The translations under genes were made by a program, and so were the position numbers. From an uncultured Bacteroidales bacterium (lineage in GTDB: Bacteria; Bacteroidota; Bacteroidia; Bacteroidales; FEN-979): a stretch of 64,000 nt of DNA. Shown one piece after another: positions 1 through 64,000 of the stretch. The stretch lies in the NCBI GenBank assembly GCA_903837605.1, contig CAILVF010000041.1, positions 75,524 to 139,523 of the forward strand, read 5' to 3'. The notes under the pieces were generated by a model that did not search any database, was not told the origin of the DNA, and saw only the letters and a program-made list of their open reading frames with translations. Each line of letters starts with the position of its first letter. The stretch's first letter is position 1.

Positions 1-122
1 GTACGATCATGCCCGGCTTTAAAAAGTTATTGATTCTTCCCAGGTCGAGATCTGAGCATTGGAATTTACGTCCAAACCGCCAGGTGAGGTATTTTGAGAA
101 CCTGATCAAAGGCGTAAAGTAA
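1..122 (+). CDS. 3' end of an unidentified protein (partial)
   Basis: An open frame enters from the left edge (codons in phase from base 3) and stops at TAA 120-122, giving about 39 C-terminal residues ending in FENLIKGVK. The composition (R, N, F, L, K) looks like a real protein C-terminus, but the fragment is too short to assign to a family. It is convergent with the next gene. It could also be a chance open frame. Confidence 0.4.
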   Translation, partial: TIMPGFKKLLILPRSRSEHWNLRPNRQVRYFENLIKGVK

Positions 123-382
123 TAAAGGAATTTAGGGCTCCAGGCAATCATTCTTGCAATTAATAGGAATCGAACCCATAAAGGTACTAAAAATCTGTCA
201 ATCAGGCTTTGCTGCTTTATACTCCATTTTGTCAATATTAAACCAGTATTAATCGTGTCAGAGAATGAAACCAGGTAGCCGTTGCTTTTTATCGTTTGTC
301 AGTGAGTTTTAAATCCGCAGGGAAACAGTAAAAGGATTATAAGTATGATTATTTCTTATCGAGACATGCCCGGGCGGATGTG
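123..382. other. convergent intergenic stretch, no gene seen
   Basis: About 260 bases lie between two convergent genes. I see no open frame with a credible start and no strong terminator. There is a small GC palindrome GCCCGGGC at 366-373. A tRNA T-arm look-alike lies at 163-179 on the minus strand but lacks the rest of a tRNA. Confidence 0.4.
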
Positions 383-1243
383 CTAAAGGATCAATACAAG
401 TTCTTTCCCGTCGAAATAGAAGTAAAGCTTGTACTGGGTTGTAACACCTTCATCACTGTCATAATACTGGATGATTGAACGATCTTCATCATTGTTAATG
501 CTGACCAAGCGATCTCCGTTATAATATTCGTATTGTAAACCGAATTTTTTCTGCTCATCGATACTGATCAGCGTTCCCGGCGGGCTGGCGAATGTTTCGG
601 TAATGGAGGCCTTTTTATCAGATACGAAATCAGGGTCATACATGGATTTTGAATACTCCTGGAATTTTGCAGCAGAAAACTGCATGATCCCGGCCAGATC
701 CTTTGTTTCAAGGAGCCGGTAAAACTCCCTGTATTTGTCAAGAATTTTTCTTTGGGTTATTGAATCCCTGCCGATCTTTTCCGATTGGGCCCATGGAGGT
801 TGTGAATACCCCAGTATAACAGGGAATTCTCCTGTTTTTGAGGGTGCCTGATCAGCTTCAGTAGCACTCACCTCCACACTGGCAAGGATTGAATCCCTCG
901 TCCCGTCTTCTTTTAACAAGGAAATCGTTACTTTACAAAACATTTCGGTAAGGACGAATTCAGGATGATTTTTTGTAGCCGAATCTGCAGGCAGCATCCG
1001 AAGTTTAAATGTATTTTGGCCATTGATGAGCCAGGGATTTATCAGGAACTTCGAAATGGATCCCGCGTACTCATTTTTTAAAACTGGGATATTGTTGATG
1101 AGAAGCTGGCATCCTGCATTCCGCCCGCTCATGCTTGCAGTGTAAATTGTTTTGGCATCTTTCATACTAAATGGGTTTGCGCTGTTTGCTGTTATGGAAA
1201 ACATCCATAGACCAAGAATTAATGCAACTTTATAATTAATCAT
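383..1243 (-). CDS. secreted protein of unknown function
   Basis: A 286-residue protein with a clear N-terminal signal peptide (hydrophobic segment VALILGLWMFSITANS, cleavage near residue 20), so it is exported. The rest is a soluble, mixed-charge domain with no motif I recognise; the C-terminal part (FGLQYEYYNGDRLVSI..., LYFYFDGKELVLIL) looks like beta strands. It is the last gene of the leftward surface operon, 17 bases after the OmpA-family gene, so it probably works with that envelope machinery. Function is not known. Confidence 0.7.
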   Translation of the reverse strand: MINYKVALILGLWMFSITANSANPFSMKDAKTIYTASMSGRNAGCQLLINNIPVLKNEYAGSISKFLINPWLINGQNTFKLRMLPADSATKNHPEFVLTEMFCKVTISLLKEDGTRDSILASVEVSATEADQAPSKTGEFPVILGYSQPPWAQSEKIGRDSITQRKILDKYREFYRLLETKDLAGIMQFSAAKFQEYSKSMYDPDFVSDKKASITETFASPPGTLISIDEQKKFGLQYEYYNGDRLVSINNDEDRSIIQYYDSDEGVTTQYKLYFYFDGKELVLIL

Positions 1244-1260
1244 GCTTTTTTATTTAGAGG

Positions 1261-3423
1261 TTATTTTTCTTCGGGCGGACATGATGAACAGGAAATTATC
1301 TGAAATTCCGTTCTCCTGTTTTCCTGGTGTTGTGCTTCGGTACAATTCACTCCATTTGAACAACCGTTGACAAGCCTTGTCTCGCCATACCCGACTGCAG
1401 TAATCCTGCTTTTTGATATCCCTTTTCCGAGTATATAATTCACAGCCGCATCGGCCCTGCATTGCGATAGCTTCTGATTATATGAATCACTTCCCCTGCA
1501 GTCGGTATGTGATGATAATTCTATTTTCATATCGGGAAAGTCATTCATCAGTTTGACCAGCCTGTCAAGTTCCTTTGCCGCCATCGGTTTGATGTCGCAT
1601 TTATCATAATCATAAAAGATTTTTTTCAGCCTGATCACTCTCCCCGGTTCAGGTTGCTGCATGTTAAGTTTTATCTTTACATACAAGTCCTTGCTCCTGT
1701 CGAGTCCTTTGGTAGTTGCTGTAATTTCTTCGCTGCTCAGCCATCCCTGCAATTCACCATTGACCCTGAAATCACTGGCCTGTTCCAGCTGGAAGAAGAA
1801 CTTACCATCAGCGGCCGTGATTTTTGAGCTTGCTTTATTCAGGACCGTGTTTTCACAGGTAACTTTTACACCGGCAACAGGTTTATCGGTCAGTGCATTG
1901 GTAACAATCCCTGATAAGGTAAACCGCGGATCATTATGCAATATGGTTTTCTCTATTAACTCTTTGCTGAATTCCTCTTTCACTATGGTTGCAATAGTCG
2001 TGGTAACTTCGTTTAAGATTCCCTGGACCCGGTAGTTGTCGGCCGGCAGTTCTTCCACCATCAATACACCATTGGGATCGGTCATTCCCTGGAAGACAAT
2101 GTTATTCTTATCGTCTTTTATTGATACAGAAACATAAGGCAGGGGGGTGGAAGTGTATTTATCCAGCACGGTTATTTTAACCATAGGTTTCAGGGAAGGT
2201 TTCTGGATCTCCTTTTTTGAAAAGAACGCGATATCATCTGTTTCAGGTGTTCCAAACCTGTTTGTCGATATAAAACCGCTTTCCAGGTTATTGTTTGTGA
2301 GTAGGGAAAAATCATCATAGCTGGAGTTTATTGGCGCTTTCAGGTTTACAGGGTCTGAAAAAGCATTGCCATTGTATTTTGAGATGAACAGATCCAGCCC
2401 GCCCAGGCCAGGAAGGACGTTGGATGAAAAATACAAGTTGCCGGCGGCGTCAAATGACGGGAAGATCTCATTTCCGGATGTGTTTAATTCAGAAATATTG
2501 ACAGGCTCAGACCATGTGCTATCTTGCAGCTTTGAACAGTAATACAAATCCATACCGCCTTTCCCTCCCGGTTTATCGGAAGAAAACACCAGCATTTTAC
2601 CATCATTGCTTAAGGCAGGGTGGGCAACATTATAACTGATGTTGTTGAACTTAAACAGTTCAGCCGCTTGCCATTTTCCCTCCCTGAGAAGAGCCGCTGA
2701 AATTTGCAGCTTGCTTGTATTCACATCCTGTTCCTGTATGGATTTTCTATTGATGGTTGTATAGTACATGACTGTTCCATTGTTAATCAGCGAGGCCGGT
2801 CCATCATTATATTTAGACATGATTTCTGTAGCGACAGGAGTGAGTTTGCTGCAATTGAAATCGGTCACAAACAGTTTAAAATTTCCTCTTCCCGTCCAGT
2901 CATTCTTTGCACCTGACAGGTTTTCGGCAGTAACCATAAGGCCTCCCTGGCAGTAAACCGGAGAAAAAACGCTCTGTTCATATTGCCCTGTTTTATTGAT
3001 GACATTGTAATTGTCCTTTCCCGACATCAGTTCATCATACATATCAATTGACCTGATCAGGTTCCGGGCTTTTTCCCCGCTGTTTTTTTGCTGGTACTGC
3101 AGGGCATATGCCTTTGCATCAGTAATGTTCCCGCTGATCCTTAACAATTGCACCAGGTCGTACATGTCATCAGGGACAGCTTGTTTCAGTTTTAACAGGG
3201 ACCGGTAGGTTTCTATTGACCCCGTGATATTATTAGTATACCTGTATGATAATGCAAGGTTCCTGCATGCATCATAATCTTCAGGAGATTTTTCCAGGTA
3301 TTGTTTGTACAATGGAATTGCATCACTGTATTCGTATAATTTAAACTTTTTATCGGCCTGGGGTTTCTGCGCAAACAGAGTGATACCATACAGACAAAAG
3401 ATGATCAGTATTAATTTTTTCAT
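1261..3423 (-). CDS. OmpA-family protein with TPR, beta-propeller and carboxypeptidase-regulatory-like domains
   Basis: A 720-residue exported protein (signal peptide 1-19). In order: TPR-like helices (about 25-115); a WD40-like PD40 propeller (about 135-410, motifs such as LVFSSDKPGGKGGMDLYY); two carboxypeptidase-regulatory-like beta sandwiches (about 410-590); and a C-terminal OmpA domain (about 605-715) with the peptidoglycan-binding pattern SSHTDCRGSDSYNQKLSQCRA. This architecture is known from PorE-like proteins that tether T9SS parts to peptidoglycan in Bacteroidota. It lies directly downstream of PorP/SprF, 11 bases away, as in typical T9SS accessory loci. I infer a role in anchoring or assembling the neighbouring surface protein. 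Which T9SS paralogue it is cannot be told from sequence reading alone. Confidence 0.85.
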   Translation of the reverse strand: MKKLILIIFCLYGITLFAQKPQADKKFKLYEYSDAIPLYKQYLEKSPEDYDACRNLALSYRYTNNITGSIETYRSLLKLKQAVPDDMYDLVQLLRISGNITDAKAYALQYQQKNSGEKARNLIRSIDMYDELMSGKDNYNVINKTGQYEQSVFSPVYCQGGLMVTAENLSGAKNDWTGRGNFKLFVTDFNCSKLTPVATEIMSKYNDGPASLINNGTVMYYTTINRKSIQEQDVNTSKLQISAALLREGKWQAAELFKFNNISYNVAHPALSNDGKMLVFSSDKPGGKGGMDLYYCSKLQDSTWSEPVNISELNTSGNEIFPSFDAAGNLYFSSNVLPGLGGLDLFISKYNGNAFSDPVNLKAPINSSYDDFSLLTNNNLESGFISTNRFGTPETDDIAFFSKKEIQKPSLKPMVKITVLDKYTSTPLPYVSVSIKDDKNNIVFQGMTDPNGVLMVEELPADNYRVQGILNEVTTTIATIVKEEFSKELIEKTILHNDPRFTLSGIVTNALTDKPVAGVKVTCENTVLNKASSKITAADGKFFFQLEQASDFRVNGELQGWLSSEEITATTKGLDRSKDLYVKIKLNMQQPEPGRVIRLKKIFYDYDKCDIKPMAAKELDRLVKLMNDFPDMKIELSSHTDCRGSDSYNQKLSQCRADAAVNYILGKGISKSRITAVGYGETRLVNGCSNGVNCTEAQHQENRRTEFQIISCSSCPPEEK

Positions 3424-3434
3424 TGTTGTTTTGT

Positions 3435-4340
3435 TTAAAAATAGCGTGGATTCTGCTTCCTGTCGGGGTTGCCTTTTTTACCGAATTCAAATCCCAGATA
3501 GATCTCATGTGTACCTGAATTGTACGGGCTCAATCCGGAGACGGTCATATCGTATGAATATCCGAGATAGAAATTTCCTATCCTCCCTTTTACCATAAAA
3601 TTGATTGCATCAGAAGTTCGGTATGACATCCCCACCCCGACCATATTTTTGAACCACGCATCCAATGCAATATCCGCCTCAAAAGGTGCAGCGGATACGT
3701 ATTTGCACAAAAGGGCTGGCCTGAGGTCAAAATCCCTGTTAAGGACTATCCTGTATCCCCCGTAAAGAAAGAAATGGGGCTTGACGATTTTAGACTGGGG
3801 GGATACATTTTCAAATGATACTACCTGGGGGACAGAAAATCCGACATAAAATTTCGGGGTGTGATAAAGCAGTCCAAATCCTGCATAGGGAATGAAAACA
3901 CTAGAATTTGTATTGTACAGCGGATCGGTGACGTCTACATTGGAAAGTTTTGAGAAATCTGATTTCAGGAACTGTACACCAATCTTGATCCCTGCACTAA
4001 GGGTCCCTTTTTCACCCAAACGAAGGTGGGATGCTATGCTAAGGTCGGCCGAAGTGCTTTGCGTAATTCCGATCCAATCGCTTATAACAGTAAGTCCTAA
4101 TGCAAGCCGCTGTTTGATTATTTTGCTTTCCGCATTAAAGAAGAGTGTTGAAGGAGAGCCGGTATATCCCACCCATTGTTTCCTGTACCTGAGAATGAGA
4201 CTTGCATCATCGTTTGCCCCTGCATAAGCAGGGTTGATCTCCAGGTTGCTGTTGAACTGGTTCTGGGTATACTGTGGTTCCTGCTGGGCTTTCGCAATGA
4301 ATGAGGAACACATCATTGCGAGTATTATTATTTTTTTCAT
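3435..4340 (-). CDS. PorP/SprF family type IX secretion outer membrane protein
   Basis: A 301-residue protein with a signal peptide (about 1-18) followed by the hallmark PorP/SprF start (EPQYTQNQF, then NPAYAGAN and LRYRKQWVGYTGSP). The rest is an outer membrane beta-barrel with many alternating aromatic strands, ending in a short basic tail. PorP/SprF proteins bind or help translocate T9SS cargo, and each paralogue is often paired with its own large CHU_C-type cargo. Here the 1520-residue CHU_C protein is immediately upstream, 18 bases away, which supports that pairing. Confidence 0.93.
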   Translation of the reverse strand: MKKIIILAMMCSSFIAKAQQEPQYTQNQFNSNLEINPAYAGANDDASLILRYRKQWVGYTGSPSTLFFNAESKIIKQRLALGLTVISDWIGITQSTSADLSIASHLRLGEKGTLSAGIKIGVQFLKSDFSKLSNVDVTDPLYNTNSSVFIPYAGFGLLYHTPKFYVGFSVPQVVSFENVSPQSKIVKPHFFLYGGYRIVLNRDFDLRPALLCKYVSAAPFEADIALDAWFKNMVGVGMSYRTSDAINFMVKGRIGNFYLGYSYDMTVSGLSPYNSGTHEIYLGFEFGKKGNPDRKQNPRYF

Positions 4341-4358
4341 TTTTCAGAGGTTAAAGAT

Positions 4359-7300
4359 TTAATATCTGATATCGACATACATGCTTTTTTTCTCACCGTT
4401 CGGAAGTTCGAGAACAACAAAATATGTTCCCTGTACCAGTTTCTGTGAGCTGTTGTTTTCACCTTTCCAGTCGTTCTTGTAATCTCCGTTCTGGTAGACA
4501 ATATTTCCCCAGCGGTTAAACACTTTGATGGAAATAAAACTGCAGCATGATGAATTCAGAATTTCAAACACATCGTTTTTACCATCCTCGTTTGGAGTGA
4601 TACCAGTGGGGATCGTCATATTTTCAAACCGGCAGCATTCAGGGGCGGATCCTCCACATTTGATCATCGGAAGACAGATACCCCCAAGTGAGTCGGTGCA
4701 GCATTCTGTCGCACCCTGGCCGGTTACAGTGTCATAGATCCCGTTATGCGCGGTTAAATACATACAGAATCTGTCAAGGCCAGCACTTGTTGAGTCGATA
4801 GTAACAGTAAATGGTCCACCTTTTCCTCCCGGGGGAATCGGTGGATGAGGCTGGGTGTAGTTTGAATCGAGTACCACACTGACATTTGTTGTTCTGTAAT
4901 CGATCTGGTAGACTGTAAATGGGGAATTATTTTTTACAGAAAATGTGTATTTCACTTTATTCCCTGAACAATAGAGCGAATCATCGACAATATTGGCGCA
5001 GCTGGGTGTAACCATCTGGCAGGAATCGAATTTCAGCGTATCGGTGCATAAATGATTTCCCTTTGTGTCTGTACTATTGATTACTACCATATGAGGGACA
5101 GACGATGTGCCCGTGAGGCAGAAGGAAGCGAAATCGGTGTATGTGCCTGGAGGGATGCCACCTGCCGGCGCCTTGATCTTAATGTGGCTGCTGCCAACCG
5201 GCGGGATGATGTTCCATCCGGTGAAGATCGCAAACTGTGTTCCGCCTATACCTGTAAACTCAAGATATTCTATGTTGGCATTATGATAATTGCTTGTGAG
5301 AGTAAGGTTGTAGCAGCATTTTACAGGATCATTTTTTGTTGCTGTAAAAGATATCCCGTCGCAGGGATCACAATGAGGTATGTCAACACAATACGGAATG
5401 CTGTCCATACAGCACCAGCTTGGGAAGGGACCGCCGGGACCAGGTCTTGTATACTGATCGCATGCTGCAAAGAAGAAACATGCATGAGTTGCATTATTTG
5501 AAATGATCAGGGCGGTTTCAATATAGGCAGAAGTTTGGCCGGGTAAAAGATCAGGTATCCCAATAAATTTGGGAGAAGGGCTAACACCGGTAGTTTGAGA
5601 ATATAGAGTTAAACCCCTCACAGTAAAACCGGAATTGTTCTTTACCCTGAATTTCATTTTAACGGTTCCTGTATCACATTCTGCTTTCATATCAAGGATG
5701 GCGACACAGCTGGTGTCGACCGGGATACTGCATCCCTGGTTGATTAGGGTCTTCCTGCAAACCGTATCGTATTTGGGAGGATTGCCTATGAAATCCACAT
5801 TGACATGGTTAACACCGCTGCCTGCAAAACAAATCTCACCGAGAGTCTGAAATCCGGCTGAGTCCAGAGGGACGCCGTTATAAGAAGGTGTTTTAGTAAA
5901 TACGACCTGGTTGGGCGACTGATACGTGATAGTGCTCCAAGTATTAGTGGAAGAAACATTAGCAAGGGTCAGGTTATCGGAAGTAATAGATATCCCGGTG
6001 AAATAATCCGCCCGGTGAGTGTTGGATATTTCAAGCAGGTAGCAACATTCACCTGCTGGCAGTTTGGTTATTCTTGAATCTGTTTTACTGCAGATGTCGG
6101 TATGGCAATCAACAGAGATTGCATCCAGGAAATTCCCGCCGGCAGAAGTGCCTCCCACAGGTAAAGAAATGAAACTCAGAACATAATTGGTACCGGTATT
6201 GGGAAATGTACAGGTTACAGTATGCATTGTCCATGCTGTCACACTGGCCGTGTCTGTTTCTAAAACCACTGCTGTTCCGCTTCCAAGAGGAGCCGGTTCA
6301 ATAGCTACACTCATCTGGTTTGCATACCCGATACGCCCCCTGTGTGCATATGAAATGGTAACAGTGCTTCCTGCTGTTGCTGTAAAATTCTGATACAATG
6401 TTCCAACCATGTTGGCATTCAATTCTATGAATTGATTGCCGGAATAGGAGGGTACACTCTGGAAACCATTACCCCATATTTCAATTTTATGGTCTGTTGC
6501 CGTGGTTTTCCAGCAAGGAACAGAGTCCTGTGTAATAATAATCTGACTGCCCGGTGGGACCAGCTGCTTATCTTCAAAGTCGGAATTACACAAATGATTG
6601 CAGGTGTCATTGACAACTGTAATACAAACAGGATTTGTTTCAACCGGGTTGATAGTATAGCCCCCGGCAGTAGATTTTGCAATAAATCCTGCAGTATTGC
6701 AATCGGTCAATCCATCGGCAGTGCCTGAAGGGATCTTTGTTTGAAATCCAAATGTATAAGCTGCCCCGGGAGCTAAGGTGAAAGTTGAATTAAAATCGAA
6801 TTTTACTCCTCCTGCGTCAACGGCAGACCCCCAGGCACCAGCATTGCAAGGTGTTCCTGTTGCCGGCCAGCCCGTACAAATATTCTGGGTGCTCGTATAT
6901 GAAGCAGTGAAATTAATGTTTAAAGGGGCTGCAAGCATTTGCATATTAAATTGACAGTTGACCGGAGTTGAAGCCGGGCTGCCCAGAATAGTAAGATTTC
7001 CAATTGCAGGGATCCTGTCGATGACGATCAGACTGTCTACCGCAACTGTCCCGGTATTGCGGACAGTAATTTCATAAAACACGGTTGTATTAGGTTTGCC
7101 GCTTCCGCTGCTCCCGAAACTACTGTTCAGGCTACCTTTGACTTTCTTCTCAACCCCGATTGCGGCAAAGGCGCAAATTGTAAGAGACGTATAGCAAACA
7201 TTTTGCTGATTGCCTGCATTTCCTCCTGAAACAGTAGACCAGAAGCCAGTATTGCCGCCGACAGCTCCACTTTGAACTGAAGCTTTCAAACAAATCTTAT

Positions 7301-8921
7301 ATGTACCTGCCCCTGAAGGTATATCCGGTAAATTAAATTGAAGATTTGTAGAAGGGATGATTGCCGGATCCGTTGAAAATCCGGTGAACAAGATACTTGA
7401 AGTAACTGCCTGCAACCATGCAGGGAATTGAATGTTGAAAACACTTCCATTCAATGCAGCGTCACCGTCATTTTTAAATTCATAACATAAATTAACGGTA
7501 TCGCCCAGGTTCTTACATCCCGGGATGAATTGGTTTTGAACACATCCCAAATGAGGTTGAGGATTATAAGTGATCACCCTGGTTAGTGTTCCGCCATTTC
7601 CACATTGGACACAACCTCCTGCAGGTCCACCGCCTGGAGCACAGTCAAAGGCAATTGACAAACTGTCTTTATATGGAGGATTTCCTGCCGCCCCGCTGCA
7701 TGAAGAGCTTAAGTCATAGTATAATGTGAGACTAACCGATTGACCAGGCAATAAGTCAGTTACTTTATGATCAAACTTCATTGTATTTGTTGCAGGGGCA
7801 TTCGAATTCCCTGCACTGTTGCCGGTTAAATTAAAAATTGCAGTTGGAGCCGAAGTGCAGTCATAATATTTAACAGAACCATTCAGTAAGGCCTGTGATG
7901 TGTTTTGAAATACCGAAACGGAAGGAGTCGGATCAGTGGAATTTTTTAAATGCACAAGGGGCAGGAAGTTAGTAACCGTTAAGGTCACAGCAGTATTGCC
8001 GGTATTGTTAATGGTATAAGTAAACGACGATGCTGTTGACGACATATTAGGTACAGAGATACTTGAAGTGGCAACAGGAACTGCAGGTATAGCAAAAGAT
8101 GCAGGCACAGGCCCGAAAATGATACTGTTTGCCACATTACAATTTTTTCCTTTTAAGGTAATGTTGCTTGCAAGTGTTTGTCCTCGCCCTGTATTGCAGG
8201 AATCCAGTTTTACGACATAGAAAAAAGCATCGTTGGCATTGGAAGTAAAAGCCGGCACGTTTGGTGTAATCACGTTTCCTGCAATTGTGTAAGTATAATT
8301 GCCGCCATAGACCGATGTGATAAGGCCAAGGGATGGGGAGAGCGCAATATCAAAATGCGGATCTCTGATAAAGAAGCAATCAGGATTATTAAACCATACC
8401 CTGAAAGTCACTTCTGCAGTCATAAGGTTGAATGAGAAAAAACTATGGGTGAGAGAAACCTGGTTATTCAGGATCCCGTTTGCCGTACAATTTGCATTCA
8501 GAGTTGTCCCCTTATTATCTGTAAGCACACCTGCAAATGATGCTTGTTTTAAAACACCCGTGCAAGAATCGGGGCAGTAAAACCTGAAGCATACATTAAA
8601 ACTTACTGCGCCGGTGTTTGTGCAGGCCGATAAGCTGCTCATGGTAATGGTAAGCTGAGAGCTGCTGTTTGTAACTATCATGCAGGATGGTAATGCAGAG
8701 GAACAACCGGGATCGTAATTTACCAGGGCTGCATTGTAATTTATCTTAACTGTAGCGCCGGTTGTGGATGGTGTCCAATTAAATGATACATTTATTGGGA
8801 ATGATGTCCCCAGGTTGTGTGCCGCCGGAAAAGAAGGTTCTGTAATTGTAAATCCATTTACCTGTGCCTTGGTCAAACAGGCGGTAAACAATATAATGAT
8901 AAGAATAATTAACTTTTTCAT
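4359..8921 (-). CDS. giant secreted surface protein with T9SS type B (CHU_C) sorting domain
   Basis: A 1520-residue protein with a signal peptide (1-19). The N-terminal half contains Ig-like/DUF11-type beta domains with Cys pairs. Residues about 774-938 resemble a galactose-binding-like (DUF642-type) module (NSDFE, SGNQFIELN). Residues 939-1183 and 1184-1424 are two copies of a Cys-rich two-domain module. The last 85 or so residues are a gliding-motility-associated CHU_C domain (ITPNEDGKNDVF, VFNRWGNIVY, GTYFVVLEL), which known T9SS type B cargo uses for export. I infer a surface adhesin or structural protein exported with the downstream PorP/SprF. No enzyme motif is seen. Confidence 0.9.
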   Translation of the reverse strand: MKKLIILIIILFTACLTKAQVNGFTITEPSFPAAHNLGTSFPINVSFNWTPSTTGATVKINYNAALVNYDPGCSSALPSCMIVTNSSSQLTITMSSLSACTNTGAVSFNVCFRFYCPDSCTGVLKQASFAGVLTDNKGTTLNANCTANGILNNQVSLTHSFFSFNLMTAEVTFRVWFNNPDCFFIRDPHFDIALSPSLGLITSVYGGNYTYTIAGNVITPNVPAFTSNANDAFFYVVKLDSCNTGRGQTLASNITLKGKNCNVANSIIFGPVPASFAIPAVPVATSSISVPNMSSTASSFTYTINNTGNTAVTLTVTNFLPLVHLKNSTDPTPSVSVFQNTSQALLNGSVKYYDCTSAPTAIFNLTGNSAGNSNAPATNTMKFDHKVTDLLPGQSVSLTLYYDLSSSCSGAAGNPPYKDSLSIAFDCAPGGGPAGGCVQCGNGGTLTRVITYNPQPHLGCVQNQFIPGCKNLGDTVNLCYEFKNDGDAALNGSVFNIQFPAWLQAVTSSILFTGFSTDPAIIPSTNLQFNLPDIPSGAGTYKICLKASVQSGAVGGNTGFWSTVSGGNAGNQQNVCYTSLTICAFAAIGVEKKVKGSLNSSFGSSGSGKPNTTVFYEITVRNTGTVAVDSLIVIDRIPAIGNLTILGSPASTPVNCQFNMQMLAAPLNINFTASYTSTQNICTGWPATGTPCNAGAWGSAVDAGGVKFDFNSTFTLAPGAAYTFGFQTKIPSGTADGLTDCNTAGFIAKSTAGGYTINPVETNPVCITVVNDTCNHLCNSDFEDKQLVPPGSQIIITQDSVPCWKTTATDHKIEIWGNGFQSVPSYSGNQFIELNANMVGTLYQNFTATAGSTVTISYAHRGRIGYANQMSVAIEPAPLGSGTAVVLETDTASVTAWTMHTVTCTFPNTGTNYVLSFISLPVGGTSAGGNFLDAISVDCHTDICSKTDSRITKLPAGECCYLLEISNTHRADYFTGISITSDNLTLANVSSTNTWSTITYQSPNQVVFTKTPSYNGVPLDSAGFQTLGEICFAGSGVNHVNVDFIGNPPKYDTVCRKTLINQGCSIPVDTSCVAILDMKAECDTGTVKMKFRVKNNSGFTVRGLTLYSQTTGVSPSPKFIGIPDLLPGQTSAYIETALIISNNATHACFFFAACDQYTRPGPGGPFPSWCCMDSIPYCVDIPHCDPCDGISFTATKNDPVKCCYNLTLTSNYHNANIEYLEFTGIGGTQFAIFTGWNIIPPVGSSHIKIKAPAGGIPPGTYTDFASFCLTGTSSVPHMVVINSTDTKGNHLCTDTLKFDSCQMVTPSCANIVDDSLYCSGNKVKYTFSVKNNSPFTVYQIDYRTTNVSVVLDSNYTQPHPPIPPGGKGGPFTVTIDSTSAGLDRFCMYLTAHNGIYDTVTGQGATECCTDSLGGICLPMIKCGGSAPECCRFENMTIPTGITPNEDGKNDVFEILNSSCCSFISIKVFNRWGNIVYQNGDYKNDWKGENNSSQKLVQGTYFVVLELPNGEKKSMYVDIRY
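4650..6107 (-). repeat. tandem duplication of a Cys-rich ~240-residue module (in-gene)
   Basis: Within the 1520-residue protein, residues 939-1183 and 1184-1424 align as two copies of an A+B unit. Domain A shares ECCYLLEISN / KCCYNLTLTSN and a late GEICFAG / ASFCLTG Cys. Domain B shares FRVKNNSGFTV / FSVKNNSPFTV and a WCCMDSIPYC / ECCTDSLGGIC Cys cluster. The copies have diverged, so this is an old duplication rather than a recent DNA repeat. Confidence 0.75.
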
Positions 8922-8946
8922 GGTGTTATTAAATAAAAATTAGTTT

Positions 8947-9249
8947 TCATTTAACCAGTTCTCCGTTCCTGATCCTGATTGATCTTTTATTCTTCAGGTT
9001 CTTCAGGGCCAGTCTTAGCTTTTCAATTTTATCTGAAGAGACATTCGGATCTTTTTCCAGGTCTTCTATTGCTTCATCAATAGAATTGTATTCTTTTACA
9101 TTGGCATCATCGGCATTCTTCTTTATAATCAAAAGAGGTAATGGATCAGGTTGCGTTTTCTTAAAAAACATCTTTAACCTTTCTAATTTTTTCAATTTGT
9201 TTTTTTTGGAGAACCACACAAACATAATTGCAATGCGATCCTGGTGCAA
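8947..9249 (-). CDS. small basic protein of unknown function
   Basis: Up to 100 residues, lysine-rich at the N-terminus and with a charged helical C-terminal half (EAIEDLEKDPNVSSDKIEKLRLALKNLKNK). No signal peptide or family motif is recognised. The start is uncertain: Met codons also occur at 9225 and 9171, and the last has an AAGG-like ribosome site just upstream, which would give a 74-residue protein. It lies 25 bases ahead of the CHU_C protein gene in the same direction, so it is probably in that operon. Confidence 0.55.
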   Translation of the reverse strand: MHQDRIAIMFVWFSKKNKLKKLERLKMFFKKTQPDPLPLLIIKKNADDANVKEYNSIDEAIEDLEKDPNVSSDKIEKLRLALKNLKNKRSIRIRNGELVK

Positions 9250-9289
9250 CAGATAATCATCAGCGCTATCGGTTCTATTCTTATTTACC

Positions 9290-9886
9290 TCATTCTTTTA
9301 TTATTTTATCAAGGTCAAATAATCCAACATAAACTGAATATTTGTGCTGGTCGTAAGCAGCTTCAGCATTATGAGTCACAGTAAACTTGCCATCTTTAAA
9401 ATAAGTAATATCATTGATGGAGGGAAATTGTTTACGATCGAACAGAATTATAACCTCCTGGTTTGAAAGGTTGGTAACGATCAGGTAATATGTTTCATCA
9501 TCGCCTCGATATTGCCTGTTGAATATTTTCAATGTAACTTTTAAATGCTTCGTTTTGTCGACAGGGACATTATGTAAAGAATAGCCGCTTTGATATTCGC
9601 TTGCCTTGTCAAGAATAGTACACTCTCTTTCCTGTTCAACAGTATAAGGATTTAAAGTGTCTAAAACAGCGCCGTTGGCTGAGGAGATTTCAATAAAGGC
9701 CGAGTCATAGTTTCTGCCGAAAATGAAGTTTGATCCTTTTGCATAGATTTCACCGCAGTTTCCTTCAATTTTCGTATTCCAGTCAAAATCTTTTAACTTG
9801 ATCTTAAAGTCTTTGTGATTTAAATTCATGTGGCAACTTGTCAGGAATGCTGAGATTAAGGTCACTATGATTATTTGGTTTTTCAT
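9290..9886 (-). CDS. lipoprotein of unknown function
   Basis: A 198-residue protein with a lipoprotein signal (hydrophobic segment ending in lipobox LTSC, Cys18), so it is likely anchored to a membrane after export. The mature part is mostly beta strand (FNRQYRGDDETYYLIVTNLSNQEVIILF) with no recognised family. A well-formed -33/-7 promoter lies just upstream (9912-9942), so this may be the first gene of the leftward T9SS surface operon, although the internal gaps would allow further promoters. Confidence 0.7.
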   Translation of the reverse strand: MKNQIIIVTLISAFLTSCHMNLNHKDFKIKLKDFDWNTKIEGNCGEIYAKGSNFIFGRNYDSAFIEISSANGAVLDTLNPYTVEQERECTILDKASEYQSGYSLHNVPVDKTKHLKVTLKIFNRQYRGDDETYYLIVTNLSNQEVIILFDRKQFPSINDITYFKDGKFTVTHNAEAAYDQHKYSVYVGLFDLDKIIKE

Positions 9887-9911
9887 TCAAGATTATCCTT
9901 GAAGTTTAAGC

Positions 9912-9942
9912 CAAACATAGATGCAAAACCTTGTCAGCACAA
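9912..9942 (-). promoter_or_regulatory. Bacteroidota-type promoter for the lipoprotein/surface operon
   Basis: On the minus strand, TTG (9942-9940) and TATGTTTG (9919-9912) are separated by 20 bases. This matches the known Bacteroidota -33 TTG / -7 TAnnTTTG pattern. The predicted start of transcription is near 9905, about 20 bases before the lipoprotein ATG. Confidence 0.6.
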
Positions 9943-10021
9943 TACCAAACATATATGTGGTATGCATTTATGTTTTACCGGTAGATATTTCTGATTAAGC
10001 GGTAAAGAAGGAAGGAATAAT

Positions 10022-13012
10022 TTATCCCGGAATTAAAATCTTATAAAGCGGGGGAGGGAGGGAAATAATCACTTCAGTTCCCCGGGCGCTATTATCCTGG
10101 CTGGCCAGATCTTCAAACATGATGGGCTGGGGAAGCTGCATTTTTGCACTTAGTAATCTGAGCCGTTCTTCAATAATCTGTATCCCTTTTGAGATATGGT
10201 CTTCTTTTTTATTCTTTTTTGCTTCAATTATTCCAATACCATTATCTGTAACTTTAATAATAAGTGACCTGCAGATGACGGAATCAATTTCTATGTCTTC
10301 AAACAAAAATGAAACAGTGAGAATACCCTTATTACCTGAATCAATAATTCCATGCCAGAGGGAATTCTCTACAAATGGCTGAATAATCATATTCGGAATC
10401 ATTACAGAATCGAGAGCAATATCTGCTCCTGTAATAATTTCATAAGAAAAATTTTCCTGGAATCTTAATTTCTCCAGATCCAGGTATAGTGTCAAACGTG
10501 TTATTTCTTCTGATAAAAGGATAAACCCACTCCCGGCTGTATCAAGGTTCTTCCTCATCAGTTTAGCCATCATGGCAATGTAATCGTTGGCTTCCTCGTA
10601 CCTCTGACTGTTAACAAGATATTGAACTGAATTCAATGAATTGGCAATGAAATGAGGGTTCATCATTGCACTCAGCGCCTGATGCTTAAGATCGTTTATC
10701 CTTTCGGTTAGTTCCATCTCCTTGCGCACCTTGTTATTATTGACTCTCCAGCGCCAGTTTACAACAGAAAATGAAACGCACAGAACAGATAATATCAGGA
10801 TCAGATCGAACCATATGGTCTCAACAAAGCGGGGCAGGACATGGAAAGATATGTTGCATGGTTCACCCCAGCCTGTATTTTGAGCTTTGGCCCTAATCTG
10901 CAAAGTATAAACTCCATTCTTTAACGATATGAAGTTCAGGAAATCATAATCTGTCGCTATCCAATCATCGTTTAATTTGTATTCATACTTCACAGACGCA
11001 GGTGAAGAAAAATTCAAGGCCTTCAGGTTAATATACACATCATGTTGTTCGGGTTTAAAAACAAGGTTGTCATAGCTGTGATAAACTGAATCCCCTGCTT
11101 TGATACTGATCACTTTTACTTTTGGAGGACTTGGATTATAATTGTCGAATAATGTTATATCGAGTATAGAAATCCCATTGCTTGTCCCGATATACATGGA
11201 ATTTGTTTTGCTGTCATAATAAAGTGCCAGCACTTCATCGGAAGGCAGCCCTGTCAAACTGTTAAGATTTTTTACAGAAGTCCCGTCAAACAGGAAGAGT
11301 CCATTCATGCTCCCGATCCATATCCTGTTCTTATTATCCGTGACAACACAATTAGCTGATGTCAGATCATACCCACCGAAATTTTTATAGGTTTTAACGA
11401 AGCCATTAAGAAGGTTATAACTGCCTACTCCTTTATCACCTGCGAACCAGATCGTGTTTTTATTATCCTGGATAATTGAATTTATTCTTGAGCTCAGAAC
11501 CGCATCAGAAGGAAAAAATGATTTCTTCCATTGCTCGTATGAGTTTGAGGTCTCCGTAATTTTACATAAGCCCAGGGTACTTGCTATCCAGATGTTATTT
11601 TCCGAATCTTCAAAAATCTGGTTAATGCGATTAATGACACTGCAATTCCCAAAGATAAATATCTGATGCGTCTCAGCGGGCTTATAAGAAAGTGATTGTC
11701 CTATCAGAATATAATTCCCGGAACCTCCAAACAGATAAAGACCATTAGTTGTTTTACAGAATGACGGCCGGTCAAAAAGATTAAGGTTCATACCTTCATA
11801 TGAAACTTTTTTAACGCCGGCTTCACCAAATGCGCCGCTTATATAAAATTCATTACCTGATTTTTTAATATTGTAAATATATTCCGTTAATGTTTTTGTC
11901 GAATTAGTCTTAAAGTGGCTGAATCTTCCGTTTTCGAAAATATTCAGGCCGTTAAAAGTCCCTATCAGGAATTTGCCCGATTTGTCTTTCTCAATGGAAT
12001 AAATACTATTACTGCTCAATCCATCATTTTCATTATAGCTTTTCAGATAAAGGTTATTCAAACAAAAGACGCCTTTGCCATAGGTGCTTGCCCATATATT
12101 TCCTTCTTTATCTTCCAGGATAGTGTTTACAAGAGTATTCTCCAACCCCATTTTAACTCCTATATCAATACTGTTTTTCGAACCGTAAGGAATCAAAAAG
12201 AACCCTTTATTCATTATTGAGTACCAAATATTATTATTCCTGTCAATCAAAACTTCGCAAACATCATTGTTGCCGGCTAAGGTTACAGGATATTTCTCAG
12301 ATACAGAATTGTTCTTCACCTTGTAAATTGTCCCCCTGGTACCAATGAAATAACTTCCTACATCACCATTCGCAAGACAAAAAGCTTCAGAATCAGGGAA
12401 CCCCTTGATCCTGATTTTTATCAGCCTGGTCTTGTTAAAGCAGTATAAGCCCTCAGGTGTTAAAGCTATAATGTCATCATTCGCCAATAGCTCTAATCTG
12501 TTTACATTTATCGGATAAGTGATTATACTATGAGTTTTCAGTTTGGAACCCTTATTCTCACTAACTGAAAATATAACCCCATGACTGCGATAGGCGTATA
12601 TTTTCTGTTCATCTTTTCCGGAAGAAACAAGTAAAAGATAAGACGTGGCAAAATTATTCCCCTCAATTTCACTGCAATAATTTTCAATCCGGCCGTTCCG
12701 TAAAACATTGATGCCTTTTTCATAATTTCCAATATACAATTCACCTTTTTTGCCTTCAGCAAGAGAAATGATCGAGTTCGAGTTTAAACCTTCATTGGTC
12801 CTGAATGTGACGAATCGTTTTCCATCAAACTTACTTATCCCGTTCATCGTTGCGAACCAGATAAAGCCATCCCTGTCCTGAATAATATTATATACGGTTG
12901 AAGAAGCCAGTCCGTTTAGAGTTGTATAATGATAAAAGGGAGGTGTCTGCGGATGAAGTGCACCAAATGGGAAAAGGGTGAAAAAAGCAAGAATTACTTT
13001 GCGTATCCACAT
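10022..13012 (-). CDS. regulator-propeller sensor histidine kinase (LytS type)
   Basis: A 996-residue one-piece sensor. After a signal peptide (1-22) come two seven-bladed propellers built from two-component-regulator repeats (GLASSTVYNIIQDRDGFIWFAT is one example blade). A Y_Y_Y domain follows (about 640-715), then one membrane helix (about 728-748), then a His_kinase/HATPase core with the LytS-type phospho-acceptor motif MNPHFIANSLN and ATP-site motifs PFVENSLWHG and DNGIGI. The periplasmic propeller should sense a ligand, as in Bacteroides hybrid systems, though here the kinase is separate from its regulator. It starts one base after the stop of the LytTR regulator, so the two are translationally coupled. 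The ligand is unknown and no sugar-use genes adjoin. Confidence 0.9.
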   Translation of the reverse strand: MWIRKVILAFFTLFPFGALHPQTPPFYHYTTLNGLASSTVYNIIQDRDGFIWFATMNGISKFDGKRFVTFRTNEGLNSNSIISLAEGKKGELYIGNYEKGINVLRNGRIENYCSEIEGNNFATSYLLLVSSGKDEQKIYAYRSHGVIFSVSENKGSKLKTHSIITYPINVNRLELLANDDIIALTPEGLYCFNKTRLIKIRIKGFPDSEAFCLANGDVGSYFIGTRGTIYKVKNNSVSEKYPVTLAGNNDVCEVLIDRNNNIWYSIMNKGFFLIPYGSKNSIDIGVKMGLENTLVNTILEDKEGNIWASTYGKGVFCLNNLYLKSYNENDGLSSNSIYSIEKDKSGKFLIGTFNGLNIFENGRFSHFKTNSTKTLTEYIYNIKKSGNEFYISGAFGEAGVKKVSYEGMNLNLFDRPSFCKTTNGLYLFGGSGNYILIGQSLSYKPAETHQIFIFGNCSVINRINQIFEDSENNIWIASTLGLCKITETSNSYEQWKKSFFPSDAVLSSRINSIIQDNKNTIWFAGDKGVGSYNLLNGFVKTYKNFGGYDLTSANCVVTDNKNRIWIGSMNGLFLFDGTSVKNLNSLTGLPSDEVLALYYDSKTNSMYIGTSNGISILDITLFDNYNPSPPKVKVISIKAGDSVYHSYDNLVFKPEQHDVYINLKALNFSSPASVKYEYKLNDDWIATDYDFLNFISLKNGVYTLQIRAKAQNTGWGEPCNISFHVLPRFVETIWFDLILILSVLCVSFSVVNWRWRVNNNKVRKEMELTERINDLKHQALSAMMNPHFIANSLNSVQYLVNSQRYEEANDYIAMMAKLMRKNLDTAGSGFILLSEEITRLTLYLDLEKLRFQENFSYEIITGADIALDSVMIPNMIIQPFVENSLWHGIIDSGNKGILTVSFLFEDIEIDSVICRSLIIKVTDNGIGIIEAKKNKKEDHISKGIQIIEERLRLLSAKMQLPQPIMFEDLASQDNSARGTEVIISLPPPLYKILIPG

Positions 13013-13013
13013 G

Positions 13014-13766
13014 TTAAACCGACTTCAGCAGTGATTTGATCTTCAGAATGAAATCCGGCGCTTTCCGTCGGGATAATTCAACCTTGCTCCCGTCGGCCAT
13101 GGTAACAAGGTTTCCGCTGAGGTTTGAATAATCTTTAATGTATTGCAGGTTGATCAGATGAGATTTGTGAATCCTGAAAAACTTTTCCTTTGGCAGAGTA
13201 TTCTCAAAATCCTTTAATGTTCTGGAAACTACTGCAGTTTTCCCGCCTTTCATGACCATAGTTGTATAACATCCGTCAGCCTCGAGACGTATGATATCGT
13301 CAATTATAAGCACATTAAATCCATGAGAAGATGGGATAACTAATTTATCAAGCCCATGTGGAATATCGGCTTTCTGTGCCTTGTCATGGATAGCAAAAAG
13401 TTTTTTAACCGTCTGTTTAAGTTCCCTGATGTTAACCGGTTTAAGGATATAATCCACCGCTCCTGCTTTCACGGCGTTGATCCCGAATTCCTCATGGGCA
13501 CTTACAAATACTACCATGAAATTTCGTTCATAGTATTCCTCGAGGAAATCGAAACCATCGAGAACAGGCATGTTGATATCGAGAAAAACAACATCAGGTT
13601 TAACATTACCGACGAGTTCCTTAGCCTTAACAACCGATTCTGCCAATCCCAGAATTGTGATCTCCGGGCAATATGTTTCGATGATCTTTTTAAGATTTTC
13701 CCTGCCATGAAGTTCATCATCAACAATAATGGCTGTGAGACTGCCGGATGTATTATTAGAAGTCAT
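13014..13766 (-). CDS. LytTR-family response regulator
   Basis: A 250-residue regulator. The N-terminal receiver has the acidic pair VDDE, the phospho-acceptor Asp in PDVVFLDINMP, and the conserved Lys in ILKPVN. The C-terminal LytTR DNA-binding domain has IRLEADGCYT and FFRIHKSHLINL. The start is set at MTSNNTSG (13766) rather than the longer frame at 13799, because the -7 promoter element lies at 13789-13796, inside the longer frame. It is the first gene of the operon with the propeller kinase. The promoter region may be autoregulated, as LytTR proteins often bind direct repeats, but I cannot define a site. Confidence 0.92.
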   Translation of the reverse strand: MTSNNTSGSLTAIIVDDELHGRENLKKIIETYCPEITILGLAESVVKAKELVGNVKPDVVFLDINMPVLDGFDFLEEYYERNFMVVFVSAHEEFGINAVKAGAVDYILKPVNIRELKQTVKKLFAIHDKAQKADIPHGLDKLVIPSSHGFNVLIIDDIIRLEADGCYTTMVMKGGKTAVVSRTLKDFENTLPKEKFFRIHKSHLINLQYIKDYSNLSGNLVTMADGSKVELSRRKAPDFILKIKSLLKSV

Positions 13767-13788
13767 GATGGCATAATACCTTGATAAG

Positions 13789-13818
13789 CAAAGATACATC
13801 TATATAAAGACATATCAA
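13789..13818 (-). promoter_or_regulatory. promoter of the LytTR regulator-kinase operon
   Basis: On the minus strand, TTG (13818-13816), a 19-base spacer and TATCTTTG (13796-13789) form a full Bacteroidota -33/-7 promoter. Predicted transcription start is near 13782, giving a short leader to the ATG at 13766. Confidence 0.7.
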
Positions 13819-13902
13819 CATGACAAAGATGTATAAATATTTGTGTTGGTATATTTTTTTAACTGATGCCCCCCGGGATGATGATTTTAGTTAATAAATC
13901 CA

Positions 13903-13910
13903 TACATTTG
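13903..13910 (+). promoter_or_regulatory. -7 element of the TPR kinase gene
   Basis: TACATTTG fits TAnnTTTG and lies 25 bases ahead of the ATG at 13935. There is no clear TTG at the -33 position. It supports the shorter start for the kinase. Confidence 0.4.
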
Positions 13911-13934
13911 TATAGCAGGCATAAAGTTTTTTTC

Positions 13935-15830
13935 ATGAGAATTTTCTTTTTTGCCCTCCTGGTTTTAATGATCCCTCAGGGTCTTACGGCACAAAAAGTT
14001 GGCCGGCCCCTGATAGATTCATTAAGTGCGGCATTGCCTGAGGTTAAGGAAGATACCGACAGGGTGAAGATTTTATCAATCATCTGCTATGAACTCAGAA
14101 ACATAAATCCGAAGGAAGCCCTGGACCCTGGACGGGCTGCCCTGCAACTTTCAGAAAAGATCCATTATCAGTACGGGGTTGGGCTGTCACATTATTCACT
14201 TACTTTTATTTACCATATTTTATCGCGGCTTCCCGAATCAATCGATCATGCCCTGAAAGCTGAGGCCATCTTCGACAGCCTGAAAAAGACCAACTACCTT
14301 TGTGCAACTTATCTTATGCTTGCATACCTGTACAAGGATCTTGATAAGGGGATCACGGCAGAGTATATGAAAAAGGCTACAGTCCTGTTACCGTATAACA
14401 ACGATATTTTATGGCAGGCAAGGAATAACGGCACACTCGGTAATAATTACCGCAACCTCGGCCAATATGATTCTGCCGGGAAATACATGATGATCCACTT
14501 GCAGATGAGCGAGAAGAATAATCTCAAGGGGGAGATCATGATAGTAAAGAACAGGTTTGGTTATATGTATATGGCGCAGTCAAAACTCGATACCGCTTAT
14601 ACATTGATCAGGTCCGGGCTGGAGTATTTCCAGGCAATCGGATCAACCAGGATGGTTGCCGAGAATTCCACCACTCTCGGGAAAATACGGCTGAGGCAAA
14701 GCATGAATGCGGGTTCCCTGAGCAAACCATATTTAGAGGAGGCTGAAAAATATGCCCTAAAAGGGCTGAAAGTATCAGGCGAGCTGGGCTACCTGATCCA
14801 GAGTTACAGTGCAAACCGGCTGCTCTCGGATATATATAAAGCTGAAGGCAGGAATGATAAGGCCCTCGATTATCTCAGCGCCGCTTTTATAGATTATGAC
14901 AGTGTTTACGGGGCTCAGAGTGTAAGCAAAGCTTCCGTTCTAAGCTGGAGAAATGAGGAGGAATTGAAACAAAAGCAATTAGAATTGCTGCAGCTGCGCA
15001 ACAGGCAGCAGAAGGTGATCATATTCGGAGCCTCATTCAGCATTTTGATCCTTGTGATTGCAGTGTTTGTTGTTATTAAGAGCCGGAAAAGACAACGAAG
15101 GGCTTACCTGGTGGTCCGTCAAAAAAAGGAGGAGCTTTCGAGGGTCCTCGGAGAACTTGAGGCCACCAACCAGGAGCTTGAAGCTTTTTCTTATTCGGTT
15201 TCGCATGACCTGAGGGCTCCAGTACGCAGGATCGAAAGTCTATGCATGTTCCTGAAGGAAGATTATGAGGCCTTGCTGGATATAACAGGCCAGGACCTTC
15301 TCAGGCATATTACTGATTCCACGGGGCTGATGAACCGGCTTATCGAAGACCTTCTTACCCTGTCACGGATCACCCGTCAGACCGTTAATAAGGCACCATG
15401 TCACCTGAGTGATATTGCCGCGCAGATTTGTGAGGACCTGAGGCTGACTTACCCCGAAAAATCATACACCTGCAGGATTGAAGAAAACATTATAGTTCAG
15501 GCAGATTTCCGGCTGCTTCATATTGCCCTGCAGAACCTGATCGACAATGCATGGAAATACAGCAGTCAAGCCATAAATCCCGAGATCATCATAGGCAGTG
15601 AAATAGTGGATAACAAGCATTTCGTTTTTATCAGTGACAACGGCGTTGGTTTCGACATGGCACAGGCCGGGAAATTGTTCACTCCTTTCCAACGAATGCA
15701 CAGCGATGAACATTTCAAAGGCACCGGCATTGGTCTTGCGACGGTCAAACGCATAATAACAAAGCATGGGGGCACAATCACTGCCCAAAGTGAACCGGGA
15801 AAAGGAACAACCTTCAGATTTACACTATAA
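13935..15830 (+). CDS. TPR-containing sensor histidine kinase
   Basis: A 631-residue kinase with a signal peptide (MRIFFFALLVLMIPQGLTAQ), a region of TPR-like helical repeats (about 40-330), one membrane helix (IIFGASFSILILVIAVFVVI), a coiled coil, then a HisKA domain with the H-box FSYSVSHDLRAPVRRI and an HATPase domain with N-box LQNLIDNAWKYS, DNGVGFDM and GTGIGLATVKRI. The TPR part should face the periplasm. The start at 13935 is chosen over 13866 because the signal peptide begins there and a -7 element lies at 13903. No response regulator is adjacent on the same strand, so it is an orphan kinase. It could cross-talk with the LytTR regulator next door, but that is speculation. Confidence 0.88.
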   Translation: MRIFFFALLVLMIPQGLTAQKVGRPLIDSLSAALPEVKEDTDRVKILSIICYELRNINPKEALDPGRAALQLSEKIHYQYGVGLSHYSLTFIYHILSRLPESIDHALKAEAIFDSLKKTNYLCATYLMLAYLYKDLDKGITAEYMKKATVLLPYNNDILWQARNNGTLGNNYRNLGQYDSAGKYMMIHLQMSEKNNLKGEIMIVKNRFGYMYMAQSKLDTAYTLIRSGLEYFQAIGSTRMVAENSTTLGKIRLRQSMNAGSLSKPYLEEAEKYALKGLKVSGELGYLIQSYSANRLLSDIYKAEGRNDKALDYLSAAFIDYDSVYGAQSVSKASVLSWRNEEELKQKQLELLQLRNRQQKVIIFGASFSILILVIAVFVVIKSRKRQRRAYLVVRQKKEELSRVLGELEATNQELEAFSYSVSHDLRAPVRRIESLCMFLKEDYEALLDITGQDLLRHITDSTGLMNRLIEDLLTLSRITRQTVNKAPCHLSDIAAQICEDLRLTYPEKSYTCRIEENIIVQADFRLLHIALQNLIDNAWKYSSQAINPEIIIGSEIVDNKHFVFISDNGVGFDMAQAGKLFTPFQRMHSDEHFKGTGIGLATVKRIITKHGGTITAQSEPGKGTTFRFTL

Positions 15831-15887
15831 GGTTAAAGTTGTTCAGTAAGAGGGAGTATACCCCCATATCAAAAAGAGGAGCCTTCA

Positions 15888-17369
15888 ATGAAAAGAACAA
15901 GAAAGGTAATCCTGTCCATCGTCCCCTTACTTCTCGCCGGATACCTGCTATTGATGATTCCCGACGGGCATCCTTCCGGACCGGTCAGCAAGGCGGGGAA
16001 CAAACCCTTTATCTGGAATAAGGATGATCTCTGGAATGGCCTTGAAAAGATGTTCCTACAGGAAAAATCGACAGATCCACAGTTAAGAAATACCCTGCTG
16101 ATTAAACTGAAAGATAAAGCTGAATCCCTGGCAGGAAGATCAGAAAGAAACCTGCTGCCTCCTGATGATCCTGTCTTTGACGGGTTATTGTATAATTTCT
16201 TTTCAATGGCCCCGACTGTCGCGGCCGGGAAAGAGCAGAACGATTGGTTCATCAGTTATTATAACAGGGTGCGGAAAAATATAAAACTGCAATCGCAACA
16301 CTGGGATATGAATTCGGTTGTGGCGAGGAATACAATTTACAAGCTGCTTTATGGTATGAGAGCGGCTGTTGAGGAAGTGCTGCTGCAATCGCCGGGCATG
16401 GCCTTCAACCCTGCCATGTTCATAAGTGATGAACCTTCTGCAACACCTGAGGCGGAAATTTTCGGAATTAGAGTTCACAGCGGCGACCTCCTTGTATCCC
16501 GGGGAGGTGCTGTTGTTTCAGCGCTGATATCAAGGGGGAACGATTACCCGGGGAATTTCTCCCATGTTGCCCTGATCTATGTGGATGAAAAAACACATGT
16601 TCCTTACCTGGTCGAGGCCCATATAGAAAGAGGAGTCGCCATTTCCTCAGTCAAACAATATATTACCGATAAGAAACTGCGATTCATGGTGATGAGACCC
16701 AGGGCCGACCTGCCACTTCTCACCAGCGACCCGGGGATCCCCCAGAAGGCAGCCGAATACATGTATCATAAAGCGCTAAGCAAACATATTCCTTACGATT
16801 TTAAAATGGACCTGAAAGATACTACTGCAATGTTTTGTTCGGAAGTCGGTTCCCGCGCATACGAGCATTATGGGATCCATCTCTGGCAGGCCATCTCAAC
16901 CATATCTACTCCCCGGATTGTGAATTTACTGAATGAATTCGGGGTCGAAAATTTTGTCACCATGATGCCTTCCGATCTGGAGTATGATCCTCAACTTTCA
17001 GTGGTAGCCGAATGGAGGGACGCGCAAACCTTGTTCAAAGACCACGTTTATAATGCCGTGATGGATGTTATATTGGAAAATACTGCCAATGGGCAGGAAA
17101 TACGTATCAATAAGTGGATGCTGCCGTTTGCAAGGCTGGCCAAAGGATATTCAGTTCTTCTTAACCTTATGAGCAAGGAAGGCCCTGTCCCCGAAGGCAT
17201 GAGCGCCACACAGGGGTTAAAGAATAAAGCATTTGAAGATCTTCATGCACAGGTCCGTATTAAGACTGAAGAAAAAATAAAACATTTCATTGAAAAGAAC
17301 GGATACATCCCGCCATACTGGCAAATCCTGGTTATGGCAAGGGAGTCATATAACCAACATTCGCAGTAG
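15888..17369 (+). CDS. YiiX/YebB-like permuted papain-fold cysteine hydrolase
   Basis: A 493-residue protein with an N-terminal membrane anchor or signal segment (about 6-24, IVPLLLAGYLLLMI). Residues about 195-345 form a YiiX-like, circularly permuted NlpC/P60 domain: HSGDLLVSRGG, the catalytic His in GNFSHVALIYVD, YLVEAHIERGV, and the catalytic Cys in TAMFCSEVG. Members of this family are thought to act on lipids or amide bonds at the envelope; the substrate here is not known. The C-terminal 130 residues are helical. GAGGAG provides a good ribosome site. It starts 57 bases after the orphan kinase on the same strand and may share its transcript. Confidence 0.8.
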   Translation: MKRTRKVILSIVPLLLAGYLLLMIPDGHPSGPVSKAGNKPFIWNKDDLWNGLEKMFLQEKSTDPQLRNTLLIKLKDKAESLAGRSERNLLPPDDPVFDGLLYNFFSMAPTVAAGKEQNDWFISYYNRVRKNIKLQSQHWDMNSVVARNTIYKLLYGMRAAVEEVLLQSPGMAFNPAMFISDEPSATPEAEIFGIRVHSGDLLVSRGGAVVSALISRGNDYPGNFSHVALIYVDEKTHVPYLVEAHIERGVAISSVKQYITDKKLRFMVMRPRADLPLLTSDPGIPQKAAEYMYHKALSKHIPYDFKMDLKDTTAMFCSEVGSRAYEHYGIHLWQAISTISTPRIVNLLNEFGVENFVTMMPSDLEYDPQLSVVAEWRDAQTLFKDHVYNAVMDVILENTANGQEIRINKWMLPFARLAKGYSVLLNLMSKEGPVPEGMSATQGLKNKAFEDLHAQVRIKTEEKIKHFIEKNGYIPPYWQILVMARESYNQHSQ

Positions 17370-17390
17370 CCCTTTTTTCGGAGACCGTTT

Positions 17391-18239
17391 TTATTTAATG
17401 AATGTACCGTCCCTGTATTCCCTGAAGGCAGTGGCTAACTCTTCATCGGAGTTCATTACGATGGGGCCGCGCCAGGCGATAGGTTCCCTGATGGGCATTC
17501 CCGAAATAAGGATAAAACGGGCCCCCGCTTTGCCTGTCTTTGCCAGGATCTCAAACCCATTCCCAAAGAGGGCCCCCTCTCCTGATTTTATTGTTTCATT
17601 TCCTGCCGGGTTAAATCCGGCCTCGCCTTCAAAAACATAAGCAAAAGCAGTATGTTCGGAATTGACCGGTATGATGAATTCAGTATCCGCAGGCATCTCC
17701 ACATCGAGATACACCGGCCCGGCAATAATGTTCTCAACAGGTCCTTTTACACCATTGAACGTCCCTGCAATTACCTTCACGCTGACCTGGTTTTCCAGTA
17801 TCGCTGCAGGTATTTTCCCGGCCGGGATATCCTGGTATCGCGGGGCAATCATTTTATATGCAGATGGCAGGTTGACCCATAGCTGAAAACCATGCATGCG
17901 GCCGCCGTCATATTTCGGCATTTCCTGGTGGATGATCCCCCGCCCTGCGGTCATCCACTGGATATCACCTTTCCCTATCACACCGCTGTTGCCCATACTG
18001 TCGCCATGTTCCACCCTTCCGTCAAGCATATAGGTCACGGTCTCTATTCCCCTGTGAGGATGCCAGGGAAAACCTGCCATGAAGTCATCAGGATTGTCCG
18101 ATCCGAAAAAATCCAGCAAAAGGAAAGGGTCAAACAAGCCTTCTTCATAAAACCCGAAGATCCTTGTCAGTTTAACCCCGGCTCCGTCGGAGGTCGCTTG
18201 CCCGTGTATAATCCTTTCAATTTTTCTGTAAGTATCCAT
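17391..18239 (-). CDS. pirin family protein (YhhW-like bicupin)
   Basis: A 282-residue bicupin. The pirin metal-site signature is clear: HPHRGIETVTYMLDG with two His, then GRVEHGDSMG with His, and GRGIIHQEMP, together the His3/Glu ligand set of the first cupin. Characterised relatives are iron- or copper-dependent quercetin dioxygenases or redox sensors. No signal peptide, so cytoplasmic. It is divergent from an OsmC gene, an arrangement that suggests a redox-stress setting. A promoter with a repeated TTAACCCAA motif lies upstream. Confidence 0.93.
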   Translation of the reverse strand: MDTYRKIERIIHGQATSDGAGVKLTRIFGFYEEGLFDPFLLLDFFGSDNPDDFMAGFPWHPHRGIETVTYMLDGRVEHGDSMGNSGVIGKGDIQWMTAGRGIIHQEMPKYDGGRMHGFQLWVNLPSAYKMIAPRYQDIPAGKIPAAILENQVSVKVIAGTFNGVKGPVENIIAGPVYLDVEMPADTEFIIPVNSEHTAFAYVFEGEAGFNPAGNETIKSGEGALFGNGFEILAKTGKAGARFILISGMPIREPIAWRGPIVMNSDEELATAFREYRDGTFIK

Positions 18240-18260
18240 GATTATCGTATTTTTACATTA

Positions 18261-18314
18261 ATTAACCCAATTATCAATATAACAAAATTAACCCAAAATA
18301 TTTCTTAAAACCAA
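18261..18314 (-). promoter_or_regulatory. pirin promoter with twin TTAACCCAA repeats
   Basis: On the minus strand, TTG (18314-18312), a 21-base spacer and TAATTTTG (18290-18283) fit the Bacteroidota promoter. On the plus strand, ATTAACCCAA occurs twice, at 18261-18270 and 18287-18296. The second overlaps the -7 element, so the pair could be a regulator site shared with the divergent OsmC gene. Confidence 0.45.
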
Positions 18315-18319
18315 AGAAT

Positions 18320-18754
18320 ATGAAACGCAGATCAACCGCCATCTGGCAGGGTAACGGCATGGAGGGCAAAGGAGTCCTTCAATCGACAAGCGGAGTTCTA
18401 AACAATACTCCCTATTCATTCAACACAAGGTTTAAAAACGAAGACGGCATAGCCGGGACCAACCCCGAGGAGCTGATTGCCGCCGCACATGCCGGCTGCT
18501 ATGCAATGGCCTTGAGCTTTGCTCTTACCGCTGCGGGTTATATCCCCACCGAACTGAAGGTGGATGCAGCTGTTAACATTGAATTCGTGACCGATCATTT
18601 TGAAATAAATAAAATCCAGCTGAATCTCACCGGCGATGTACCCGGGATCAGTGTGGATAAATTCCTTGAATTTGCGAATTCGGCAAAGATCAACTGCCCG
18701 GTTTCCCAGGCACTGAAGGCTGTGGAGATCACGCTTGATGCAAAGCTGACTTAA
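18320..18754 (+). CDS. OsmC family peroxiredoxin-like protein
   Basis: A 144-residue OsmC/Ohr-fold protein, the usual family length. The two redox Cys are present: one in AAHAGCYAMALSF (about residue 55) and one in KINCPVSQAL (about 127). Such proteins reduce organic hydroperoxides in the cytoplasm, normally with a lipoyl or thiol reductant. The N-terminal WQGNGMEGKG and the NPEELIAAAHAGC motif are typical of the OsmC subgroup. Divergent from pirin and convergent with a dienelactone hydrolase. Confidence 0.92.
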   Translation: MKRRSTAIWQGNGMEGKGVLQSTSGVLNNTPYSFNTRFKNEDGIAGTNPEELIAAAHAGCYAMALSFALTAAGYIPTELKVDAAVNIEFVTDHFEINKIQLNLTGDVPGISVDKFLEFANSAKINCPVSQALKAVEITLDAKLT

Positions 18755-18835
18755 GGTATGATATAACAACATCATTCTTATTGCCGCCGCTGCCATCGTA
18801 AGTAAACGTTACGACGGGTATTCCCGTAATTCTCT

Positions 18836-19666
18836 TTATTTCCTGAACAGTCCTTGTAAAAACTCTTTCATGTCATTCCAGGAATCATGATCGGCTGTTG
18901 CACTGTATTCAATAGGAAGATTGAATTTTTTCCCCAGCATGGTAGCATCAGGATTGCTAAAGGCATGAGTCGCATTTGGATATACTTTAAAGGCATAATC
19001 AGCACCAATGGAATCCATCTGATGCCTGAATGCATCAACATCGTGCTGTGAAACAGACTTGTCACTTCCTCCATGGCATACGAGTACTTTGGCTTTCAAT
19101 AAGGATTTGATGACCGGTGCGCCTCCGAGACCGCCATGAAAACTTACGACACCCTTGAGGCCGGCACCCTGTTTTGCCGAGTTAAGCACAACTGACCCTC
19201 CGAAACAATACCCGATTGCAGCTATATTATCGGGGTCAGCCCGGGGAAATTCTTTAATTTTATTAATTGCGGCGTCCAGCCTGCTTTTTGACAATTGCGG
19301 ATTATTGTAGAAAGGCCTGGTACATTCCTGTGCTTCCTTTGGATCAGCCGCAATTCTCCCGTTGCCGAACATGTCGACAGCTATAGCAAAGTAGCCAAGT
19401 TCTGCCAGTTTTCTTGTCCGCATTTTCGTGTAATCGTTCAGCCCCCACCATTCGTGAACAACGAGAACAACCGGCCGTTTCCCTTTAATGTTTTCATCCC
19501 AGGCAATAAAACCTATACAAGTGACACCATCGGTTTTATAGGTGACGGTTTCTTCTTTAATGGCTGAAGCTTTAGTTTTTGAATAAGCTGTTGAGTTTAT
19601 GGAAAGCATAATGACAAGGATTTGGAGAATTCTTAAAACGGTGACTTTATATATTTTCTTTTTCAT
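18836..19666 (-). CDS. exported dienelactone hydrolase family protein
   Basis: A 276-residue alpha/beta hydrolase with an N-terminal signal segment (VLRILQILVIMLSINSTAYS). The family's cysteine nucleophile is in GYCFGGSVV. The acid is in CHGGSDKSVSQHD and the catalytic His is in PNATHAFSNP. HEWWGLNDYTK is the conserved loop of this family. Family members open lactone rings or cleave small esters; the natural substrate is not known here. The signal segment puts it in the periplasm, unlike the classic cytoplasmic enzyme. Confidence 0.88.
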   Translation of the reverse strand: MKKKIYKVTVLRILQILVIMLSINSTAYSKTKASAIKEETVTYKTDGVTCIGFIAWDENIKGKRPVVLVVHEWWGLNDYTKMRTRKLAELGYFAIAVDMFGNGRIAADPKEAQECTRPFYNNPQLSKSRLDAAINKIKEFPRADPDNIAAIGYCFGGSVVLNSAKQGAGLKGVVSFHGGLGGAPVIKSLLKAKVLVCHGGSDKSVSQHDVDAFRHQMDSIGADYAFKVYPNATHAFSNPDATMLGKKFNLPIEYSATADHDSWNDMKEFLQGLFRK

Positions 19667-19776
19667 GACAGTTCAGATATTGAAATTTTTAAGTTGATCA
19701 ACATTACCATACGCTCTTAGAATTTTACTTTCGGGGTGGAAGACCAGGCAAAACAACAGGCCGGCTTTTCCTTCAA

Positions 19777-20163
19777 TCACGCATGACGCAGTGCTACCAG
19801 CAATGCGCCTGTAATATATGCGGCAATCCACCATATATAAGCAAACCTTGAGAACAGGTGGACAAGGCGTGATACTGCCGTGCCCGGTGGATTGGCCCTG
19901 TAAAAACGCCATATAACAATTGCATCGGTGAACATGCCCAGAAGGGATGAATAACCGAGTATTCCATGAAGTGTAAATAACCCCCGGCTTGAGCCCAGTA
20001 TCATAAAGGTTGTGGCAATGATGTCAAATACCACACCAGCGGTCAGGAATGAAAGCACCAGGCCGGAGACCAGTCTTTTCCTCTGTTCGGTGATTATTGA
20101 AATGGAATAACAGACCAGGGCGATCTGAACGATAATAATGCCGAAGAGAGAAAATTTATTCAT
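19777..20163 (-). CDS. HsmA-like four-helix membrane protein
   Basis: A 128-residue integral membrane protein with four hydrophobic segments (about 5-25, 35-57, 68-86, 104-125). The pattern TFMILGSSRGLFTLHGILGYSSL with FDIIATTFM matches the HsmA/TIGR03987 family as I remember it. Function of that family is not established. It stands alone on the minus strand between the hydrolase and the glycosidase operon. Confidence 0.65.
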   Translation of the reverse strand: MNKFSLFGIIIVQIALVCYSISIITEQRKRLVSGLVLSFLTAGVVFDIIATTFMILGSSRGLFTLHGILGYSSLLGMFTDAIVIWRFYRANPPGTAVSRLVHLFSRFAYIWWIAAYITGALLVALRHA

Positions 20164-20207
20164 GCCTTAAGGGTGATAAAGGAAGGCAAAGGTAATTGAT
20201 TTCGTAA

Positions 20208-23200
20208 TCAGTACTTCAGGCTAATCTTCAGATACCTGCCGGTTGTCATTACAGGTGTTTTAATGCAGATCACCCCGTTTTCACCGGATTCACTGAAGTA
20301 CCAGCCTTTTGAAGTTTTATGGTAAGTTTCGGCAGATTTGCATTCCCGGATTTTTATGCCCGGGGTCAGCACCTGTTTTGGAACATCAGAACTGTGAACA
20401 GCAATAACATAAGCCCTGGACTGCAGCTTCCCTTTGTAATCACCTTTTGCAGGGCCGACATTAATTTCAGTGACCCTGTTTGAAGAATCGCATGAGGCCG
20501 AGAGACTGGTAAGCGCAAACTTCCCTTCCCTGTATTCCCGGTTGGAGCCGTCGTCTTCGAACATGGTGAATTCAGCACCCTGCCCTGGATAGACATCGAG
20601 CGTAAGGGTGTCGGCCGGGCGTTCGTTGTCGTAATTCATCTGAGGGTACATGGGAATTATGGAACCCGCCCTCACGAAAAGGGGCAATTTACCGAGGGGG
20701 GCCGGGTATGCATTTAACCAGGTTTTTCCTTCATAAACCCTGCCGTCCCAGTAATCGAACCATTTGCCCCTGGGCAGGTAAATGCTGTCGCGCTTTTCTT
20801 CATCCCGGTATACAGGGGCCACCAGGAAATTTTTTCCCAGCAGGAACTGGTAGCGGGTTGCTGTACCCAGGGCAACGGGGTCTTCAGGATACTCGAGGAC
20901 CAGGGCACGCACGGCAGGAACTCCTGTTTCACTGGCTTCATAGCAGAGGCTGTACATATAGGGTGTAAGCCGGAGTTTCAGGCGGAGGTATTTGCGGTTG
21001 ACAGAGGTATAGGGTTCGCCATAGATATAAGGCTGCTTATCTTTAGGAGCCCAGCCCGACATGGACATGAACACCGGGGTAAAGCATTTCCATTGCAGGT
21101 CGCGTGTGAAGGTCTTGTCACTCCCGGCAAAGATGCCATCAACGTCGCCGGTGGCGCAGTTCTGAGCCGAAAGCCCGGAGCCGGTAACGGTTGGGATATG
21201 CCAGCGGATGTAATCCCAGCTTCCTTTCTGGTCGCCGGTCCATACCACCGAATTACGCTGTGTGCCTGCCCAGCCGCATACCGACCACACAAAACCGCGG
21301 GCATCGCTGTTGTTCTCTATCCCTTCATAAGCTGAACGGCATCCGTCAATGGCAAACTTATACCCCTCGCCAACCCAGGCCACATCCAGTTTGCATAAGC
21401 GGCTCCCGTACTGGCCCACTTCCCGGGCGATCTTTTCAACCCCGTTCTCGGTCCACAGTCCGGTGTGAAAACCTCTCTTACGCAATTCCACAATCACCGA
21501 ATCGAGTTTGGTATAACCGCAGCCATAACCGTCGTTGGGCAGTATCCAGCCGCGGGGCATGTCATTGGCAATATACTGGTCGGCAATCAGTGAAATAACA
21601 TCAGGCGTGGTTCCATTATGACCGCTTATGTTATGGCCTTTTTTTGCCCCCCGGTTATAGCAGTTCGCATCGCCCATGCCAAGCGCCCACCGCGGCGGAA
21701 GAAACGGTTTGCCTGAAATATCGGTATAGGCATTAAGGATTTCCTTAAGTGATCCGCCCGCAAAATAATAACAATCAAAACGGGCTTCGGAATGCGACAA
21801 CTTCAAAGTGTCGGTAAACGCATACTCTCCGGGCGCATATGTATTCCGTAAGGCCCCGTAACCTTTCGTGCTCATGTAAAAAGGAGAAGGATTGGGCGCT
21901 CCGCCTTCCTCCCAGTTCCAGTCGATACGAAGCAAAATCGTTTTGTCCCTGTGAGAAAACCTGCCGTTCTGCATTCCGCCCCCGTAAAAATATTCGTTTT
22001 TACCCCTGCTCAGGTACTGCACTGTTTCCTTTCCATAGGTCAGCCCGCTGATCTCTTCCCAAATGAGGGTCTTGTTATCGGGCTTATACATGGCGAACCT
22101 CAGGGGTTTGGCATATGCACGAAGAGCCACTGCCGATGTGGTCATCAGGTAATACCCTTCTTTTTCCAAAAATTGCACTTTCACATTTCCTGAAGGCGGA
22201 TGGATCACAATATCGTTCCCTGCCGGGTTTGTAAATATGCCGTCGTAAGCCATCTGTATCCGGAAGATATCATCCCTGCAGAATCGGACCTGCACACGGG
22301 CATGATTGCATTCAAAAGTGAAAATCTCCCCCGACCAGGTGAACCCTGTAACATTGCCAAGCTGGTAAGCCCGGGAATACAACTCCATTGACAGGGTGTC
22401 ATTTTCCTTTCGTGCATCTTCGGGCAGGGAGGTATAAAACCTGATCCTGTGAATGCCGTAATCGGTAAGGTCGGCAGGGGGAAATTCAACCAGAACCGTA
22501 TCGATGATACCCAGTTCATGTTTCTCACTGAACGGCACATTGACCTTTACCGGTTCCCGGTTATCGGTCTTAAGCCAGCAATCAAAGGGTTTTTTAACCG
22601 GGGCCGAACCAAGGTTTACAACCTTAAACCTGAACACGTCAGTGGTTGAAAACGTATTGCCGGTTTGTTTATGGGAAGCGAGCGATGATGCCAGCAGGTC
22701 GGCCGGCAGGGCTTCGGCAAGCTGAATGTCATCCACCATCCAGTACCATGCATAGATCCCTTTCCAGTAAAACCTCAGGTAGACCGTCTTCTGCATGGCA
22801 GCGGTCTGGGTGATGTTCAATTCCACCGCCATGGGATTGGGGCAATCGGCTTCAGATGCTATCCCCTGCCGCACTTCATATTCCTTCCAGTCGGCGCCGT
22901 TGTTTGATACACCTACAAATAATCCTCCGTCGGCCCTCACTTTTCCCCAGTCGTTCCACATGAAGTTTTGCATGAACGTAAGTACCACTGATGTTTTTCC
23001 TGAACAGTCGATAGCCGTAGTCTGAAAATACGCATCAGGCCAGATCCCTTTCTTTTCCCACTTCCGGTATAGCCTGTCGACCCTTACCGCAGGTGAAAAC
23101 TGCATATGAAAGCCCCCGCTTTTTGAAGCAATCGGAGGAGCCTGCTGATCACGCCCATAGGAGCCCGGGAATGGCTGGTTGGTGCATTCCCATACCACGT

Positions 23201-23360
23201 TGCTGTCGTTGACGGCTTTGCTGATCCATCCTTCGGGTATTTTCCCTGATGAAAAATCTTCTTTCCAGAAAATTTTCCCTGAAACCGTGCTGTTTTTCTG
23301 AGCCGGGGTTTGCAAGACGGCAAAGCACAGGCAGGCTGCGAGTAAAGCAATTTTTTTCAT
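20208..23360 (-). CDS. secreted glycoside hydrolase family 31 enzyme
   Basis: A 1050-residue exported enzyme (signal peptide 1-20). Residues about 30-215 form a jelly-roll, MAM/CBM-like domain. The GH31 catalytic part spans about 340-960. The nucleophile is Asp659 in CKLDVAW and the acid/base Asp710 is in WTGDQKGSWDYIRW; YEGIENNSDARGFVW and SGLSAQNCATGDVDG surround the site. The nucleophile motif differs from the usual KxDxxE of alpha-glucosidases. It resembles, from memory, the GH31 group shown to release alpha-linked N-acetylgalactosamine, which would fit the fucosidase and peptidase in the same operon. Alpha-glucosidase or alpha-xylosidase remain possible. It starts 5 bases after the GH29 gene. 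Confidence 0.88.
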   Translation of the reverse strand: MKKIALLAACLCFAVLQTPAQKNSTVSGKIFWKEDFSSGKIPEGWISKAVNDSNVVWECTNQPFPGSYGRDQQAPPIASKSGGFHMQFSPAVRVDRLYRKWEKKGIWPDAYFQTTAIDCSGKTSVVLTFMQNFMWNDWGKVRADGGLFVGVSNNGADWKEYEVRQGIASEADCPNPMAVELNITQTAAMQKTVYLRFYWKGIYAWYWMVDDIQLAEALPADLLASSLASHKQTGNTFSTTDVFRFKVVNLGSAPVKKPFDCWLKTDNREPVKVNVPFSEKHELGIIDTVLVEFPPADLTDYGIHRIRFYTSLPEDARKENDTLSMELYSRAYQLGNVTGFTWSGEIFTFECNHARVQVRFCRDDIFRIQMAYDGIFTNPAGNDIVIHPPSGNVKVQFLEKEGYYLMTTSAVALRAYAKPLRFAMYKPDNKTLIWEEISGLTYGKETVQYLSRGKNEYFYGGGMQNGRFSHRDKTILLRIDWNWEEGGAPNPSPFYMSTKGYGALRNTYAPGEYAFTDTLKLSHSEARFDCYYFAGGSLKEILNAYTDISGKPFLPPRWALGMGDANCYNRGAKKGHNISGHNGTTPDVISLIADQYIANDMPRGWILPNDGYGCGYTKLDSVIVELRKRGFHTGLWTENGVEKIAREVGQYGSRLCKLDVAWVGEGYKFAIDGCRSAYEGIENNSDARGFVWSVCGWAGTQRNSVVWTGDQKGSWDYIRWHIPTVTGSGLSAQNCATGDVDGIFAGSDKTFTRDLQWKCFTPVFMSMSGWAPKDKQPYIYGEPYTSVNRKYLRLKLRLTPYMYSLCYEASETGVPAVRALVLEYPEDPVALGTATRYQFLLGKNFLVAPVYRDEEKRDSIYLPRGKWFDYWDGRVYEGKTWLNAYPAPLGKLPLFVRAGSIIPMYPQMNYDNERPADTLTLDVYPGQGAEFTMFEDDGSNREYREGKFALTSLSASCDSSNRVTEINVGPAKGDYKGKLQSRAYVIAVHSSDVPKQVLTPGIKIRECKSAETYHKTSKGWYFSESGENGVICIKTPVMTTGRYLKISLKY

Positions 23361-23365
23361 AGTAT

Positions 23366-24880
23366 TTAATCAGAAGTTTTAATACTGAACACGATCGCAG
23401 GTGTAGCTGACATTTTCTCCAGGAGTGATTTTGGAAGCATTACCATCTTCCTTCCCTGTTTCGTTTGGATCTTTAATGACTGCGGATGACCGGGTACCCT
23501 TATTTCATGCGCTTTCCCGGCGAACCCGGAGGGCAGCTCAACTGAGGAGGGAAGGGGATCATTTTCCTTTACCAGGTAAAACATATACCTTGTTTTGCCA
23601 TCCTTGCTTTGGGTGTAGCAAATGTTGTCAACCTGGTATGGGGCAAGCGGACGGCTGTTGTAAACAGCTTCTCCGTTCAATTTCGTCCACACGCCTATTT
23701 CCTTCAGCCTCTCATATACCGTGGGCACGAGTTCACCTGTTTTATCCGGACCTATGCCCAGAAGGAAATTCCCGCCCTTGGCTACAATTTTTATCAGTGT
23801 ATGGATGACCCAGTTCGTTGATTTGTAATGTTCCCCCGGGCCTGTGCTGTACCAGGAGTCGCCCAGCGTTATGCAGCTTTCCCATGGATAGGCCGGGATG
23901 GTCTCAGGGATCTGCTGTTCGGGGGTCTGGTAGTTCTCGAATTCCCCGTGTACCGTGCGGTCTACGATGAGGATCCCCGGCTGGTTCTTACGTGCCATTC
24001 TTGCAATGGAAGGTATGTCAACATCCTGTGTCCACTGCCGTTTCCCGAGCCATGGCTGGGTTTCCTCATCGAGGGAACCGGCCGGCCTTACCCATCCGCC
24101 ATCCAGCCAAAGGATATCGATCTTGCCATATTCCCTGGTGATCTCATCAAGCTGGTTGAAAGTGAACTTCTGGTAGGATTTCCAGCGTTCAGGATACTTT
24201 GCAGGGTCATAGTTCACGTTACGGTCGAACACGGGAAAGTAAGGCCACCAGTAATCGGGGCAATGCCAGTCGGGCTTGCTGAAGTAAGCGCCAATCCCCA
24301 TTCCCTGCTGCCGGAAGGCTGCAAACACCTCTTTGACCACGTTGCTGAGCGGGTTCTTTGAGAAGGCCGATGCGGGATCGGTGATACGGTAATCGGTGTA
24401 TTTGGTATCAAACATGCAGAAGCCGTCATGGTGCTTGGTGGTGAACACAACATATTGCATGCCGGCATCATGCATGGCTTTTGCCCAGTTTGAAGGATTG
24501 AACTTCACCGGGTTGAAGGTCTTACGGATGTTCTCGTAAGAAGTCTTATACGTATACCAGTCGGCCGAATAGGGCCCGCGTCTCTGGCACCAGCCCTCGT
24601 CTTCCGGACAAAGGCTCCAGCTTTCAACCACTCCCCATTCGCTGTAGATGCCCCAGTGGATAAGCACTCCGAATTTCCAGTCCTGCCACTTATGCAGCTT
24701 CGAGGATACCAGCGAATCGGCCGGCCATGTGTATACAGCTTCGGTTTTATTCCCGGCCCCGGCAGTGACCGTGGTATCCATTTTACTAACTATACGGAGG
24801 GAATCGCCGCCAGCTGCATACAGGGAGGACCGCAATACGAAAAGGCATACGGCAATAATTGCAAATCTTACATGGATCAT
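23366..24880 (-). CDS. secreted GH29 alpha-L-fucosidase
   Basis: A 504-residue exported enzyme (signal peptide about 1-22). GH29 motifs are clear: WKFGVLIHWGIYSEWGVVESW, YVVFTTKHHDGFCMFDT, and the nucleophile Asp in IDILWLDGGWVRP. FLLGIGPDKTGELV is the usual barrel end. GH29 enzymes hydrolyse terminal alpha-L-fucose by a retaining mechanism. The start ATG overlaps the stop of the C25 peptidase gene by 4 bases (ATGA), so the two are translationally coupled. Context suggests fucosylated glycoproteins as targets, but polysaccharide fucose is also possible. Confidence 0.93.
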   Translation of the reverse strand: MIHVRFAIIAVCLFVLRSSLYAAGGDSLRIVSKMDTTVTAGAGNKTEAVYTWPADSLVSSKLHKWQDWKFGVLIHWGIYSEWGVVESWSLCPEDEGWCQRRGPYSADWYTYKTSYENIRKTFNPVKFNPSNWAKAMHDAGMQYVVFTTKHHDGFCMFDTKYTDYRITDPASAFSKNPLSNVVKEVFAAFRQQGMGIGAYFSKPDWHCPDYWWPYFPVFDRNVNYDPAKYPERWKSYQKFTFNQLDEITREYGKIDILWLDGGWVRPAGSLDEETQPWLGKRQWTQDVDIPSIARMARKNQPGILIVDRTVHGEFENYQTPEQQIPETIPAYPWESCITLGDSWYSTGPGEHYKSTNWVIHTLIKIVAKGGNFLLGIGPDKTGELVPTVYERLKEIGVWTKLNGEAVYNSRPLAPYQVDNICYTQSKDGKTRYMFYLVKENDPLPSSVELPSGFAGKAHEIRVPGHPQSLKIQTKQGRKMVMLPKSLLEKMSATPAIVFSIKTSD

Positions 24881-27417
24881 TTTACCACGACGATCTTTAT
24901 CCTGGTCATCCCGTTCTTTCCTTCTGCCAAAAGGAAATAAGGACCGGCAGGGAGGTAAGAAAGGTCTATACGGCTTGTCATGCTGCCTGGACGGGCCAGG
25001 TATGTTTCCTTGTATACTTCAGTTCCCAGGACGTTGCAGATAGTGAGTTTCACATTATCATCACTCCCCGTGTCAAGGGTGAAATTAAAGATGCCTTTGT
25101 TTGGGTTGGGTAAAACGGAACACTGCATCCCTTCAGCCGGGGGTTTAACCGGTGTGGGGAAATCGGCGATGATATATGCCGGTTTAAGCAGGGTATCGGT
25201 GCTTGTTGCCCTGCTCACGATGAGCTGCACGTCGAAGCTGCCCCGGCTGTTGTATTGTATAACAGGATTGCGTTCAGCGGAGGTTTCGGGATTGCCTCCG
25301 GGGAAATACCAGTTCCATGAAGTTGCGTAACCCTGGGATGTATCGGCGAAGCTGACGCTGTTGCCCGGGACGGGGGTCCTGGGGCTTGCCGTGAAGCCGG
25401 CAACAAGAGCCTGTTTGGATAATACAAGCACCCTGGATTCGTATGGCAGTTTATTGTAGGCTGTAACCACCAGGTGAAGGGTGTCGGAGGGGTTTGCAAG
25501 TGCAGGAAAACCCAGGCGTATCATATCGTTTGAAATAAGCCCCGTGGCAAGGATGGTATCGGCAACAGTCAATGTCGCCCTTGCTCCGTTTACAGAACAG
25601 TTAACTGTAAGGACAGAATCCCCTGTAAAAATTATAGTATCGTTTGTTACCGGCATACCTTCGGGTGCGGCGGTCCTCACCATGATGGTCGGATCCCCGA
25701 AGACAGTCCAGGTATCTGCCATATTTTCTCCGTCGCTGCCGTAAGATTCAATCATCTTAAAACAGCCGTTTATAGAAAGCCCTGCAAAGGTCCGTTTGAT
25801 ATTCAGTGAATCGCTTTCCGAAAGAATGTTGGTCATCTCATCCTGTCCTTCCATGGGTGAGTTCCAGCTCTGGTTGATGGTGGATCCGAGGAAAGCTATG
25901 GCACCTGTAGGTTCCCCGTCCTTTGTAGCGCGAAGCCAGGCTTCGGCGAAGCAGGTAAGACCGACAAAATTGCCATTAACACAGGCCACCGACCAGATAA
26001 AAGGCAGCTTGCCCTTATTGTCGAGCTGGTTGACTTTTGCGTTGCTGAAGCCCGTGGTGCCCCATGAGGTGTTACTCCCATGGCCGGTGTAAAGGATAAG
26101 ACCGGCCCCGCTGTCAACTGCCGCGGTGACCAGGGCGGGATTCGGGTTGCCGTTAGCGTCGTTGCCGCCCTGGGAACCGTCAAAGAGTTCAGGGTTCCAG
26201 GTATAGGTATAGGCCAGCAGCTGTGTTTGCTGGTTCCGGATATGCTGATAATCGAATTCGCCGTCGTCTCCCGGCCCCTGGTCGGAACCTATTCCTATTA
26301 CCGTGGAGAACCAGTCATCATTAAGGAACTGGGGGTTCTTCTCGTAATTTAAGGTACGCAGCACCTGGGTTTCAACCTGGGCTACGTTCTCAGCTGAAAA
26401 CCTGCCGATAAACACATCGGCATAATGGTCGTTGCCCAGGATATAACCGTAGGCATTGTCGGACGGGCCGCCCAGTCCGCCTCCGGTATTCGTGGGGATC
26501 TGCGGACTGTCTCCGACCAGCAGGACATGTGTGAGACCTTTGGTGTTGTAGTAATCGGCTATGAATGACCTGATAGCTGCGGCGGTAGAACCAACTGTCG
26601 TCACATCGACGATTTCGGTGTGATAGCCCTCGCTGCGTTTCCATTCCACATAGGGCTTCATTGCATCCATGAACTGGGGGTAGCAGATCACAAGCAGGTT
26701 GCCGTATTCCCCGAGAGGGGAGTATGCGACAGCATTAAAATTCATGAATTCACGGGAGTAAACAGAAACAAAATCACTGCAGATCCTGCGGCTGGTGATA
26801 TTCCGGGGCAATGCGTTCTGTCCCTGGACTCCGCCCTTGTACAGCTCAACTTTCATGCTGTAATACACCCTCAGGGTTTTGGTCACAGGGTTATACTGGA
26901 ATGGATAAGCGATCACCGTTTGTCCGCGGACATCCCTGATTATAAACGGGGTCCTCGTACCTGCAAGGCCTCCGGGGAAAAAGCCATCCGCCGAGTATAC
27001 AGCCCCATAGGTATAAGGTACTGTTGAAGGATCTACATCCCTCATGATGACTCCTTTTGAAGGAGCAAGCATTATATTGGTAAACTCCTTGAACTCTGAT
27101 GAAAGGATGCGCACGCTCATCCCGGCCATATCGGGGATTACAAGGGATACGGTCATTTTTGGCAGGTCGGGAGACCCGGCTTCCTGGATAGGCGTAAGGC
27201 CGCCTGCTTCCACTATAACTGCAGGTCCTGAAGGAGTGGCGACATCCCTGAGGCTGAAGCCGCCCAGGGTCAGTTCAATAACCGAATTGTCGATGTTTGA
27301 GGAGACAAGCCTGACTGAAGCCGCAACAGGGGCGGGGGATGAGATCTGAACCCAGTTACTGCTGAATCCGTATAGGGCGAGAAGCAGGAAGAGAAGTGAA
27401 GTAATTGTCCTTTTCAT
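24877..27417 (-). CDS. gingipain-like C25 peptidase with PKD and T9SS type A sorting domain
   Basis: An 846-residue secreted cysteine peptidase. Signal peptide (about 1-19), propeptide (about 20-220), caspase-like C25 catalytic domain with His in ILYTGHGSNTSWG and Cys in IWSVACVNGNFVG, a PKD domain (SWNWYFPGGNPETS, about 680-755), and a C-terminal T9SS type A domain (NPNKGIFNFTL, LSYLPAGPYFLL). Relatives such as gingipains cleave after Arg or Lys; specificity here cannot be read from motifs alone. It is the first gene of an operon with GH29 and GH31 enzymes. A TATATTTG -7 element lies upstream at 27441-27448. Confidence 0.92.
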   Translation of the reverse strand: MKRTITSLLFLLLALYGFSSNWVQISSPAPVAASVRLVSSNIDNSVIELTLGGFSLRDVATPSGPAVIVEAGGLTPIQEAGSPDLPKMTVSLVIPDMAGMSVRILSSEFKEFTNIMLAPSKGVIMRDVDPSTVPYTYGAVYSADGFFPGGLAGTRTPFIIRDVRGQTVIAYPFQYNPVTKTLRVYYSMKVELYKGGVQGQNALPRNITSRRICSDFVSVYSREFMNFNAVAYSPLGEYGNLLVICYPQFMDAMKPYVEWKRSEGYHTEIVDVTTVGSTAAAIRSFIADYYNTKGLTHVLLVGDSPQIPTNTGGGLGGPSDNAYGYILGNDHYADVFIGRFSAENVAQVETQVLRTLNYEKNPQFLNDDWFSTVIGIGSDQGPGDDGEFDYQHIRNQQTQLLAYTYTWNPELFDGSQGGNDANGNPNPALVTAAVDSGAGLILYTGHGSNTSWGTTGFSNAKVNQLDNKGKLPFIWSVACVNGNFVGLTCFAEAWLRATKDGEPTGAIAFLGSTINQSWNSPMEGQDEMTNILSESDSLNIKRTFAGLSINGCFKMIESYGSDGENMADTWTVFGDPTIMVRTAAPEGMPVTNDTIIFTGDSVLTVNCSVNGARATLTVADTILATGLISNDMIRLGFPALANPSDTLHLVVTAYNKLPYESRVLVLSKQALVAGFTASPRTPVPGNSVSFADTSQGYATSWNWYFPGGNPETSAERNPVIQYNSRGSFDVQLIVSRATSTDTLLKPAYIIADFPTPVKPPAEGMQCSVLPNPNKGIFNFTLDTGSDDNVKLTICNVLGTEVYKETYLARPGSMTSRIDLSYLPAGPYFLLAEGKNGMTRIKIVVVK

Positions 27418-27597
27418 AGGTTGTTATTTGATAGCCGATACAAATATAAACTTATTTTTCAAGAATTTACGCGGTCGGAATGTTCATTCAGAGCGTCCGT
27501 TAAATGATAATGGCAACTGGCATCCTGAATAATTTATTGGATAAAAATTTACTATATTTGTTACTTAATATAAACACTTATAAAATTACAAAACATT
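27418..27597. promoter_or_regulatory. divergent promoter region with two -7 elements
   Basis: Between the C25 operon (minus) and the small envelope operon (plus), TATATTTG occurs on each strand: 27448-27441 on the minus and 27553-27560 on the plus. Both fit TAnnTTTG. Neither has a TTG at the usual -33 distance, so the promoters are only partly supported. Confidence 0.4.
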
Positions 27598-28068
27598 ATG
27601 AAAAAGTACATCTTCCTCATTGCAGTATTATTTGTAAGCTCATTCGCATGGGCCCAGTCGAACAAAGAAGAAATTGACCTGATGCAGGCCGCGTTCGGCA
27701 AGGATAAAAAAGCTGTTGTCGCCGAATTTGTGAAGGTATCCCCTACACAGAAGGATGCTTTTTGGAAACTGTATGACCAATATGAAACACAGCGCAAGGC
27801 TCTTGGTCTGGAACGCATTGAACTTCTCAAGCAATATGCAGCCCATTATTTTGATTTTACCCCCGTTCAGGCTGACGAATGGACAAAAAAAGTCATTGCC
27901 CTCCAGAAGAAGACCGATGATCTTATCGTCACCTATTACGGCAAAGTCAAAGCAATTTCAGACGGTATTGTGGCCACGCAGTTTTACCAGATAGAAAATT
28001 ACATTCTGGCAAGCATCCGCATGCAGATCTTGCAGAAAGTGCCTTTCATCTCAAAACCCGCAAAGTAA
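27598..28068 (+). CDS. small exported helical protein of unknown function
   Basis: A 156-residue protein with a signal peptide (MKKYIFLIAVLFVSSFAWAQ). The mature part is almost wholly helical and charged, with the pattern VSPTQKDAFWKLYDQYETQRKAL and later FTPVQADEWTKKVIALQKK, reminiscent of Spy/CpxP-like periplasmic chaperones, although I cannot assign it firmly. It is the first of three same-strand genes of envelope proteins, followed 19 bases later by the Asn/Val-repeat protein. Confidence 0.65.
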   Translation: MKKYIFLIAVLFVSSFAWAQSNKEEIDLMQAAFGKDKKAVVAEFVKVSPTQKDAFWKLYDQYETQRKALGLERIELLKQYAAHYFDFTPVQADEWTKKVIALQKKTDDLIVTYYGKVKAISDGIVATQFYQIENYILASIRMQILQKVPFISKPAK

Positions 28069-28087
28069 ATTTTAAAAAATTAAAAGT

Positions 28088-29056
28088 ATGAAAACAAGAT
28101 TCAGTTTACGGTTTTTCTGCATCGGCCTCTGCGTGAGTTTCCTGGCAGTTCTTATACCGGTTTCAGTTGTTGCACAAAGGGAGGGAAGGGGTGCAGGAGC
28201 TGGCCAGGTCCGTCAGCCTGTTTCAAAACCTGCCGGCAATACTACCCGTCCGGGTCAGAGCGGGACAAAACAAAGCACGCCGGGCGCGAAACCCGCTGGT
28301 AATACCACCGCACCTGCAGGGAATAACGCAAAGGTTTCTACCGGGGACAAGTCAAATGTTTCGGCAGGGAATAAAGCCAATGTTTCCACAGGTGACAGGA
28401 CCAACGTTTCAACCGGGAATAAAACCAATGTAAGCGGGAATACCGTCAATAAAAACACAAACGTTAACGTGAACAACAGCAAGAATGTTAATGTCAATGT
28501 TAACAGGAATACTGTTGTTGTTGCAAATCCCAGGCCGTATCCAAGGCCGCCCTATGCCTATGGCGGGCATGCTTATTATTGTTACCATCCTTACGCATAT
28601 CATCCCTATACACCTTACCGTTGGGGCCCGGTATGGCATCCTGTCGGCTTTATGATTGCCGCCATGACAGCCACCGCTATCGCTGTTACCGTTGCAAGCC
28701 AGCATTATTACTATGACCAGGGGGTGTATTATGTGCCCTCAGGCAGCGGTTATACCGTAGTCCCCGCCCCGGTCGGAGCAACCATTACAACCCTGCCGCA
28801 GGGTTCGCAAACGGTCGTCATCAATGAAACCACCAACAATTATTATTACGGCGGTACATATTATGAGAAATCAGGCCAGGGGTATACTGTCGTCCCCCCA
28901 ACGGCAGGGTCGGTAGTTGAAAATCTTCCGGAAGGAGGGAAGGAGGTAAAAATAGGCGAAGTAACGTATGTTCAGGTAGGGGAGACCTATTATCAGCCCA
29001 TTGCCCAGAATGGGAAAAATATGTATGAAGTCGTTGAAGTAAAGGAAGAGAAATGA
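28088..29056 (+). CDS. exported DUF6515-like protein with low-complexity NVS repeats
   Basis: A 322-residue protein with a signal peptide ending VSVVAQ (residue 30). Residues 31-81 are Gly/Pro/Thr-rich; 82-113 are four 8-residue repeats of the form NVSTGNKT; 114-145 are NVNVN-type low complexity; and a Tyr/Pro/His-rich stretch follows (about 148-180). After one hydrophobic helix (about 187-203) come two copies of a small motif: QGVYYVPSGSGYTVVPAP ... LPQGSQTVVI and GTYYEKSGQGYTVVPP ... LPEGGKEVKI. The latter resembles DUF6515. Function unknown; probably an envelope-associated protein. It overlaps the next gene by ATGA. Confidence 0.75.
   Translation: MKTRFSLRFFCIGLCVSFLAVLIPVSVVAQREGRGAGAGQVRQPVSKPAGNTTRPGQSGTKQSTPGAKPAGNTTAPAGNNAKVSTGDKSNVSAGNKANVSTGDRTNVSTGNKTNVSGNTVNKNTNVNVNNSKNVNVNVNRNTVVVANPRPYPRPPYAYGGHAYYCYHPYAYHPYTPYRWGPVWHPVGFMIAAMTATAIAVTVASQHYYYDQGVYYVPSGSGYTVVPAPVGATITTLPQGSQTVVINETTNNYYYGGTYYEKSGQGYTVVPPTAGSVVENLPEGGKEVKIGEVTYVQVGETYYQPIAQNGKNMYEVVEVKEEK
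28331..28426 (+). repeat. four tandem 24-bp coding repeats
   Basis: Residues 82-113 of the DUF6515-like protein are four units of 8 residues with consensus NVSTGNKT (variants D/N, K/R, A/S/T). The units are imperfect at the DNA level. Confidence 0.7.
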
Positions 29057-29814
29057 AACAAGCCGGGTGGTATTTTTTCTCAATTCTGATCATGATCCCA
29101 ATCATGGTTTCAGCCGGGAAGAATGACACATTGAAAGAAGCTAAAAAACCCTTTCATAAAAATGTGATCAAATTCAATCCCACCCCCATGCTGTTATGGA
29201 GCAATAAAAATATCACATTCAGCTATGAGCGTGTTATCAACCGTAAGCAGTCTATCGCTCTTACGCTCGGTTATCTTGAATTTCCGGCTCTTTTCAAGGA
29301 TACGATAGGAAGCCTTGTTGCCCTGAGCAGCCGTGAAAAGTACGGGATCAATATTGCGCTGGAATACAGATTTTACCTGACTACGAGGAATGGAAGGCCC
29401 ATACCCGACGGGGTTTACCTGGCGCCTTTCTGCAGCTATTACGGCTACCATTTTAAAAATAATGTGGATGTTCTTCACACCAGCATTGACAGCTCTGGCC
29501 AGCTCAAGGGTAATTTTTACGTATTTAATCTCGGGGTGGAACTGGGCTACCAGTTTGTATTCTGGAAGCGCCTGACCCTTGATTTTGTTTTAGTCGGACC
29601 CGCAATTAGTTATTATGGAGGAGGTGTGAATATAACGGGTAATATTAATGCGGCAAAACTTCAAGAGATCAACCAGGAATTATATAATAAATTACTGGCA
29701 AAATACCCGATGATAGGAGATTTTATTTTAAACAAATCTTTCCAGCAAAACGGCAAACTGGACTTATTCAGTATTGGGTTCAGGTACCTGGTGCAGGTAG
29801 GGTTTCATTTTTAA
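29053..29814 (+). CDS. outer membrane beta-barrel protein
   Basis: A 253-residue protein with a signal peptide (about 1-21, ending MVSAGK) and many alternating hydrophobic/aromatic strands (ITFSYERVINRKQSIALTLGYLEF, NIALEYRFYLTT, YLAPFCSYYGYHF), ending in VQVGFHF with a terminal Phe as expected for an outer membrane barrel. A DUF3575-like identity is possible. The start overlaps the upstream stop (ATGA), so it is coupled to the DUF6515-like gene. No specific function can be given. Confidence 0.75.
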   Translation: MKQAGWYFFSILIMIPIMVSAGKNDTLKEAKKPFHKNVIKFNPTPMLLWSNKNITFSYERVINRKQSIALTLGYLEFPALFKDTIGSLVALSSREKYGINIALEYRFYLTTRNGRPIPDGVYLAPFCSYYGYHFKNNVDVLHTSIDSSGQLKGNFYVFNLGVELGYQFVFWKRLTLDFVLVGPAISYYGGGVNITGNINAAKLQEINQELYNKLLAKYPMIGDFILNKSFQQNGKLDLFSIGFRYLVQVGFHF

Positions 29815-29858
29815 TTGTAGATTATCCAAGAATTGGATTATATAAATACAGGAAAAGA

Positions 29859-30257
29859 TTAAAGCCACCTGGCAATAAAGTATGATGCAACGCTCACTAT
29901 GGTAGAAAGTACCATCCCCCAAACCAGGTCAACCAGGGTGATAACAAGAGGCCATTGGTTGATTGTTGCCAGGTTAGTAAGATCATAGGTGGCATAAGTG
30001 ATCAGCCCGAATAATATTGCCCTGAAAATCGTGTTCGGGAGAGAATTCTCCTTCACGCCCGGAAGCACAACGAACACAAGCACGCCGACTATAAACAGCA
30101 GGTAGAAAATTATTGCCGCTGCCCAGTTAACCGTTGGCGCCATCAGGTATCCCAGGTATTTTTTATAAAATGAACGGGCTACGAAAACTAGCCAGACCAT
30201 ATCGGTGGCAAAAAATACAGCCAGGGTGGCCAGGTAAAGTTTTATGTAATAGATCAT
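29859..30257 (-). CDS. DUF2177 family membrane protein
   Basis: A 132-residue inner membrane protein with four hydrophobic segments (about 5-25, 44-66, 78-95, 105-128). The pattern FFATDMVWLVFVARSFYKKYLG near the start and FGLITYATYDLTNLATINQWPLVITLVDLVWG are characteristic of DUF2177. No biochemical role is established for this family. It stands alone, divergent from the 103-residue protein gene. Confidence 0.85.
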   Translation of the reverse strand: MIYYIKLYLATLAVFFATDMVWLVFVARSFYKKYLGYLMAPTVNWAAAIIFYLLFIVGVLVFVVLPGVKENSLPNTIFRAILFGLITYATYDLTNLATINQWPLVITLVDLVWGMVLSTIVSVASYFIARWL

Positions 30258-30342
30258 GGTTTTCGGTTTTAATTATGGATAAAGATAATACAAAGATTTA
30301 AAGAAATATCATCCTGAAAGTTAAATTAGTCCAAATCTAAAT

Positions 30343-30350
30343 TATATTTG
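30343..30350 (+). promoter_or_regulatory. -7 promoter element
   Basis: TATATTTG fits TAnnTTTG, 76 bases ahead of the ATG of the next gene. There is no clear TTG at -33. The region 30258-30425 is otherwise AT-rich with no gene. Confidence 0.35.
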
Positions 30351-30425
30351 CATGGTAATTAATAAATTAATGTTTTTTTAATTCATGAACATAAATATTT
30401 AAAAAGTTAGAAAAGGAGAATCAAA

Positions 30426-30737
30426 ATGAAATATATAATGAAAATTAAGATGTCGCAGGAGAAAGGGGATAAGGCGATAAAAGATCCTCAATTCGGGCAT
30501 AAGATGCATGAACTGCTTGGCGATATCAAAGCGGAAGCTGCATATTTTACAACGATATGCGGCCACAGGGGTGCGTATATCGTTTTAAATATAAATGATG
30601 CATCGGAGATCCCTTCAATCGCTGAACCATTTTTTATCTGGCTGGGTGCTGATGTGGATTTTCTCCCGGTGATGACCCCTGAAGATCTGGCGAAAGGCGG
30701 CCCTTCCATGGGTGCAGCTTTGCAGAAATGGGGATGA
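30426..30737 (+). CDS. small cytoplasmic protein of unknown function
   Basis: A 103-residue soluble protein without signal peptide. The pattern of two short beta-alpha-beta units (YIMKIKM...; AEAAYFTTICGHRGAYIVLNI; PFFIWLGADVDFLPVMTPEDLAKG) looks like a ferredoxin-like, dimeric alpha-beta barrel of the DUF3303 or muconolactone-isomerase type, but I cannot confirm the family. The preceding AAGGAG gives a strong ribosome site. A bidirectional terminator follows. Confidence 0.65.
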   Translation: MKYIMKIKMSQEKGDKAIKDPQFGHKMHELLGDIKAEAAYFTTICGHRGAYIVLNINDASEIPSIAEPFFIWLGADVDFLPVMTPEDLAKGGPSMGAALQKWG

Positions 30738-30769
30738 TGGTAAACTGATCAAACTATAATTCCACCAAT

Positions 30770-30803
30770 AAAGGGTGCCTTGAAAATCCGGGGCACCCTT
30801 TTA
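30770..30803. terminator. bidirectional intrinsic terminator
   Basis: Stem AAAGGGTGCC / GGCACCCTTT with T-rich tails on both strands, lying between the convergent 103-residue gene and the TolC gene. It should end both transcripts. Confidence 0.85.
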
Positions 30804-30805
30804 TT

Positions 30806-32134
30806 TTACCACCATCTGATGCCTGAGAGCCGGCATAATTCCATCCGGGAGAGAAGCAGGTTGTATTCATATTGCAGGCGGCTGAGCTGGGCATCTTTAT
30901 AATTGGTGATGGAAGTGAGAAGGTCAAGGTTGGTGATAACCCCGTATTTATACCTGTCTGCAGCAAGATCCATGGCCAGCTGGGCCTGGCTGATCAGGGT
31001 GTCGGCGCTGGCCAGTTTTTTCATGTTTTTCTGAATGTCGTCGAGGGAGTTCAGCAGGTCCTTGTTCAGGTTTACTTTCTGTGATTCGAGCGCCAGTTTC
31101 GAGGAGTTGAGGCTGATCGTGGCCAGCTGTTTTTGAAGACCGGGGCGGCTTGCCGGAATGATAGGGATCGTGAGGCCAACACCGACTGCATAGTTGAAGG
31201 TCACGGCATCGATCTCGGGCATGAAGCCGTTTTTATAACCCAGCCCGGCCTGGAAGTTGAGCAGGGGCATCCGTAAACGGTTGGCAGAAACAATGTCCCA
31301 TCCTGCCGATTGGATCTTGTCCCCGGCTATCCTGAGTTCCGGGTTGTTCTGAAAGGCCAGGGTGAACAAGGAATCGGTTGTTATCCTGAATGTGGACTGG
31401 TTAACGACGGTATCGCTCAGATAGCCCGTTCCGGTACTTCCCGTAAGCATTCCTAGCATATTATACTGTTTGTTGAGCTGGGTTACGAGGTCGGTGTAGA
31501 AGTTTTCGGCATTGGTGTATTTTACCTGGGTTGAAACCAGGTCATAGGTAAGTGCATCACCGTTCTTTACTTTCACGTCGATCTGTTGAAGGGTCGATTG
31601 CAGAAGGCTGATCTGTTCTTTCTGGACTACCAGGCTTTTATTCAGGAAGATGATGGAATAATAGATCTGGGCTACCTGGTATGCGAGCTGGATTTTGAAA
31701 CTTTCAAGATTATCTTTTGATGTTATGAGATCGCTTTTTGCCTTGTTAACCGCAGCCGGTGTGCGCAGATCAAGGATTGGCTGGGCCAGGCTTACAGAGG
31801 CGTTGTAATTGTCGGCAGGAGCCACCTTAAAAGACTGTACCGTGGAACCCATGGGGATCTCAATGGCCGGAGTAGGGTAAAGACGGTTGTATGAAAGGTT
31901 TGCGCCTGCAACCGGCCAGTATCCTGCTTTTCCAAGATTAACTTTCACTTCGCTCATCTTTACGAGGTCGCTCATTTCACCCACTTTGGGATACTTCTGA
32001 AATGACTGCCCCACGAGCAGTTTCAAAGTTGAAGGCACAGGGATCTCCTGGGCCGGCAACGCATTGATCAAAAGGAAAATTACGGCTACTGATAACAGGA
32101 TTTTCATACCATTCGATTGTTTATACTTTTTCAT
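30806..32134 (-). CDS. TolC-family outer membrane efflux protein
   Basis: About 442 residues. A signal peptide (MKILLSVAVIFLLINALPAQ) precedes two long helical hairpin repeats typical of outer membrane efflux proteins (NYNASVSLAQPILDL; YAVGVGLTIPIIPASRPGLQKQL; ADRYKYGVITNLDLLTSITNYKDAQLSRLQYEYNLL split over the second half). It would form the outer membrane channel for the MFS pump and HlyD adaptor encoded just upstream. The start is uncertain: Met codons at 32152, 32134 and 32107, the last being the ideal signal-peptide start. It lies about 30 bases after the MFS stop. Confidence 0.92.
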   Translation of the reverse strand: MKKYKQSNGMKILLSVAVIFLLINALPAQEIPVPSTLKLLVGQSFQKYPKVGEMSDLVKMSEVKVNLGKAGYWPVAGANLSYNRLYPTPAIEIPMGSTVQSFKVAPADNYNASVSLAQPILDLRTPAAVNKAKSDLITSKDNLESFKIQLAYQVAQIYYSIIFLNKSLVVQKEQISLLQSTLQQIDVKVKNGDALTYDLVSTQVKYTNAENFYTDLVTQLNKQYNMLGMLTGSTGTGYLSDTVVNQSTFRITTDSLFTLAFQNNPELRIAGDKIQSAGWDIVSANRLRMPLLNFQAGLGYKNGFMPEIDAVTFNYAVGVGLTIPIIPASRPGLQKQLATISLNSSKLALESQKVNLNKDLLNSLDDIQKNMKKLASADTLISQAQLAMDLAADRYKYGVITNLDLLTSITNYKDAQLSRLQYEYNLLLSRMELCRLSGIRWW

Positions 32135-32163
32135 TCGTAATTCAATATTCAATGTTCGATATT

Positions 32164-33726
32164 CTAATGCGCTTCACTTGCCGCCGCCACCTGGTCCCCT
32201 CCAATCCTCCTGTTCTTCGTGATGAAAATAAGCGGAAATGCTATCAGGATGAAAAGCGTTGCATAAAGGAATGCGTCAAGGTAACTCAGCATGAAAGTCT
32301 GCTTCATTACAGTCCCTTCTATCACCTGGTAGGTTTGCTGCTGCAGGTTGGCTGCAAACGGTAGTTTGGCCTGTAAGCCCTGGTATACCTGGTTATAACG
32401 CTCTGCAAATTGCTGGCTGCCGCTATATATATTGCTCATCAGGTCCATGCGGTGAACTGCGACACGGTGTGCCACGTAGTTGTTAATAATCGCAATGCCA
32501 AAGGATCCGCCCATCTGCCGCATCATATTGTTCAAAGCGACACCCTGCGGAATATCGCGGGGCTGTAATCCGGCGACAGCCATAGCATTCAAGGGGACAA
32601 AAAGGCAGGCCAGCCCTGCACCCCTGATCATCAGCGGCAGGGCAAAGAATCCGGAGGATACATTCAGGTCGGCCCTTGACATCAGAATACCGAAGCCAAT
32701 AAGAAAGATAAATCCAATGCCGACAAATAGTTTGGGAGGCGTACCGGCCTGCAGCGCTTTGCCGATAAACGGCATGAAGAAGAGTGAAAGTATGGATGCG
32801 GGCAGAAGGGTAAGCCCGGTTTCATAAGCTGTATAACCGAGAACCCTTTGCAGCATCAGGGGGAAAATAAAAACCGAGGTGAACAAAATAAACCCTACGA
32901 TGAAAGTCAGGAGAGTGGTAAGAGCCAGGTTACGGTCTTTGAGAATGCGGAGGTTGACAACAGGTTCTTTCTGTTTCAGTTCCCACCATACGAAGGTAAC
33001 CAGGCCTATTACTGCAATTACGGTTAACCAGATGATCAGTTTCGAATCGTACCAGTCTTCATATTCCCCTCTTTCAAGCACATACTGCAGGGCGCTTACC
33101 CCTATGGTAAGCAGGAAAATGCCGCTCCAGTCTATCCGGGGTTTTATATGGATGTCGAACCCCCTTGGAATGAAGCGGTAGGTTAGAATGCTTGCCAGGA
33201 TGCCAAAAGGAACGTTGATGTAGAAAATAAGGGGCCAGGAATAGCTGTCGATGATCAGCCCGCCGACTGTGGGTCCCAAAGTGGGCCCGAGGACAACACC
33301 CATGCCGAACAGGGCTGCCGCAAGTCCCCTCTGCTTGCCGGGGAAGGTCTCGAAGAGTATGGACTGGGAGGTTGACAACAACCCGCCCCCGCCGAGTCCC
33401 TGGACAAACCGCCATAAAACGATTTGCCAAAGGGAGGTTGACATCCCGCAGAAAACTGAAGCAATGGTAAAAATTATAATGGAAGCCATGTAATACCGGC
33501 GCCTGCCGAAGAAGGCTGCTAGAAATCCCGTCATGGGGATGATGATCACATTGGCGATGGCGTAGGAAGTGATCACCCAGGCTATATCCTCTATGGAAGC
33601 GCCAAGGTTGCCTGCCATCTGGTTCAGCGCGACATTCACGATGGAAGTGTCGATCAGCTCCATGATGGCCGCCGAAATGGTGGTGAGTGCGATGATAACC
33701 TTCGCTGTTTTACTGAGGTACTGCAT
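32164..33726 (-). CDS. DHA2-family MFS drug efflux transporter (EmrB/QacA type)
   Basis: A 520-residue inner membrane transporter with about 14 membrane helices. Family motifs are present: MELIDTSIVNVALNQMAGNLG in helix 1, GFLAAFFGRRRYY (motif A) and GMGVVLGPTLGPTVGGLI (motif C, drug/H+ antiporters). It uses the proton gradient to export hydrophobic drugs, working with HlyD and TolC proteins. It is the middle gene of the three-gene operon, starting 8 bases after the HlyD gene. The substrate is not predictable from sequence. Confidence 0.94.
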   Translation of the reverse strand: MQYLSKTAKVIIALTTISAAIMELIDTSIVNVALNQMAGNLGASIEDIAWVITSYAIANVIIIPMTGFLAAFFGRRRYYMASIIIFTIASVFCGMSTSLWQIVLWRFVQGLGGGGLLSTSQSILFETFPGKQRGLAAALFGMGVVLGPTLGPTVGGLIIDSYSWPLIFYINVPFGILASILTYRFIPRGFDIHIKPRIDWSGIFLLTIGVSALQYVLERGEYEDWYDSKLIIWLTVIAVIGLVTFVWWELKQKEPVVNLRILKDRNLALTTLLTFIVGFILFTSVFIFPLMLQRVLGYTAYETGLTLLPASILSLFFMPFIGKALQAGTPPKLFVGIGFIFLIGFGILMSRADLNVSSGFFALPLMIRGAGLACLFVPLNAMAVAGLQPRDIPQGVALNNMMRQMGGSFGIAIINNYVAHRVAVHRMDLMSNIYSGSQQFAERYNQVYQGLQAKLPFAANLQQQTYQVIEGTVMKQTFMLSYLDAFLYATLFILIAFPLIFITKNRRIGGDQVAAASEAH

Positions 33727-33734
33727 CGGCGCGA

Positions 33735-34784
33735 TCAGATAGGAACCGAAACAACTACGCTCATCCCTGCTCTCAGCACATCCTTATATTTAGAAGCGTC
33801 TATGATCTCGATTCGCACAGGGATCCGCTGGGTGACTTTCACAAAATTCCCTGTTGCATTATCGGGCGGTAGCAGGGAAAACCTGGCGCCTGTTGCCTCT
33901 GAAAGGGAAATGACCTTGCCCTGCACCTGGAGCTTTGGATAACCGTCAATTTTGATTTCCACGATCTGCCCCACATGGATGTTCTTTACCTGGTTCTCCT
34001 TAAAGTTGGCTATCACCCACTGGCTTTCGCTGTTTACTATAGTGACAAGCGGGGTCCCCGACTGGATGAACTGCCCCTCGTCGATATTCCTCTTCCCCAG
34101 TTTCCCGTCGGCAATCGCATAGATCCTGCAATAGGAGAGTTTGAGCTTTTGCTGCTCGATTCGTGCTTTTTTAATATCAGCCTGGGCCTGGGCCTTGCCA
34201 ACAAGCGACCTGAGAACTTCCAGCCGCGTTTCGGCCACCTTTACGTCAAGCTGGCTTGTTTCAAGCTGTTTGCTTGTAACATCGAAATTCGACTGGGAGT
34301 CATCGATCTGTCTTTTGGTGATGGCGTTACCCTCGAACAGTTTTTTATCGCGGTTCAGGTCATTGGCTGCCTTGGACTGCCTGATCCTGATAACTTCGAG
34401 GTTTGACTTTGCGGAGGAAAGGGACGCGTTGGCATTGGTGAGGGAGGCCTTGGCATTTTCAATGTCAGACAGGGACTGGCTGAAATCGGCCTGCATTTCC
34501 TCAAGCTGAAGTTGCAATTCTGTTGAATCAACAACCATAAGGAGCTGCCCTTTGGCGACATTTGCATAGTCATCCACATAGATCTTGCTCACATACCCTG
34601 ATACCCTTGATAAGATCGGGACGAGCCGCATTTCCACCTGGGCATTATCGGTCTCTTCATGATTGATGGCATGCCAAACCTCTTTTGAAAGGTATGTGAG
34701 GCCTATGACAACCACTGTTATTATTATGATCCGGGGTAATATTTTTTTACCTGATTTAGGTTCTTTTACGGATTCGGTGGCCAT
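33735..34784 (-). CDS. HlyD/EmrA-family periplasmic adaptor
   Basis: A 349-residue membrane fusion protein: one N-terminal membrane helix (about 17-35, IIIITVVVIGLTYL), a lipoyl-like half (VPILSRVSGYVSKIYVDDYANVAKGQ), a long coiled-coil hairpin (about 95-200), the second lipoyl half (YCRIYAIADGKLGKRNIDEGQFI) and a beta-barrel domain. It links the MFS pump to TolC. First gene of the operon, divergent from the MarR regulator with a palindromic operator candidate in between. Confidence 0.94.
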   Translation of the reverse strand: MATESVKEPKSGKKILPRIIIITVVVIGLTYLSKEVWHAINHEETDNAQVEMRLVPILSRVSGYVSKIYVDDYANVAKGQLLMVVDSTELQLQLEEMQADFSQSLSDIENAKASLTNANASLSSAKSNLEVIRIRQSKAANDLNRDKKLFEGNAITKRQIDDSQSNFDVTSKQLETSQLDVKVAETRLEVLRSLVGKAQAQADIKKARIEQQKLKLSYCRIYAIADGKLGKRNIDEGQFIQSGTPLVTIVNSESQWVIANFKENQVKNIHVGQIVEIKIDGYPKLQVQGKVISLSEATGARFSLLPPDNATGNFVKVTQRIPVRIEIIDASKYKDVLRAGMSVVVSVPI

Positions 34785-34807
34785 GTAAATAGTTTTTTAT
34801 ATTTTTG

Positions 34808-34840
34808 CAAAAGTAAACTAAGTTGACGAAATATCGACAA
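34808..34840 (-). promoter_or_regulatory. promoter of the efflux operon
   Basis: On the minus strand, TTG (34840-34838) and TACTTTTG (34815-34808) lie 22 bases apart, close to the Bacteroidota -33/-7 pattern though with a long spacer. The 18-bp palindrome at 34823-34840 covers the -33 element and most of the spacer. Confidence 0.5.
34823..34840. promoter_or_regulatory. candidate MarR operator
   Basis: TTGACGAAATATCGACAA is an 18-bp imperfect palindrome (14 of 18 positions symmetric) in the middle of the divergent marR/efflux intergenic region. MarR proteins usually bind such 16-20 bp palindromes. A half-like AGTTGACTAAAT repeat follows at 34844-34855. Binding here would block the efflux promoter. 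Confidence 0.5.
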
Positions 34841-34871
34841 TGTAGTTGACTAAATTTATATAAAATTTACA

Positions 34872-35351
34872 ATGCTTTCAAAATCAGTAAAGAAAAAATT
34901 AACTGAGCAGATGCCTGCAAAAAGCGAGAGTTTTGGCCGGCAGATCTATTTATTATACAGGTACCTTGTAAAAATCGACGATGATTTGTTACCCAGGATG
35001 GGGCTTGAGCATATGGGCCCGAGTCATATCCACCTCTTGTTCACAATAGGGCTTGACGGGGTGTCAAACAGCGGGATGGCAAGAAGGGCAAAAGTTTCAA
35101 AACAGGCCATGAGCAAGCTTGTCCAGGAAATGTTGAAGAATGAGCTCATTACCATTCAGCATAACGAACAGGACAGCCGCTGCAACATTATTTCACTTAC
35201 CGACAAAGGGGCCGACACCCTGGTAAGGATATGGGAAACAAACAAGCAACTGACTTCCGAATTCGAAAAGCGCCTCGGCAAGGCGAAATCAAAAAGGCTT
35301 CTTGCCTTGATGGCCGAGCTGGTAGATTCACTTGAAGCCGATCTTTCTTAA
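34872..35351 (+). CDS. MarR-family transcriptional regulator
   Basis: A 159-residue winged-helix regulator. The recognition region SGMARRAKVSKQAMSKLVQEML and wing ITIQHNEQDSRCNIISLTDKG are classic MarR motifs. MarR proteins typically repress neighbouring efflux genes and release DNA on binding phenolic or drug ligands. It is divergent from the HlyD-MFS-TolC operon, so it is the likely local repressor. Its stop overlaps that of the convergent BNR protein gene at TTAA (35348-35351). Confidence 0.93.
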   Translation: MLSKSVKKKLTEQMPAKSESFGRQIYLLYRYLVKIDDDLLPRMGLEHMGPSHIHLLFTIGLDGVSNSGMARRAKVSKQAMSKLVQEMLKNELITIQHNEQDSRCNIISLTDKGADTLVRIWETNKQLTSEFEKRLGKAKSKRLLALMAELVDSLEADLS

Positions 35352-38300
35352 TTATCATATTTGATAATTTTCACCCTGTAGTTTATACCACGGCTGTCGG
35401 TCAGAATGATAAAATACACCCCTGCACTTTTATCAGCAAAGTCAAAAGGCCATGATGCCGATGGCTTATCAATTGTCCCATGTTCTTTTTCGATGCCTGC
35501 GGATGAAATGATCCTGTAACCGAACATGTCACCGCCGGGCAAAGAAACATTCACTTTCCCATCGGTCGGCACCGGGAATGCCGCAAGGCCGGTGTTTACA
35601 GCTGATGTCCCGGTTCCCACCGGGTAATCGATACAACCTGTAATACTGAATTCAGCTGCAGAAGCCCAGGGGTTCCCGTTAACTTCCGAAAGGGCTGCCA
35701 GGCGGAAATACTGGCCAGGCACAGCGGTATTGAAGACTATAGTCTGGGGTGCGCTGGTATTGATAAACTGACCGGTCTTTACAGGAGCTCCCCACGACAG
35801 GCTGTCTTCACTGATGTAGAGTTCATAATCCCTGATCCTGCCGTTTTCCCCATCCTGCCTTGTAAGATAAGTGAATTTGTAAATCCGGTATTTCTGGCCG
35901 AGAGCGATCCGGATCTCGTGGGGATAGGGAACGTCGCCCGTGCTCCAGGCCGTATGCCATATCGTAGAAGGATTGTCATCAAAGCTCATTACAGCAAAGC
36001 CGGGGTCATTTCTCTCTTCACTGTCGACATAAAGCAGTGACCAGATATTTTTTGGAAGCAGTCCGGGATTGCCGCAGTCGTAAATTGAAGGGCAGGTTGT
36101 GGCAGTCACCATACCGGGAATTGACTTTGTATATGTTTGTCCGTTTTGTGTAACCGAAAGGCTTACATCGTAACTGCCGGGGTTTCCCAGGACCACCCTG
36201 GGGTTCCTGATATCCGGGTTCTCGAAGAATGCCGGTGCCGGGTTTATGCTCCAGTGCCATGAGGCTCCGGCATGGTTCAGTATGGAATGATCATCGAAAT
36301 ATAGAGTATCAAGCATGCAGTCGTAATGGGCTTTTTCAATCCACGGATTGACGATGGGTTTAAAATCCGTTTCCTGCATGGGAGATTCCCAAACCCCGCA
36401 GTTCCCCGCAACGCGTAACCTGCTGTCCCTGAAAAACGGCAATGCCAGGTTGACAGCTGTTCCTGCAGGGTAATTGTTGTCATAGCCTGACCAATCGGCC
36501 ATCGCCTGGTTTCGGTAATATACTTTCGCGGCTTTGCCATTCCTGGCATTGGTGAACAGGTAAACCAGGTCCCCGCCTGAACTCCCGGGTTGAATGACCA
36601 TGCATTTCAGGTATTCCTGCAGGCTCCCGGTCCAGTCGGTCCAGGTGTCACCTCCATCACCCGACCTGAAAACCCTGCCTATGTCGGCCGACCAGGTGCC
36701 ATTCTGAAGGCAGGCGTAAATCACATTTTCATCAAAGGGTGAAACGGCAAAGAAGAGTTTTCCTTTCCAGTTCGCATTGCCGTACGGAGCAGAAGTCAGG
36801 GAAGGTTTTAAAGTCCAGGTGATCCCTCCATCGGTGCTTTTATACAAGCCCTTGCTTACGATATCGGCATAGAGCACATCGGGGTTGCTGTAACTTATTT
36901 GCAGGTACCTCACTTCCCCGGGGAAATTATTCAGCAGGTCCCATGTCACCCCCATATCTTTACTTTCCCAGAAACCTGTTCCTTCACCAAGAAAAATGGT
37001 ACCATAATAATTCGGATGAAAGACCATATTGCCCCTGCGGCCTCCGTACTCATCCATATTGGGATATTTACTGAAAATAAAGCGGCCTTCGGGCATGCCT
37101 GAAGCGCTTTCAGGCAATATCCATCCATTACCCAGGTCGTTGAATGCAACATGACGGCTGCGGCCCTGTAGCACCCACCCGGTGGGGGATTCGGCTCCAC
37201 CCATGCGCAGCGCCCTGGGCTGGTAAAAGCCGGCAATGGCCGTATTCCCGTTATGATACCTTCCCCCGACCACGATATCCTCATTCCATCCCTGGTCAAA
37301 TCCCCACATATCAGAACCTTCCAGTCCGTTGACCCTGACAAAATAATTTGCGGAGCTGGTGAAATTATCAGTTGTCAGGTTCATTCCCCCGTCGGTTGCA
37401 ACCCAGGTCTCCCCGCTTGGAAGCAGTTTAATATCCTGGATGTCGGGGTGAATACTGAAGCTGCCGTCATAACCGCCAACCGGGGAAAAACTGTTTCCTC
37501 CATTTGTTGATTTATACAAAGTGCAGGTGCCGGCAAAAATCGTATTTGCGCTTAGAGGGGAAACGCCTAGCACCAGGTCGAAATAACCCTGTCCGTTATC
37601 CATTGGAAACGCCGTTGTTTTGCCTGTAGCCAGTGTATTCCAGCTCCAGCCGCCTCCCGAAAAATTCCCTTTCAACAGGTAGGGTGTGTTATTGGAACAA
37701 AGCATGATGATAAAAAGCAGGTTATTATCGGCGGGGGTCATTGCAAGCAGCCCTCCGCCGGATTCGGTAAAGGAGGACGGGAATGATTGCGAGGTGAATG
37801 TAATCCCGCCATCTACCGACATAATAACAGAAAACTTACCGCCGGCTTTTGTAAGGGCAATAATTGTTGAGCCGTCTCCCGGCCTGATGCATACATCATA
37901 TACCGGATTGCTCCATTTCTGAAACCATGTAAGTCCTCCGTCAACAGTAGCATAAAGTCCGCCTGCTGATGCTGCCATGACCTTTTGCGGATCATCAGGG
38001 TCGATCCTGAGCCGGTCTGCGTAAAACAGGTTCCCTGAGGCCAGGAGAGGAACCCATGTCGCGCCTCCGTCAATGCTTTTGTGAACCTGGTTGCCGGCTG
38101 CAACATAGACTATGTCAGGGTTTGAAGGATGAACGGCAACGGCTGTGACGGCTCCCCCGAAAAAATAACCGGGCGACATTTGTTCCCAGTTCAGCCCCTT
38201 ATTGGTGGTTTTATTGACAAAACCGGTTTCTGTTCCGCAATAGATGATGTCGTTAAAGGAAGGCGCCACATCGAAAGAATAAACATTGGCCTGCCAGGGA

Positions 38301-38778
38301 CAAGAGGCCGGGGGGGGGCGGACCCGGATTCATTCAGCCAGAAAGTTTCTTTAGGGCCTAAAAAAGTCCAGTCAGCATTTGATGTGTTCCGGGATCTGAC
38401 CTGCAAACCGGCTCCCGTTTGTGTTTCCCTGAGTTTACGAAAATAGAGGTCCATATCGGGCAATACGATAGCCCCATCCGCAAGCACATAAGATTCAACA
38501 GCCCGGCTCCAGATCTTAAAATAACGGATGATGGCATTTTCTTCGCCTTTATGCTTTTTCATGTAAGCCTCAAACTCCCGGCTGATATCGTTAAAATTCA
38601 CGGTTGTGGTGTAAAGCATTTTTGCCCATCGGGGGAAATCTTCACTGTAAGCAGGTTTATAGCTTTTATTGAGCCCGGGGAGATCATCATAGGATGTAAA
38701 CTGGGGCTGGGCTGAAGCTGTAACGGCCGAAAGGCATAATATCAGGAGAACAGAGGGTAATTTGAAAATAGCTTTCAT
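35348..38778 (-). pseudogene. secreted BNR/sortilin-like protein with discoidin and T9SS domains, frameshifted in a C9 tract
   Basis: Two overlapping frames (38778-38191 and 38269-35348) make one gene. The first has the signal peptide (1-23) and continues to GSAPP at a run of nine C (38318-38310). The reading then must shift by one to continue as CPWQANVYSFDVAPSFNDI. Adding one C restores a single frame of about 1143 residues. The product has many BNR/VPS10-like propeller repeats (STDGGITW, SGDGGDTW), a PKD-like segment, an F5/8 type C (discoidin) domain (FDDNPSTIWHTAWSTGDVPYPHEIRI) and a C-terminal T9SS type A domain (FPVPTDGKVNVSL, KSAGVYFIILTD). Probably a surface glycan-binding or scaffolding protein. 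The shift may be a sequencing error, a decayed gene, or a switchable homopolymer. Confidence 0.85.
38310..38318. repeat. homopolymer G9 (C9 on the coding strand)
   Basis: Nine consecutive G on the plus strand. This is the point where the BNR protein gene changes frame. A tenth base would restore the open frame. Confidence 0.9.
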
Positions 38779-38895
38779 AAGGATCAGATGTTAACGGTTG
38801 ACCGGGCATCAAAATTAATCCACAATCCCTGATTAAGTATGATTTTTTTATGGCCCGGCTCATGAACTTTCAAAAAATACCGTATAAAAAATTTC

Positions 38896-38915
38896 ATAAC
38901 GTATATATACGTTAT
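38896..38915. promoter_or_regulatory. perfect 20-bp palindrome, candidate ArsR operator
   Basis: ATAACGTATATATACGTTAT is exactly symmetric. It lies at the -33 region of the arsenic operon promoter, whose -7 element TATATTTG is at 38931-38938. ArsR/SmtB repressors bind AT-rich imperfect palindromes of this kind. No arsR gene is in this window, so the regulator would be encoded elsewhere. Confidence 0.6.
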
Positions 38916-38930
38916 TTAATAAACATATCC

Positions 38931-38938
38931 TATATTTG
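38931..38938 (+). promoter_or_regulatory. -7 element of the arsenic operon
   Basis: TATATTTG fits TAnnTTTG exactly and lies 57 bases ahead of the ATG of arsC. The -33 position falls at the end of the 20-bp palindrome and shows no TTG, as might be expected of a regulated promoter. Confidence 0.55.
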
Positions 38939-38995
38939 CTCCATTATTGCTATCAATAATTCAATCATCCAGCTTCAAACTTAAACAGCCGACCG

Positions 38996-39439
38996 ATGAG
39001 AATTTTGATTTTATGTACCGGGAATTCATGCCGAAGCCAGATGGCGGAAGGGTTCCTTAGATCCATTGACCCTCGTTTGGAGGTTTTTTCTGCAGGGACC
39101 AATCCGGCTCTTGCGGTTAATCCTTTCGCGGTGGCTGTGATGAAGGAAGCCGGAATTGATATTTCGCGAAACAGTCCAAAGAGCGTTGATCTCTTCCTTG
39201 ACGAGCCATTTGACTTCGTTATCACAGTATGCGGAGGTGCGAGAGAAGCTTGTCCCGCCTTCATTGGAACAGTAAGGAACCGGCTCCATATCGGGTTTGA
39301 CGATCCTGCAGATGCTGTTGGCACAGTTGATGAAGTAATGCCTGTATTCCGCAAGGTGAGGGATGAGATCAGGGCGGGATTTACCGGCTTCTACCTTGAA
39401 AGGATTGCCCCGGGACTGTTTAATGAACCAATTCTGTAA
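38996..39439 (+). CDS. arsC: thioredoxin-coupled arsenate reductase
   Basis: A 147-residue protein of the low-molecular-weight phosphatase fold. The P-loop CTGNSCRSQMAEG holds the nucleophile Cys8, and the redox Cys pair sits in CGGAREACP (about 79-86), the arrangement of thioredoxin-dependent ArsC. SAGTNPA and GFDDPADA are further family motifs. It reduces arsenate to arsenite in the cytoplasm. It is followed after 3 bases by an ACR3 arsenite exporter, which completes the detoxification pathway. Confidence 0.95.
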   Translation: MRILILCTGNSCRSQMAEGFLRSIDPRLEVFSAGTNPALAVNPFAVAVMKEAGIDISRNSPKSVDLFLDEPFDFVITVCGGAREACPAFIGTVRNRLHIGFDDPADAVGTVDEVMPVFRKVRDEIRAGFTGFYLERIAPGLFNEPIL

Positions 39440-39442
39440 ATT

Positions 39443-40489
39443 ATGAAAACCAGATTGAAATTTTTAGACCGTTACCTTACCTTATGGATATTCCTGGCCA
39501 TGGCCGCTGGCGTTGCGTGGGGATGGCTTTTCCCCGGTATTGCCGGTTTCTGGAACTCCATGTCGTCGGGAACAACGAACATCCCTATTGCTATTGGTCT
39601 TATAGTAATGATGTATCCGCCCCTGGCCAAAGTCAAATATGAGGAATTGGGGGATGTCTTCAGGAACACAAGGGTGCTTGGGTTATCTCTTTTACAGAAC
39701 TGGCTGATCGGCCCCGTCTTAATGTTCTTCCTGGCTATCATTTTCCTTCAGTTCAACATCGACTATATGTATGGCCTGATCCTGATAGGCCTGGCCCGGT
39801 GCATTGCCATGGTGATCGTATGGAATGAGCTGGCAAAAGGCGATACTGAATATTGTGCAGGGCTCGTAGCCTTAAATTCCATTTTCCAGGTTTTGTTTTT
39901 CTCTTTTTATGCCTGGCTTTTCATTGCTGTTTTACCTTCCTGGTTCGGGCTTCCGACGAACAGCATCGTTAAGAATATCACGATAGTCCAAATTGCCAAA
40001 AGTGTTTTCATCTACCTGGGCATACCGTTTCTGGCCGGTTTTTTTACACGTTTTATACTGGTCAGGGTGAAAAGTAAAGAATGGTACAACACTAAATTTG
40101 TTCCCAGGATCAGTCCGCTTACCCTCGTCGCCCTGTTGTTCACCATACTTGTGATGTTTTCGCTAAAAGGGGAGTATATCATCAGGATCCCGCTGGATGT
40201 CGTTCGAATTGCAATTCCATTATGCATTTATTTTGTGATCATGTTCCTGGCTTCATTCTGGATGAGCAAAAAGGCAGGGGCAACCTATGAACAATCAGCA
40301 ACACTTTCGTTTACTGCGGCAAGCAATAATTTCGAGCTGGCGATAGCGGTTGCAATTGCCGTTTTCGGGATCAATTCGGGAGAAGCTTTTGCCGCCGTGA
40401 TCGGACCTTTGGTTGAGGTGCCTGTACTCATAGCCCTGGTCAATGTGGCATTGAAGTTCAGGGTGAAATATTTTAAGGTTCCCGCCTGA
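39443..40489 (+). CDS. acr3: ACR3-family arsenite efflux transporter
   Basis: A 348-residue inner membrane protein with about ten helices. ACR3 hallmarks are present: [22 protein letters not shown] at the start, [15 protein letters not shown], the conserved [19 protein letters not shown] with the essential Cys, and [19 protein letters not shown] near the end. It exports arsenite using the membrane potential. It forms an operon with arsC, 3 bases upstream. Confidence 0.96.
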
Positions 40490-40605
40490 TCTCAGGTGAA
40501 CCTGTGAAGCGGCATTAAGGATCCCGGCCTCCCGGGGCCGTCATATTTGAAGATTTTCTTATCTTTACGATATTATTAATGTTTAACCCATAAAATCTGA
40601 AAACC

Positions 40606-41106
40606 ATGAGAACAACAGTGTCGTTAATCTTTCTGGTCCTTTTTGCATTTGGGATGCAGGCACAGAACATTAAAGTTCCGACAACCACCGATGTAAAGAA
40701 AGCAGAACAAAGTGTTACTACCGAAGCCACAAAGGCTGCGAGCCAGGCTAATATCGGCAGTCTCATCGGGCAGCTCACCAATGGTATCTCCGATAATGCG
40801 TTCACCGATTCATTCAAGAAAAACAAGACCGATTTTGTGAGCAAAGTGGGTAATGTATCGGATGCTGCAGGCGCTTCTTCAGCTTTACAGACGTTGGAGG
40901 GCGGATTGCTTCCCACGGCAATGGATGCAGGTTGGGGAAAGGTGAAAGATAAATGGGTCAAGGATGCGAAGACCGCCAAAACTGTAAAAAGTGTTGCCGG
41001 TATAGCAGGTACGCTCGAATCCAACATCAGCCCAAAATACTTCAAAGGCAACTGGGCAACAGCCCGCCCGGCATGGCAGGCTGCTTTAAGCACCCTGGCC
41101 AAGTAA
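40606..41106 (+). CDS. small exported protein of unknown function
   Basis: A 166-residue protein with a signal peptide ([20 protein letters not shown]). The mature part is Ala/Lys/Thr-rich and helical ([32 protein letters not shown]). It ends with an aromatic tail region [23 protein letters not shown] do not recognise a family. It lies 16 bases ahead of the glucose-6-phosphate isomerase gene and could share its transcript. Confidence 0.65.
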
Positions 41107-41122
41107 AAGCAAGAGATCTTCT

Positions 41123-42736
41123 ATGGAAAACCGATTAGTTGAATCACCGGCCTGGAAGGGCCTGGAGTTACATTTTGGGGAGATCAGGGACATCTCGTTA
41201 CGGTCTTTGTTCGCAGGCGATGCGGAGAGAGGGGAGCGTTTTGTGGTCAATGACCTCGGCATTTATTTTGATTATTCCAAGCACCGTATTACTGCTGAGA
41301 CCCTGAACCTCCTCATCAGGCTGGCTGATGAAAGAGGCCTGGGCGAAAAAATCAATGCCATGTTCTCAGGCGAAAAGATCAACATAACCGAGAACAGGGC
41401 TGTATTGCATACCGCCCTCAGGGCCCCAAAGGGATCATGCATCATGGTTGACGGGCATAATGTGGTTCCTGATGTACATGAAGTGCTTGAGAAAATGGCC
41501 GGTTTCGCCAACAGCATACGCAGCGGGGAATGGAAAGGCTTTACAGGCAAAACGATCAGGAACATAGTGAATATCGGCATCGGGGGTTCCGATCTTGGAC
41601 CGGTAATGGCTTATGAAGCCCTGAAATTCTATGCGCAACGGAACCTTACCTTCCGTTTTGTTTCGAATATAGACGGAAGTGATTTTGCAGAAGCGGTATA
41701 TGGTTTGGAGGCTGAGGAAACTCTTTTCATTGTCGCTTCCAAGACATTCACCACGCTTGAGACCATGACCAATGCACGTACAGCAAGAAAATGGCTGCTT
41801 GAAAAACTGCAAAGCGATACGGCTGTGGCCAGCCATTTTGTAGCACTGTCAACAAACGAAAAAGAAGTGAGTGCGTTCGGGATTGATACCCGGAACATGT
41901 TTGGTTTCTGGGACTGGGTAGGTGGCAGGTACAGCATGGATTCTGCAATCGGTTTGTCAACAATGATCGCCATTGGCCCTGATAATTTTTGCAGGATGCT
42001 TGACGGCTTTCACCAGATGGACGAACATTTTCGGACAACCCCTTTTGAAAGGAACATACCTGTGATCATGGGGCTGCTGGGTTTATGGTATATTGATTTC
42101 TTCGGGGCCGCAACCCAGGCGGTTTTGCCTTATGATAATTACCTGAAGCGTTTTCCGGCGTACCTCCAGCAGCTTACGATGGAGAGCAACGGGAAGCATG
42201 TGACCCTGGATGGAACGCCAGCAGGATACCAGACCGGCGCAGTTTACTGGGGCGAGCCCGGGACCAACGGGCAGCATTCGTTTTACCAGCTGATACACCA
42301 GGGGACCTCGCTTATTCCCTGTGATTTTATCGGATTCAGGACTTCCCTGAACCCTCTTCCTCTTCACCAGGATTACCTTATGGCTAACATGATTGCGCAG
42401 GGCGAGGCCCTAGCTTTCGGGAGATCTGCAGGCGAAGTAAAGAAAGAAGGTGTTCCCGACTGGCTCGTGCCTCATAAAGTCTTTGAAGGAAACCGCCCGT
42501 CTTCGACCTTTTTCATGGACCGGCTTACCCCTGAAATACTGGGAAAACTCGTGGCCATGTATGAACATGCGGTTTACACCCAGGGAGTGATCTGGGGGAT
42601 CAATCCATTTGACCAGATGGGGGTGGAGTTGGGCAAGGTATTGGCAATGAAGATCATCCCGGAGCTCCATGACCGGCAAAAGACACTGGAACATGACAGT
42701 TCAACGAACCGGCTGATCAGGTATTACCGCGGTTAA
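41123..42736 (+). CDS. pgi: glucose-6-phosphate isomerase
   Basis: A 537-residue cytoplasmic enzyme, close to the usual 550. It interconverts glucose-6-phosphate and fructose-6-phosphate in glycolysis and gluconeogenesis. Motifs: [13 protein letters not shown] for phosphate binding, [27 protein letters not shown] (signature 1 with the catalytic region), and [18 protein letters not shown] (signature 2). The C-terminal [11 protein letters not shown] is typical. The 3' end overlaps the convergent archaemetzincin gene by 36 bases. Confidence 0.97.
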
Positions 42737-43255
42737 CTTCTCGCGGCAGTAGTGACAAAGGTTCTGGTTTTTCTGGTCAATGTCTTCAACATAGGTGCTT
42801 GACCGCATCACGCAGGTAGGGGTCATGCAATGGATCAATCCGAAGGTGTGGCCAAGTTCATGGATCACTTCTTTGGTAAACCTCTCCAGGAGCAGCTTTT
42901 CGTCGGCTTCTATGCCGTAACGTTCATTGCTTAGCCTGAAAAGTGAAGCTATCCCTGTTTGTCCGTTCAACATGGCCTGCCCGAAAATAAATGTCAGGAT
43001 GGGGATAAAAAGATCCACGCTGAATAACCCGATTGTTTTAAATGCCTTGGGTGTGGGGCTGGTGTTAAGGGCCTGCAAAATTTTATTCCCGTTGTATTGC
43101 CTCCTTCCGGGGTCGAAAAATTCGCTCAGATCCAAATGAGATTCTTTCAAAATTACAGGATACCTGAATTCCTGCCCAACAGCCTCTGCAATCTTTTCAA
43201 GAAAATTCTTCCCCAAATAACCAAAATTGATCAATGTGATATTTTGTTGGTTCAT
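42701..43255 (-). CDS. amzA: archaemetzincin-type zinc metalloprotease
   Basis: A 184-residue soluble protein. The core motif [12 protein letters not shown] gives the zinc-binding His residues and Glu of metzincins, followed by CMTPTC, the Met-turn VMRSS, and a C-terminal CHYC pair. The four Cys form the second zinc site that sets archaemetzincins apart. No signal peptide, so probably cytoplasmic. Substrates of bacterial archaemetzincins are not well established; aminopeptidase or endopeptidase activity is possible. The last 36 bases overlap the end of pgi on the other strand. Confidence 0.9.
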
Positions 43256-43320
43256 TCGGAGAACATAGGTTAGATATACTTCAGTCAGGCGTTATAGGAG
43301 GTGCTGCGCCAGCAGGCTGT

Positions 43321-44661
43321 TCATTCCTCGGGCTTCAGATCATATTTTTTGATCTTATTGTAAAGCGTCACCCTGTCAACTTTCAACGCCTTGGCCGTTC
43401 TGGAGATATTCCAGCTGTATTTATTCAGGATCTGCCTGATAAAAGTTTTCTCGAAATCGTCAAGGCTTTCGATTGAATTATCGAGCATATCTTTCCCGAA
43501 TGGCAGGTCTTTTAAGGTGATCTTTTTACCGTTTCCTATAACGATAGCCCTTTCGATCATGTTCTCAAGCTCGCGGATATTACCGGGAAAGGGATACTCC
43601 TCCAGCCTCTGCATGGCAGCTTCATCAATTGTAACTGGCTGCTTATTCATCGAGGAGCAGTATTTTTTTATGAAATAATCAATAAGCAGTGGAATATCCT
43701 CAACCCTTTCACGCAGAGGAGGCACATTAATATTCACCACATTCAGGCGATAGTAAAGGTCTTCCCTGAAAAGGCCCTGTTCTACCATACTTTTAAGGTC
43801 CCTGTTCGTGGCGCATATAACCCTGAAATCAGAGGATGTTTCTTTGTTTCCCCCGACCCTTACAAAGGTCTTTGTTTCCAGGACCCTCAGGAGTTCGATC
43901 TGCATCTTGGAAGATATGGTTGCAATTTCATCGAGGAAGATGGTCCCGCTGTCGGCCATCTCGAACCTTCCTTTACGGTTATACATGGCCCCAGTAAAAG
44001 CACCTTTTTCGTGGCCGAACAATTCGCTTTCGAGCAGGCTTTCGGTAAGCGCCCCGCAATGCACACTCACAAGGGGATAATATTTTCGAGATGAGTTTGC
44101 ATGGATGGCCCTTGCAATCAGCTCTTTTCCGGTTCCGCTTTCACCTGTTATAATGACTGAAGAATTTGACTGTGCGACACTCTCAACCTGCTTCAGCACT
44201 TTCTTCATAGCTTCACTGTTCCCGATCAGGTCTTCGACGCTGTCGAGTGAAACGACTTTGTTTTTAAGCGCTTCGTTTTCCTGGGCCAGGAGGATTTGTT
44301 TTGAAGCATTCCTGATCAGGTGGGAAAGGTCATCTGGATCAAAAGGTTTTGTGATATAATCAAATGCCCCATCCTTCAGGGCCATTACAGCCGTATTTAC
44401 AGAGGCAAAAGCAGTCATCACAATCACTATTGCATCATTCCTGAGGGATTTAATCCTCCTGAGCATTTCCAGCCCGTCCATGCCGGGCATTTTAATATCT
44501 GTCAGGACGATATCAAAATAGGAAGATTCGATAAGTTGCAGCGCCATCTTCGCATTCTCTGCGCATTCCACCTGGTAGCCGTCTTCAATAAACCAGTTGC
44601 TTAAAGAATCCCTCACCGATTCTTCATCATCGACTATTAATATTGAGATCTTCTTGGCCAT
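43321..44661 (-). CDS. sigma-54-dependent response regulator (NtrC type)
   Basis: A 446-residue regulator. Receiver (about 5-120) with VDDE, phospho-acceptor Asp in IVLTDIKMPGMDG and Lys in YITKPFD. AAA+ sigma-54 domain (about 140-370) with Walker A GESGTGKE, the intact GAFTGA loop that contacts sigma-54, Walker B GTIFLDEIA, and R-finger region. C-terminal Fis-type helix-turn-helix (NISRTAKALKVDRVTLYNKI). It would activate sigma-54 promoters when phosphorylated by the kinase encoded 11 bases upstream. The most likely local target is the PstS/GcvH-like fusion gene at 46471-48165, which has a sigma-54-like promoter. Confidence 0.95.
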   Translation of the reverse strand: MAKKISILIVDDEESVRDSLSNWFIEDGYQVECAENAKMALQLIESSYFDIVLTDIKMPGMDGLEMLRRIKSLRNDAIVIVMTAFASVNTAVMALKDGAFDYITKPFDPDDLSHLIRNASKQILLAQENEALKNKVVSLDSVEDLIGNSEAMKKVLKQVESVAQSNSSVIITGESGTGKELIARAIHANSSRKYYPLVSVHCGALTESLLESELFGHEKGAFTGAMYNRKGRFEMADSGTIFLDEIATISSKMQIELLRVLETKTFVRVGGNKETSSDFRVICATNRDLKSMVEQGLFREDLYYRLNVVNINVPPLRERVEDIPLLIDYFIKKYCSSMNKQPVTIDEAAMQRLEEYPFPGNIRELENMIERAIVIGNGKKITLKDLPFGKDMLDNSIESLDDFEKTFIRQILNKYSWNISRTAKALKVDRVTLYNKIKKYDLKPEE

Positions 44662-44672
44662 TCTGTATTATC

Positions 44673-46325
44673 TTAATTTCTGATCAAAGGTATTGTTATT
44701 GAAAATGTAGTGCCCTGCCCGGGCTCGGATTTTACCTGTATTTTGCTGTTGTGGCTTTGTATGATTCCATGAACTATGGCCAGCCCAAGGCCAATCCCGC
44801 TTGCATTATGCTTGGTAGAAAAGAAAGGTTCAAAAATATGGGGGAAGTCATCCGCAGATATTCCTATGCCATTATCTATGATATCGAACCTCACGGTTTC
44901 TTCATTCGGATTTAATGTCCTGATGATTATTTCCCCGTTTTCATGTACCGCTTCACTTGAATTTACAAGCATGGCAACACAAGCCTGTTTGATCTGGTTG
45001 GGGCTGCAGTATATCAGGTCGGAAGTTGCCGAGAAATCTTTATAAAAGTGGATGTTTGCAATTTTAATAGGGTGGGTCATTAATTCATATGTCTCCTGCA
45101 GTATCTCATGCAAATGCCTGGGCTCGAAATCCTCCTGGTCTTTTTTAGAAAACTCAAGCAGGCCTTTTACAATATCGCCGCAGCGTTTTGCCTCGTTTTC
45201 GATAAGTTTTAGATGTTTCAGCATGGATTCCCGTTTGCTGGCATATAATTCGGGATTGCTTAGCTGCTTATAAATAAGCTTCGTATATATAAGTATACCT
45301 GATAAGGGATTGTTGATTTCATGGGCCACAGAGGATGAAAGTTTTCCCAGGGAAGCGAGCCGTTCAATATGGATCATCTCGTTTTGTGCTGCGCTTAACT
45401 CTTCTGACTTTTTCCTCACCTTATATTCAAGCTGCTGCGACCAGTTCTCCAACTCGTTGGTTGCTGCCTGAAGGTTGTCGAGCATCTCATTAAAAGCCTG
45501 GGATACCATTTTCATATCCTCAAGCTGGTTGGTCTTGATCACGAGGCGGGTGCTGGTATCGCCGTTAGCGACGGCAATGCTTGCTTTTACCAGGGCATTG
45601 AGGGGCCTTTTAATCCTTTGCCGGGTAAATATTATAAGAACTGTAACCAGGACTAAAGTGGTGAGTATTGCGAGCAGGAAAAATTCGGTTGAAGATTTCT
45701 GTATTGCTGTATCCAGTTCAGCCAACGGTATCTTGATAATGAGGGAACCGAGCACCTCTTCGCTTGGAGGATGTGCATGGCAGGAACTTTCGTAGCATGA
45801 TTTTTCGTTAAGTATTGGCAGTTGGATCAGCAGGTGCCTGCTTTTGCTGTCGTTGTGACTCATCCTGCAATAGCTGTCGGCATTGATGATCTTGTAGTGT
45901 TTCCCTTTTCCGGGAAACATTACTTTCAGATTGTTATGGCAGCTTATGCAGTTCGGGTTGCTGTGAAGATCATTAGTATCGGATGGAATGGATGTGTACA
46001 CCAGGTTGTCCTTGCTGTCGTACATGTTGACTTCATCAATGCCGGGCATGGTGTTGATAATATCAAGTGTGTTCTGAAGAGTGCTTTTATCATTTTCCAG
46101 CATGGAATGATAGAGGGATCCGCCGACAATGGAACCTATATTATTGCCGTTTTGGCGAATCACGGTATTCAGGTACTGCTCGTTAACCGAACGGAAAATA
46201 ATGCTGAGAGAAACGAAAAGGAAGACAGAGGAAACGAAAATGACAAAAACAACCCGGCTGTATATGGACGAACGAAATTGAACGTACTTCCTGAAAATCG
46301 GCTTTATGGGATTGTTTTTATCCAT
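44673..46325 (-). CDS. heme-c-motif sensor histidine kinase (NtrB/AtoS-like)
   Basis: A 550-residue membrane kinase. Two membrane helices (about 24-48 and 215-235) bound an extracytoplasmic sensor with a CISCH heme-c motif (126-130) and a CX4CH motif CYESSCH (177-183), then a HAMP domain, a coiled coil, HisKA with H-box VAHEINNPLSGIL (His335) and an HATPase with DNGIGI and GIGLGLAIVHG. Covalent heme in the sensor suggests redox, oxygen or nitric oxide sensing. Start chosen at MDKNNPIKP (46325); the longer frame to 46370 runs into a terminator-like hairpin. It forms a pair with the sigma-54 regulator 11 bases downstream. Confidence 0.9.
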   Translation of the reverse strand: MDKNNPIKPIFRKYVQFRSSIYSRVVFVIFVSSVFLFVSLSIIFRSVNEQYLNTVIRQNGNNIGSIVGGSLYHSMLENDKSTLQNTLDIINTMPGIDEVNMYDSKDNLVYTSIPSDTNDLHSNPNCISCHNNLKVMFPGKGKHYKIINADSYCRMSHNDSKSRHLLIQLPILNEKSCYESSCHAHPPSEEVLGSLIIKIPLAELDTAIQKSSTEFFLLAILTTLVLVTVLIIFTRQRIKRPLNALVKASIAVANGDTSTRLVIKTNQLEDMKMVSQAFNEMLDNLQAATNELENWSQQLEYKVRKKSEELSAAQNEMIHIERLASLGKLSSSVAHEINNPLSGILIYTKLIYKQLSNPELYASKRESMLKHLKLIENEAKRCGDIVKGLLEFSKKDQEDFEPRHLHEILQETYELMTHPIKIANIHFYKDFSATSDLIYCSPNQIKQACVAMLVNSSEAVHENGEIIIRTLNPNEETVRFDIIDNGIGISADDFPHIFEPFFSTKHNASGIGLGLAIVHGIIQSHNSKIQVKSEPGQGTTFSITIPLIRN

Positions 46326-46350
46326 AGGATTATTTTCACTGCAATATAAA

Positions 46351-46380
46351 AAAAACCGGTGATTTGACACCGGTTTTTTT
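46351..46380. terminator. intrinsic terminator-like hairpin ahead of the kinase gene
   Basis: Stem ACCGGTG / CACCGGT with a 6-base loop, flanked by A and T runs on both sides so it can act in either direction. In the minus direction it lies after the PstS/GcvH fusion gene and ends 25 bases ahead of the kinase ATG. It may end the first transcript or act as an attenuator for the kinase-regulator pair. Confidence 0.75.
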
Positions 46381-46470
46381 ACTGATTCTTTATTTCTGAA
46401 CCGGGTTTTTACCGTCCTTCCCGATTAACCAGGTCCTTCTGAGGGTTTAAGAATGCTTTCAGTTCCCTGC

Positions 46471-48165
46471 CTATATTGAAGTATTGATGAACTTTGTTTG
46501 GAAATCTTCCCATGTTTCAGGACCGAAATCGGCAAGAAAATTGTCATGAAGCGCCCCTCCGTCCTGGAGGATGATCCCTGCATATTGCGGAGCCGTTGCC
46601 TGCAAAGAAGAGGCAAGAAAATCACGGAGACGGGTAAACTCATTGCTTAACCAGGATTTATATTTATCGGCCATTGACAAAAATTCAATCTCCCTCGACC
46701 AGTTATCCGGTTTGATCTTGTAAACCCATCCCTTTGAATAGGGGGAGTTGTTGATCAGTGAAGAATCAACCGACAAGTCTGAATTATGTTCCATTATAGT
46801 TCCTGAAACAGGGGCATGAAGAATCAGATGTTTCCCTTTCTGAATGAGAATGCAAAGCTGATCCCCTTTTTTGATCCTCATCCCGTGGTTTTTCATTCCA
46901 ATGCTGGTGATGGTGCCGGTGACATGCTGAATGAAATCATCGACTCCAACTTTTACGGTCCCATCCTGCTCCATAAATGCCCAGGTATGGGATTTGTCAA
47001 AATACAGGCCTTTGGGAATATCCAGGGACTTTTCATCAAATACCCGGGGTTTCCCAGGCCGGGTCTCGCTCTGTTGCATTCTTGTATTCCTGTATTTCCT
47101 TAAAACCAGGTCCAGGGCGAAACTGATTGCCACCAGAACGACCAGGATCAGTAAAACCACCCTGGCGGTCGAATTCGTTTTCTGCGGGGCCTCAGCGTAA
47201 AGGGGTGTAACCATCAGTTTGTCCATTTGCGATTGCCTCTCGTAATTTACCAGGTCGGAATACCCGTTAGCCGGAAGTAAGGACTGGCCGGAAGTAAGGA
47301 CCCAGTTCATGAAAGCAATCTCAGACTCGCCTGCAGGTTTTGTTTTTGAAATGCAGTAAATGCTATTGGTTAATGCTTTTGGGTATTTCCCTATCCAAAC
47401 ACCCCTGGTGAAATCCTGGAAATTGTCATAGATCTTCTCCATATAATCCATCTTGCCGTTACCGTTTTTATCAATTGGCATCAGAAGGATGTTTTCGGTG
47501 AACGATGAAGTATTAGGAGCGAGAATATCGGTCATCCTGCAAAATCCGATTGCATACGGATCATTTTGAATAGAAGAGATCAATGCTTTTGAGTCTTCAC
47601 TTTTCCATGCGCTGATGAAGGCCTGATCGGTTTTAACGAAACCACGGACCCCTTCTTTTGTAAAATCATCATCAAGGATAAAGTACCTAACCGGGGCCGA
47701 CTGCCCATTATTGAGCAAAGTCCCCCATTTCATTTTACCGGGAGCCTGAAGGCTCTGGGCTAAGGCTTCACGTGAAATGCCTTTCTCGATGATTTCTTTC
47801 AGAAACGGATTCTTCGAACTGATGACAGGCACAATAATTTCCCGCCCGACTACAATCCGGAAAACCGGTCCCTGCTTTTCTGATGTGGTTTTTTCGTTCG
47901 ATACAAAACAGATATTCTCCCCATTATTTACTAAGGAATTTATTTCCGATTCTTCAGTTTTAATTACGTTGACCTTATGCCCGGGATGTGCAACAGCATA
48001 CTCATCCGCCCACCTGGTGGCCAGGTTATAAAGCTCAGGACTGCTGTAAACGCTTATTGAGCCCGATGAGGGCTGAAGGATTTTACTGTTAACTTCTTTA
48101 CTGCTGAGGTTGCTGCAACAAAAGATTACCAGCAAGCAGAGGATGGGGATAAGTTTGGTTTTCAT
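46471..48165 (-). CDS. membrane fusion of a PstS-like binding domain and a GcvH-like domain
   Basis: A 564-residue protein. Signal segment with a possible lipid-attachment Cys (16-17). Residues about 33-305 form a PstS-like periplasmic binding fold, with an EF-hand-type calcium loop DKNGNGKMDYME (232-243). A membrane helix (about 335-355) follows. Residues about 381-490 form a GcvH-like hammerhead (GLYFDKSHTWAF, VGVDDFIQHVTG, APVSGTI, SPYSKGWVYKIKP), facing the cytoplasm. In true H proteins the lipoyl Lys lies 7 residues before the APVSG Ala; here that place is Gly444, flanked by Lys443 and Lys445, so lipoylation is doubtful. No glycine-cleavage genes adjoin. The neighbours are a heme sensor kinase and a sigma-54 regulator. 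I infer a sensory or redox-linked role, not glycine cleavage. Confidence 0.8.
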   Translation of the reverse strand: MKTKLIPILCLLVIFCCSNLSSKEVNSKILQPSSGSISVYSSPELYNLATRWADEYAVAHPGHKVNVIKTEESEINSLVNNGENICFVSNEKTTSEKQGPVFRIVVGREIIVPVISSKNPFLKEIIEKGISREALAQSLQAPGKMKWGTLLNNGQSAPVRYFILDDDFTKEGVRGFVKTDQAFISAWKSEDSKALISSIQNDPYAIGFCRMTDILAPNTSSFTENILLMPIDKNGNGKMDYMEKIYDNFQDFTRGVWIGKYPKALTNSIYCISKTKPAGESEIAFMNWVLTSGQSLLPANGYSDLVNYERQSQMDKLMVTPLYAEAPQKTNSTARVVLLILVVLVAISFALDLVLRKYRNTRMQQSETRPGKPRVFDEKSLDIPKGLYFDKSHTWAFMEQDGTVKVGVDDFIQHVTGTITSIGMKNHGMRIKKGDQLCILIQKGKHLILHAPVSGTIMEHNSDLSVDSSLINNSPYSKGWVYKIKPDNWSREIEFLSMADKYKSWLSNEFTRLRDFLASSLQATAPQYAGIILQDGGALHDNFLADFGPETWEDFQTKFINTSI

Positions 48166-48203
48166 GGCTTTATAATTTCTGATTCATATCACCTATACTA
48201 TTA

Positions 48204-48219
48204 TCAATAATAATGCCAA
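48204..48219 (-). promoter_or_regulatory. sigma-54-like (-24/-12) promoter
   Basis: On the minus strand TTGGCATTATTATTGA: the -24 element TTGGCA is perfect, ten bases separate GG from the -12 dinucleotide, which is GA rather than the consensus GC. Predicted start is near 48192, 27 bases before the ATG of the PstS/GcvH fusion gene. A sigma-54 activator is encoded in the same locus. Confidence 0.5.
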
Positions 48220-48294
48220 ACCAAAAAGAGCTGGTTAAGTATAAGAAAATCAAGTAGATGAAGAAATGCATATTTATTTAATAAACCCAGCAAG

Positions 48295-48400
48295 TGTTGA
48301 AAAAATAAACAGTTGAAATTTTTCATCCATTTAAAAAGCTGAAAATGAGCACAAATAGGAGGTGTGTATAAATACTCAACACATGTTGAATAATTCAACA
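48295..48400. promoter_or_regulatory. TGTTGA/TCAACA inverted-repeat cluster, candidate enhancer sites
   Basis: TCAACA (48376-48381) and TGTTGA (48384-48389) form a palindrome with a 2-base centre. The same TGTTGAAT (48384-48391) also pairs with ATTCAACA (48393-48400). Further half-sites are TGTTGA (48295-48300) and AGTTGA (48311-48316). These lie about 100 to 200 bases upstream of the predicted sigma-54 start, the usual distance for activator binding. Confidence 0.5.
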
Positions 48401-48560
48401 CATTGATTGCTCTGTTTTGCATTCCTGAATTGTGGGAAAATTAAATATTTAATGGTGAAAGGAAGGTTAATAATTATCTTTACACATAGATGCATCAAAT
48501 TTCATTTCACTTTTGTCTTTAATATTCATACGCAGAAAAAAATCACAGGAGGATCTGGCA

Positions 48561-49889
48561 ATGCAAAATTTCATAAGGAGAGGAAGGCTATTAATCATTT
48601 TAATTGGGGCCGGACTTATATTTAGCCTGGGTACCGATTCCTGTAAAAAAACTTCAGATACCAATTCCCAGGAGCAGGGAATGTTATTTTACCATCCTGC
48701 AGGCATCAGGATCGTGTCATTGAAAGGAAGCTATCTCGAAATGGGAATGCAATACGGCTACCATATGAAAACCGAGCTTCATCAATGGGCAAATTATTAT
48801 AATTCAGTTTGGAGCTCTGCGAATCCGCTTATTTATAATTTTATCACGATTCGGGCATTGGAAGCAGGAAACAAACTGTTTCTCAGTCAGAAAATAAAAG
48901 ATTTTATTGATGGGGAGGCACTTACTAGCGGATTGAGCATTACCAATGCGTATCTCCTTGACCAATGCCTGGCTTTTGATTATATGTTCAGCGGGCATAT
49001 AGGAGAAATTACCGGAGCTGCGTGTACATTCATAGGGGCTTATGGATCTGCAACCGTTGGGCATACTATTGTTGCACGGAACCTTGATCTGCAAAAACCC
49101 CTTGCAGTGAGGGACTACAATAGTGTGATTACCATAATGAATCCTTCAAACGGAGATCATAAAATTGCGACATTCGGGTTTGTTGGTTTTCCCCAGGGAT
49201 ACGCCCTGATGAATTTGGATAATGTTGTATTTACAGAGTATAATACCGGGAATTCGGCCGATCATGGTACTGATATCCTGCCGGGCTCAAAAGACATGAT
49301 GGATGTGGCATTTGATGCAATAACCGAGAAAAGCAACACGGATGCGCAAACCACAGCCGAGTACCTGAAAGCGGCGAGACTGCTTTCTCCTGCTTTTTTC
49401 GGGGTAGCCGATAAGGGCAATGTATTTGTTGTGCAACGCCCGATGAAGGCCGTGGGGATAATAACCCGGAACAGTCTCGGGCAGGGGATTAACGGTGTTA
49501 CCAATGTCTTTCTTGACAGTGCGATTAATGGAGTTAAACTCAGTATCTATAATGCCTCCACTGCCGTTGATGCACCGGAAAAAGATCTGGATACTCCCGC
49601 CCGTGGAATGGTACGATGGACAAACCTGGTAAGTTATTTTTCGGCTCATTCATCAGGCCTGGACATCAATTCATTAAAAACCATCATATCGACCGACATT
49701 GCTGAAAACGGAGTTTTTATCGGCGGATATGAGTCCACCGGGACCAATGCATACTGCAAGCAGGATGCGACTTTTGGTTCGGTGGTCATCGACCTTAACG
49801 ATCTCACCAATATATGGTGGCTCAGGTATGATTATTCTACAATGAATAAAACATGGGACAATGTGGATTTAACTCCATATATCCATTGA
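48561..49889 (+). CDS. C45-family acyltransferase/hydrolase-like protein
   Basis: A 442-residue exported protein (hydrophobic signal segment, then DSCKK, a weak lipid-attachment site). The N-terminal-nucleophile fold of the C45 / acyl-CoA:6-APA acyltransferase family is suggested by EITGAACTFIGAYGSATVGHTIVARNLDLQ, where Cys is the predicted self-cleavage site and nucleophile and ARNLD the conserved loop. Members cleave amide bonds such as penicillins, bile salts or N-acyl amino acids; the substrate here is unknown. The start at 48561 is set by a strong AGGAGG 14 bases upstream, rather than the longer frame at 48513. Confidence 0.8.
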   Translation: MQNFIRRGRLLIILIGAGLIFSLGTDSCKKTSDTNSQEQGMLFYHPAGIRIVSLKGSYLEMGMQYGYHMKTELHQWANYYNSVWSSANPLIYNFITIRALEAGNKLFLSQKIKDFIDGEALTSGLSITNAYLLDQCLAFDYMFSGHIGEITGAACTFIGAYGSATVGHTIVARNLDLQKPLAVRDYNSVITIMNPSNGDHKIATFGFVGFPQGYALMNLDNVVFTEYNTGNSADHGTDILPGSKDMMDVAFDAITEKSNTDAQTTAEYLKAARLLSPAFFGVADKGNVFVVQRPMKAVGIITRNSLGQGINGVTNVFLDSAINGVKLSIYNASTAVDAPEKDLDTPARGMVRWTNLVSYFSAHSSGLDINSLKTIISTDIAENGVFIGGYESTGTNAYCKQDATFGSVVIDLNDLTNIWWLRYDYSTMNKTWDNVDLTPYIH

Positions 49890-49912
49890 AGGAAGTTCAA
49901 TTGCCATCAGCC

Positions 49913-52900
49913 TTATTTCAATAATTCTTTAACCGCGGCTTCGATTTGCTGATCATGTCCTGACGATAGAATGCCCGGATCATTGGCAATTTTTATATCG
50001 GGCTCAAGCTGGTTGTTCTCACAGAACCTGCCATCGGGCATACGCCATCCTCCCATAGGAATGCCAAAAACAAGGGTCGGATCTATCTGGCTTTCCCACC
50101 AGACAAAGGTGCCGGTACCGGGAACAGGCATGCCCACGGTCTTACCTATGTTCTTGAGCTTGTAAGCAACCGGGAACAAATGAGCATCGGAATAATTACT
50201 TTCGCCTATCAGCACGATAGAAGGGTTTACCCATTTGTCGGTAGGTTCCGAGCCTATATACTGCCCGTGGGGAATAATATCGATATACTTTTTTCCGCTC
50301 AGGAAATCCGACAGCTGTTCATGGATGTTACCTCCCCCGTTGAAGCGGGTATCGACGATAAGGGCTTTCTTTTCAAAATTACGCCCCAGTGCCTCTTCGA
50401 ACACCACCCTCATGCTGGCGTCATCCATGGAACGTACGTGCACGTAACCGATCTTCCCGCCCGAGAGCTTTTCCACTTCAAGCCGGCGGTTCTTCACCCA
50501 GCGTTTATACAGGAGTTCATTGGCTTCGCCTATGCTGACGGGCTTTACGCTTTCTTCCCAGCGTTCGCCGGAGGTGGGATTATACATGGAAAGAAGGGTG
50601 AGTTTGCCGGTCTTGCGGTTAAGTACAGAGTAAAAATCCATGGTGTCTTTAAGCTCAAGGCCGTCGATCTTCTCGATGATGTTGCCTGCCTTAACTTTCG
50701 AAACAGCCTTATCAAGAGGTCCGCCTTCAACAATCTCCGATATCTTTAATCCCTGGCCCTGAAATGCGTAGTCAAAGAAAAGCCCGAGGTCGGCAGTCTG
50801 GTCGGTATTCGGCCTGCCTGCACGGAAACCGCATCCGGTATGGGAAGCATTCATTTCGCCAAGCATCTCGCTGAGCATTTCAGCGAAATCATAATTATTA
50901 TTTACGTATGGAAGGAATTTCTTATAGACCTTGTAATAATAATCCCAGTCAACGCCTTGCATATCAACTACGTAAAATTTCTCTTTGAACTGTCTCCAGG
51001 CGTGGTCGAAAATATAGGACCGTTCATCGGCGGGTTTGATCAGCATTTCACCCGAGGTTTTAAGAGGTTCCGCTTTTCCGCTTTCGGCGTCGATCTTCAT
51101 GGGTTTGCCATCGGCAAGCATTAAAATAAATTTGCCGTCGGAAGAGAGCTGTATGCTTGCGCTTTTAGCCCCAATCTTTGCAAACAATTTGGTTTCCTTA
51201 GCCCTGAGGTCAGTCATCCAGAGGTCGTTATCCTTCTCAAAACTGGTAAGGTAATACAGCTTTTCGCAGTCTTTTGAAAGCAGCCAGTCGCTTGCCGGCG
51301 AGGTGTGAAGGGTGAGCTTGGCTTTACGCTCGCTGAGGTTCTCCCAGTCGATAAGCACCTTTACTTTTGAAGAATCCTTTGCAGCGGTATCAGTTTTGGC
51401 CTTTTTATCGGACCCGGCTTTTTCCTTAGAATCGGTTTTTGCTTTTTCTTCAGCTTTCTTTTTATCCTTCTCAGCTTTTTCTTCCTGTTCTTTTACAAGC
51501 GCCAGTTCTTCCTTCGAGAGTTTGAACCTGTCGAAGGCAGCCCTGGTAAAGAACATGGCAAAGACGTCGTCGCTTGACAGGTTCCCTCCCTGGTCGCGGG
51601 TACCGTCGCGGTCGCTTCCCCAGATGAACATCTTACCGTCAACAGACCATTTGGGGACGTAATCATTATAGCCGCTAAGGGTCAGGTTATGGATCTCTCC
51701 GCTGCCATCGGCAGAAACAAGTCCGATTTCAGGTGTGAAAATCCTGTCGGGATAAGAAAACTGCACCAGGAACCATTTGCTGTCGGGAGACCACTGGTAA
51801 TACTGGTCACCGTCGGCATAGGAGTAATTCACGTTTGGGGGCATGATAGTCCTTGTCTTTTTACTGGCCAGGTTGATGACTTTGAGTACCACCCTGTTCT
51901 CAAGGTAAGCCACTTCCTTGCCATCAGGAGAATATTCAGGCTGGTATTCCTCCGCTTCGGTGGCAACGAGAGCTTCCTCCTTTAATACGGTCGAGGCATA
52001 AAAATAAGGTTCCTCTTTACGTATAATTGACTTCGTAAAAACGTCCCAGCTGTTGTTCACCTCTGCCGCATACACCAGGGAACGGCCGTCGGGGCTGAAG
52101 CTCACGCTGCGTTCCTGGTAAGGGGTATTGGTAATCCGCTTGGTAATACCACCGTCAACACTGGTAACGAAGATCTCCCCGCGGAAAACATAAACATATT
52201 CTTTCCCATTGGGTGAAAGCCTCATCTCTGTGAACCCGTCATTTACAGGGGTTATTCGTTCCTGCGCACTCCGGCCGTCGGCATTGATCTTCACACTCAC
52301 CTTCTTCGGTTCACCTCCGGGCTGTAAGGTATAGATCTCCCCATCGTATGTAAAACAGAGCAAATTATTTTTAGCCCGGGTAAGGAAACGTACAGGGTTT
52401 TTCGAAAAATGCGTAAGAGCGGCTGACCTGGAAGGATCAGAAAGCGAGCTTTTATAGACGTTAAAGGACCCGCTTTGTTCACTCAGGTAATAGAAATCCT
52501 TATCATTGGCATCGAAAACGGGGTTACGGTCCTCGCCGTTGAAGCTGGTGAGCTTTGTATATTTTGCCGAGTTGAAATCGTAAACCCAGATGTCACGGGC
52601 TATGGCCGAAGTATGATGCTTGCGCCATTCGTTTTCATAACCTTTGATGTCTTCAAAAATAATTTTATCGCCTGTGGATGAGGGCGTGGCTTCAAGCGCC
52701 GGCGTAGGGAGCAATTGTGATACCTTTCCCCCGGCAACAGGCACAGTGTAAAGTTCGCTCATCAGTGAAATGGGGAACTGGGCATTCGTTGAGATATCCT
52801 GGCGGTAGGCTGAAAAGATGACGTCCTTGTCATTGGCAGTAAAACTGCTTGGTACCTCCTTATTTGAATTCCAGGTAAGCCGCTTCGCTTCACCTCCTGA

Positions 52901-53185
52901 TGCCGGCATGATGAAAATATCGAAGTTCCCGTTACGGTCAGAGGCAAAAGCAATGGTTTTTCCGTCATGGCTCCATACCGGGGAATATTCATATGAATCG
53001 GTAAGGGTTAGCGGAACTGCCGTCCCGCCTGCAGAAGGCACCGACCAAATGTCGCCTTTATAACAGAAAAGGATGGTCTGGCCATCAGGAGAAATTGCGG
53101 TATACCGCATCCAGAGCGGATTGTCCTGGCCGATGGCTATGGATGCCAGGCCGAAAAAAAAGATGAAGCCGAAGATTTTTTTCAT
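49913..53185 (-). CDS. exported tricorn-like S41 protease
   Basis: A 1090-residue protein with a signal peptide (1-19). Two N-terminal beta-propellers of WD40-like PD40 repeats (about 25-680), interrupted by a Lys/Glu-rich linker (about 560-610), are followed by the tricorn C1 domain, a PDZ domain (about 770-850, LGLFFDYAFQGQGLKISEIVEGGPL) and the S41 catalytic domain. Catalytic residues match tricorn: His in MNASHTGCG, Ser in GESNYSDAHLF and Glu in RFCENNQLEPDI. It degrades peptides, here in the periplasm or outside the cell rather than in the cytoplasm. It is a single-gene unit. Confidence 0.94.
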   Translation of the reverse strand: MKKIFGFIFFFGLASIAIGQDNPLWMRYTAISPDGQTILFCYKGDIWSVPSAGGTAVPLTLTDSYEYSPVWSHDGKTIAFASDRNGNFDIFIMPASGGEAKRLTWNSNKEVPSSFTANDKDVIFSAYRQDISTNAQFPISLMSELYTVPVAGGKVSQLLPTPALEATPSSTGDKIIFEDIKGYENEWRKHHTSAIARDIWVYDFNSAKYTKLTSFNGEDRNPVFDANDKDFYYLSEQSGSFNVYKSSLSDPSRSAALTHFSKNPVRFLTRAKNNLLCFTYDGEIYTLQPGGEPKKVSVKINADGRSAQERITPVNDGFTEMRLSPNGKEYVYVFRGEIFVTSVDGGITKRITNTPYQERSVSFSPDGRSLVYAAEVNNSWDVFTKSIIRKEEPYFYASTVLKEEALVATEAEEYQPEYSPDGKEVAYLENRVVLKVINLASKKTRTIMPPNVNYSYADGDQYYQWSPDSKWFLVQFSYPDRIFTPEIGLVSADGSGEIHNLTLSGYNDYVPKWSVDGKMFIWGSDRDGTRDQGGNLSSDDVFAMFFTRAAFDRFKLSKEELALVKEQEEKAEKDKKKAEEKAKTDSKEKAGSDKKAKTDTAAKDSSKVKVLIDWENLSERKAKLTLHTSPASDWLLSKDCEKLYYLTSFEKDNDLWMTDLRAKETKLFAKIGAKSASIQLSSDGKFILMLADGKPMKIDAESGKAEPLKTSGEMLIKPADERSYIFDHAWRQFKEKFYVVDMQGVDWDYYYKVYKKFLPYVNNNYDFAEMLSEMLGEMNASHTGCGFRAGRPNTDQTADLGLFFDYAFQGQGLKISEIVEGGPLDKAVSKVKAGNIIEKIDGLELKDTMDFYSVLNRKTGKLTLLSMYNPTSGERWEESVKPVSIGEANELLYKRWVKNRRLEVEKLSGGKIGYVHVRSMDDASMRVVFEEALGRNFEKKALIVDTRFNGGGNIHEQLSDFLSGKKYIDIIPHGQYIGSEPTDKWVNPSIVLIGESNYSDAHLFPVAYKLKNIGKTVGMPVPGTGTFVWWESQIDPTLVFGIPMGGWRMPDGRFCENNQLEPDIKIANDPGILSSGHDQQIEAAVKELLK

Positions 53186-53395
53186 ATCGATAAATTATAA
53201 TTCAATAATAGACCCGATTTAACAATGAAAGTTACAAAGTAATGAAAAATAGAAGCAACCTTTTTAATTTTCAGGGTTAATACATTAAACATAAGTACAT
53301 GAAGCATCATTACATCCTGTTCTGAAATCATCTCTGAGAATCGGACGCCATGCCTCGATGCGATAAATAAAGGCCTAACAAAAACTTTTAAACCG

Positions 53396-54184
53396 ATGAA
53401 AAAAGCAATGTTTCTTATGCTTGTCACTGCATTGATCGCAATGGGCTCATGCAGCAAGAAAGACCAGACAGGCACAACTGCACAAACAAATCAGGCAACC
53501 TCACTACCCACAAAGGCAACAACTTATGTTGAAACCAATTATCCTGATGCAACAATAGACTATATCCTGGTCCTGGCAAATTCAAGCGCTAAATTTGTTG
53601 TTGCATTGAATACTACCGAAGAACTTGCATTTACCTCCGACGGCAATTACCTTGGCGATGGCCGGCAATTCCATAATGGAGGCCATCCCGGTGATACGAT
53701 CCCGGGGGACTCCCTCCACGGCGACACTATCCATTGCTGGCATCATCATGGCCATCATCATGGCGGAGGACATCCCGGCTGGCATGGCATCCCGGTGGAT
53801 TCATTATCTTCAGCAATTAAAGATTTCATCGCTGCCAACTTTTCCGGTTATACCATTCTGAATGCCGACTATGATTCACTTTGCGTGGACGGCCGGGTGA
53901 AAGAAGTCATGATTGGCAAACAGGATACGGTACCCCCTATCAAACTTATCTTCAGTGCAACAGATATTTACCTGTTACAGGCAAACAGGTTCCGGTATTC
54001 GGATGTGCCACAGGCTGTGAAGGATTACATAACGGCGAATTATTCATCCTATGAAGTCTGCAATGCAGCAGAGAAATATATCCTGGCCGATAACAGCGTG
54101 CAGTACATGGTGTACCTGCGGCTCGACAGGAGCCACCAGAGAGTACGTTTGCTGGCCGACGGGACCCTTGTCTGCTCACAATAA
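53396..54184 (+). CDS. PepSY-like exported protein with a His-rich segment
   Basis: A 262-residue protein with a lipoprotein signal (lipobox AMGSC, Cys19), so likely a lipoprotein. Three PepSY-like (DUF2874-type) units: an early one (TKATTYVETNYPDATIDYI), a second (SSAIKDFIAANFSGYTILNADYD) and a third (PQAVKDYITANYSSYEVCNAAE). Between the first two lies a His/Gly-rich stretch (about 106-128, HHHGHHHGG type), which could bind metal ions. Bacteroidota PepSY-like proteins are thought to sit in the periplasm with unknown roles. A strong terminator follows. Confidence 0.85.
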   Translation: MKKAMFLMLVTALIAMGSCSKKDQTGTTAQTNQATSLPTKATTYVETNYPDATIDYILVLANSSAKFVVALNTTEELAFTSDGNYLGDGRQFHNGGHPGDTIPGDSLHGDTIHCWHHHGHHHGGGHPGWHGIPVDSLSSAIKDFIAANFSGYTILNADYDSLCVDGRVKEVMIGKQDTVPPIKLIFSATDIYLLQANRFRYSDVPQAVKDYITANYSSYEVCNAAEKYILADNSVQYMVYLRLDRSHQRVRLLADGTLVCSQ

Positions 54185-54210
54185 TCAATCCTCAATCCTG
54201 ATAATCCGAT

Positions 54211-54244
54211 AAACCCTCAGGCCTCGAAGCCTGAGGGTTTTTTT
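54211..54244. terminator. strong intrinsic terminator
   Basis: Perfect 12-bp stem AAACCCTCAGGC / GCCTGAGGGTTT with a 6-base loop and a T run, 26 bases after the PepSY-like gene. Confidence 0.92.
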
Positions 54245-54368
54245 ATGCCATGCCGATCCTACTATGCATTAATTAATAACCCTATAATTAGTGAATTAAT
54301 TGATATTTATCAATGCTGTGCAGAGGAAATATCAACGAATTCATTAATATGGTATGGAAATTCCTTAA

Positions 54369-54376
54369 TACCTTTG
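54369..54376 (+). promoter_or_regulatory. -7 promoter element
   Basis: TACCTTTG fits TAnnTTTG and lies 65 bases ahead of the ATG at 54442. No clear -33 TTG. It supports the shorter start of the downstream protein. Confidence 0.4.
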
Positions 54377-54441
54377 AATACCTGAATTCCGGGATAATAT
54401 GTTCAGGAAATCCCAATAAAATTTTAACAATAAAACAAATT

Positions 54442-56253
54442 ATGAAGAAAATTCTTTACCCTGTTTTTCTGGCTTTTGTCATCATGTTCTGGGTGGCAGG
54501 TACAATACAAGTTCATGCTTATCCATCCGGAGCGCCTTCAGGCAGGGCCGGAGGACCAGCTGAAGGTGGTGCCACCTGTTATGGCGGTGGCTGTCATTCG
54601 GGTACGGCCCAGACTGTGAGCGGATTTATCACAACCAATATTCCTGCCTCGGGCTATGTGGCGGGTTCCACGTACAATATTACCGTATCATTTACTGGTT
54701 CAGGGGGAAAGGGATTTGAACTTTCTCCCCAGGATGTTACCGGGAACCAGATCGGCACACTTGTTGCTGGTTCAGGAAGTCACCTTGTTGGCGGAACAAA
54801 ATACTGCACACAGAGTTCCAAACAATCAAGTTCCACTGCTTTATGGACTTTCCAGTGGGTTGCTCCTGCAACTGCCGGTAGTGGCACATTGAGTTTTTAT
54901 GGTGCATTCGCCATCACAACAGGAACAACTAAAAAAGAATACATCACAGTGAATGAGGATGCGGCCCAGCCACTTGCCGTAGTTGCATCTGCCAATCCGA
55001 CGACCCTCCTTTCCGGGACGGCTTCCCAGCTTAATGCAGCTGCGACCGGTGGAAGCGGAAGTTATACATACAGCTGGACTTCGAATCCACCGGGGTTTAC
55101 CGGCACCCTTCAGAACCCGGTAGTTTCACCAACTGTAACAACAACTTATACGGTCCATGTCAATGACGGGACGAACACTGTATCGGGTAGCGCAACGGTG
55201 ACTGTGATCCCGGCCAACCTACAGGTCGTTGTATCGGCAAGCCCGGGCACAGTGAACCAGGGACAAGCTTCCCAGCTTAATGCAGCGCCAACGGGAGGGT
55301 CGGGATCTTATACCTACTCATGGGTTTCTAATCCGGCCGGTTTTACTTCAAGTATTGCGAATCCAACGGTTACACCCACGGTCACAACCCAATATTCCTG
55401 CACTGTGAATGACGGGTATCAGAACTCAAGCGGAACGGCAACGGTCACTGTAACAGCCATGCCTCTCGCTGTGACGGCCAACGCAATGCCTCCCAATATC
55501 TGCAGCGGGAATCCCACCCAGCTGACAGCAGTAGCAAGCGGCGGCTCAGGGAATTACAATTTTACATGGACCTCTGTTCCCCCCGGATTTACCTCAACAG
55601 AGCAAAATCCCCAGGCTACACCGGTTGTGAATACAAAATATTTCGTCGTTCTGAACGACGGGGTGAACAGCATAAATGATTCTGTTGCTGTCACCGTACA
55701 GGCTGCCCCGGCAGTTTCTGCAGGTAATGATACCATCGCCTGTCTGGTTGACACCCAGGTCCCGCTCTACGGTTCTGCTTCCAATGCCTCATCGGTACTA
55801 TGGACCACTTCAGGTGACGGAACCTTCAGCAGCACTACCACTGCCCAGTCGATCTATCACCCGGGAACCAACGACAAGGCAAATTTCAGTGTGAATCTTA
55901 CTCTTACTGCAAACGGGATATCTCCATGCAATGTGCCTGTAAACGATGTCAAGCACATCCAGTTTGTGGTATGCGACGGGGTCTCCTCAATCAACGGCAG
56001 TGAATTGTCGTTTTCGTTCTGGCCCAATCCCACTGCCGGGAGGCTTACGCTTAACCTGGAGAGGAGCTCTGCCGGCCCGATCAGTCTGCAAATCTCAGAT
56101 CTTACAGGCAACATACGTTACCGGGAGCAACTCGGCCTGCAGGATCTCTCCATCACCCGGACCCTGAACCTGGAAACACTTCCGGCAGGGGTTTATGTGG
56201 TAAAAATCGAATGCGGCAATTCGGCCAGGGTGCAGAAACTGGTGATATTGTAA
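54442..56253 (+). CDS. secreted T9SS protein with choice-of-anchor V domain and three Ig/PKD-like repeats
   Basis: A 603-residue protein. Signal peptide (about 1-25), then a reelin-like choice-of-anchor V domain (about 28-170) starting with SGAPSGRAGGPAEGGATC and a heme-c-like CX4CH motif CYGGGCH. Three Ig/PKD-like repeats of about 88 residues (GGSGSYTYSWTSNPPGF type) follow, a further domain, and a T9SS type A domain (SFWPNPTAGRLTLNL, LETLPAGVYVVKI). The start at 54442 is chosen because the signal peptide MKKILYPVFLAFVIMFW begins there. Surface-located, possibly heme-carrying; function unknown. Confidence 0.85.
   Translation: MKKILYPVFLAFVIMFWVAGTIQVHAYPSGAPSGRAGGPAEGGATCYGGGCHSGTAQTVSGFITTNIPASGYVAGSTYNITVSFTGSGGKGFELSPQDVTGNQIGTLVAGSGSHLVGGTKYCTQSSKQSSSTALWTFQWVAPATAGSGTLSFYGAFAITTGTTKKEYITVNEDAAQPLAVVASANPTTLLSGTASQLNAAATGGSGSYTYSWTSNPPGFTGTLQNPVVSPTVTTTYTVHVNDGTNTVSGSATVTVIPANLQVVVSASPGTVNQGQASQLNAAPTGGSGSYTYSWVSNPAGFTSSIANPTVTPTVTTQYSCTVNDGYQNSSGTATVTVTAMPLAVTANAMPPNICSGNPTQLTAVASGGSGNYNFTWTSVPPGFTSTEQNPQATPVVNTKYFVVLNDGVNSINDSVAVTVQAAPAVSAGNDTIACLVDTQVPLYGSASNASSVLWTTSGDGTFSSTTTAQSIYHPGTNDKANFSVNLTLTANGISPCNVPVNDVKHIQFVVCDGVSSINGSELSFSFWPNPTAGRLTLNLERSSAGPISLQISDLTGNIRYREQLGLQDLSITRTLNLETLPAGVYVVKIECGNSARVQKLVIL
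55023..55285 (+). repeat. repeated DNA segment within Ig/PKD-like modules
   Basis: GCTTCCCAGCTTAATGCAGC occurs in module one (from about 55021) and again exactly in module two (from about 55266). The modules are otherwise similar but not identical, pointing to a fairly recent internal duplication. Confidence 0.65.
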
Positions 56254-56272
56254 CAAAGGGAATCATTAAAAT

Positions 56273-56309
56273 AAAAGCCGGCCGGGATCTTTTCCCGGCC
56301 GGCTTTTTT
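56273..56309. terminator. strong intrinsic terminator
   Basis: GC-rich stem GCCGGCCGGGA / TCCCGGCCGGC with A and T tails, just after the T9SS protein gene. Confidence 0.92.
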
Positions 56310-56354
56310 GTATTTTTGAGATCCTGATATAAAAAACAATTAAAATATTTTCCC

Positions 56355-57332
56355 ATGACCCTGATACTGAACAGAAGCGAAGTCGCCTCGGTGCTTACCA
56401 TGAAAGACTGCATGGCTGTTGTTGAACAGGCCTTCAGAGAACTGTCGGAAGGCACGGCTGTTCTCCCGCTCCGCACTGCAATAACACCTCCGGGAGGGCT
56501 TTCATTATACATGCCGGCTTACCTGAAACAGATGGGAGCTCTGGCATGCAAAGTCGTCACAGTTTACAAGGATAACCCTTCAAAACACAATTTGCCGACC
56601 ACGATCGGCAAGGTCCTGCTCCAGGATCCCGAAACGGGTAATGTCATATGCATTATGGACGGCGGATATCTCACTGCGGTACGCACAGGCGCTGCCAGCG
56701 GTGTGGCCACCCAATACCTTGCCAGGAAACAGGATGGGCAGGTTGCAGGGATCTTCGGCGCCGGGGTACAGGCAAAGATGCAGCTCTGGGCTCTGGCTGA
56801 AGCCCGGAACCTTTCAAAAGCCATGGTCTTCGACTTATCGGAAGAGGCCGTTACCAGGTTCATTGCCGAAATGGGGCCCAAACTCGATCTTGAGATCCTG
56901 CGCGCCGTTACACCCGGTGAAATGATGAAGGCCGATATCATCGTAACGGCTACTTCTTCGGCAAACCCTGTCTTCGACGGGAATCTGGTGAAAGAAGGGG
57001 CCCATATCAACGGCATCGGCAGCCATACCCCCAATGCGAGGGAACTCGACACGGCTATTGTGAAACGCTCGAAATTCATCGGAGACTCTTATGAAGCCTG
57101 TTTTAAGGAAGCCGGCGACATCATGATACCAGTAAATGCAGGTGAGATCCCTAAGGAACATTTTCATGCCGAATTGGGGGAACTGATCACGGGGAAAAAA
57201 CCAGGAAGGACGAACGACAATGAGATCACCCTGTTCAAATCGAACGGCCTCGCCATACAGGATGCCGCTACAGCCAGGCTGGTGTATGAAAGGGCTCTTG
57301 CCGCCGGGATAGGACTAAATGTGGAGATATAA
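56355..57332 (+). CDS. ornithine cyclodeaminase / mu-crystallin family dehydrogenase
   Basis: A 325-residue cytoplasmic enzyme with an N-terminal dimerisation domain and a Rossmann fold whose dinucleotide loop is GIFGAGVQAKMQLWAL. CKVVTVYKDNPSKHNLPTTIG and MDGGYLTAVRTGAASGVA are conserved family motifs around the active site. Family members include ornithine cyclodeaminase, alanine dehydrogenase and ketimine reductase. The sequence alone does not separate these. It is followed on the same strand, after 36 bases, by an exported esterase. Confidence 0.9.
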   Translation: MTLILNRSEVASVLTMKDCMAVVEQAFRELSEGTAVLPLRTAITPPGGLSLYMPAYLKQMGALACKVVTVYKDNPSKHNLPTTIGKVLLQDPETGNVICIMDGGYLTAVRTGAASGVATQYLARKQDGQVAGIFGAGVQAKMQLWALAEARNLSKAMVFDLSEEAVTRFIAEMGPKLDLEILRAVTPGEMMKADIIVTATSSANPVFDGNLVKEGAHINGIGSHTPNARELDTAIVKRSKFIGDSYEACFKEAGDIMIPVNAGEIPKEHFHAELGELITGKKPGRTNDNEITLFKSNGLAIQDAATARLVYERALAAGIGLNVEI

Positions 57333-57368
57333 CATCCGCAAACATTAATAATTCATAAAAATCATATC

Positions 57369-58100
57369 ATGAGACAATTTCTCTTATTCCCTGTCCTGCT
57401 CCTTTTTGCAGTATCAGTTTCAGTACCGGCCTTTTCCCAGTCTTCGGCAAAACATTTTACAAAAACCAGGGTTGTGGAATTGAATTACCTGCTGTACCTG
57501 CCTCCTGCTTATGCTACCGACACCCATTCAACATTTCCCCTGATCCTCTTCCTTCACGGAAGCGGGGAATCGGGCAGCGACCTCAACCAGGTAAAGAACA
57601 ACGGGATACCGAAGCTGATTGCCGAGGGAAAGGATTTTCCTTTCGTAGTGGTCAGTCCCCAAAACCCTTCGTCGGACGTATCATGGGATACAAAGTCCCT
57701 GAAAATGCTGCTCGACGAGGTAATTTCCACTTACCGCATCGATACAAACCGCCTGTATCTTACCGGGCTCAGCATGGGCGGATGGGGCACCTGGGACATG
57801 CAGTTCAGGTACCAGGACTTGTTTGCTGCAATAGCGCCGGTTTGCGGGTTCTTTGATTATATCCTCGAGGATGATTATAAACCGGTGCCCGTATGGATTT
57901 TTCACGGAGCCAAAGACGATGTGGTGCCTGTTAACCGGGCGGTGGAGATGTTCCAGGCTGTGAGGAAGCACGGAGGGGAAGTGAAAATTACCATATACCC
58001 CGAGGCCAATCATAATGCATGGACCGAGACTTACAACAATCCGGAATTGTACACATGGTTCCTGAAGCATTCAAAAAACAGTAAAACGGAAAGCAATTGA
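57369..58100 (+). CDS. exported alpha/beta hydrolase (esterase/peptidase-like)
   Basis: A 243-residue protein with a signal peptide (ending VSVPAFSQ). The alpha/beta hydrolase triad is visible: Ser in TGLSMGGWGTW, Asp in FHGAKDDVVPV and His in EANHNAWTE. LILFLHGSGESGSDL gives the oxyanion region. It resembles the small exported phospholipase/carboxylesterase and polyhydroxybutyrate-depolymerase-like proteins common in Bacteroidota. The substrate is unknown. Confidence 0.88.
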   Translation: MRQFLLFPVLLLFAVSVSVPAFSQSSAKHFTKTRVVELNYLLYLPPAYATDTHSTFPLILFLHGSGESGSDLNQVKNNGIPKLIAEGKDFPFVVVSPQNPSSDVSWDTKSLKMLLDEVISTYRIDTNRLYLTGLSMGGWGTWDMQFRYQDLFAAIAPVCGFFDYILEDDYKPVPVWIFHGAKDDVVPVNRAVEMFQAVRKHGGEVKITIYPEANHNAWTETYNNPELYTWFLKHSKNSKTESN

Positions 58101-58118
58101 TGTTGCGCATGGCCGGGA

Positions 58119-58775
58119 TCAGTATGCGGCCAAGGGAGTAGCAGTGATATAGATGCGTTTCATCAGCTTCCCGAAGAGCAGGGCATCATACCACATATAA
58201 TAAAACCTTTGGGCATTGAACCAGTCGATGCCGTCGTTGTGGTCGTCGTGGCGGTCGTACGGATCGGCGAAAATAATCACATCGTCCATTAAATCTTCGG
58301 TGTTGCGAGTGTCATAGCCAATGGCAAGCACCCAATGCCCGCCCCAGTCACTCCATTCGACCAGGGTAGGAATATTTTTTGCGAGGTTACTGCGGATGAG
58401 TCCGAGACTGCCTCCTTCACCTGATGTTACCTTAAACCCTTTAGCCTGGAGCCAGTCAGCCATCTGCTGAAGATTGGTCCCGGTGGTGGTACTGGTCCCC
58501 ATTTCCCTGGCAATCGTCATTTCATCCCCGCTACGCCCGTAATATTGAAGAAGGGTAAGAACCGCGGCAGGACCGCAGGTATACTCGGTGGTTTGCTGGT
58601 AGCTGTTTACAGGCAGATAAGTAAAGCCCGGCCTTGGAATTTTAGCACTTACATCGAGAACATAATACCGGCTCGAGGCGGATTCGGGGCTTGAATTATA
58701 AGAAGCCTCCTTTTTATTGCAGGCGGTGAAAGAAATCAGCATTGATGCCGTGAAGACAAGAACAATTGTTTTCAT
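58119..58775 (-). CDS. C39-like papain-fold peptidase lipoprotein
   Basis: A 218-residue lipoprotein (signal ending in SFTAC). Peptidase C39-like fold with the catalytic Cys in QTTEYTCGPAAVLTLLQYYG, His in GGHWVLAIGYD and Asp in FADPYD. C39 domains usually cleave double-glycine leader peptides inside ABC exporters, but stand-alone, secreted versions like this are proteases or amidases of unknown target. It is transcribed from a strong promoter overlapping the divergent flavodoxin/ferredoxin gene. Confidence 0.88.
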   Translation of the reverse strand: MKTIVLVFTASMLISFTACNKKEASYNSSPESASSRYYVLDVSAKIPRPGFTYLPVNSYQQTTEYTCGPAAVLTLLQYYGRSGDEMTIAREMGTSTTTGTNLQQMADWLQAKGFKVTSGEGGSLGLIRSNLAKNIPTLVEWSDWGGHWVLAIGYDTRNTEDLMDDVIIFADPYDRHDDHNDGIDWFNAQRFYYMWYDALLFGKLMKRIYITATPLAAY

Positions 58776-58793
58776 TTTTTATCTTTGCCATAA

Positions 58794-58824
58794 CAAAACT
58801 AATAAAAATATTCTTGCCCGCAAA
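58794..58824 (-). promoter_or_regulatory. promoter of the C39-like peptidase gene
   Basis: On the minus strand TTTG (58824-58821), a 19-base spacer and TAGTTTTG (58801-58794) match the Bacteroidota promoter closely. It lies over the 5' end of the divergent gene; the plus-strand element TATCTTTG at 58780-58787 is nearby. Confidence 0.65.
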
Positions 58825-59881
58825 GATCAGCCGTCTTATACTTTACTACTTCTCCGGCACAGGCAATGCCCGTAATGTGGCTGGCTGGTTTGCCCAGGAA
58901 GCGCAATCGCGCGGCATCCCGGTTGAGGTTACAGATATTGCTGCCATCGACAGGAAGCATATCGGGCCGTTTCCTGAAGGAGCCATGATAGGCTTTGTAT
59001 CGCCTACCCATGGCTTTAATTACCCGCCGGTAAGCATGTATTTTATTTTCAGGTTTCCACGCTCCCGTGGGAACCGGGTATTCCTGATGAACACAAGGGC
59101 AGGGCTGAAGCTTTCAAAGTGGTTTGTCCCAGGGCTGAGCGGGCTCGCCCTGTGGTTAGCGGCCATCGTTCTGCTGCTTAAGGGATACAGCATAGCTGGC
59201 CTGAGATCCATCGACCTGCCCTCAAACTGGATTTCCTTCCATCCCGGGGTTAAGGAGAATGTTGTAGAATCTATATACGGGCACTGTAAACAGATCACCC
59301 GGACTTTTGCTTCTAAAATCCTTGACGGGAAGAAAGTCTATACAGCCTTTCGCGATATCATACAGGATATCCTGATAAGCCCCGTAAGCATAGGGTATTT
59401 TTTCATGGGCCGTTTTTTACTTGCAAAGACATTTTATGCCAATGAGAATTGCGATAAATGCGACATCTGCATAGACAATTGTCCGATAAAAGCCATTCTC
59501 ACCGTCGACAAGCGCCCGTTCTGGTCCTACCGCTGTGAAAGCTGCATGAAATGCATGAACAACTGCCCGAAAAGGGCTATTGACACCGCTCATGGCTACA
59601 TCACAGGGGTCATGATCCTGATCAATATGGTGATCCTTGTCCTGTTCTGGAAATGGGTGGCGACCTTTATCACCATCCCTCAACACGGCTGGGTCCAGGT
59701 TCTTGTCACTTTTGCACGATGGGGCATGACTTTTATTTCCCTGGTGGTTTTCTACCGCCTGTACCATTACCTTCTGCGGGTCCCATTGATCAGGGAACTT
59801 TTTTATTATACTTCACTGACCCGTCTCAGGGCCTGGAGGCGATACAAGCCGTCGAAGAAAATGATCTCACAGCTGCCCTGA
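58814..59881 (+). CDS. membrane protein with flavodoxin-like and 2[4Fe-4S] ferredoxin domains (EFR1 type)
   Basis: About 355 residues. N-terminal flavodoxin-like domain (LILYYFSGTGNARNVA, the FMN phosphate loop), then two [4Fe-4S] motifs CDKCDICIDNCP and CESCMKCMNNCP, between and after which lie hydrophobic segments (LALWLAAIVLLLKGY, MILINMVILVLFW, FISLVVFYRLYHYLL). It probably moves electrons at the inner membrane. The start is not ATG: TTG codons at 58766 and 58814 are available. I prefer 58814, since TATCTTTG at 58780-58787 is a likely -7 element and the family usually starts just before the flavodoxin loop. Confidence 0.85.
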   Translation: MPAKISRLILYYFSGTGNARNVAGWFAQEAQSRGIPVEVTDIAAIDRKHIGPFPEGAMIGFVSPTHGFNYPPVSMYFIFRFPRSRGNRVFLMNTRAGLKLSKWFVPGLSGLALWLAAIVLLLKGYSIAGLRSIDLPSNWISFHPGVKENVVESIYGHCKQITRTFASKILDGKKVYTAFRDIIQDILISPVSIGYFFMGRFLLAKTFYANENCDKCDICIDNCPIKAILTVDKRPFWSYRCESCMKCMNNCPKRAIDTAHGYITGVMILINMVILVLFWKWVATFITIPQHGWVQVLVTFARWGMTFISLVVFYRLYHYLLRVPLIRELFYYTSLTRLRAWRRYKPSKKMISQLP

Positions 59882-59935
59882 GCTTATTCCTGCTGACCGA
59901 AAGAATATGAAAAGAAGGAGAGGTTACGGAAGTGA

Positions 59936-60604
59936 TCAGTCCCTGACACAGCGAACCGAATTGCCGCATTGTTTCAGGCTGGTATGGAGCCAGAGGTCGT
60001 CGCTGTTGCATGCAAGGCTGCGTATCCTGGCAAAATTGACTTCGCTTTCGTTGGAGCACCACCAATGGCCTATCACCCTGATTCCCTGAAATGAATCAAC
60101 TTCACGGGAACCTCCCGGCAGTGCATCGAATCCCGTTAAATTGTTCCCGTTGCAATCATCGCCTTCATTTCCCCAGCCGGTGGTGCTCTTCATGCCTTTG
60201 CCGGGCCTGTCGCCTTCGGTGGGGATATGGGTAAATACCAGCCACTCCATGTCGGCGGGGATATGCCAGCCTTTGGGGGCCAGACCCCTTTTATCATTTA
60301 CCGCAAACCAGTTATACAATTTACCGTATTTGTGGCCGTTCAGGGCACTGAAGTCATAATAACACCAGCAACCGGTGCGGCTTTCGCAATAACGGTCCCA
60401 TTCTGCGGCTGTTTTAGCCTCAGGTATCGCATCCCCGTTACTGTAATGTGCAGTATTAAGGTTCTCGGCCATCCATACCTTGTTGGCAATGACCAGGGTG
60501 CTATAGTTATTCCCTTCCCTGTCCCTCATCATCCCCTGGGATCTTGCAGGGCCCTGGCCGATGAGTAAGCATAACATAAAAAGACAGGCTGAAAGTCTTT
60601 TCAT
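59936..60604 (-). CDS. FISUMP-domain exported protein
   Basis: A 222-residue protein with a signal peptide (MKRLSACLFMLCLLIGQGPARSQ). The rest is a Fibrobacter-succinogenes-major-paralogous domain: ANKVWMAENLNTAHYSNGD, YGKLYNWFAVNDKRGLAPKGWHIP, FDALPGGSRE, HWWCSNE and NSVRCVRD. These are secreted C-type-lectin-like beta domains, very common in Bacteroidota surface proteins, of unknown function. The start at 60604 is chosen because the signal peptide begins there. Confidence 0.9.
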   Translation of the reverse strand: MKRLSACLFMLCLLIGQGPARSQGMMRDREGNNYSTLVIANKVWMAENLNTAHYSNGDAIPEAKTAAEWDRYCESRTGCWCYYDFSALNGHKYGKLYNWFAVNDKRGLAPKGWHIPADMEWLVFTHIPTEGDRPGKGMKSTTGWGNEGDDCNGNNLTGFDALPGGSREVDSFQGIRVIGHWWCSNESEVNFARIRSLACNSDDLWLHTSLKQCGNSVRCVRD

Positions 60605-60711
60605 TTTAAACTGATTTAAAGCGAAGATAAATATTTTTACCAAAATCGAATTAAACATTTTTTATTTTGAAAATCAGGAATTTGTAACTTAGCAATTAAG
60701 AATTATCCCTC

Positions 60712-61392
60712 TTGGCAGCTTATTACGACACATCCTTATCTGCGCTGCGGCTGAAAAAATGTTACGACATTGCGCCTTCCCGCATCAGGCAATACCTGCA
60801 GGCTGAAATTGATTTTGTGCTGAAAAAGATAAGCCGCAAGGATGTCGTACTGGATCTCGGCTGCGGCTACGGACGCATAATCCCGCATTTGTCAAAGAAG
60901 GCAAAATATGTTCACGGGATCGACACTTCGATGCCAAGTTTGCAGCTTGCCAGGGAGTTGCTGAAGAATGTCCAGCATCATTTTCTTCAGCACATGAACG
61001 CCACGAAACTGGCATACAGCGCAAACACCATGGATATTGTACTATGTCTCCAGAACGGTATTTCCGCTTTCAATTCCGACCAGAGGGCCCTGGTCAAAGA
61101 GGCAGTAAGGGTGACCAAGCCGGGAGGATCTGCCATTTTCTCAACCTATTCTGAGAAATTCTGGGATCACAGGCTAAAGTGGTTTGAACTTCAGTCGAAA
61201 AACGGGCTGATAGGCGAGATCGACCCTGAAAAGACCAGGAACGGCAATATAGTTTGCAAGGATGGTTTTTGTGCGTCAACCATCAGTCCGAAAAAATTTC
61301 TCGAGCATACGCGCTGGATACGCGGGATTAAAGTTGCAGTGAAGGAAGTGGATGATTCCTGTCTGTTTTTTATCATCCGTAAAATGAAATAG
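60712..61392 (+). CDS. class I SAM-dependent methyltransferase
   Basis: A 226-residue cytoplasmic enzyme with the Rossmann-like motif I VVLDLGCGYGRIIPHL, post-I HGIDTSMPSLQLA, and motifs around MDIVLCLQNGISAF and TKPGGSAIFSTYSEKFWDH. It should transfer a methyl group from S-adenosylmethionine; the acceptor is unknown. The start is TTG at 60712: upstream in frame a TAA occurs at 60697 and no ATG is available near the N-terminus. It is convergent with pbpC, 17 bases apart. Confidence 0.9.
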   Translation: MAAYYDTSLSALRLKKCYDIAPSRIRQYLQAEIDFVLKKISRKDVVLDLGCGYGRIIPHLSKKAKYVHGIDTSMPSLQLARELLKNVQHHFLQHMNATKLAYSANTMDIVLCLQNGISAFNSDQRALVKEAVRVTKPGGSAIFSTYSEKFWDHRLKWFELQSKNGLIGEIDPEKTRNGNIVCKDGFCASTISPKKFLEHTRWIRGIKVAVKEVDDSCLFFIIRKMK

Positions 61393-61409
61393 GGATTTCT
61401 CCCGGCAGT

Positions 61410-63809
61410 TTATTTATTTTTCCCCAAAGTCGCTGTATTTTTCTCTTTTGTAAGTATCTCAAACCCTATGCTGATGGATTCCCCGCTCTGGTCGACCAGG
61501 GTGAGGCGGTGAAACCCCCTTTCGGGCGAGAGGGCCATCTGGTGGGACTGCTTTGTTGAACCAAGGAACTGGTCATCAAGGTGCCAGTGGATAGTTGCAT
61601 CCGGGTTATGGTGGGCGGCTTTAAAAACGGTGCTTCCGGTTTTCCCGTCCAGGTCGACCGGCACATAGATCGTACTCCCGTCCTTAGGATAGATAAGGTC
61701 CATATTGCGGTTGGCGGTATTCTGTGCACAGTCCTTGCGGAAGGGGGGAAGCATCCTGTAGAAAGGGTTTTTAGTACGGAAGTACCATTCCTGAACCGGG
61801 GGGAGAACGAACCAGGATACATGCTGCATGTTATCGGTGGATTCGCACCCGGAGTTTACCTGGTATTGCCCTGTTTTATCAAGGTGGATAAGCTGGTGAA
61901 AAGGGCAGGCTGCGGTCCTGGTCCCGTTTTTCTGCACCCAGGCTGAATCTTTGAATTCACATATGGAGGAAGCCCTGTAACCGCTGTAGCGGCATACAGG
62001 GATTTTAACCATCTCCTCAACGGGCATACGGAACCAGGTGGTGGCCGGAAGCGATTTAAAGATATCGAAGAGAATGGGGGCGGCAACACCTATGCCGGTC
62101 AGCCCGGGCCTTCCTTCCCCCGAAGCGTTCCCGACCCATACCGCGACCACGTATTCCGGAGTAACACCAACCGACCATGCATCGCGGTTACCGAAGCTGG
62201 TCCCGGTTTTCCAGGCGATCTTGTGGGAGGACGAAAACTGCTGCCATTGGGCTTCCTCGTCGGGACGGGCGACTTCCACCATAGCTTCAAAGGTCAGCCA
62301 TATGGAAGCTGCGTCGTACCAGGAGGAATGGCTGTCATACGACACGTTCTCATTTCCGTTCCCCGCCATGAGAAGAGGCGGATGAAAATCAGCCTTGTTA
62401 TACCCCGGATGTTCCGGGGAGAAATGGTTCAGGCTGCGTGCCATGGAAGCATACATGCCGGCCAGGTCCCACAGCTTCGCTTCCGCCCCTCCCAGGATGA
62501 TCGCAAGTCCATAGTGGTCGGCAGGTTTGGTGAGGGTGGTCAGCCCGATGTTTTTCAAAAGGTTGTAAAAAGGAGTATAACCGAATGTTTGCAGCATTTT
62601 CACAGCAGGGATGTTCAGGGATCTGGATAAGGCCCGTTTGGCCGGCACAGCCCCGTCGTATGTGAGGTTGTAATTCTCGGGGATGAAACCCCCGATCTGC
62701 ACCGGGATATCCGGGATAAGGGTGTTCGGGAGGATAAGGGCATCATTGAGCATTGCAGCATAAAGGAAGGGTTTCATAATGCTTCCTGTGCTGCGGGGGG
62801 AAGCGATAACATCCACATCGTTCCCGTAATCGGTTTTTCCCGTTCGCCTCAGGTTCCCGGCATAGGCCAGCACATTCCCTGTATTTACCTCCACAACAAC
62901 AGCTGCGGCATTATGGATTTCGTTGGCGGCAAGCTGTATCCCATGCAGTTCAAGGATGTTGTTGACCCTCACCTGCAAACCCCCGTCGAGAGTGGTCAGG
63001 ATTTTCTCCCCTTTGTGCCCTTCCTTTATAAGCCTCACAAGCATATGGGGCGCCAGGGTTGGAAGGGGATAGGGCTTTAACGGCAGGGGCTCGCTTTTCG
63101 CAAGTTCGCAGGTGCTGAGGTCAATTTTCCCCTGGTACCACAGCCTGTCGAGCAGGCGGTTCCGTTTTACCAGAAGGTCCCTGGGGTTCCTCCCGGGGTA
63201 GATCAGGCCGGGGCTGTTTGGCAGAACGGCCAGGGCTGCAGCTTCGGCCCATGAAAGCCTGTTTGCGCTTACCCCGAAATATCTCCATGACGCGGCCTCA
63301 AGACCGATCACATTGCCCCCGAAGGGTGCATGGGAAGCATATAGCCTGAGGATTTCCTTCTTGGAATGGGTAAGTTCCATGAGAAACGCCAGGCTTACTT
63401 CTATGGCTTTTTCGAGGTAGTTGCGTTCCCTGTTCTTTCTTGCCAGCCTGATCACCTGCATGCTTATCGTGCTTCCCCCGCTGATTATCTTATGGTGCCT
63501 GAAATTGAGGGACACGGCCCGTATCATGGCCGCCGGGTTGAACCCGGGATGGTACCGGAACCACTGGTCTTCATAGCAGATGATGGCTTTTCTGAATTTC
63601 TCAGGCACTTCGCTGCTTTCGGGGAACCTCCATTGCTGGTCGGCCGAGATCCTTGCCCCCAGCAGCCGCATTTCACGGTCATAAGCCACCGTGGATGCGG
63701 GGTCATTGAACAAATGGCGGGGCCATGCGATAAGCAGCAGGAAATACAGCAGCAAAACCGGGGCAAACCAGTAATACCACTTCCATGAAGAGAAGATCCG
63801 CCACTTCAT
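61410..63809 (-). CDS. pbpC: penicillin-binding protein 1C
   Basis: A 799-residue bifunctional peptidoglycan synthase. One membrane helix (about 13-31), glycosyltransferase GT51 (about 60-235) with EDQWFRYHPGFNP and GGSTISMQVIRLARK, transpeptidase with SxxK in RSTGSIMKPFLYA and KTGTS in IAWKTGTSFGNRDA, and the PBP1C-type C-terminal beta domain (about 705-790). GTG at 63812 and ATG at 63809 both fit the start; I use ATG. It follows the alpha-2-macroglobulin gene by 13 bases, the pairing known from Escherichia coli pbpC-yfhM. Confidence 0.95.
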   Translation of the reverse strand: MKWRIFSSWKWYYWFAPVLLLYFLLLIAWPRHLFNDPASTVAYDREMRLLGARISADQQWRFPESSEVPEKFRKAIICYEDQWFRYHPGFNPAAMIRAVSLNFRHHKIISGGSTISMQVIRLARKNRERNYLEKAIEVSLAFLMELTHSKKEILRLYASHAPFGGNVIGLEAASWRYFGVSANRLSWAEAAALAVLPNSPGLIYPGRNPRDLLVKRNRLLDRLWYQGKIDLSTCELAKSEPLPLKPYPLPTLAPHMLVRLIKEGHKGEKILTTLDGGLQVRVNNILELHGIQLAANEIHNAAAVVVEVNTGNVLAYAGNLRRTGKTDYGNDVDVIASPRSTGSIMKPFLYAAMLNDALILPNTLIPDIPVQIGGFIPENYNLTYDGAVPAKRALSRSLNIPAVKMLQTFGYTPFYNLLKNIGLTTLTKPADHYGLAIILGGAEAKLWDLAGMYASMARSLNHFSPEHPGYNKADFHPPLLMAGNGNENVSYDSHSSWYDAASIWLTFEAMVEVARPDEEAQWQQFSSSHKIAWKTGTSFGNRDAWSVGVTPEYVVAVWVGNASGEGRPGLTGIGVAAPILFDIFKSLPATTWFRMPVEEMVKIPVCRYSGYRASSICEFKDSAWVQKNGTRTAACPFHQLIHLDKTGQYQVNSGCESTDNMQHVSWFVLPPVQEWYFRTKNPFYRMLPPFRKDCAQNTANRNMDLIYPKDGSTIYVPVDLDGKTGSTVFKAAHHNPDATIHWHLDDQFLGSTKQSHQMALSPERGFHRLTLVDQSGESISIGFEILTKEKNTATLGKNK

Positions 63810-63822
63810 CACCCGGCCGTCT

Positions 63823-64000
63823 TTATTTCCCTACCTCAACCCAGCAGCCGGGAACACGGGCGTTAATAATGTCATAATACATGGCTTCGCATTGGACTGG
63901 CGGCTGGTAGAACCTTCCAAGGTAGGTAGCCATAAGCAGGACCTTAAAGGTTTTAGTCTCACCGGCACCCAGGTCGAAATACGTAAGCACCCTGTCGTCG
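63823..64000 (-). CDS. 3' end of bacterial alpha-2-macroglobulin (partial)
   Basis: The minus-strand open frame from the right edge ends at TAA (63825-63823). Its C-terminus (FKVLLMATYLGRFYQPP, then VQCEAMYYDIINARVPGCWV) matches the conserved end of bacterial alpha-2-macroglobulins (YfhM type), which are large periplasmic lipoproteins that trap proteases. Upstream of pbpC, as expected for this widely conserved pair. Only about 58 residues are in the window. Confidence 0.85.
   Translation of the reverse strand, partial: DDRVLTYFDLGAGETKTFKVLLMATYLGRFYQPPVQCEAMYYDIINARVPGCWVEVGK

Follow-up and report, generated by a model that had tools for sequence, protein, structure and literature searches.

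A probable sigma-54-dependent promoter with an upstream dyad array before a PBP-like/GcvH fusion operon of uncultured Bacteroidota

Introduction

Transcription from a sigma-54 promoter starts about 12 bp downstream of the -12 element, depends on RpoN, and needs an activator that uses ATP. The site of one such activator, NtrC, is a 17-bp dyad with a 6-5-6 layout. For other activators, excerpts from two papers describe the upstream activating sequences (UASs): those of 15 groups of activators in Clostridiales, like those of NifA and FhlA, are TGT/ACA repeats that lie 10–12 bp apart (PMC6615313), and the UAS of NifA is given as TGT-N10-ACA (PMC7294313).

Here we examine the region upstream of a gene that encodes a fusion of a PBP-like and a GcvH-like domain. 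The gene lies in a 64,000-nucleotide stretch of a contig from an uncultured Bacteroidales bacterium (the window; all positions refer to it). An original prediction, made by inspection of the DNA, had placed a sigma-54-like promoter and a cluster of inverted repeats before this gene. Both are real and both are conserved upstream of orthologues, so the evidence is now stronger than was first stated, and this stretch is very probably a sigma-54 switch. More specifically, we put at roughly 85% the probability that 48203–48400 holds the sigma-54-dependent promoter, together with the upstream activator array, of an operon for the fusion, a sensor histidine kinase (HK), and an NtrC-type response regulator (RR), and that the dyads of the array are bound by this RR. 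The kind of control region is well known, and the geometry of this member is unusually constant; its setting is one for which we found no description (neither this operon nor this motif appeared in the open-licence PMC literature, among the matches listed).

Materials and Methods

The fusion protein was matched at E ≤ 1e-40 in 47 of the 149 genomes searched, the window's own included, and 59 fusion loci were taken from the named genome collection. A total of 88 upstream regions were cut (window included), and 19 of these were dropped as duplicates or as shorter than 120 bp. The 69 regions kept include the window, and their fusion homologues are 37–100% identical. A further 13 regions were fetched later, one of them a duplicate. 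We scanned with a weight matrix for sigma-54 and a consensus for sigma-A, and in one region (L032) we assigned the -24 position manually (AGGCTCAATATTTGAA). Dyads were sought in windows whose offsets run from the T of TGG to the first base of the 17-mer: -186 to -176 for A, -168 to -158 for B, -97 to -88 for C, and -72 to -64 for D.

Results

Promoter and Dyads in the Window

The core of the -24/-12 element (Table 1) is TGGCAttattaTTGA on the minus strand (48218–48204). The element begins 53 bp upstream of the ATG of the fusion gene (48165), and if the GG is placed at -25/-24 then transcription is predicted to start near 48192. The -24 GG and the -12 TTG have the TGG-N8-TTG spacing of a sigma-54-dependent promoter; the last base of the -12 element is A instead of the C of TTGC. 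(The spacing had originally been written as TTGGCA-N8-TTGA, which is wrong: it is TTGG-N8-TTGA, or equivalently TTGGCA-N6-TTGA.) When the 395-bp intergenic region was shuffled with its dinucleotides preserved, 45 of 5000 shuffles produced a TGGCAYN5TTG[ACG] box, counting both strands.

Table 1. Features of the promoter region and operon in the window.
Feature	Position	Strand	Remarks
Sigma-54 -24/-12 element TGGCATTATTATTGAT	48203..48218	-	TGG-N8-TTG; GG 48217-48216, TTGA 48207-48204
Dyad A TGTTGAATTATTCAACA	48384..48400	-	TGTTGA-N5-TCAACA, 0 mismatches; centre about -200 from predicted start
Dyad B TGTTGAGTATTTATACA	48365..48381	-	2 mismatches; centre about -181; separated from dyad A by two bases
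Dyad C TGTTTATTTTTTCAACA	48295..48311	-	1 mismatch; centre about -111
Dyad D position	48271..48287	-	Degenerate here, 4 mismatches counted by eye; centre about -87
PBP_like_2 + GCV_H fusion, 564 aa	46471..48165	-	Gene downstream of the promoter
Sensor histidine kinase	44673..46370	-	CxxCH + CX4CH motifs (haem c type)
NtrC-type response regulator	43321..44661	-	REC, sigma-54 AAA+ with GAFTGA, HTH_8; candidate dyad binder

Five TGTTGA/TCAACA half-sites had been reported upstream of the promoter. Four of them are exact (at 48295, 48376, 48384, and 48395) and the fifth is merely approximate, while the tight array at 48376–48400 is as claimed, with TCAACA-N2-TGTTGA-N5-TCAACA. Of 5000 dinucleotide shuffles of the same intergenic sequence, three had at least four half-sites and none had a perfect TGTTGA-N5-TCAACA. 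A perfect 8-bp palindrome arm by itself occurred in 236 of the 5000, so the arm alone says little.

Elsewhere in the same genome, we found no sign of a wider regulon or of a second array. If up to one mismatch is allowed, there are 38 copies of the dyad (A and C of the window included), as compared to 12 for a reversed control, and among the 15 of these 38 that we inspected, the sole intergenic one is dyad A. When 13 genomes were searched for two exact TCAACA at the A-to-C spacing, the fusion promoter was matched in 11 (the A half-site is imperfect in the other two, G007 and G028), and none of the other matches had a neighbouring dyad in the first 80 bases. Within these searches, the sigma-54 promoter with its activator array is real and apparently confined to a single locus.

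Conservation Upstream of Fusion Homologues

The decisive evidence is a scan upstream of orthologues, which had been named as a check on the original prediction: promoter and repeats are kept, at fixed positions. In 65 of the 69 regions, TGGCA-N6-TTG is present within the last 130 bp. Two control windows taken from further upstream gave 0/69 and 0/68, and shuffles gave a mean of 0.2. With a looser -24/-12 pattern, 68 of the 69 regions were matched (controls 1/69 and 0/68, shuffle mean 1.25). As both patterns contain TTG, a fairer test is to take each TGGCAY in the last 130 bp and to ask what follows; TTG follows at the right spacing in 65 of 66 cases.

The dyads are conserved as well. Within two mismatches and at fixed offsets, dyad A is found in 61 of the 69 regions, B in 28, C in 60, and D in 14, and each of four control windows (11 positions each) gave 0/69. 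If the regions are collapsed at 75% identity to 64 clusters, A is present in 56 and C in 55 of them (controls 0/64). The outer positions of the dyads mostly carry 1–2 bits of information; the flanking columns carry 0.0–0.5 bits on the outer sides of A and B and 0.0–1.0 bits around C. A dyad within two mismatches was also present in all 12 of the further non-duplicate regions. As negative controls, we used seven PBP-only loci that lack the HK and RR (L189, L193, L195, L197, L199, L200, and L202). None of them has two dyads within 200 bp, and some have scattered dyads within two mismatches. Dyad repeats that lie about 80–200 bp upstream of the start and that are conserved together with an activator are what is expected of the UAS of an NtrC-type protein, and the array shows both features.

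In three loci (L089:6001-6684, L326, and L327), the match to the fusion covers just the GcvH part, which follows shortly after a promoter and dyads that are otherwise intact. In these loci, the PBP part may have been lost or may be dispensable.

Spacing of the Array

The distance from A to C is 86–89 bp in all 57 regions that have both within two mismatches (the search windows would permit 79–98), and the distance from A to B is 18–19 bp in 27 of 27. In a wider window, C (within two mismatches) lies 91–95 bp before TGG in 60 of 63 regions. The outliers are L089 (82 bp), L058 (83 bp), and L082 (104 bp). In L089 and L058 the whole array is shifted, by 9–11 bp; in L082, C is shifted by 11 bp and A and B by just 6–7 bp. 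Two other regions (L025 and L047) have degenerate dyads, with at least three mismatches, at the usual offsets. In the 12 further regions, C is 92–94 bp from the -24 element in nine (L322 and L327 with three mismatches; L315, whose -24 is an atypical CGGCCC, measured by eye), the whole array is shifted by 11 bp in L319 and by 7–8 bp, or less than a full turn, in L321, and no -24 match was found in L320. Thus, of the five displaced arrays, three are shifted in their entirety by roughly one turn of the helix, which suggests, but does not prove, helical phasing of the array relative to the promoter.

The Last Base of the -12 Element

The -12 element of the window had been described as one base off. 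Both elements are present as predicted, and the supposed mismatch is probably no defect. The base after TTG is A in 58 of the 69 regions, G in 7, C in 3, and T in 1, and these counts are conditional on TTG because the -24/-12 elements of the 68 regions other than L032 were located with a pattern that contains it. In the window's own genome, TGGCAYN5TTGN occurs at 87 sites, of which 79 were examined. Those within 150 bp upstream of an open reading frame have A in nine cases (the window's included), T in one, and C or G in none. Sites in coding sequence have A 23, G 18, C 13, and T 11 times, and the remaining four sites, which lie outside coding sequence and away from the start of any open reading frame, have C three times and A once. 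So, with A at 9 of 10 gene-upstream sites, TTGA looks like the local norm, albeit from small numbers.

The -12 base also varies by promoter: in family f120, which is from another class, 16 of the 22 boxes before the HK end in C and 6 of the 7 boxes before the first gene end in TTGG (leaving out repeats of one genome). The case for a functional sigma-54 promoter is independent of this base, and TTGC may not define the class of promoter in this lineage. If so, strict searches for TTGC would miss promoters.

The window's genome also has candidate TTGA sigma-54 promoters before genes that resemble DnaK, Lon, an ABC transporter, and YceI (L111, L136, L158, and L117; named by eye). Two papers, as excerpted, include protein quality control genes among the targets of sigma-54 in Bacteroidota (PMC12316311; PMC9723704), which agrees with the DnaK- and Lon-like sites.

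The Operon and Its Candidate Activator

In Bacteroidales, the usual order of genes is fusion, HmcB/HybA-like, HmcC/HybB-like, second GcvH, HK, and NtrC-type RR. As in most relatives, L034:7736-10588 holds HmcB/HybA-like, HmcC/HybB-like, and second GcvH-like genes between fusion and kinase. Other classes of the phylum have unfused genes, which run GcvH, HybA, HybB, one more protein, HK, and RR. We did not find the HmcC/HybB-like gene in the window's genome or in three congeners (G001, G004, and G007; G004 is 86% complete), and it is present in the four other genomes that were searched. As the promoter, the fusion, the HK, and the RR remain without it, the unit may still signal while lacking its former electron-transfer target.

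All 56 kinases that we examined have CxxCH and CX3-4CH motifs. These motifs of the haem c type make it likely that the kinase responds to a haem-based redox or ligand signal. In the GcvH domain of the fusion, the column of the lipoylation lysine has G in 58 of 58 proteins, with K one position on in all 58, so the domain may not be lipoylated.

On the plus strand, the divergent gene at 48561–49889 resembles autoproteolytic hydrolases of the C45 type, with a score of 60.5 bits that does not reach the cut-off (85). A peptidase M54 gene (42701–43255) follows the regulator, as it does in the six other loci where no HmcBC-like genes separate the fusion from the kinase; many of the remaining loci stop short of this position.

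That an NtrC-type protein is encoded in the locus is confirmed: the RR has the receiver domain, the AAA+ domain with GAFTGA, and the HTH_8 domain that are expected of this type. The genome also encodes RpoN (one match over the cut-off) and has six full-length sigma-54 activator domains. RRs from other classes are 54–59% identical. The recognition helix begins with DRVTLY in 12 of 12 Bacteroidales RRs and in 7 of 8 others, counting the RRs in which the helix was readable. (C_L198, which is 34% identical and is another regulator, was left out of this count; it is included in the mean identities.) The exception, L185, has DRATLY together with the half-sites TGTGGA/TGTCGA (TGTSGA; n = 1). A second variant of the helix was not found in 32 genomes of the family of L185, and a lone variant gives no covariation test of helix against half-site.

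In other classes, 12 of the 21 regions upstream of the first gene have at least two dyads (at least 8 of the 10 fixed letters, within 120 bp), as compared to 0.2 from shuffles; the other nine have no dyad cluster. Many of these 21 regions are without a -24/-12 match, and the distance from promoter to array varies. In some loci of another class (L185, L186, L188, L226–L242, L244, and L245), a second sigma-54-like box, in some cases accompanied by a dyad of its own, lies about 40–75 bp upstream of the kinase gene.

In two genomes, G028 and G031, the HK-RR pair is on a different contig from the fusion operon. Both genomes keep the RR (89% and 81% identical), and the array remains with the fusion operon; in G028, each dyad has two mismatches. 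This is as expected for an activator that acts in trans. Neither an array nor a sigma-54 box was found before the relocated pair (L313 and L314), so autoregulation is not universal. On the strength of this co-conservation, we propose that the dyads are recognized by the RR of the operon rather than by one of the five other activators.

Alternative Explanations

The promoter could be sigma-54 dependent while the dyads bind another factor, such as a repressor of the MarR type. The operator of MexR is GTTGA-N5-TCAAC, and dyad A holds these letters exactly. However, the array tracks the operon across classes, and the DNA-binding protein that is conserved alongside it is the NtrC-type RR; a MarR gene is absent from the six named recurrent families of the neighbourhood, and no MarR family was found among the operon genes, which are the genes that we ran against Pfam or NCBIfam. 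Also, several sites at about 85–200 bp upstream of the start, with fixed offsets from -24/-12, have the layout of an activator and not of a repressor. Overall, binding by another factor seems improbable.

Less probable still is that the dyads control the divergent gene instead of the fusion gene. They do sit in the intergenic region that the two genes share, but the family of the divergent gene is not common to four or more of the loci that we compared, and an alignment of the genus loses similarity shortly past dyad A, whereas the dyads hold their distance to the fusion promoter. So, the dyad element belongs to the fusion promoter. We give just as little credence to the idea that a housekeeping promoter of Bacteroidota (TTTG plus TAnnTTTG) was mistaken for a -24/-12 element. 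The window has TTTG-N19-TATAGGTG where the element sits, and 13 of the 69 regions have a loose housekeeping-like pair at some point within their last 110 bp, which makes a second promoter possible in some genomes. In contrast, a -7 box anchored on the -24 TTTGG is present in just one of the 69, and TTG follows at the -12 spacing after nearly every TGGCAY. Thus, the sigma-54 promoter with activator sites remains our preferred reading.

Discussion

We propose that the haem-c-type kinase phosphorylates the NtrC-type RR that is encoded two genes downstream, and that dimers of the RR bind TGTTGA-N5-TCAACA (core TGT-N11-ACA). Once phosphorylated, the RR would assemble at about -200/-181 and at -111, plus a weak site at -87. 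From there it would loop to RNA polymerase-sigma54 at -24/-12 and drive the ATP-dependent formation of the open complex from about 48192. In this genome, the levels of the HK and the RR would rise too, which would be a positive feedback. Most relatives have the HmcB/HybA-like and HmcC/HybB-like genes in this operon as well.

A bolder reading is that A/B and C/D form a rigid, phased platform (the distances among A/B, C/D, and -24 are kept within a few bp, and shifts of the whole array tend to one turn). This platform would serve a self-contained redox unit, made up of the haem-c kinase, the PBP-GcvH partner, and the NtrC activator, which has outlived its electron-transfer targets and uses a TTGA -12 that is particular to the lineage. 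We regard this combination as possible but rather doubtful.

These results offer a concrete candidate operator sequence and a promoter for a two-component system that many uncultured Bacteroidota have. They also offer a clear target operon, with HmcBC/HybAB-like electron transfer and GcvH- and PBP-like proteins. The near-fixed geometry amounts to a natural data set for the study of helical phasing in activation by sigma-54.

How does this locus compare with known systems? As in Hmc and Hyb modules, the operon of most relatives has iron-sulphur and NrfD-like membrane subunits (in L034, the proteins score 305 bits for HmcB and 402 bits for HmcC, below the cut-offs). Unlike in those modules, GcvH-like and PBP-like proteins stand alongside, and the window's genome gave no match to the HmcC-like gene. 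The RR has the receiver, AAA+, and Fis-type HTH domains of NtrC, AtoC, and ZraR, and the dyad is of 17 bp with a 6-5-6 layout, as NtrC's is. The RR scores 481 bits for AtoC and 411 bits for ZraR in NCBIfam, both below the equivalog cut-offs, so we do not file it as AtoC, ZraR, or NtrC. In contrast to these systems, the partner kinase has two motifs of the haem c type.

Finally, the array shares with the TGT-N10-12-ACA UASs, as the excerpts describe them, its outer TGT/ACA (here N11), its multiple copies upstream of -24/-12, and an activator gene in the same operon. It differs from these UASs in its inner bases (TGTTGA/TCAACA), in its host, which belongs to the Bacteroidota, and in having up to four sites at near-fixed offsets over 37–100% protein identity. 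Judged by its letters and layout, the dyad fits the published type of sigma-54 activator enhancer.
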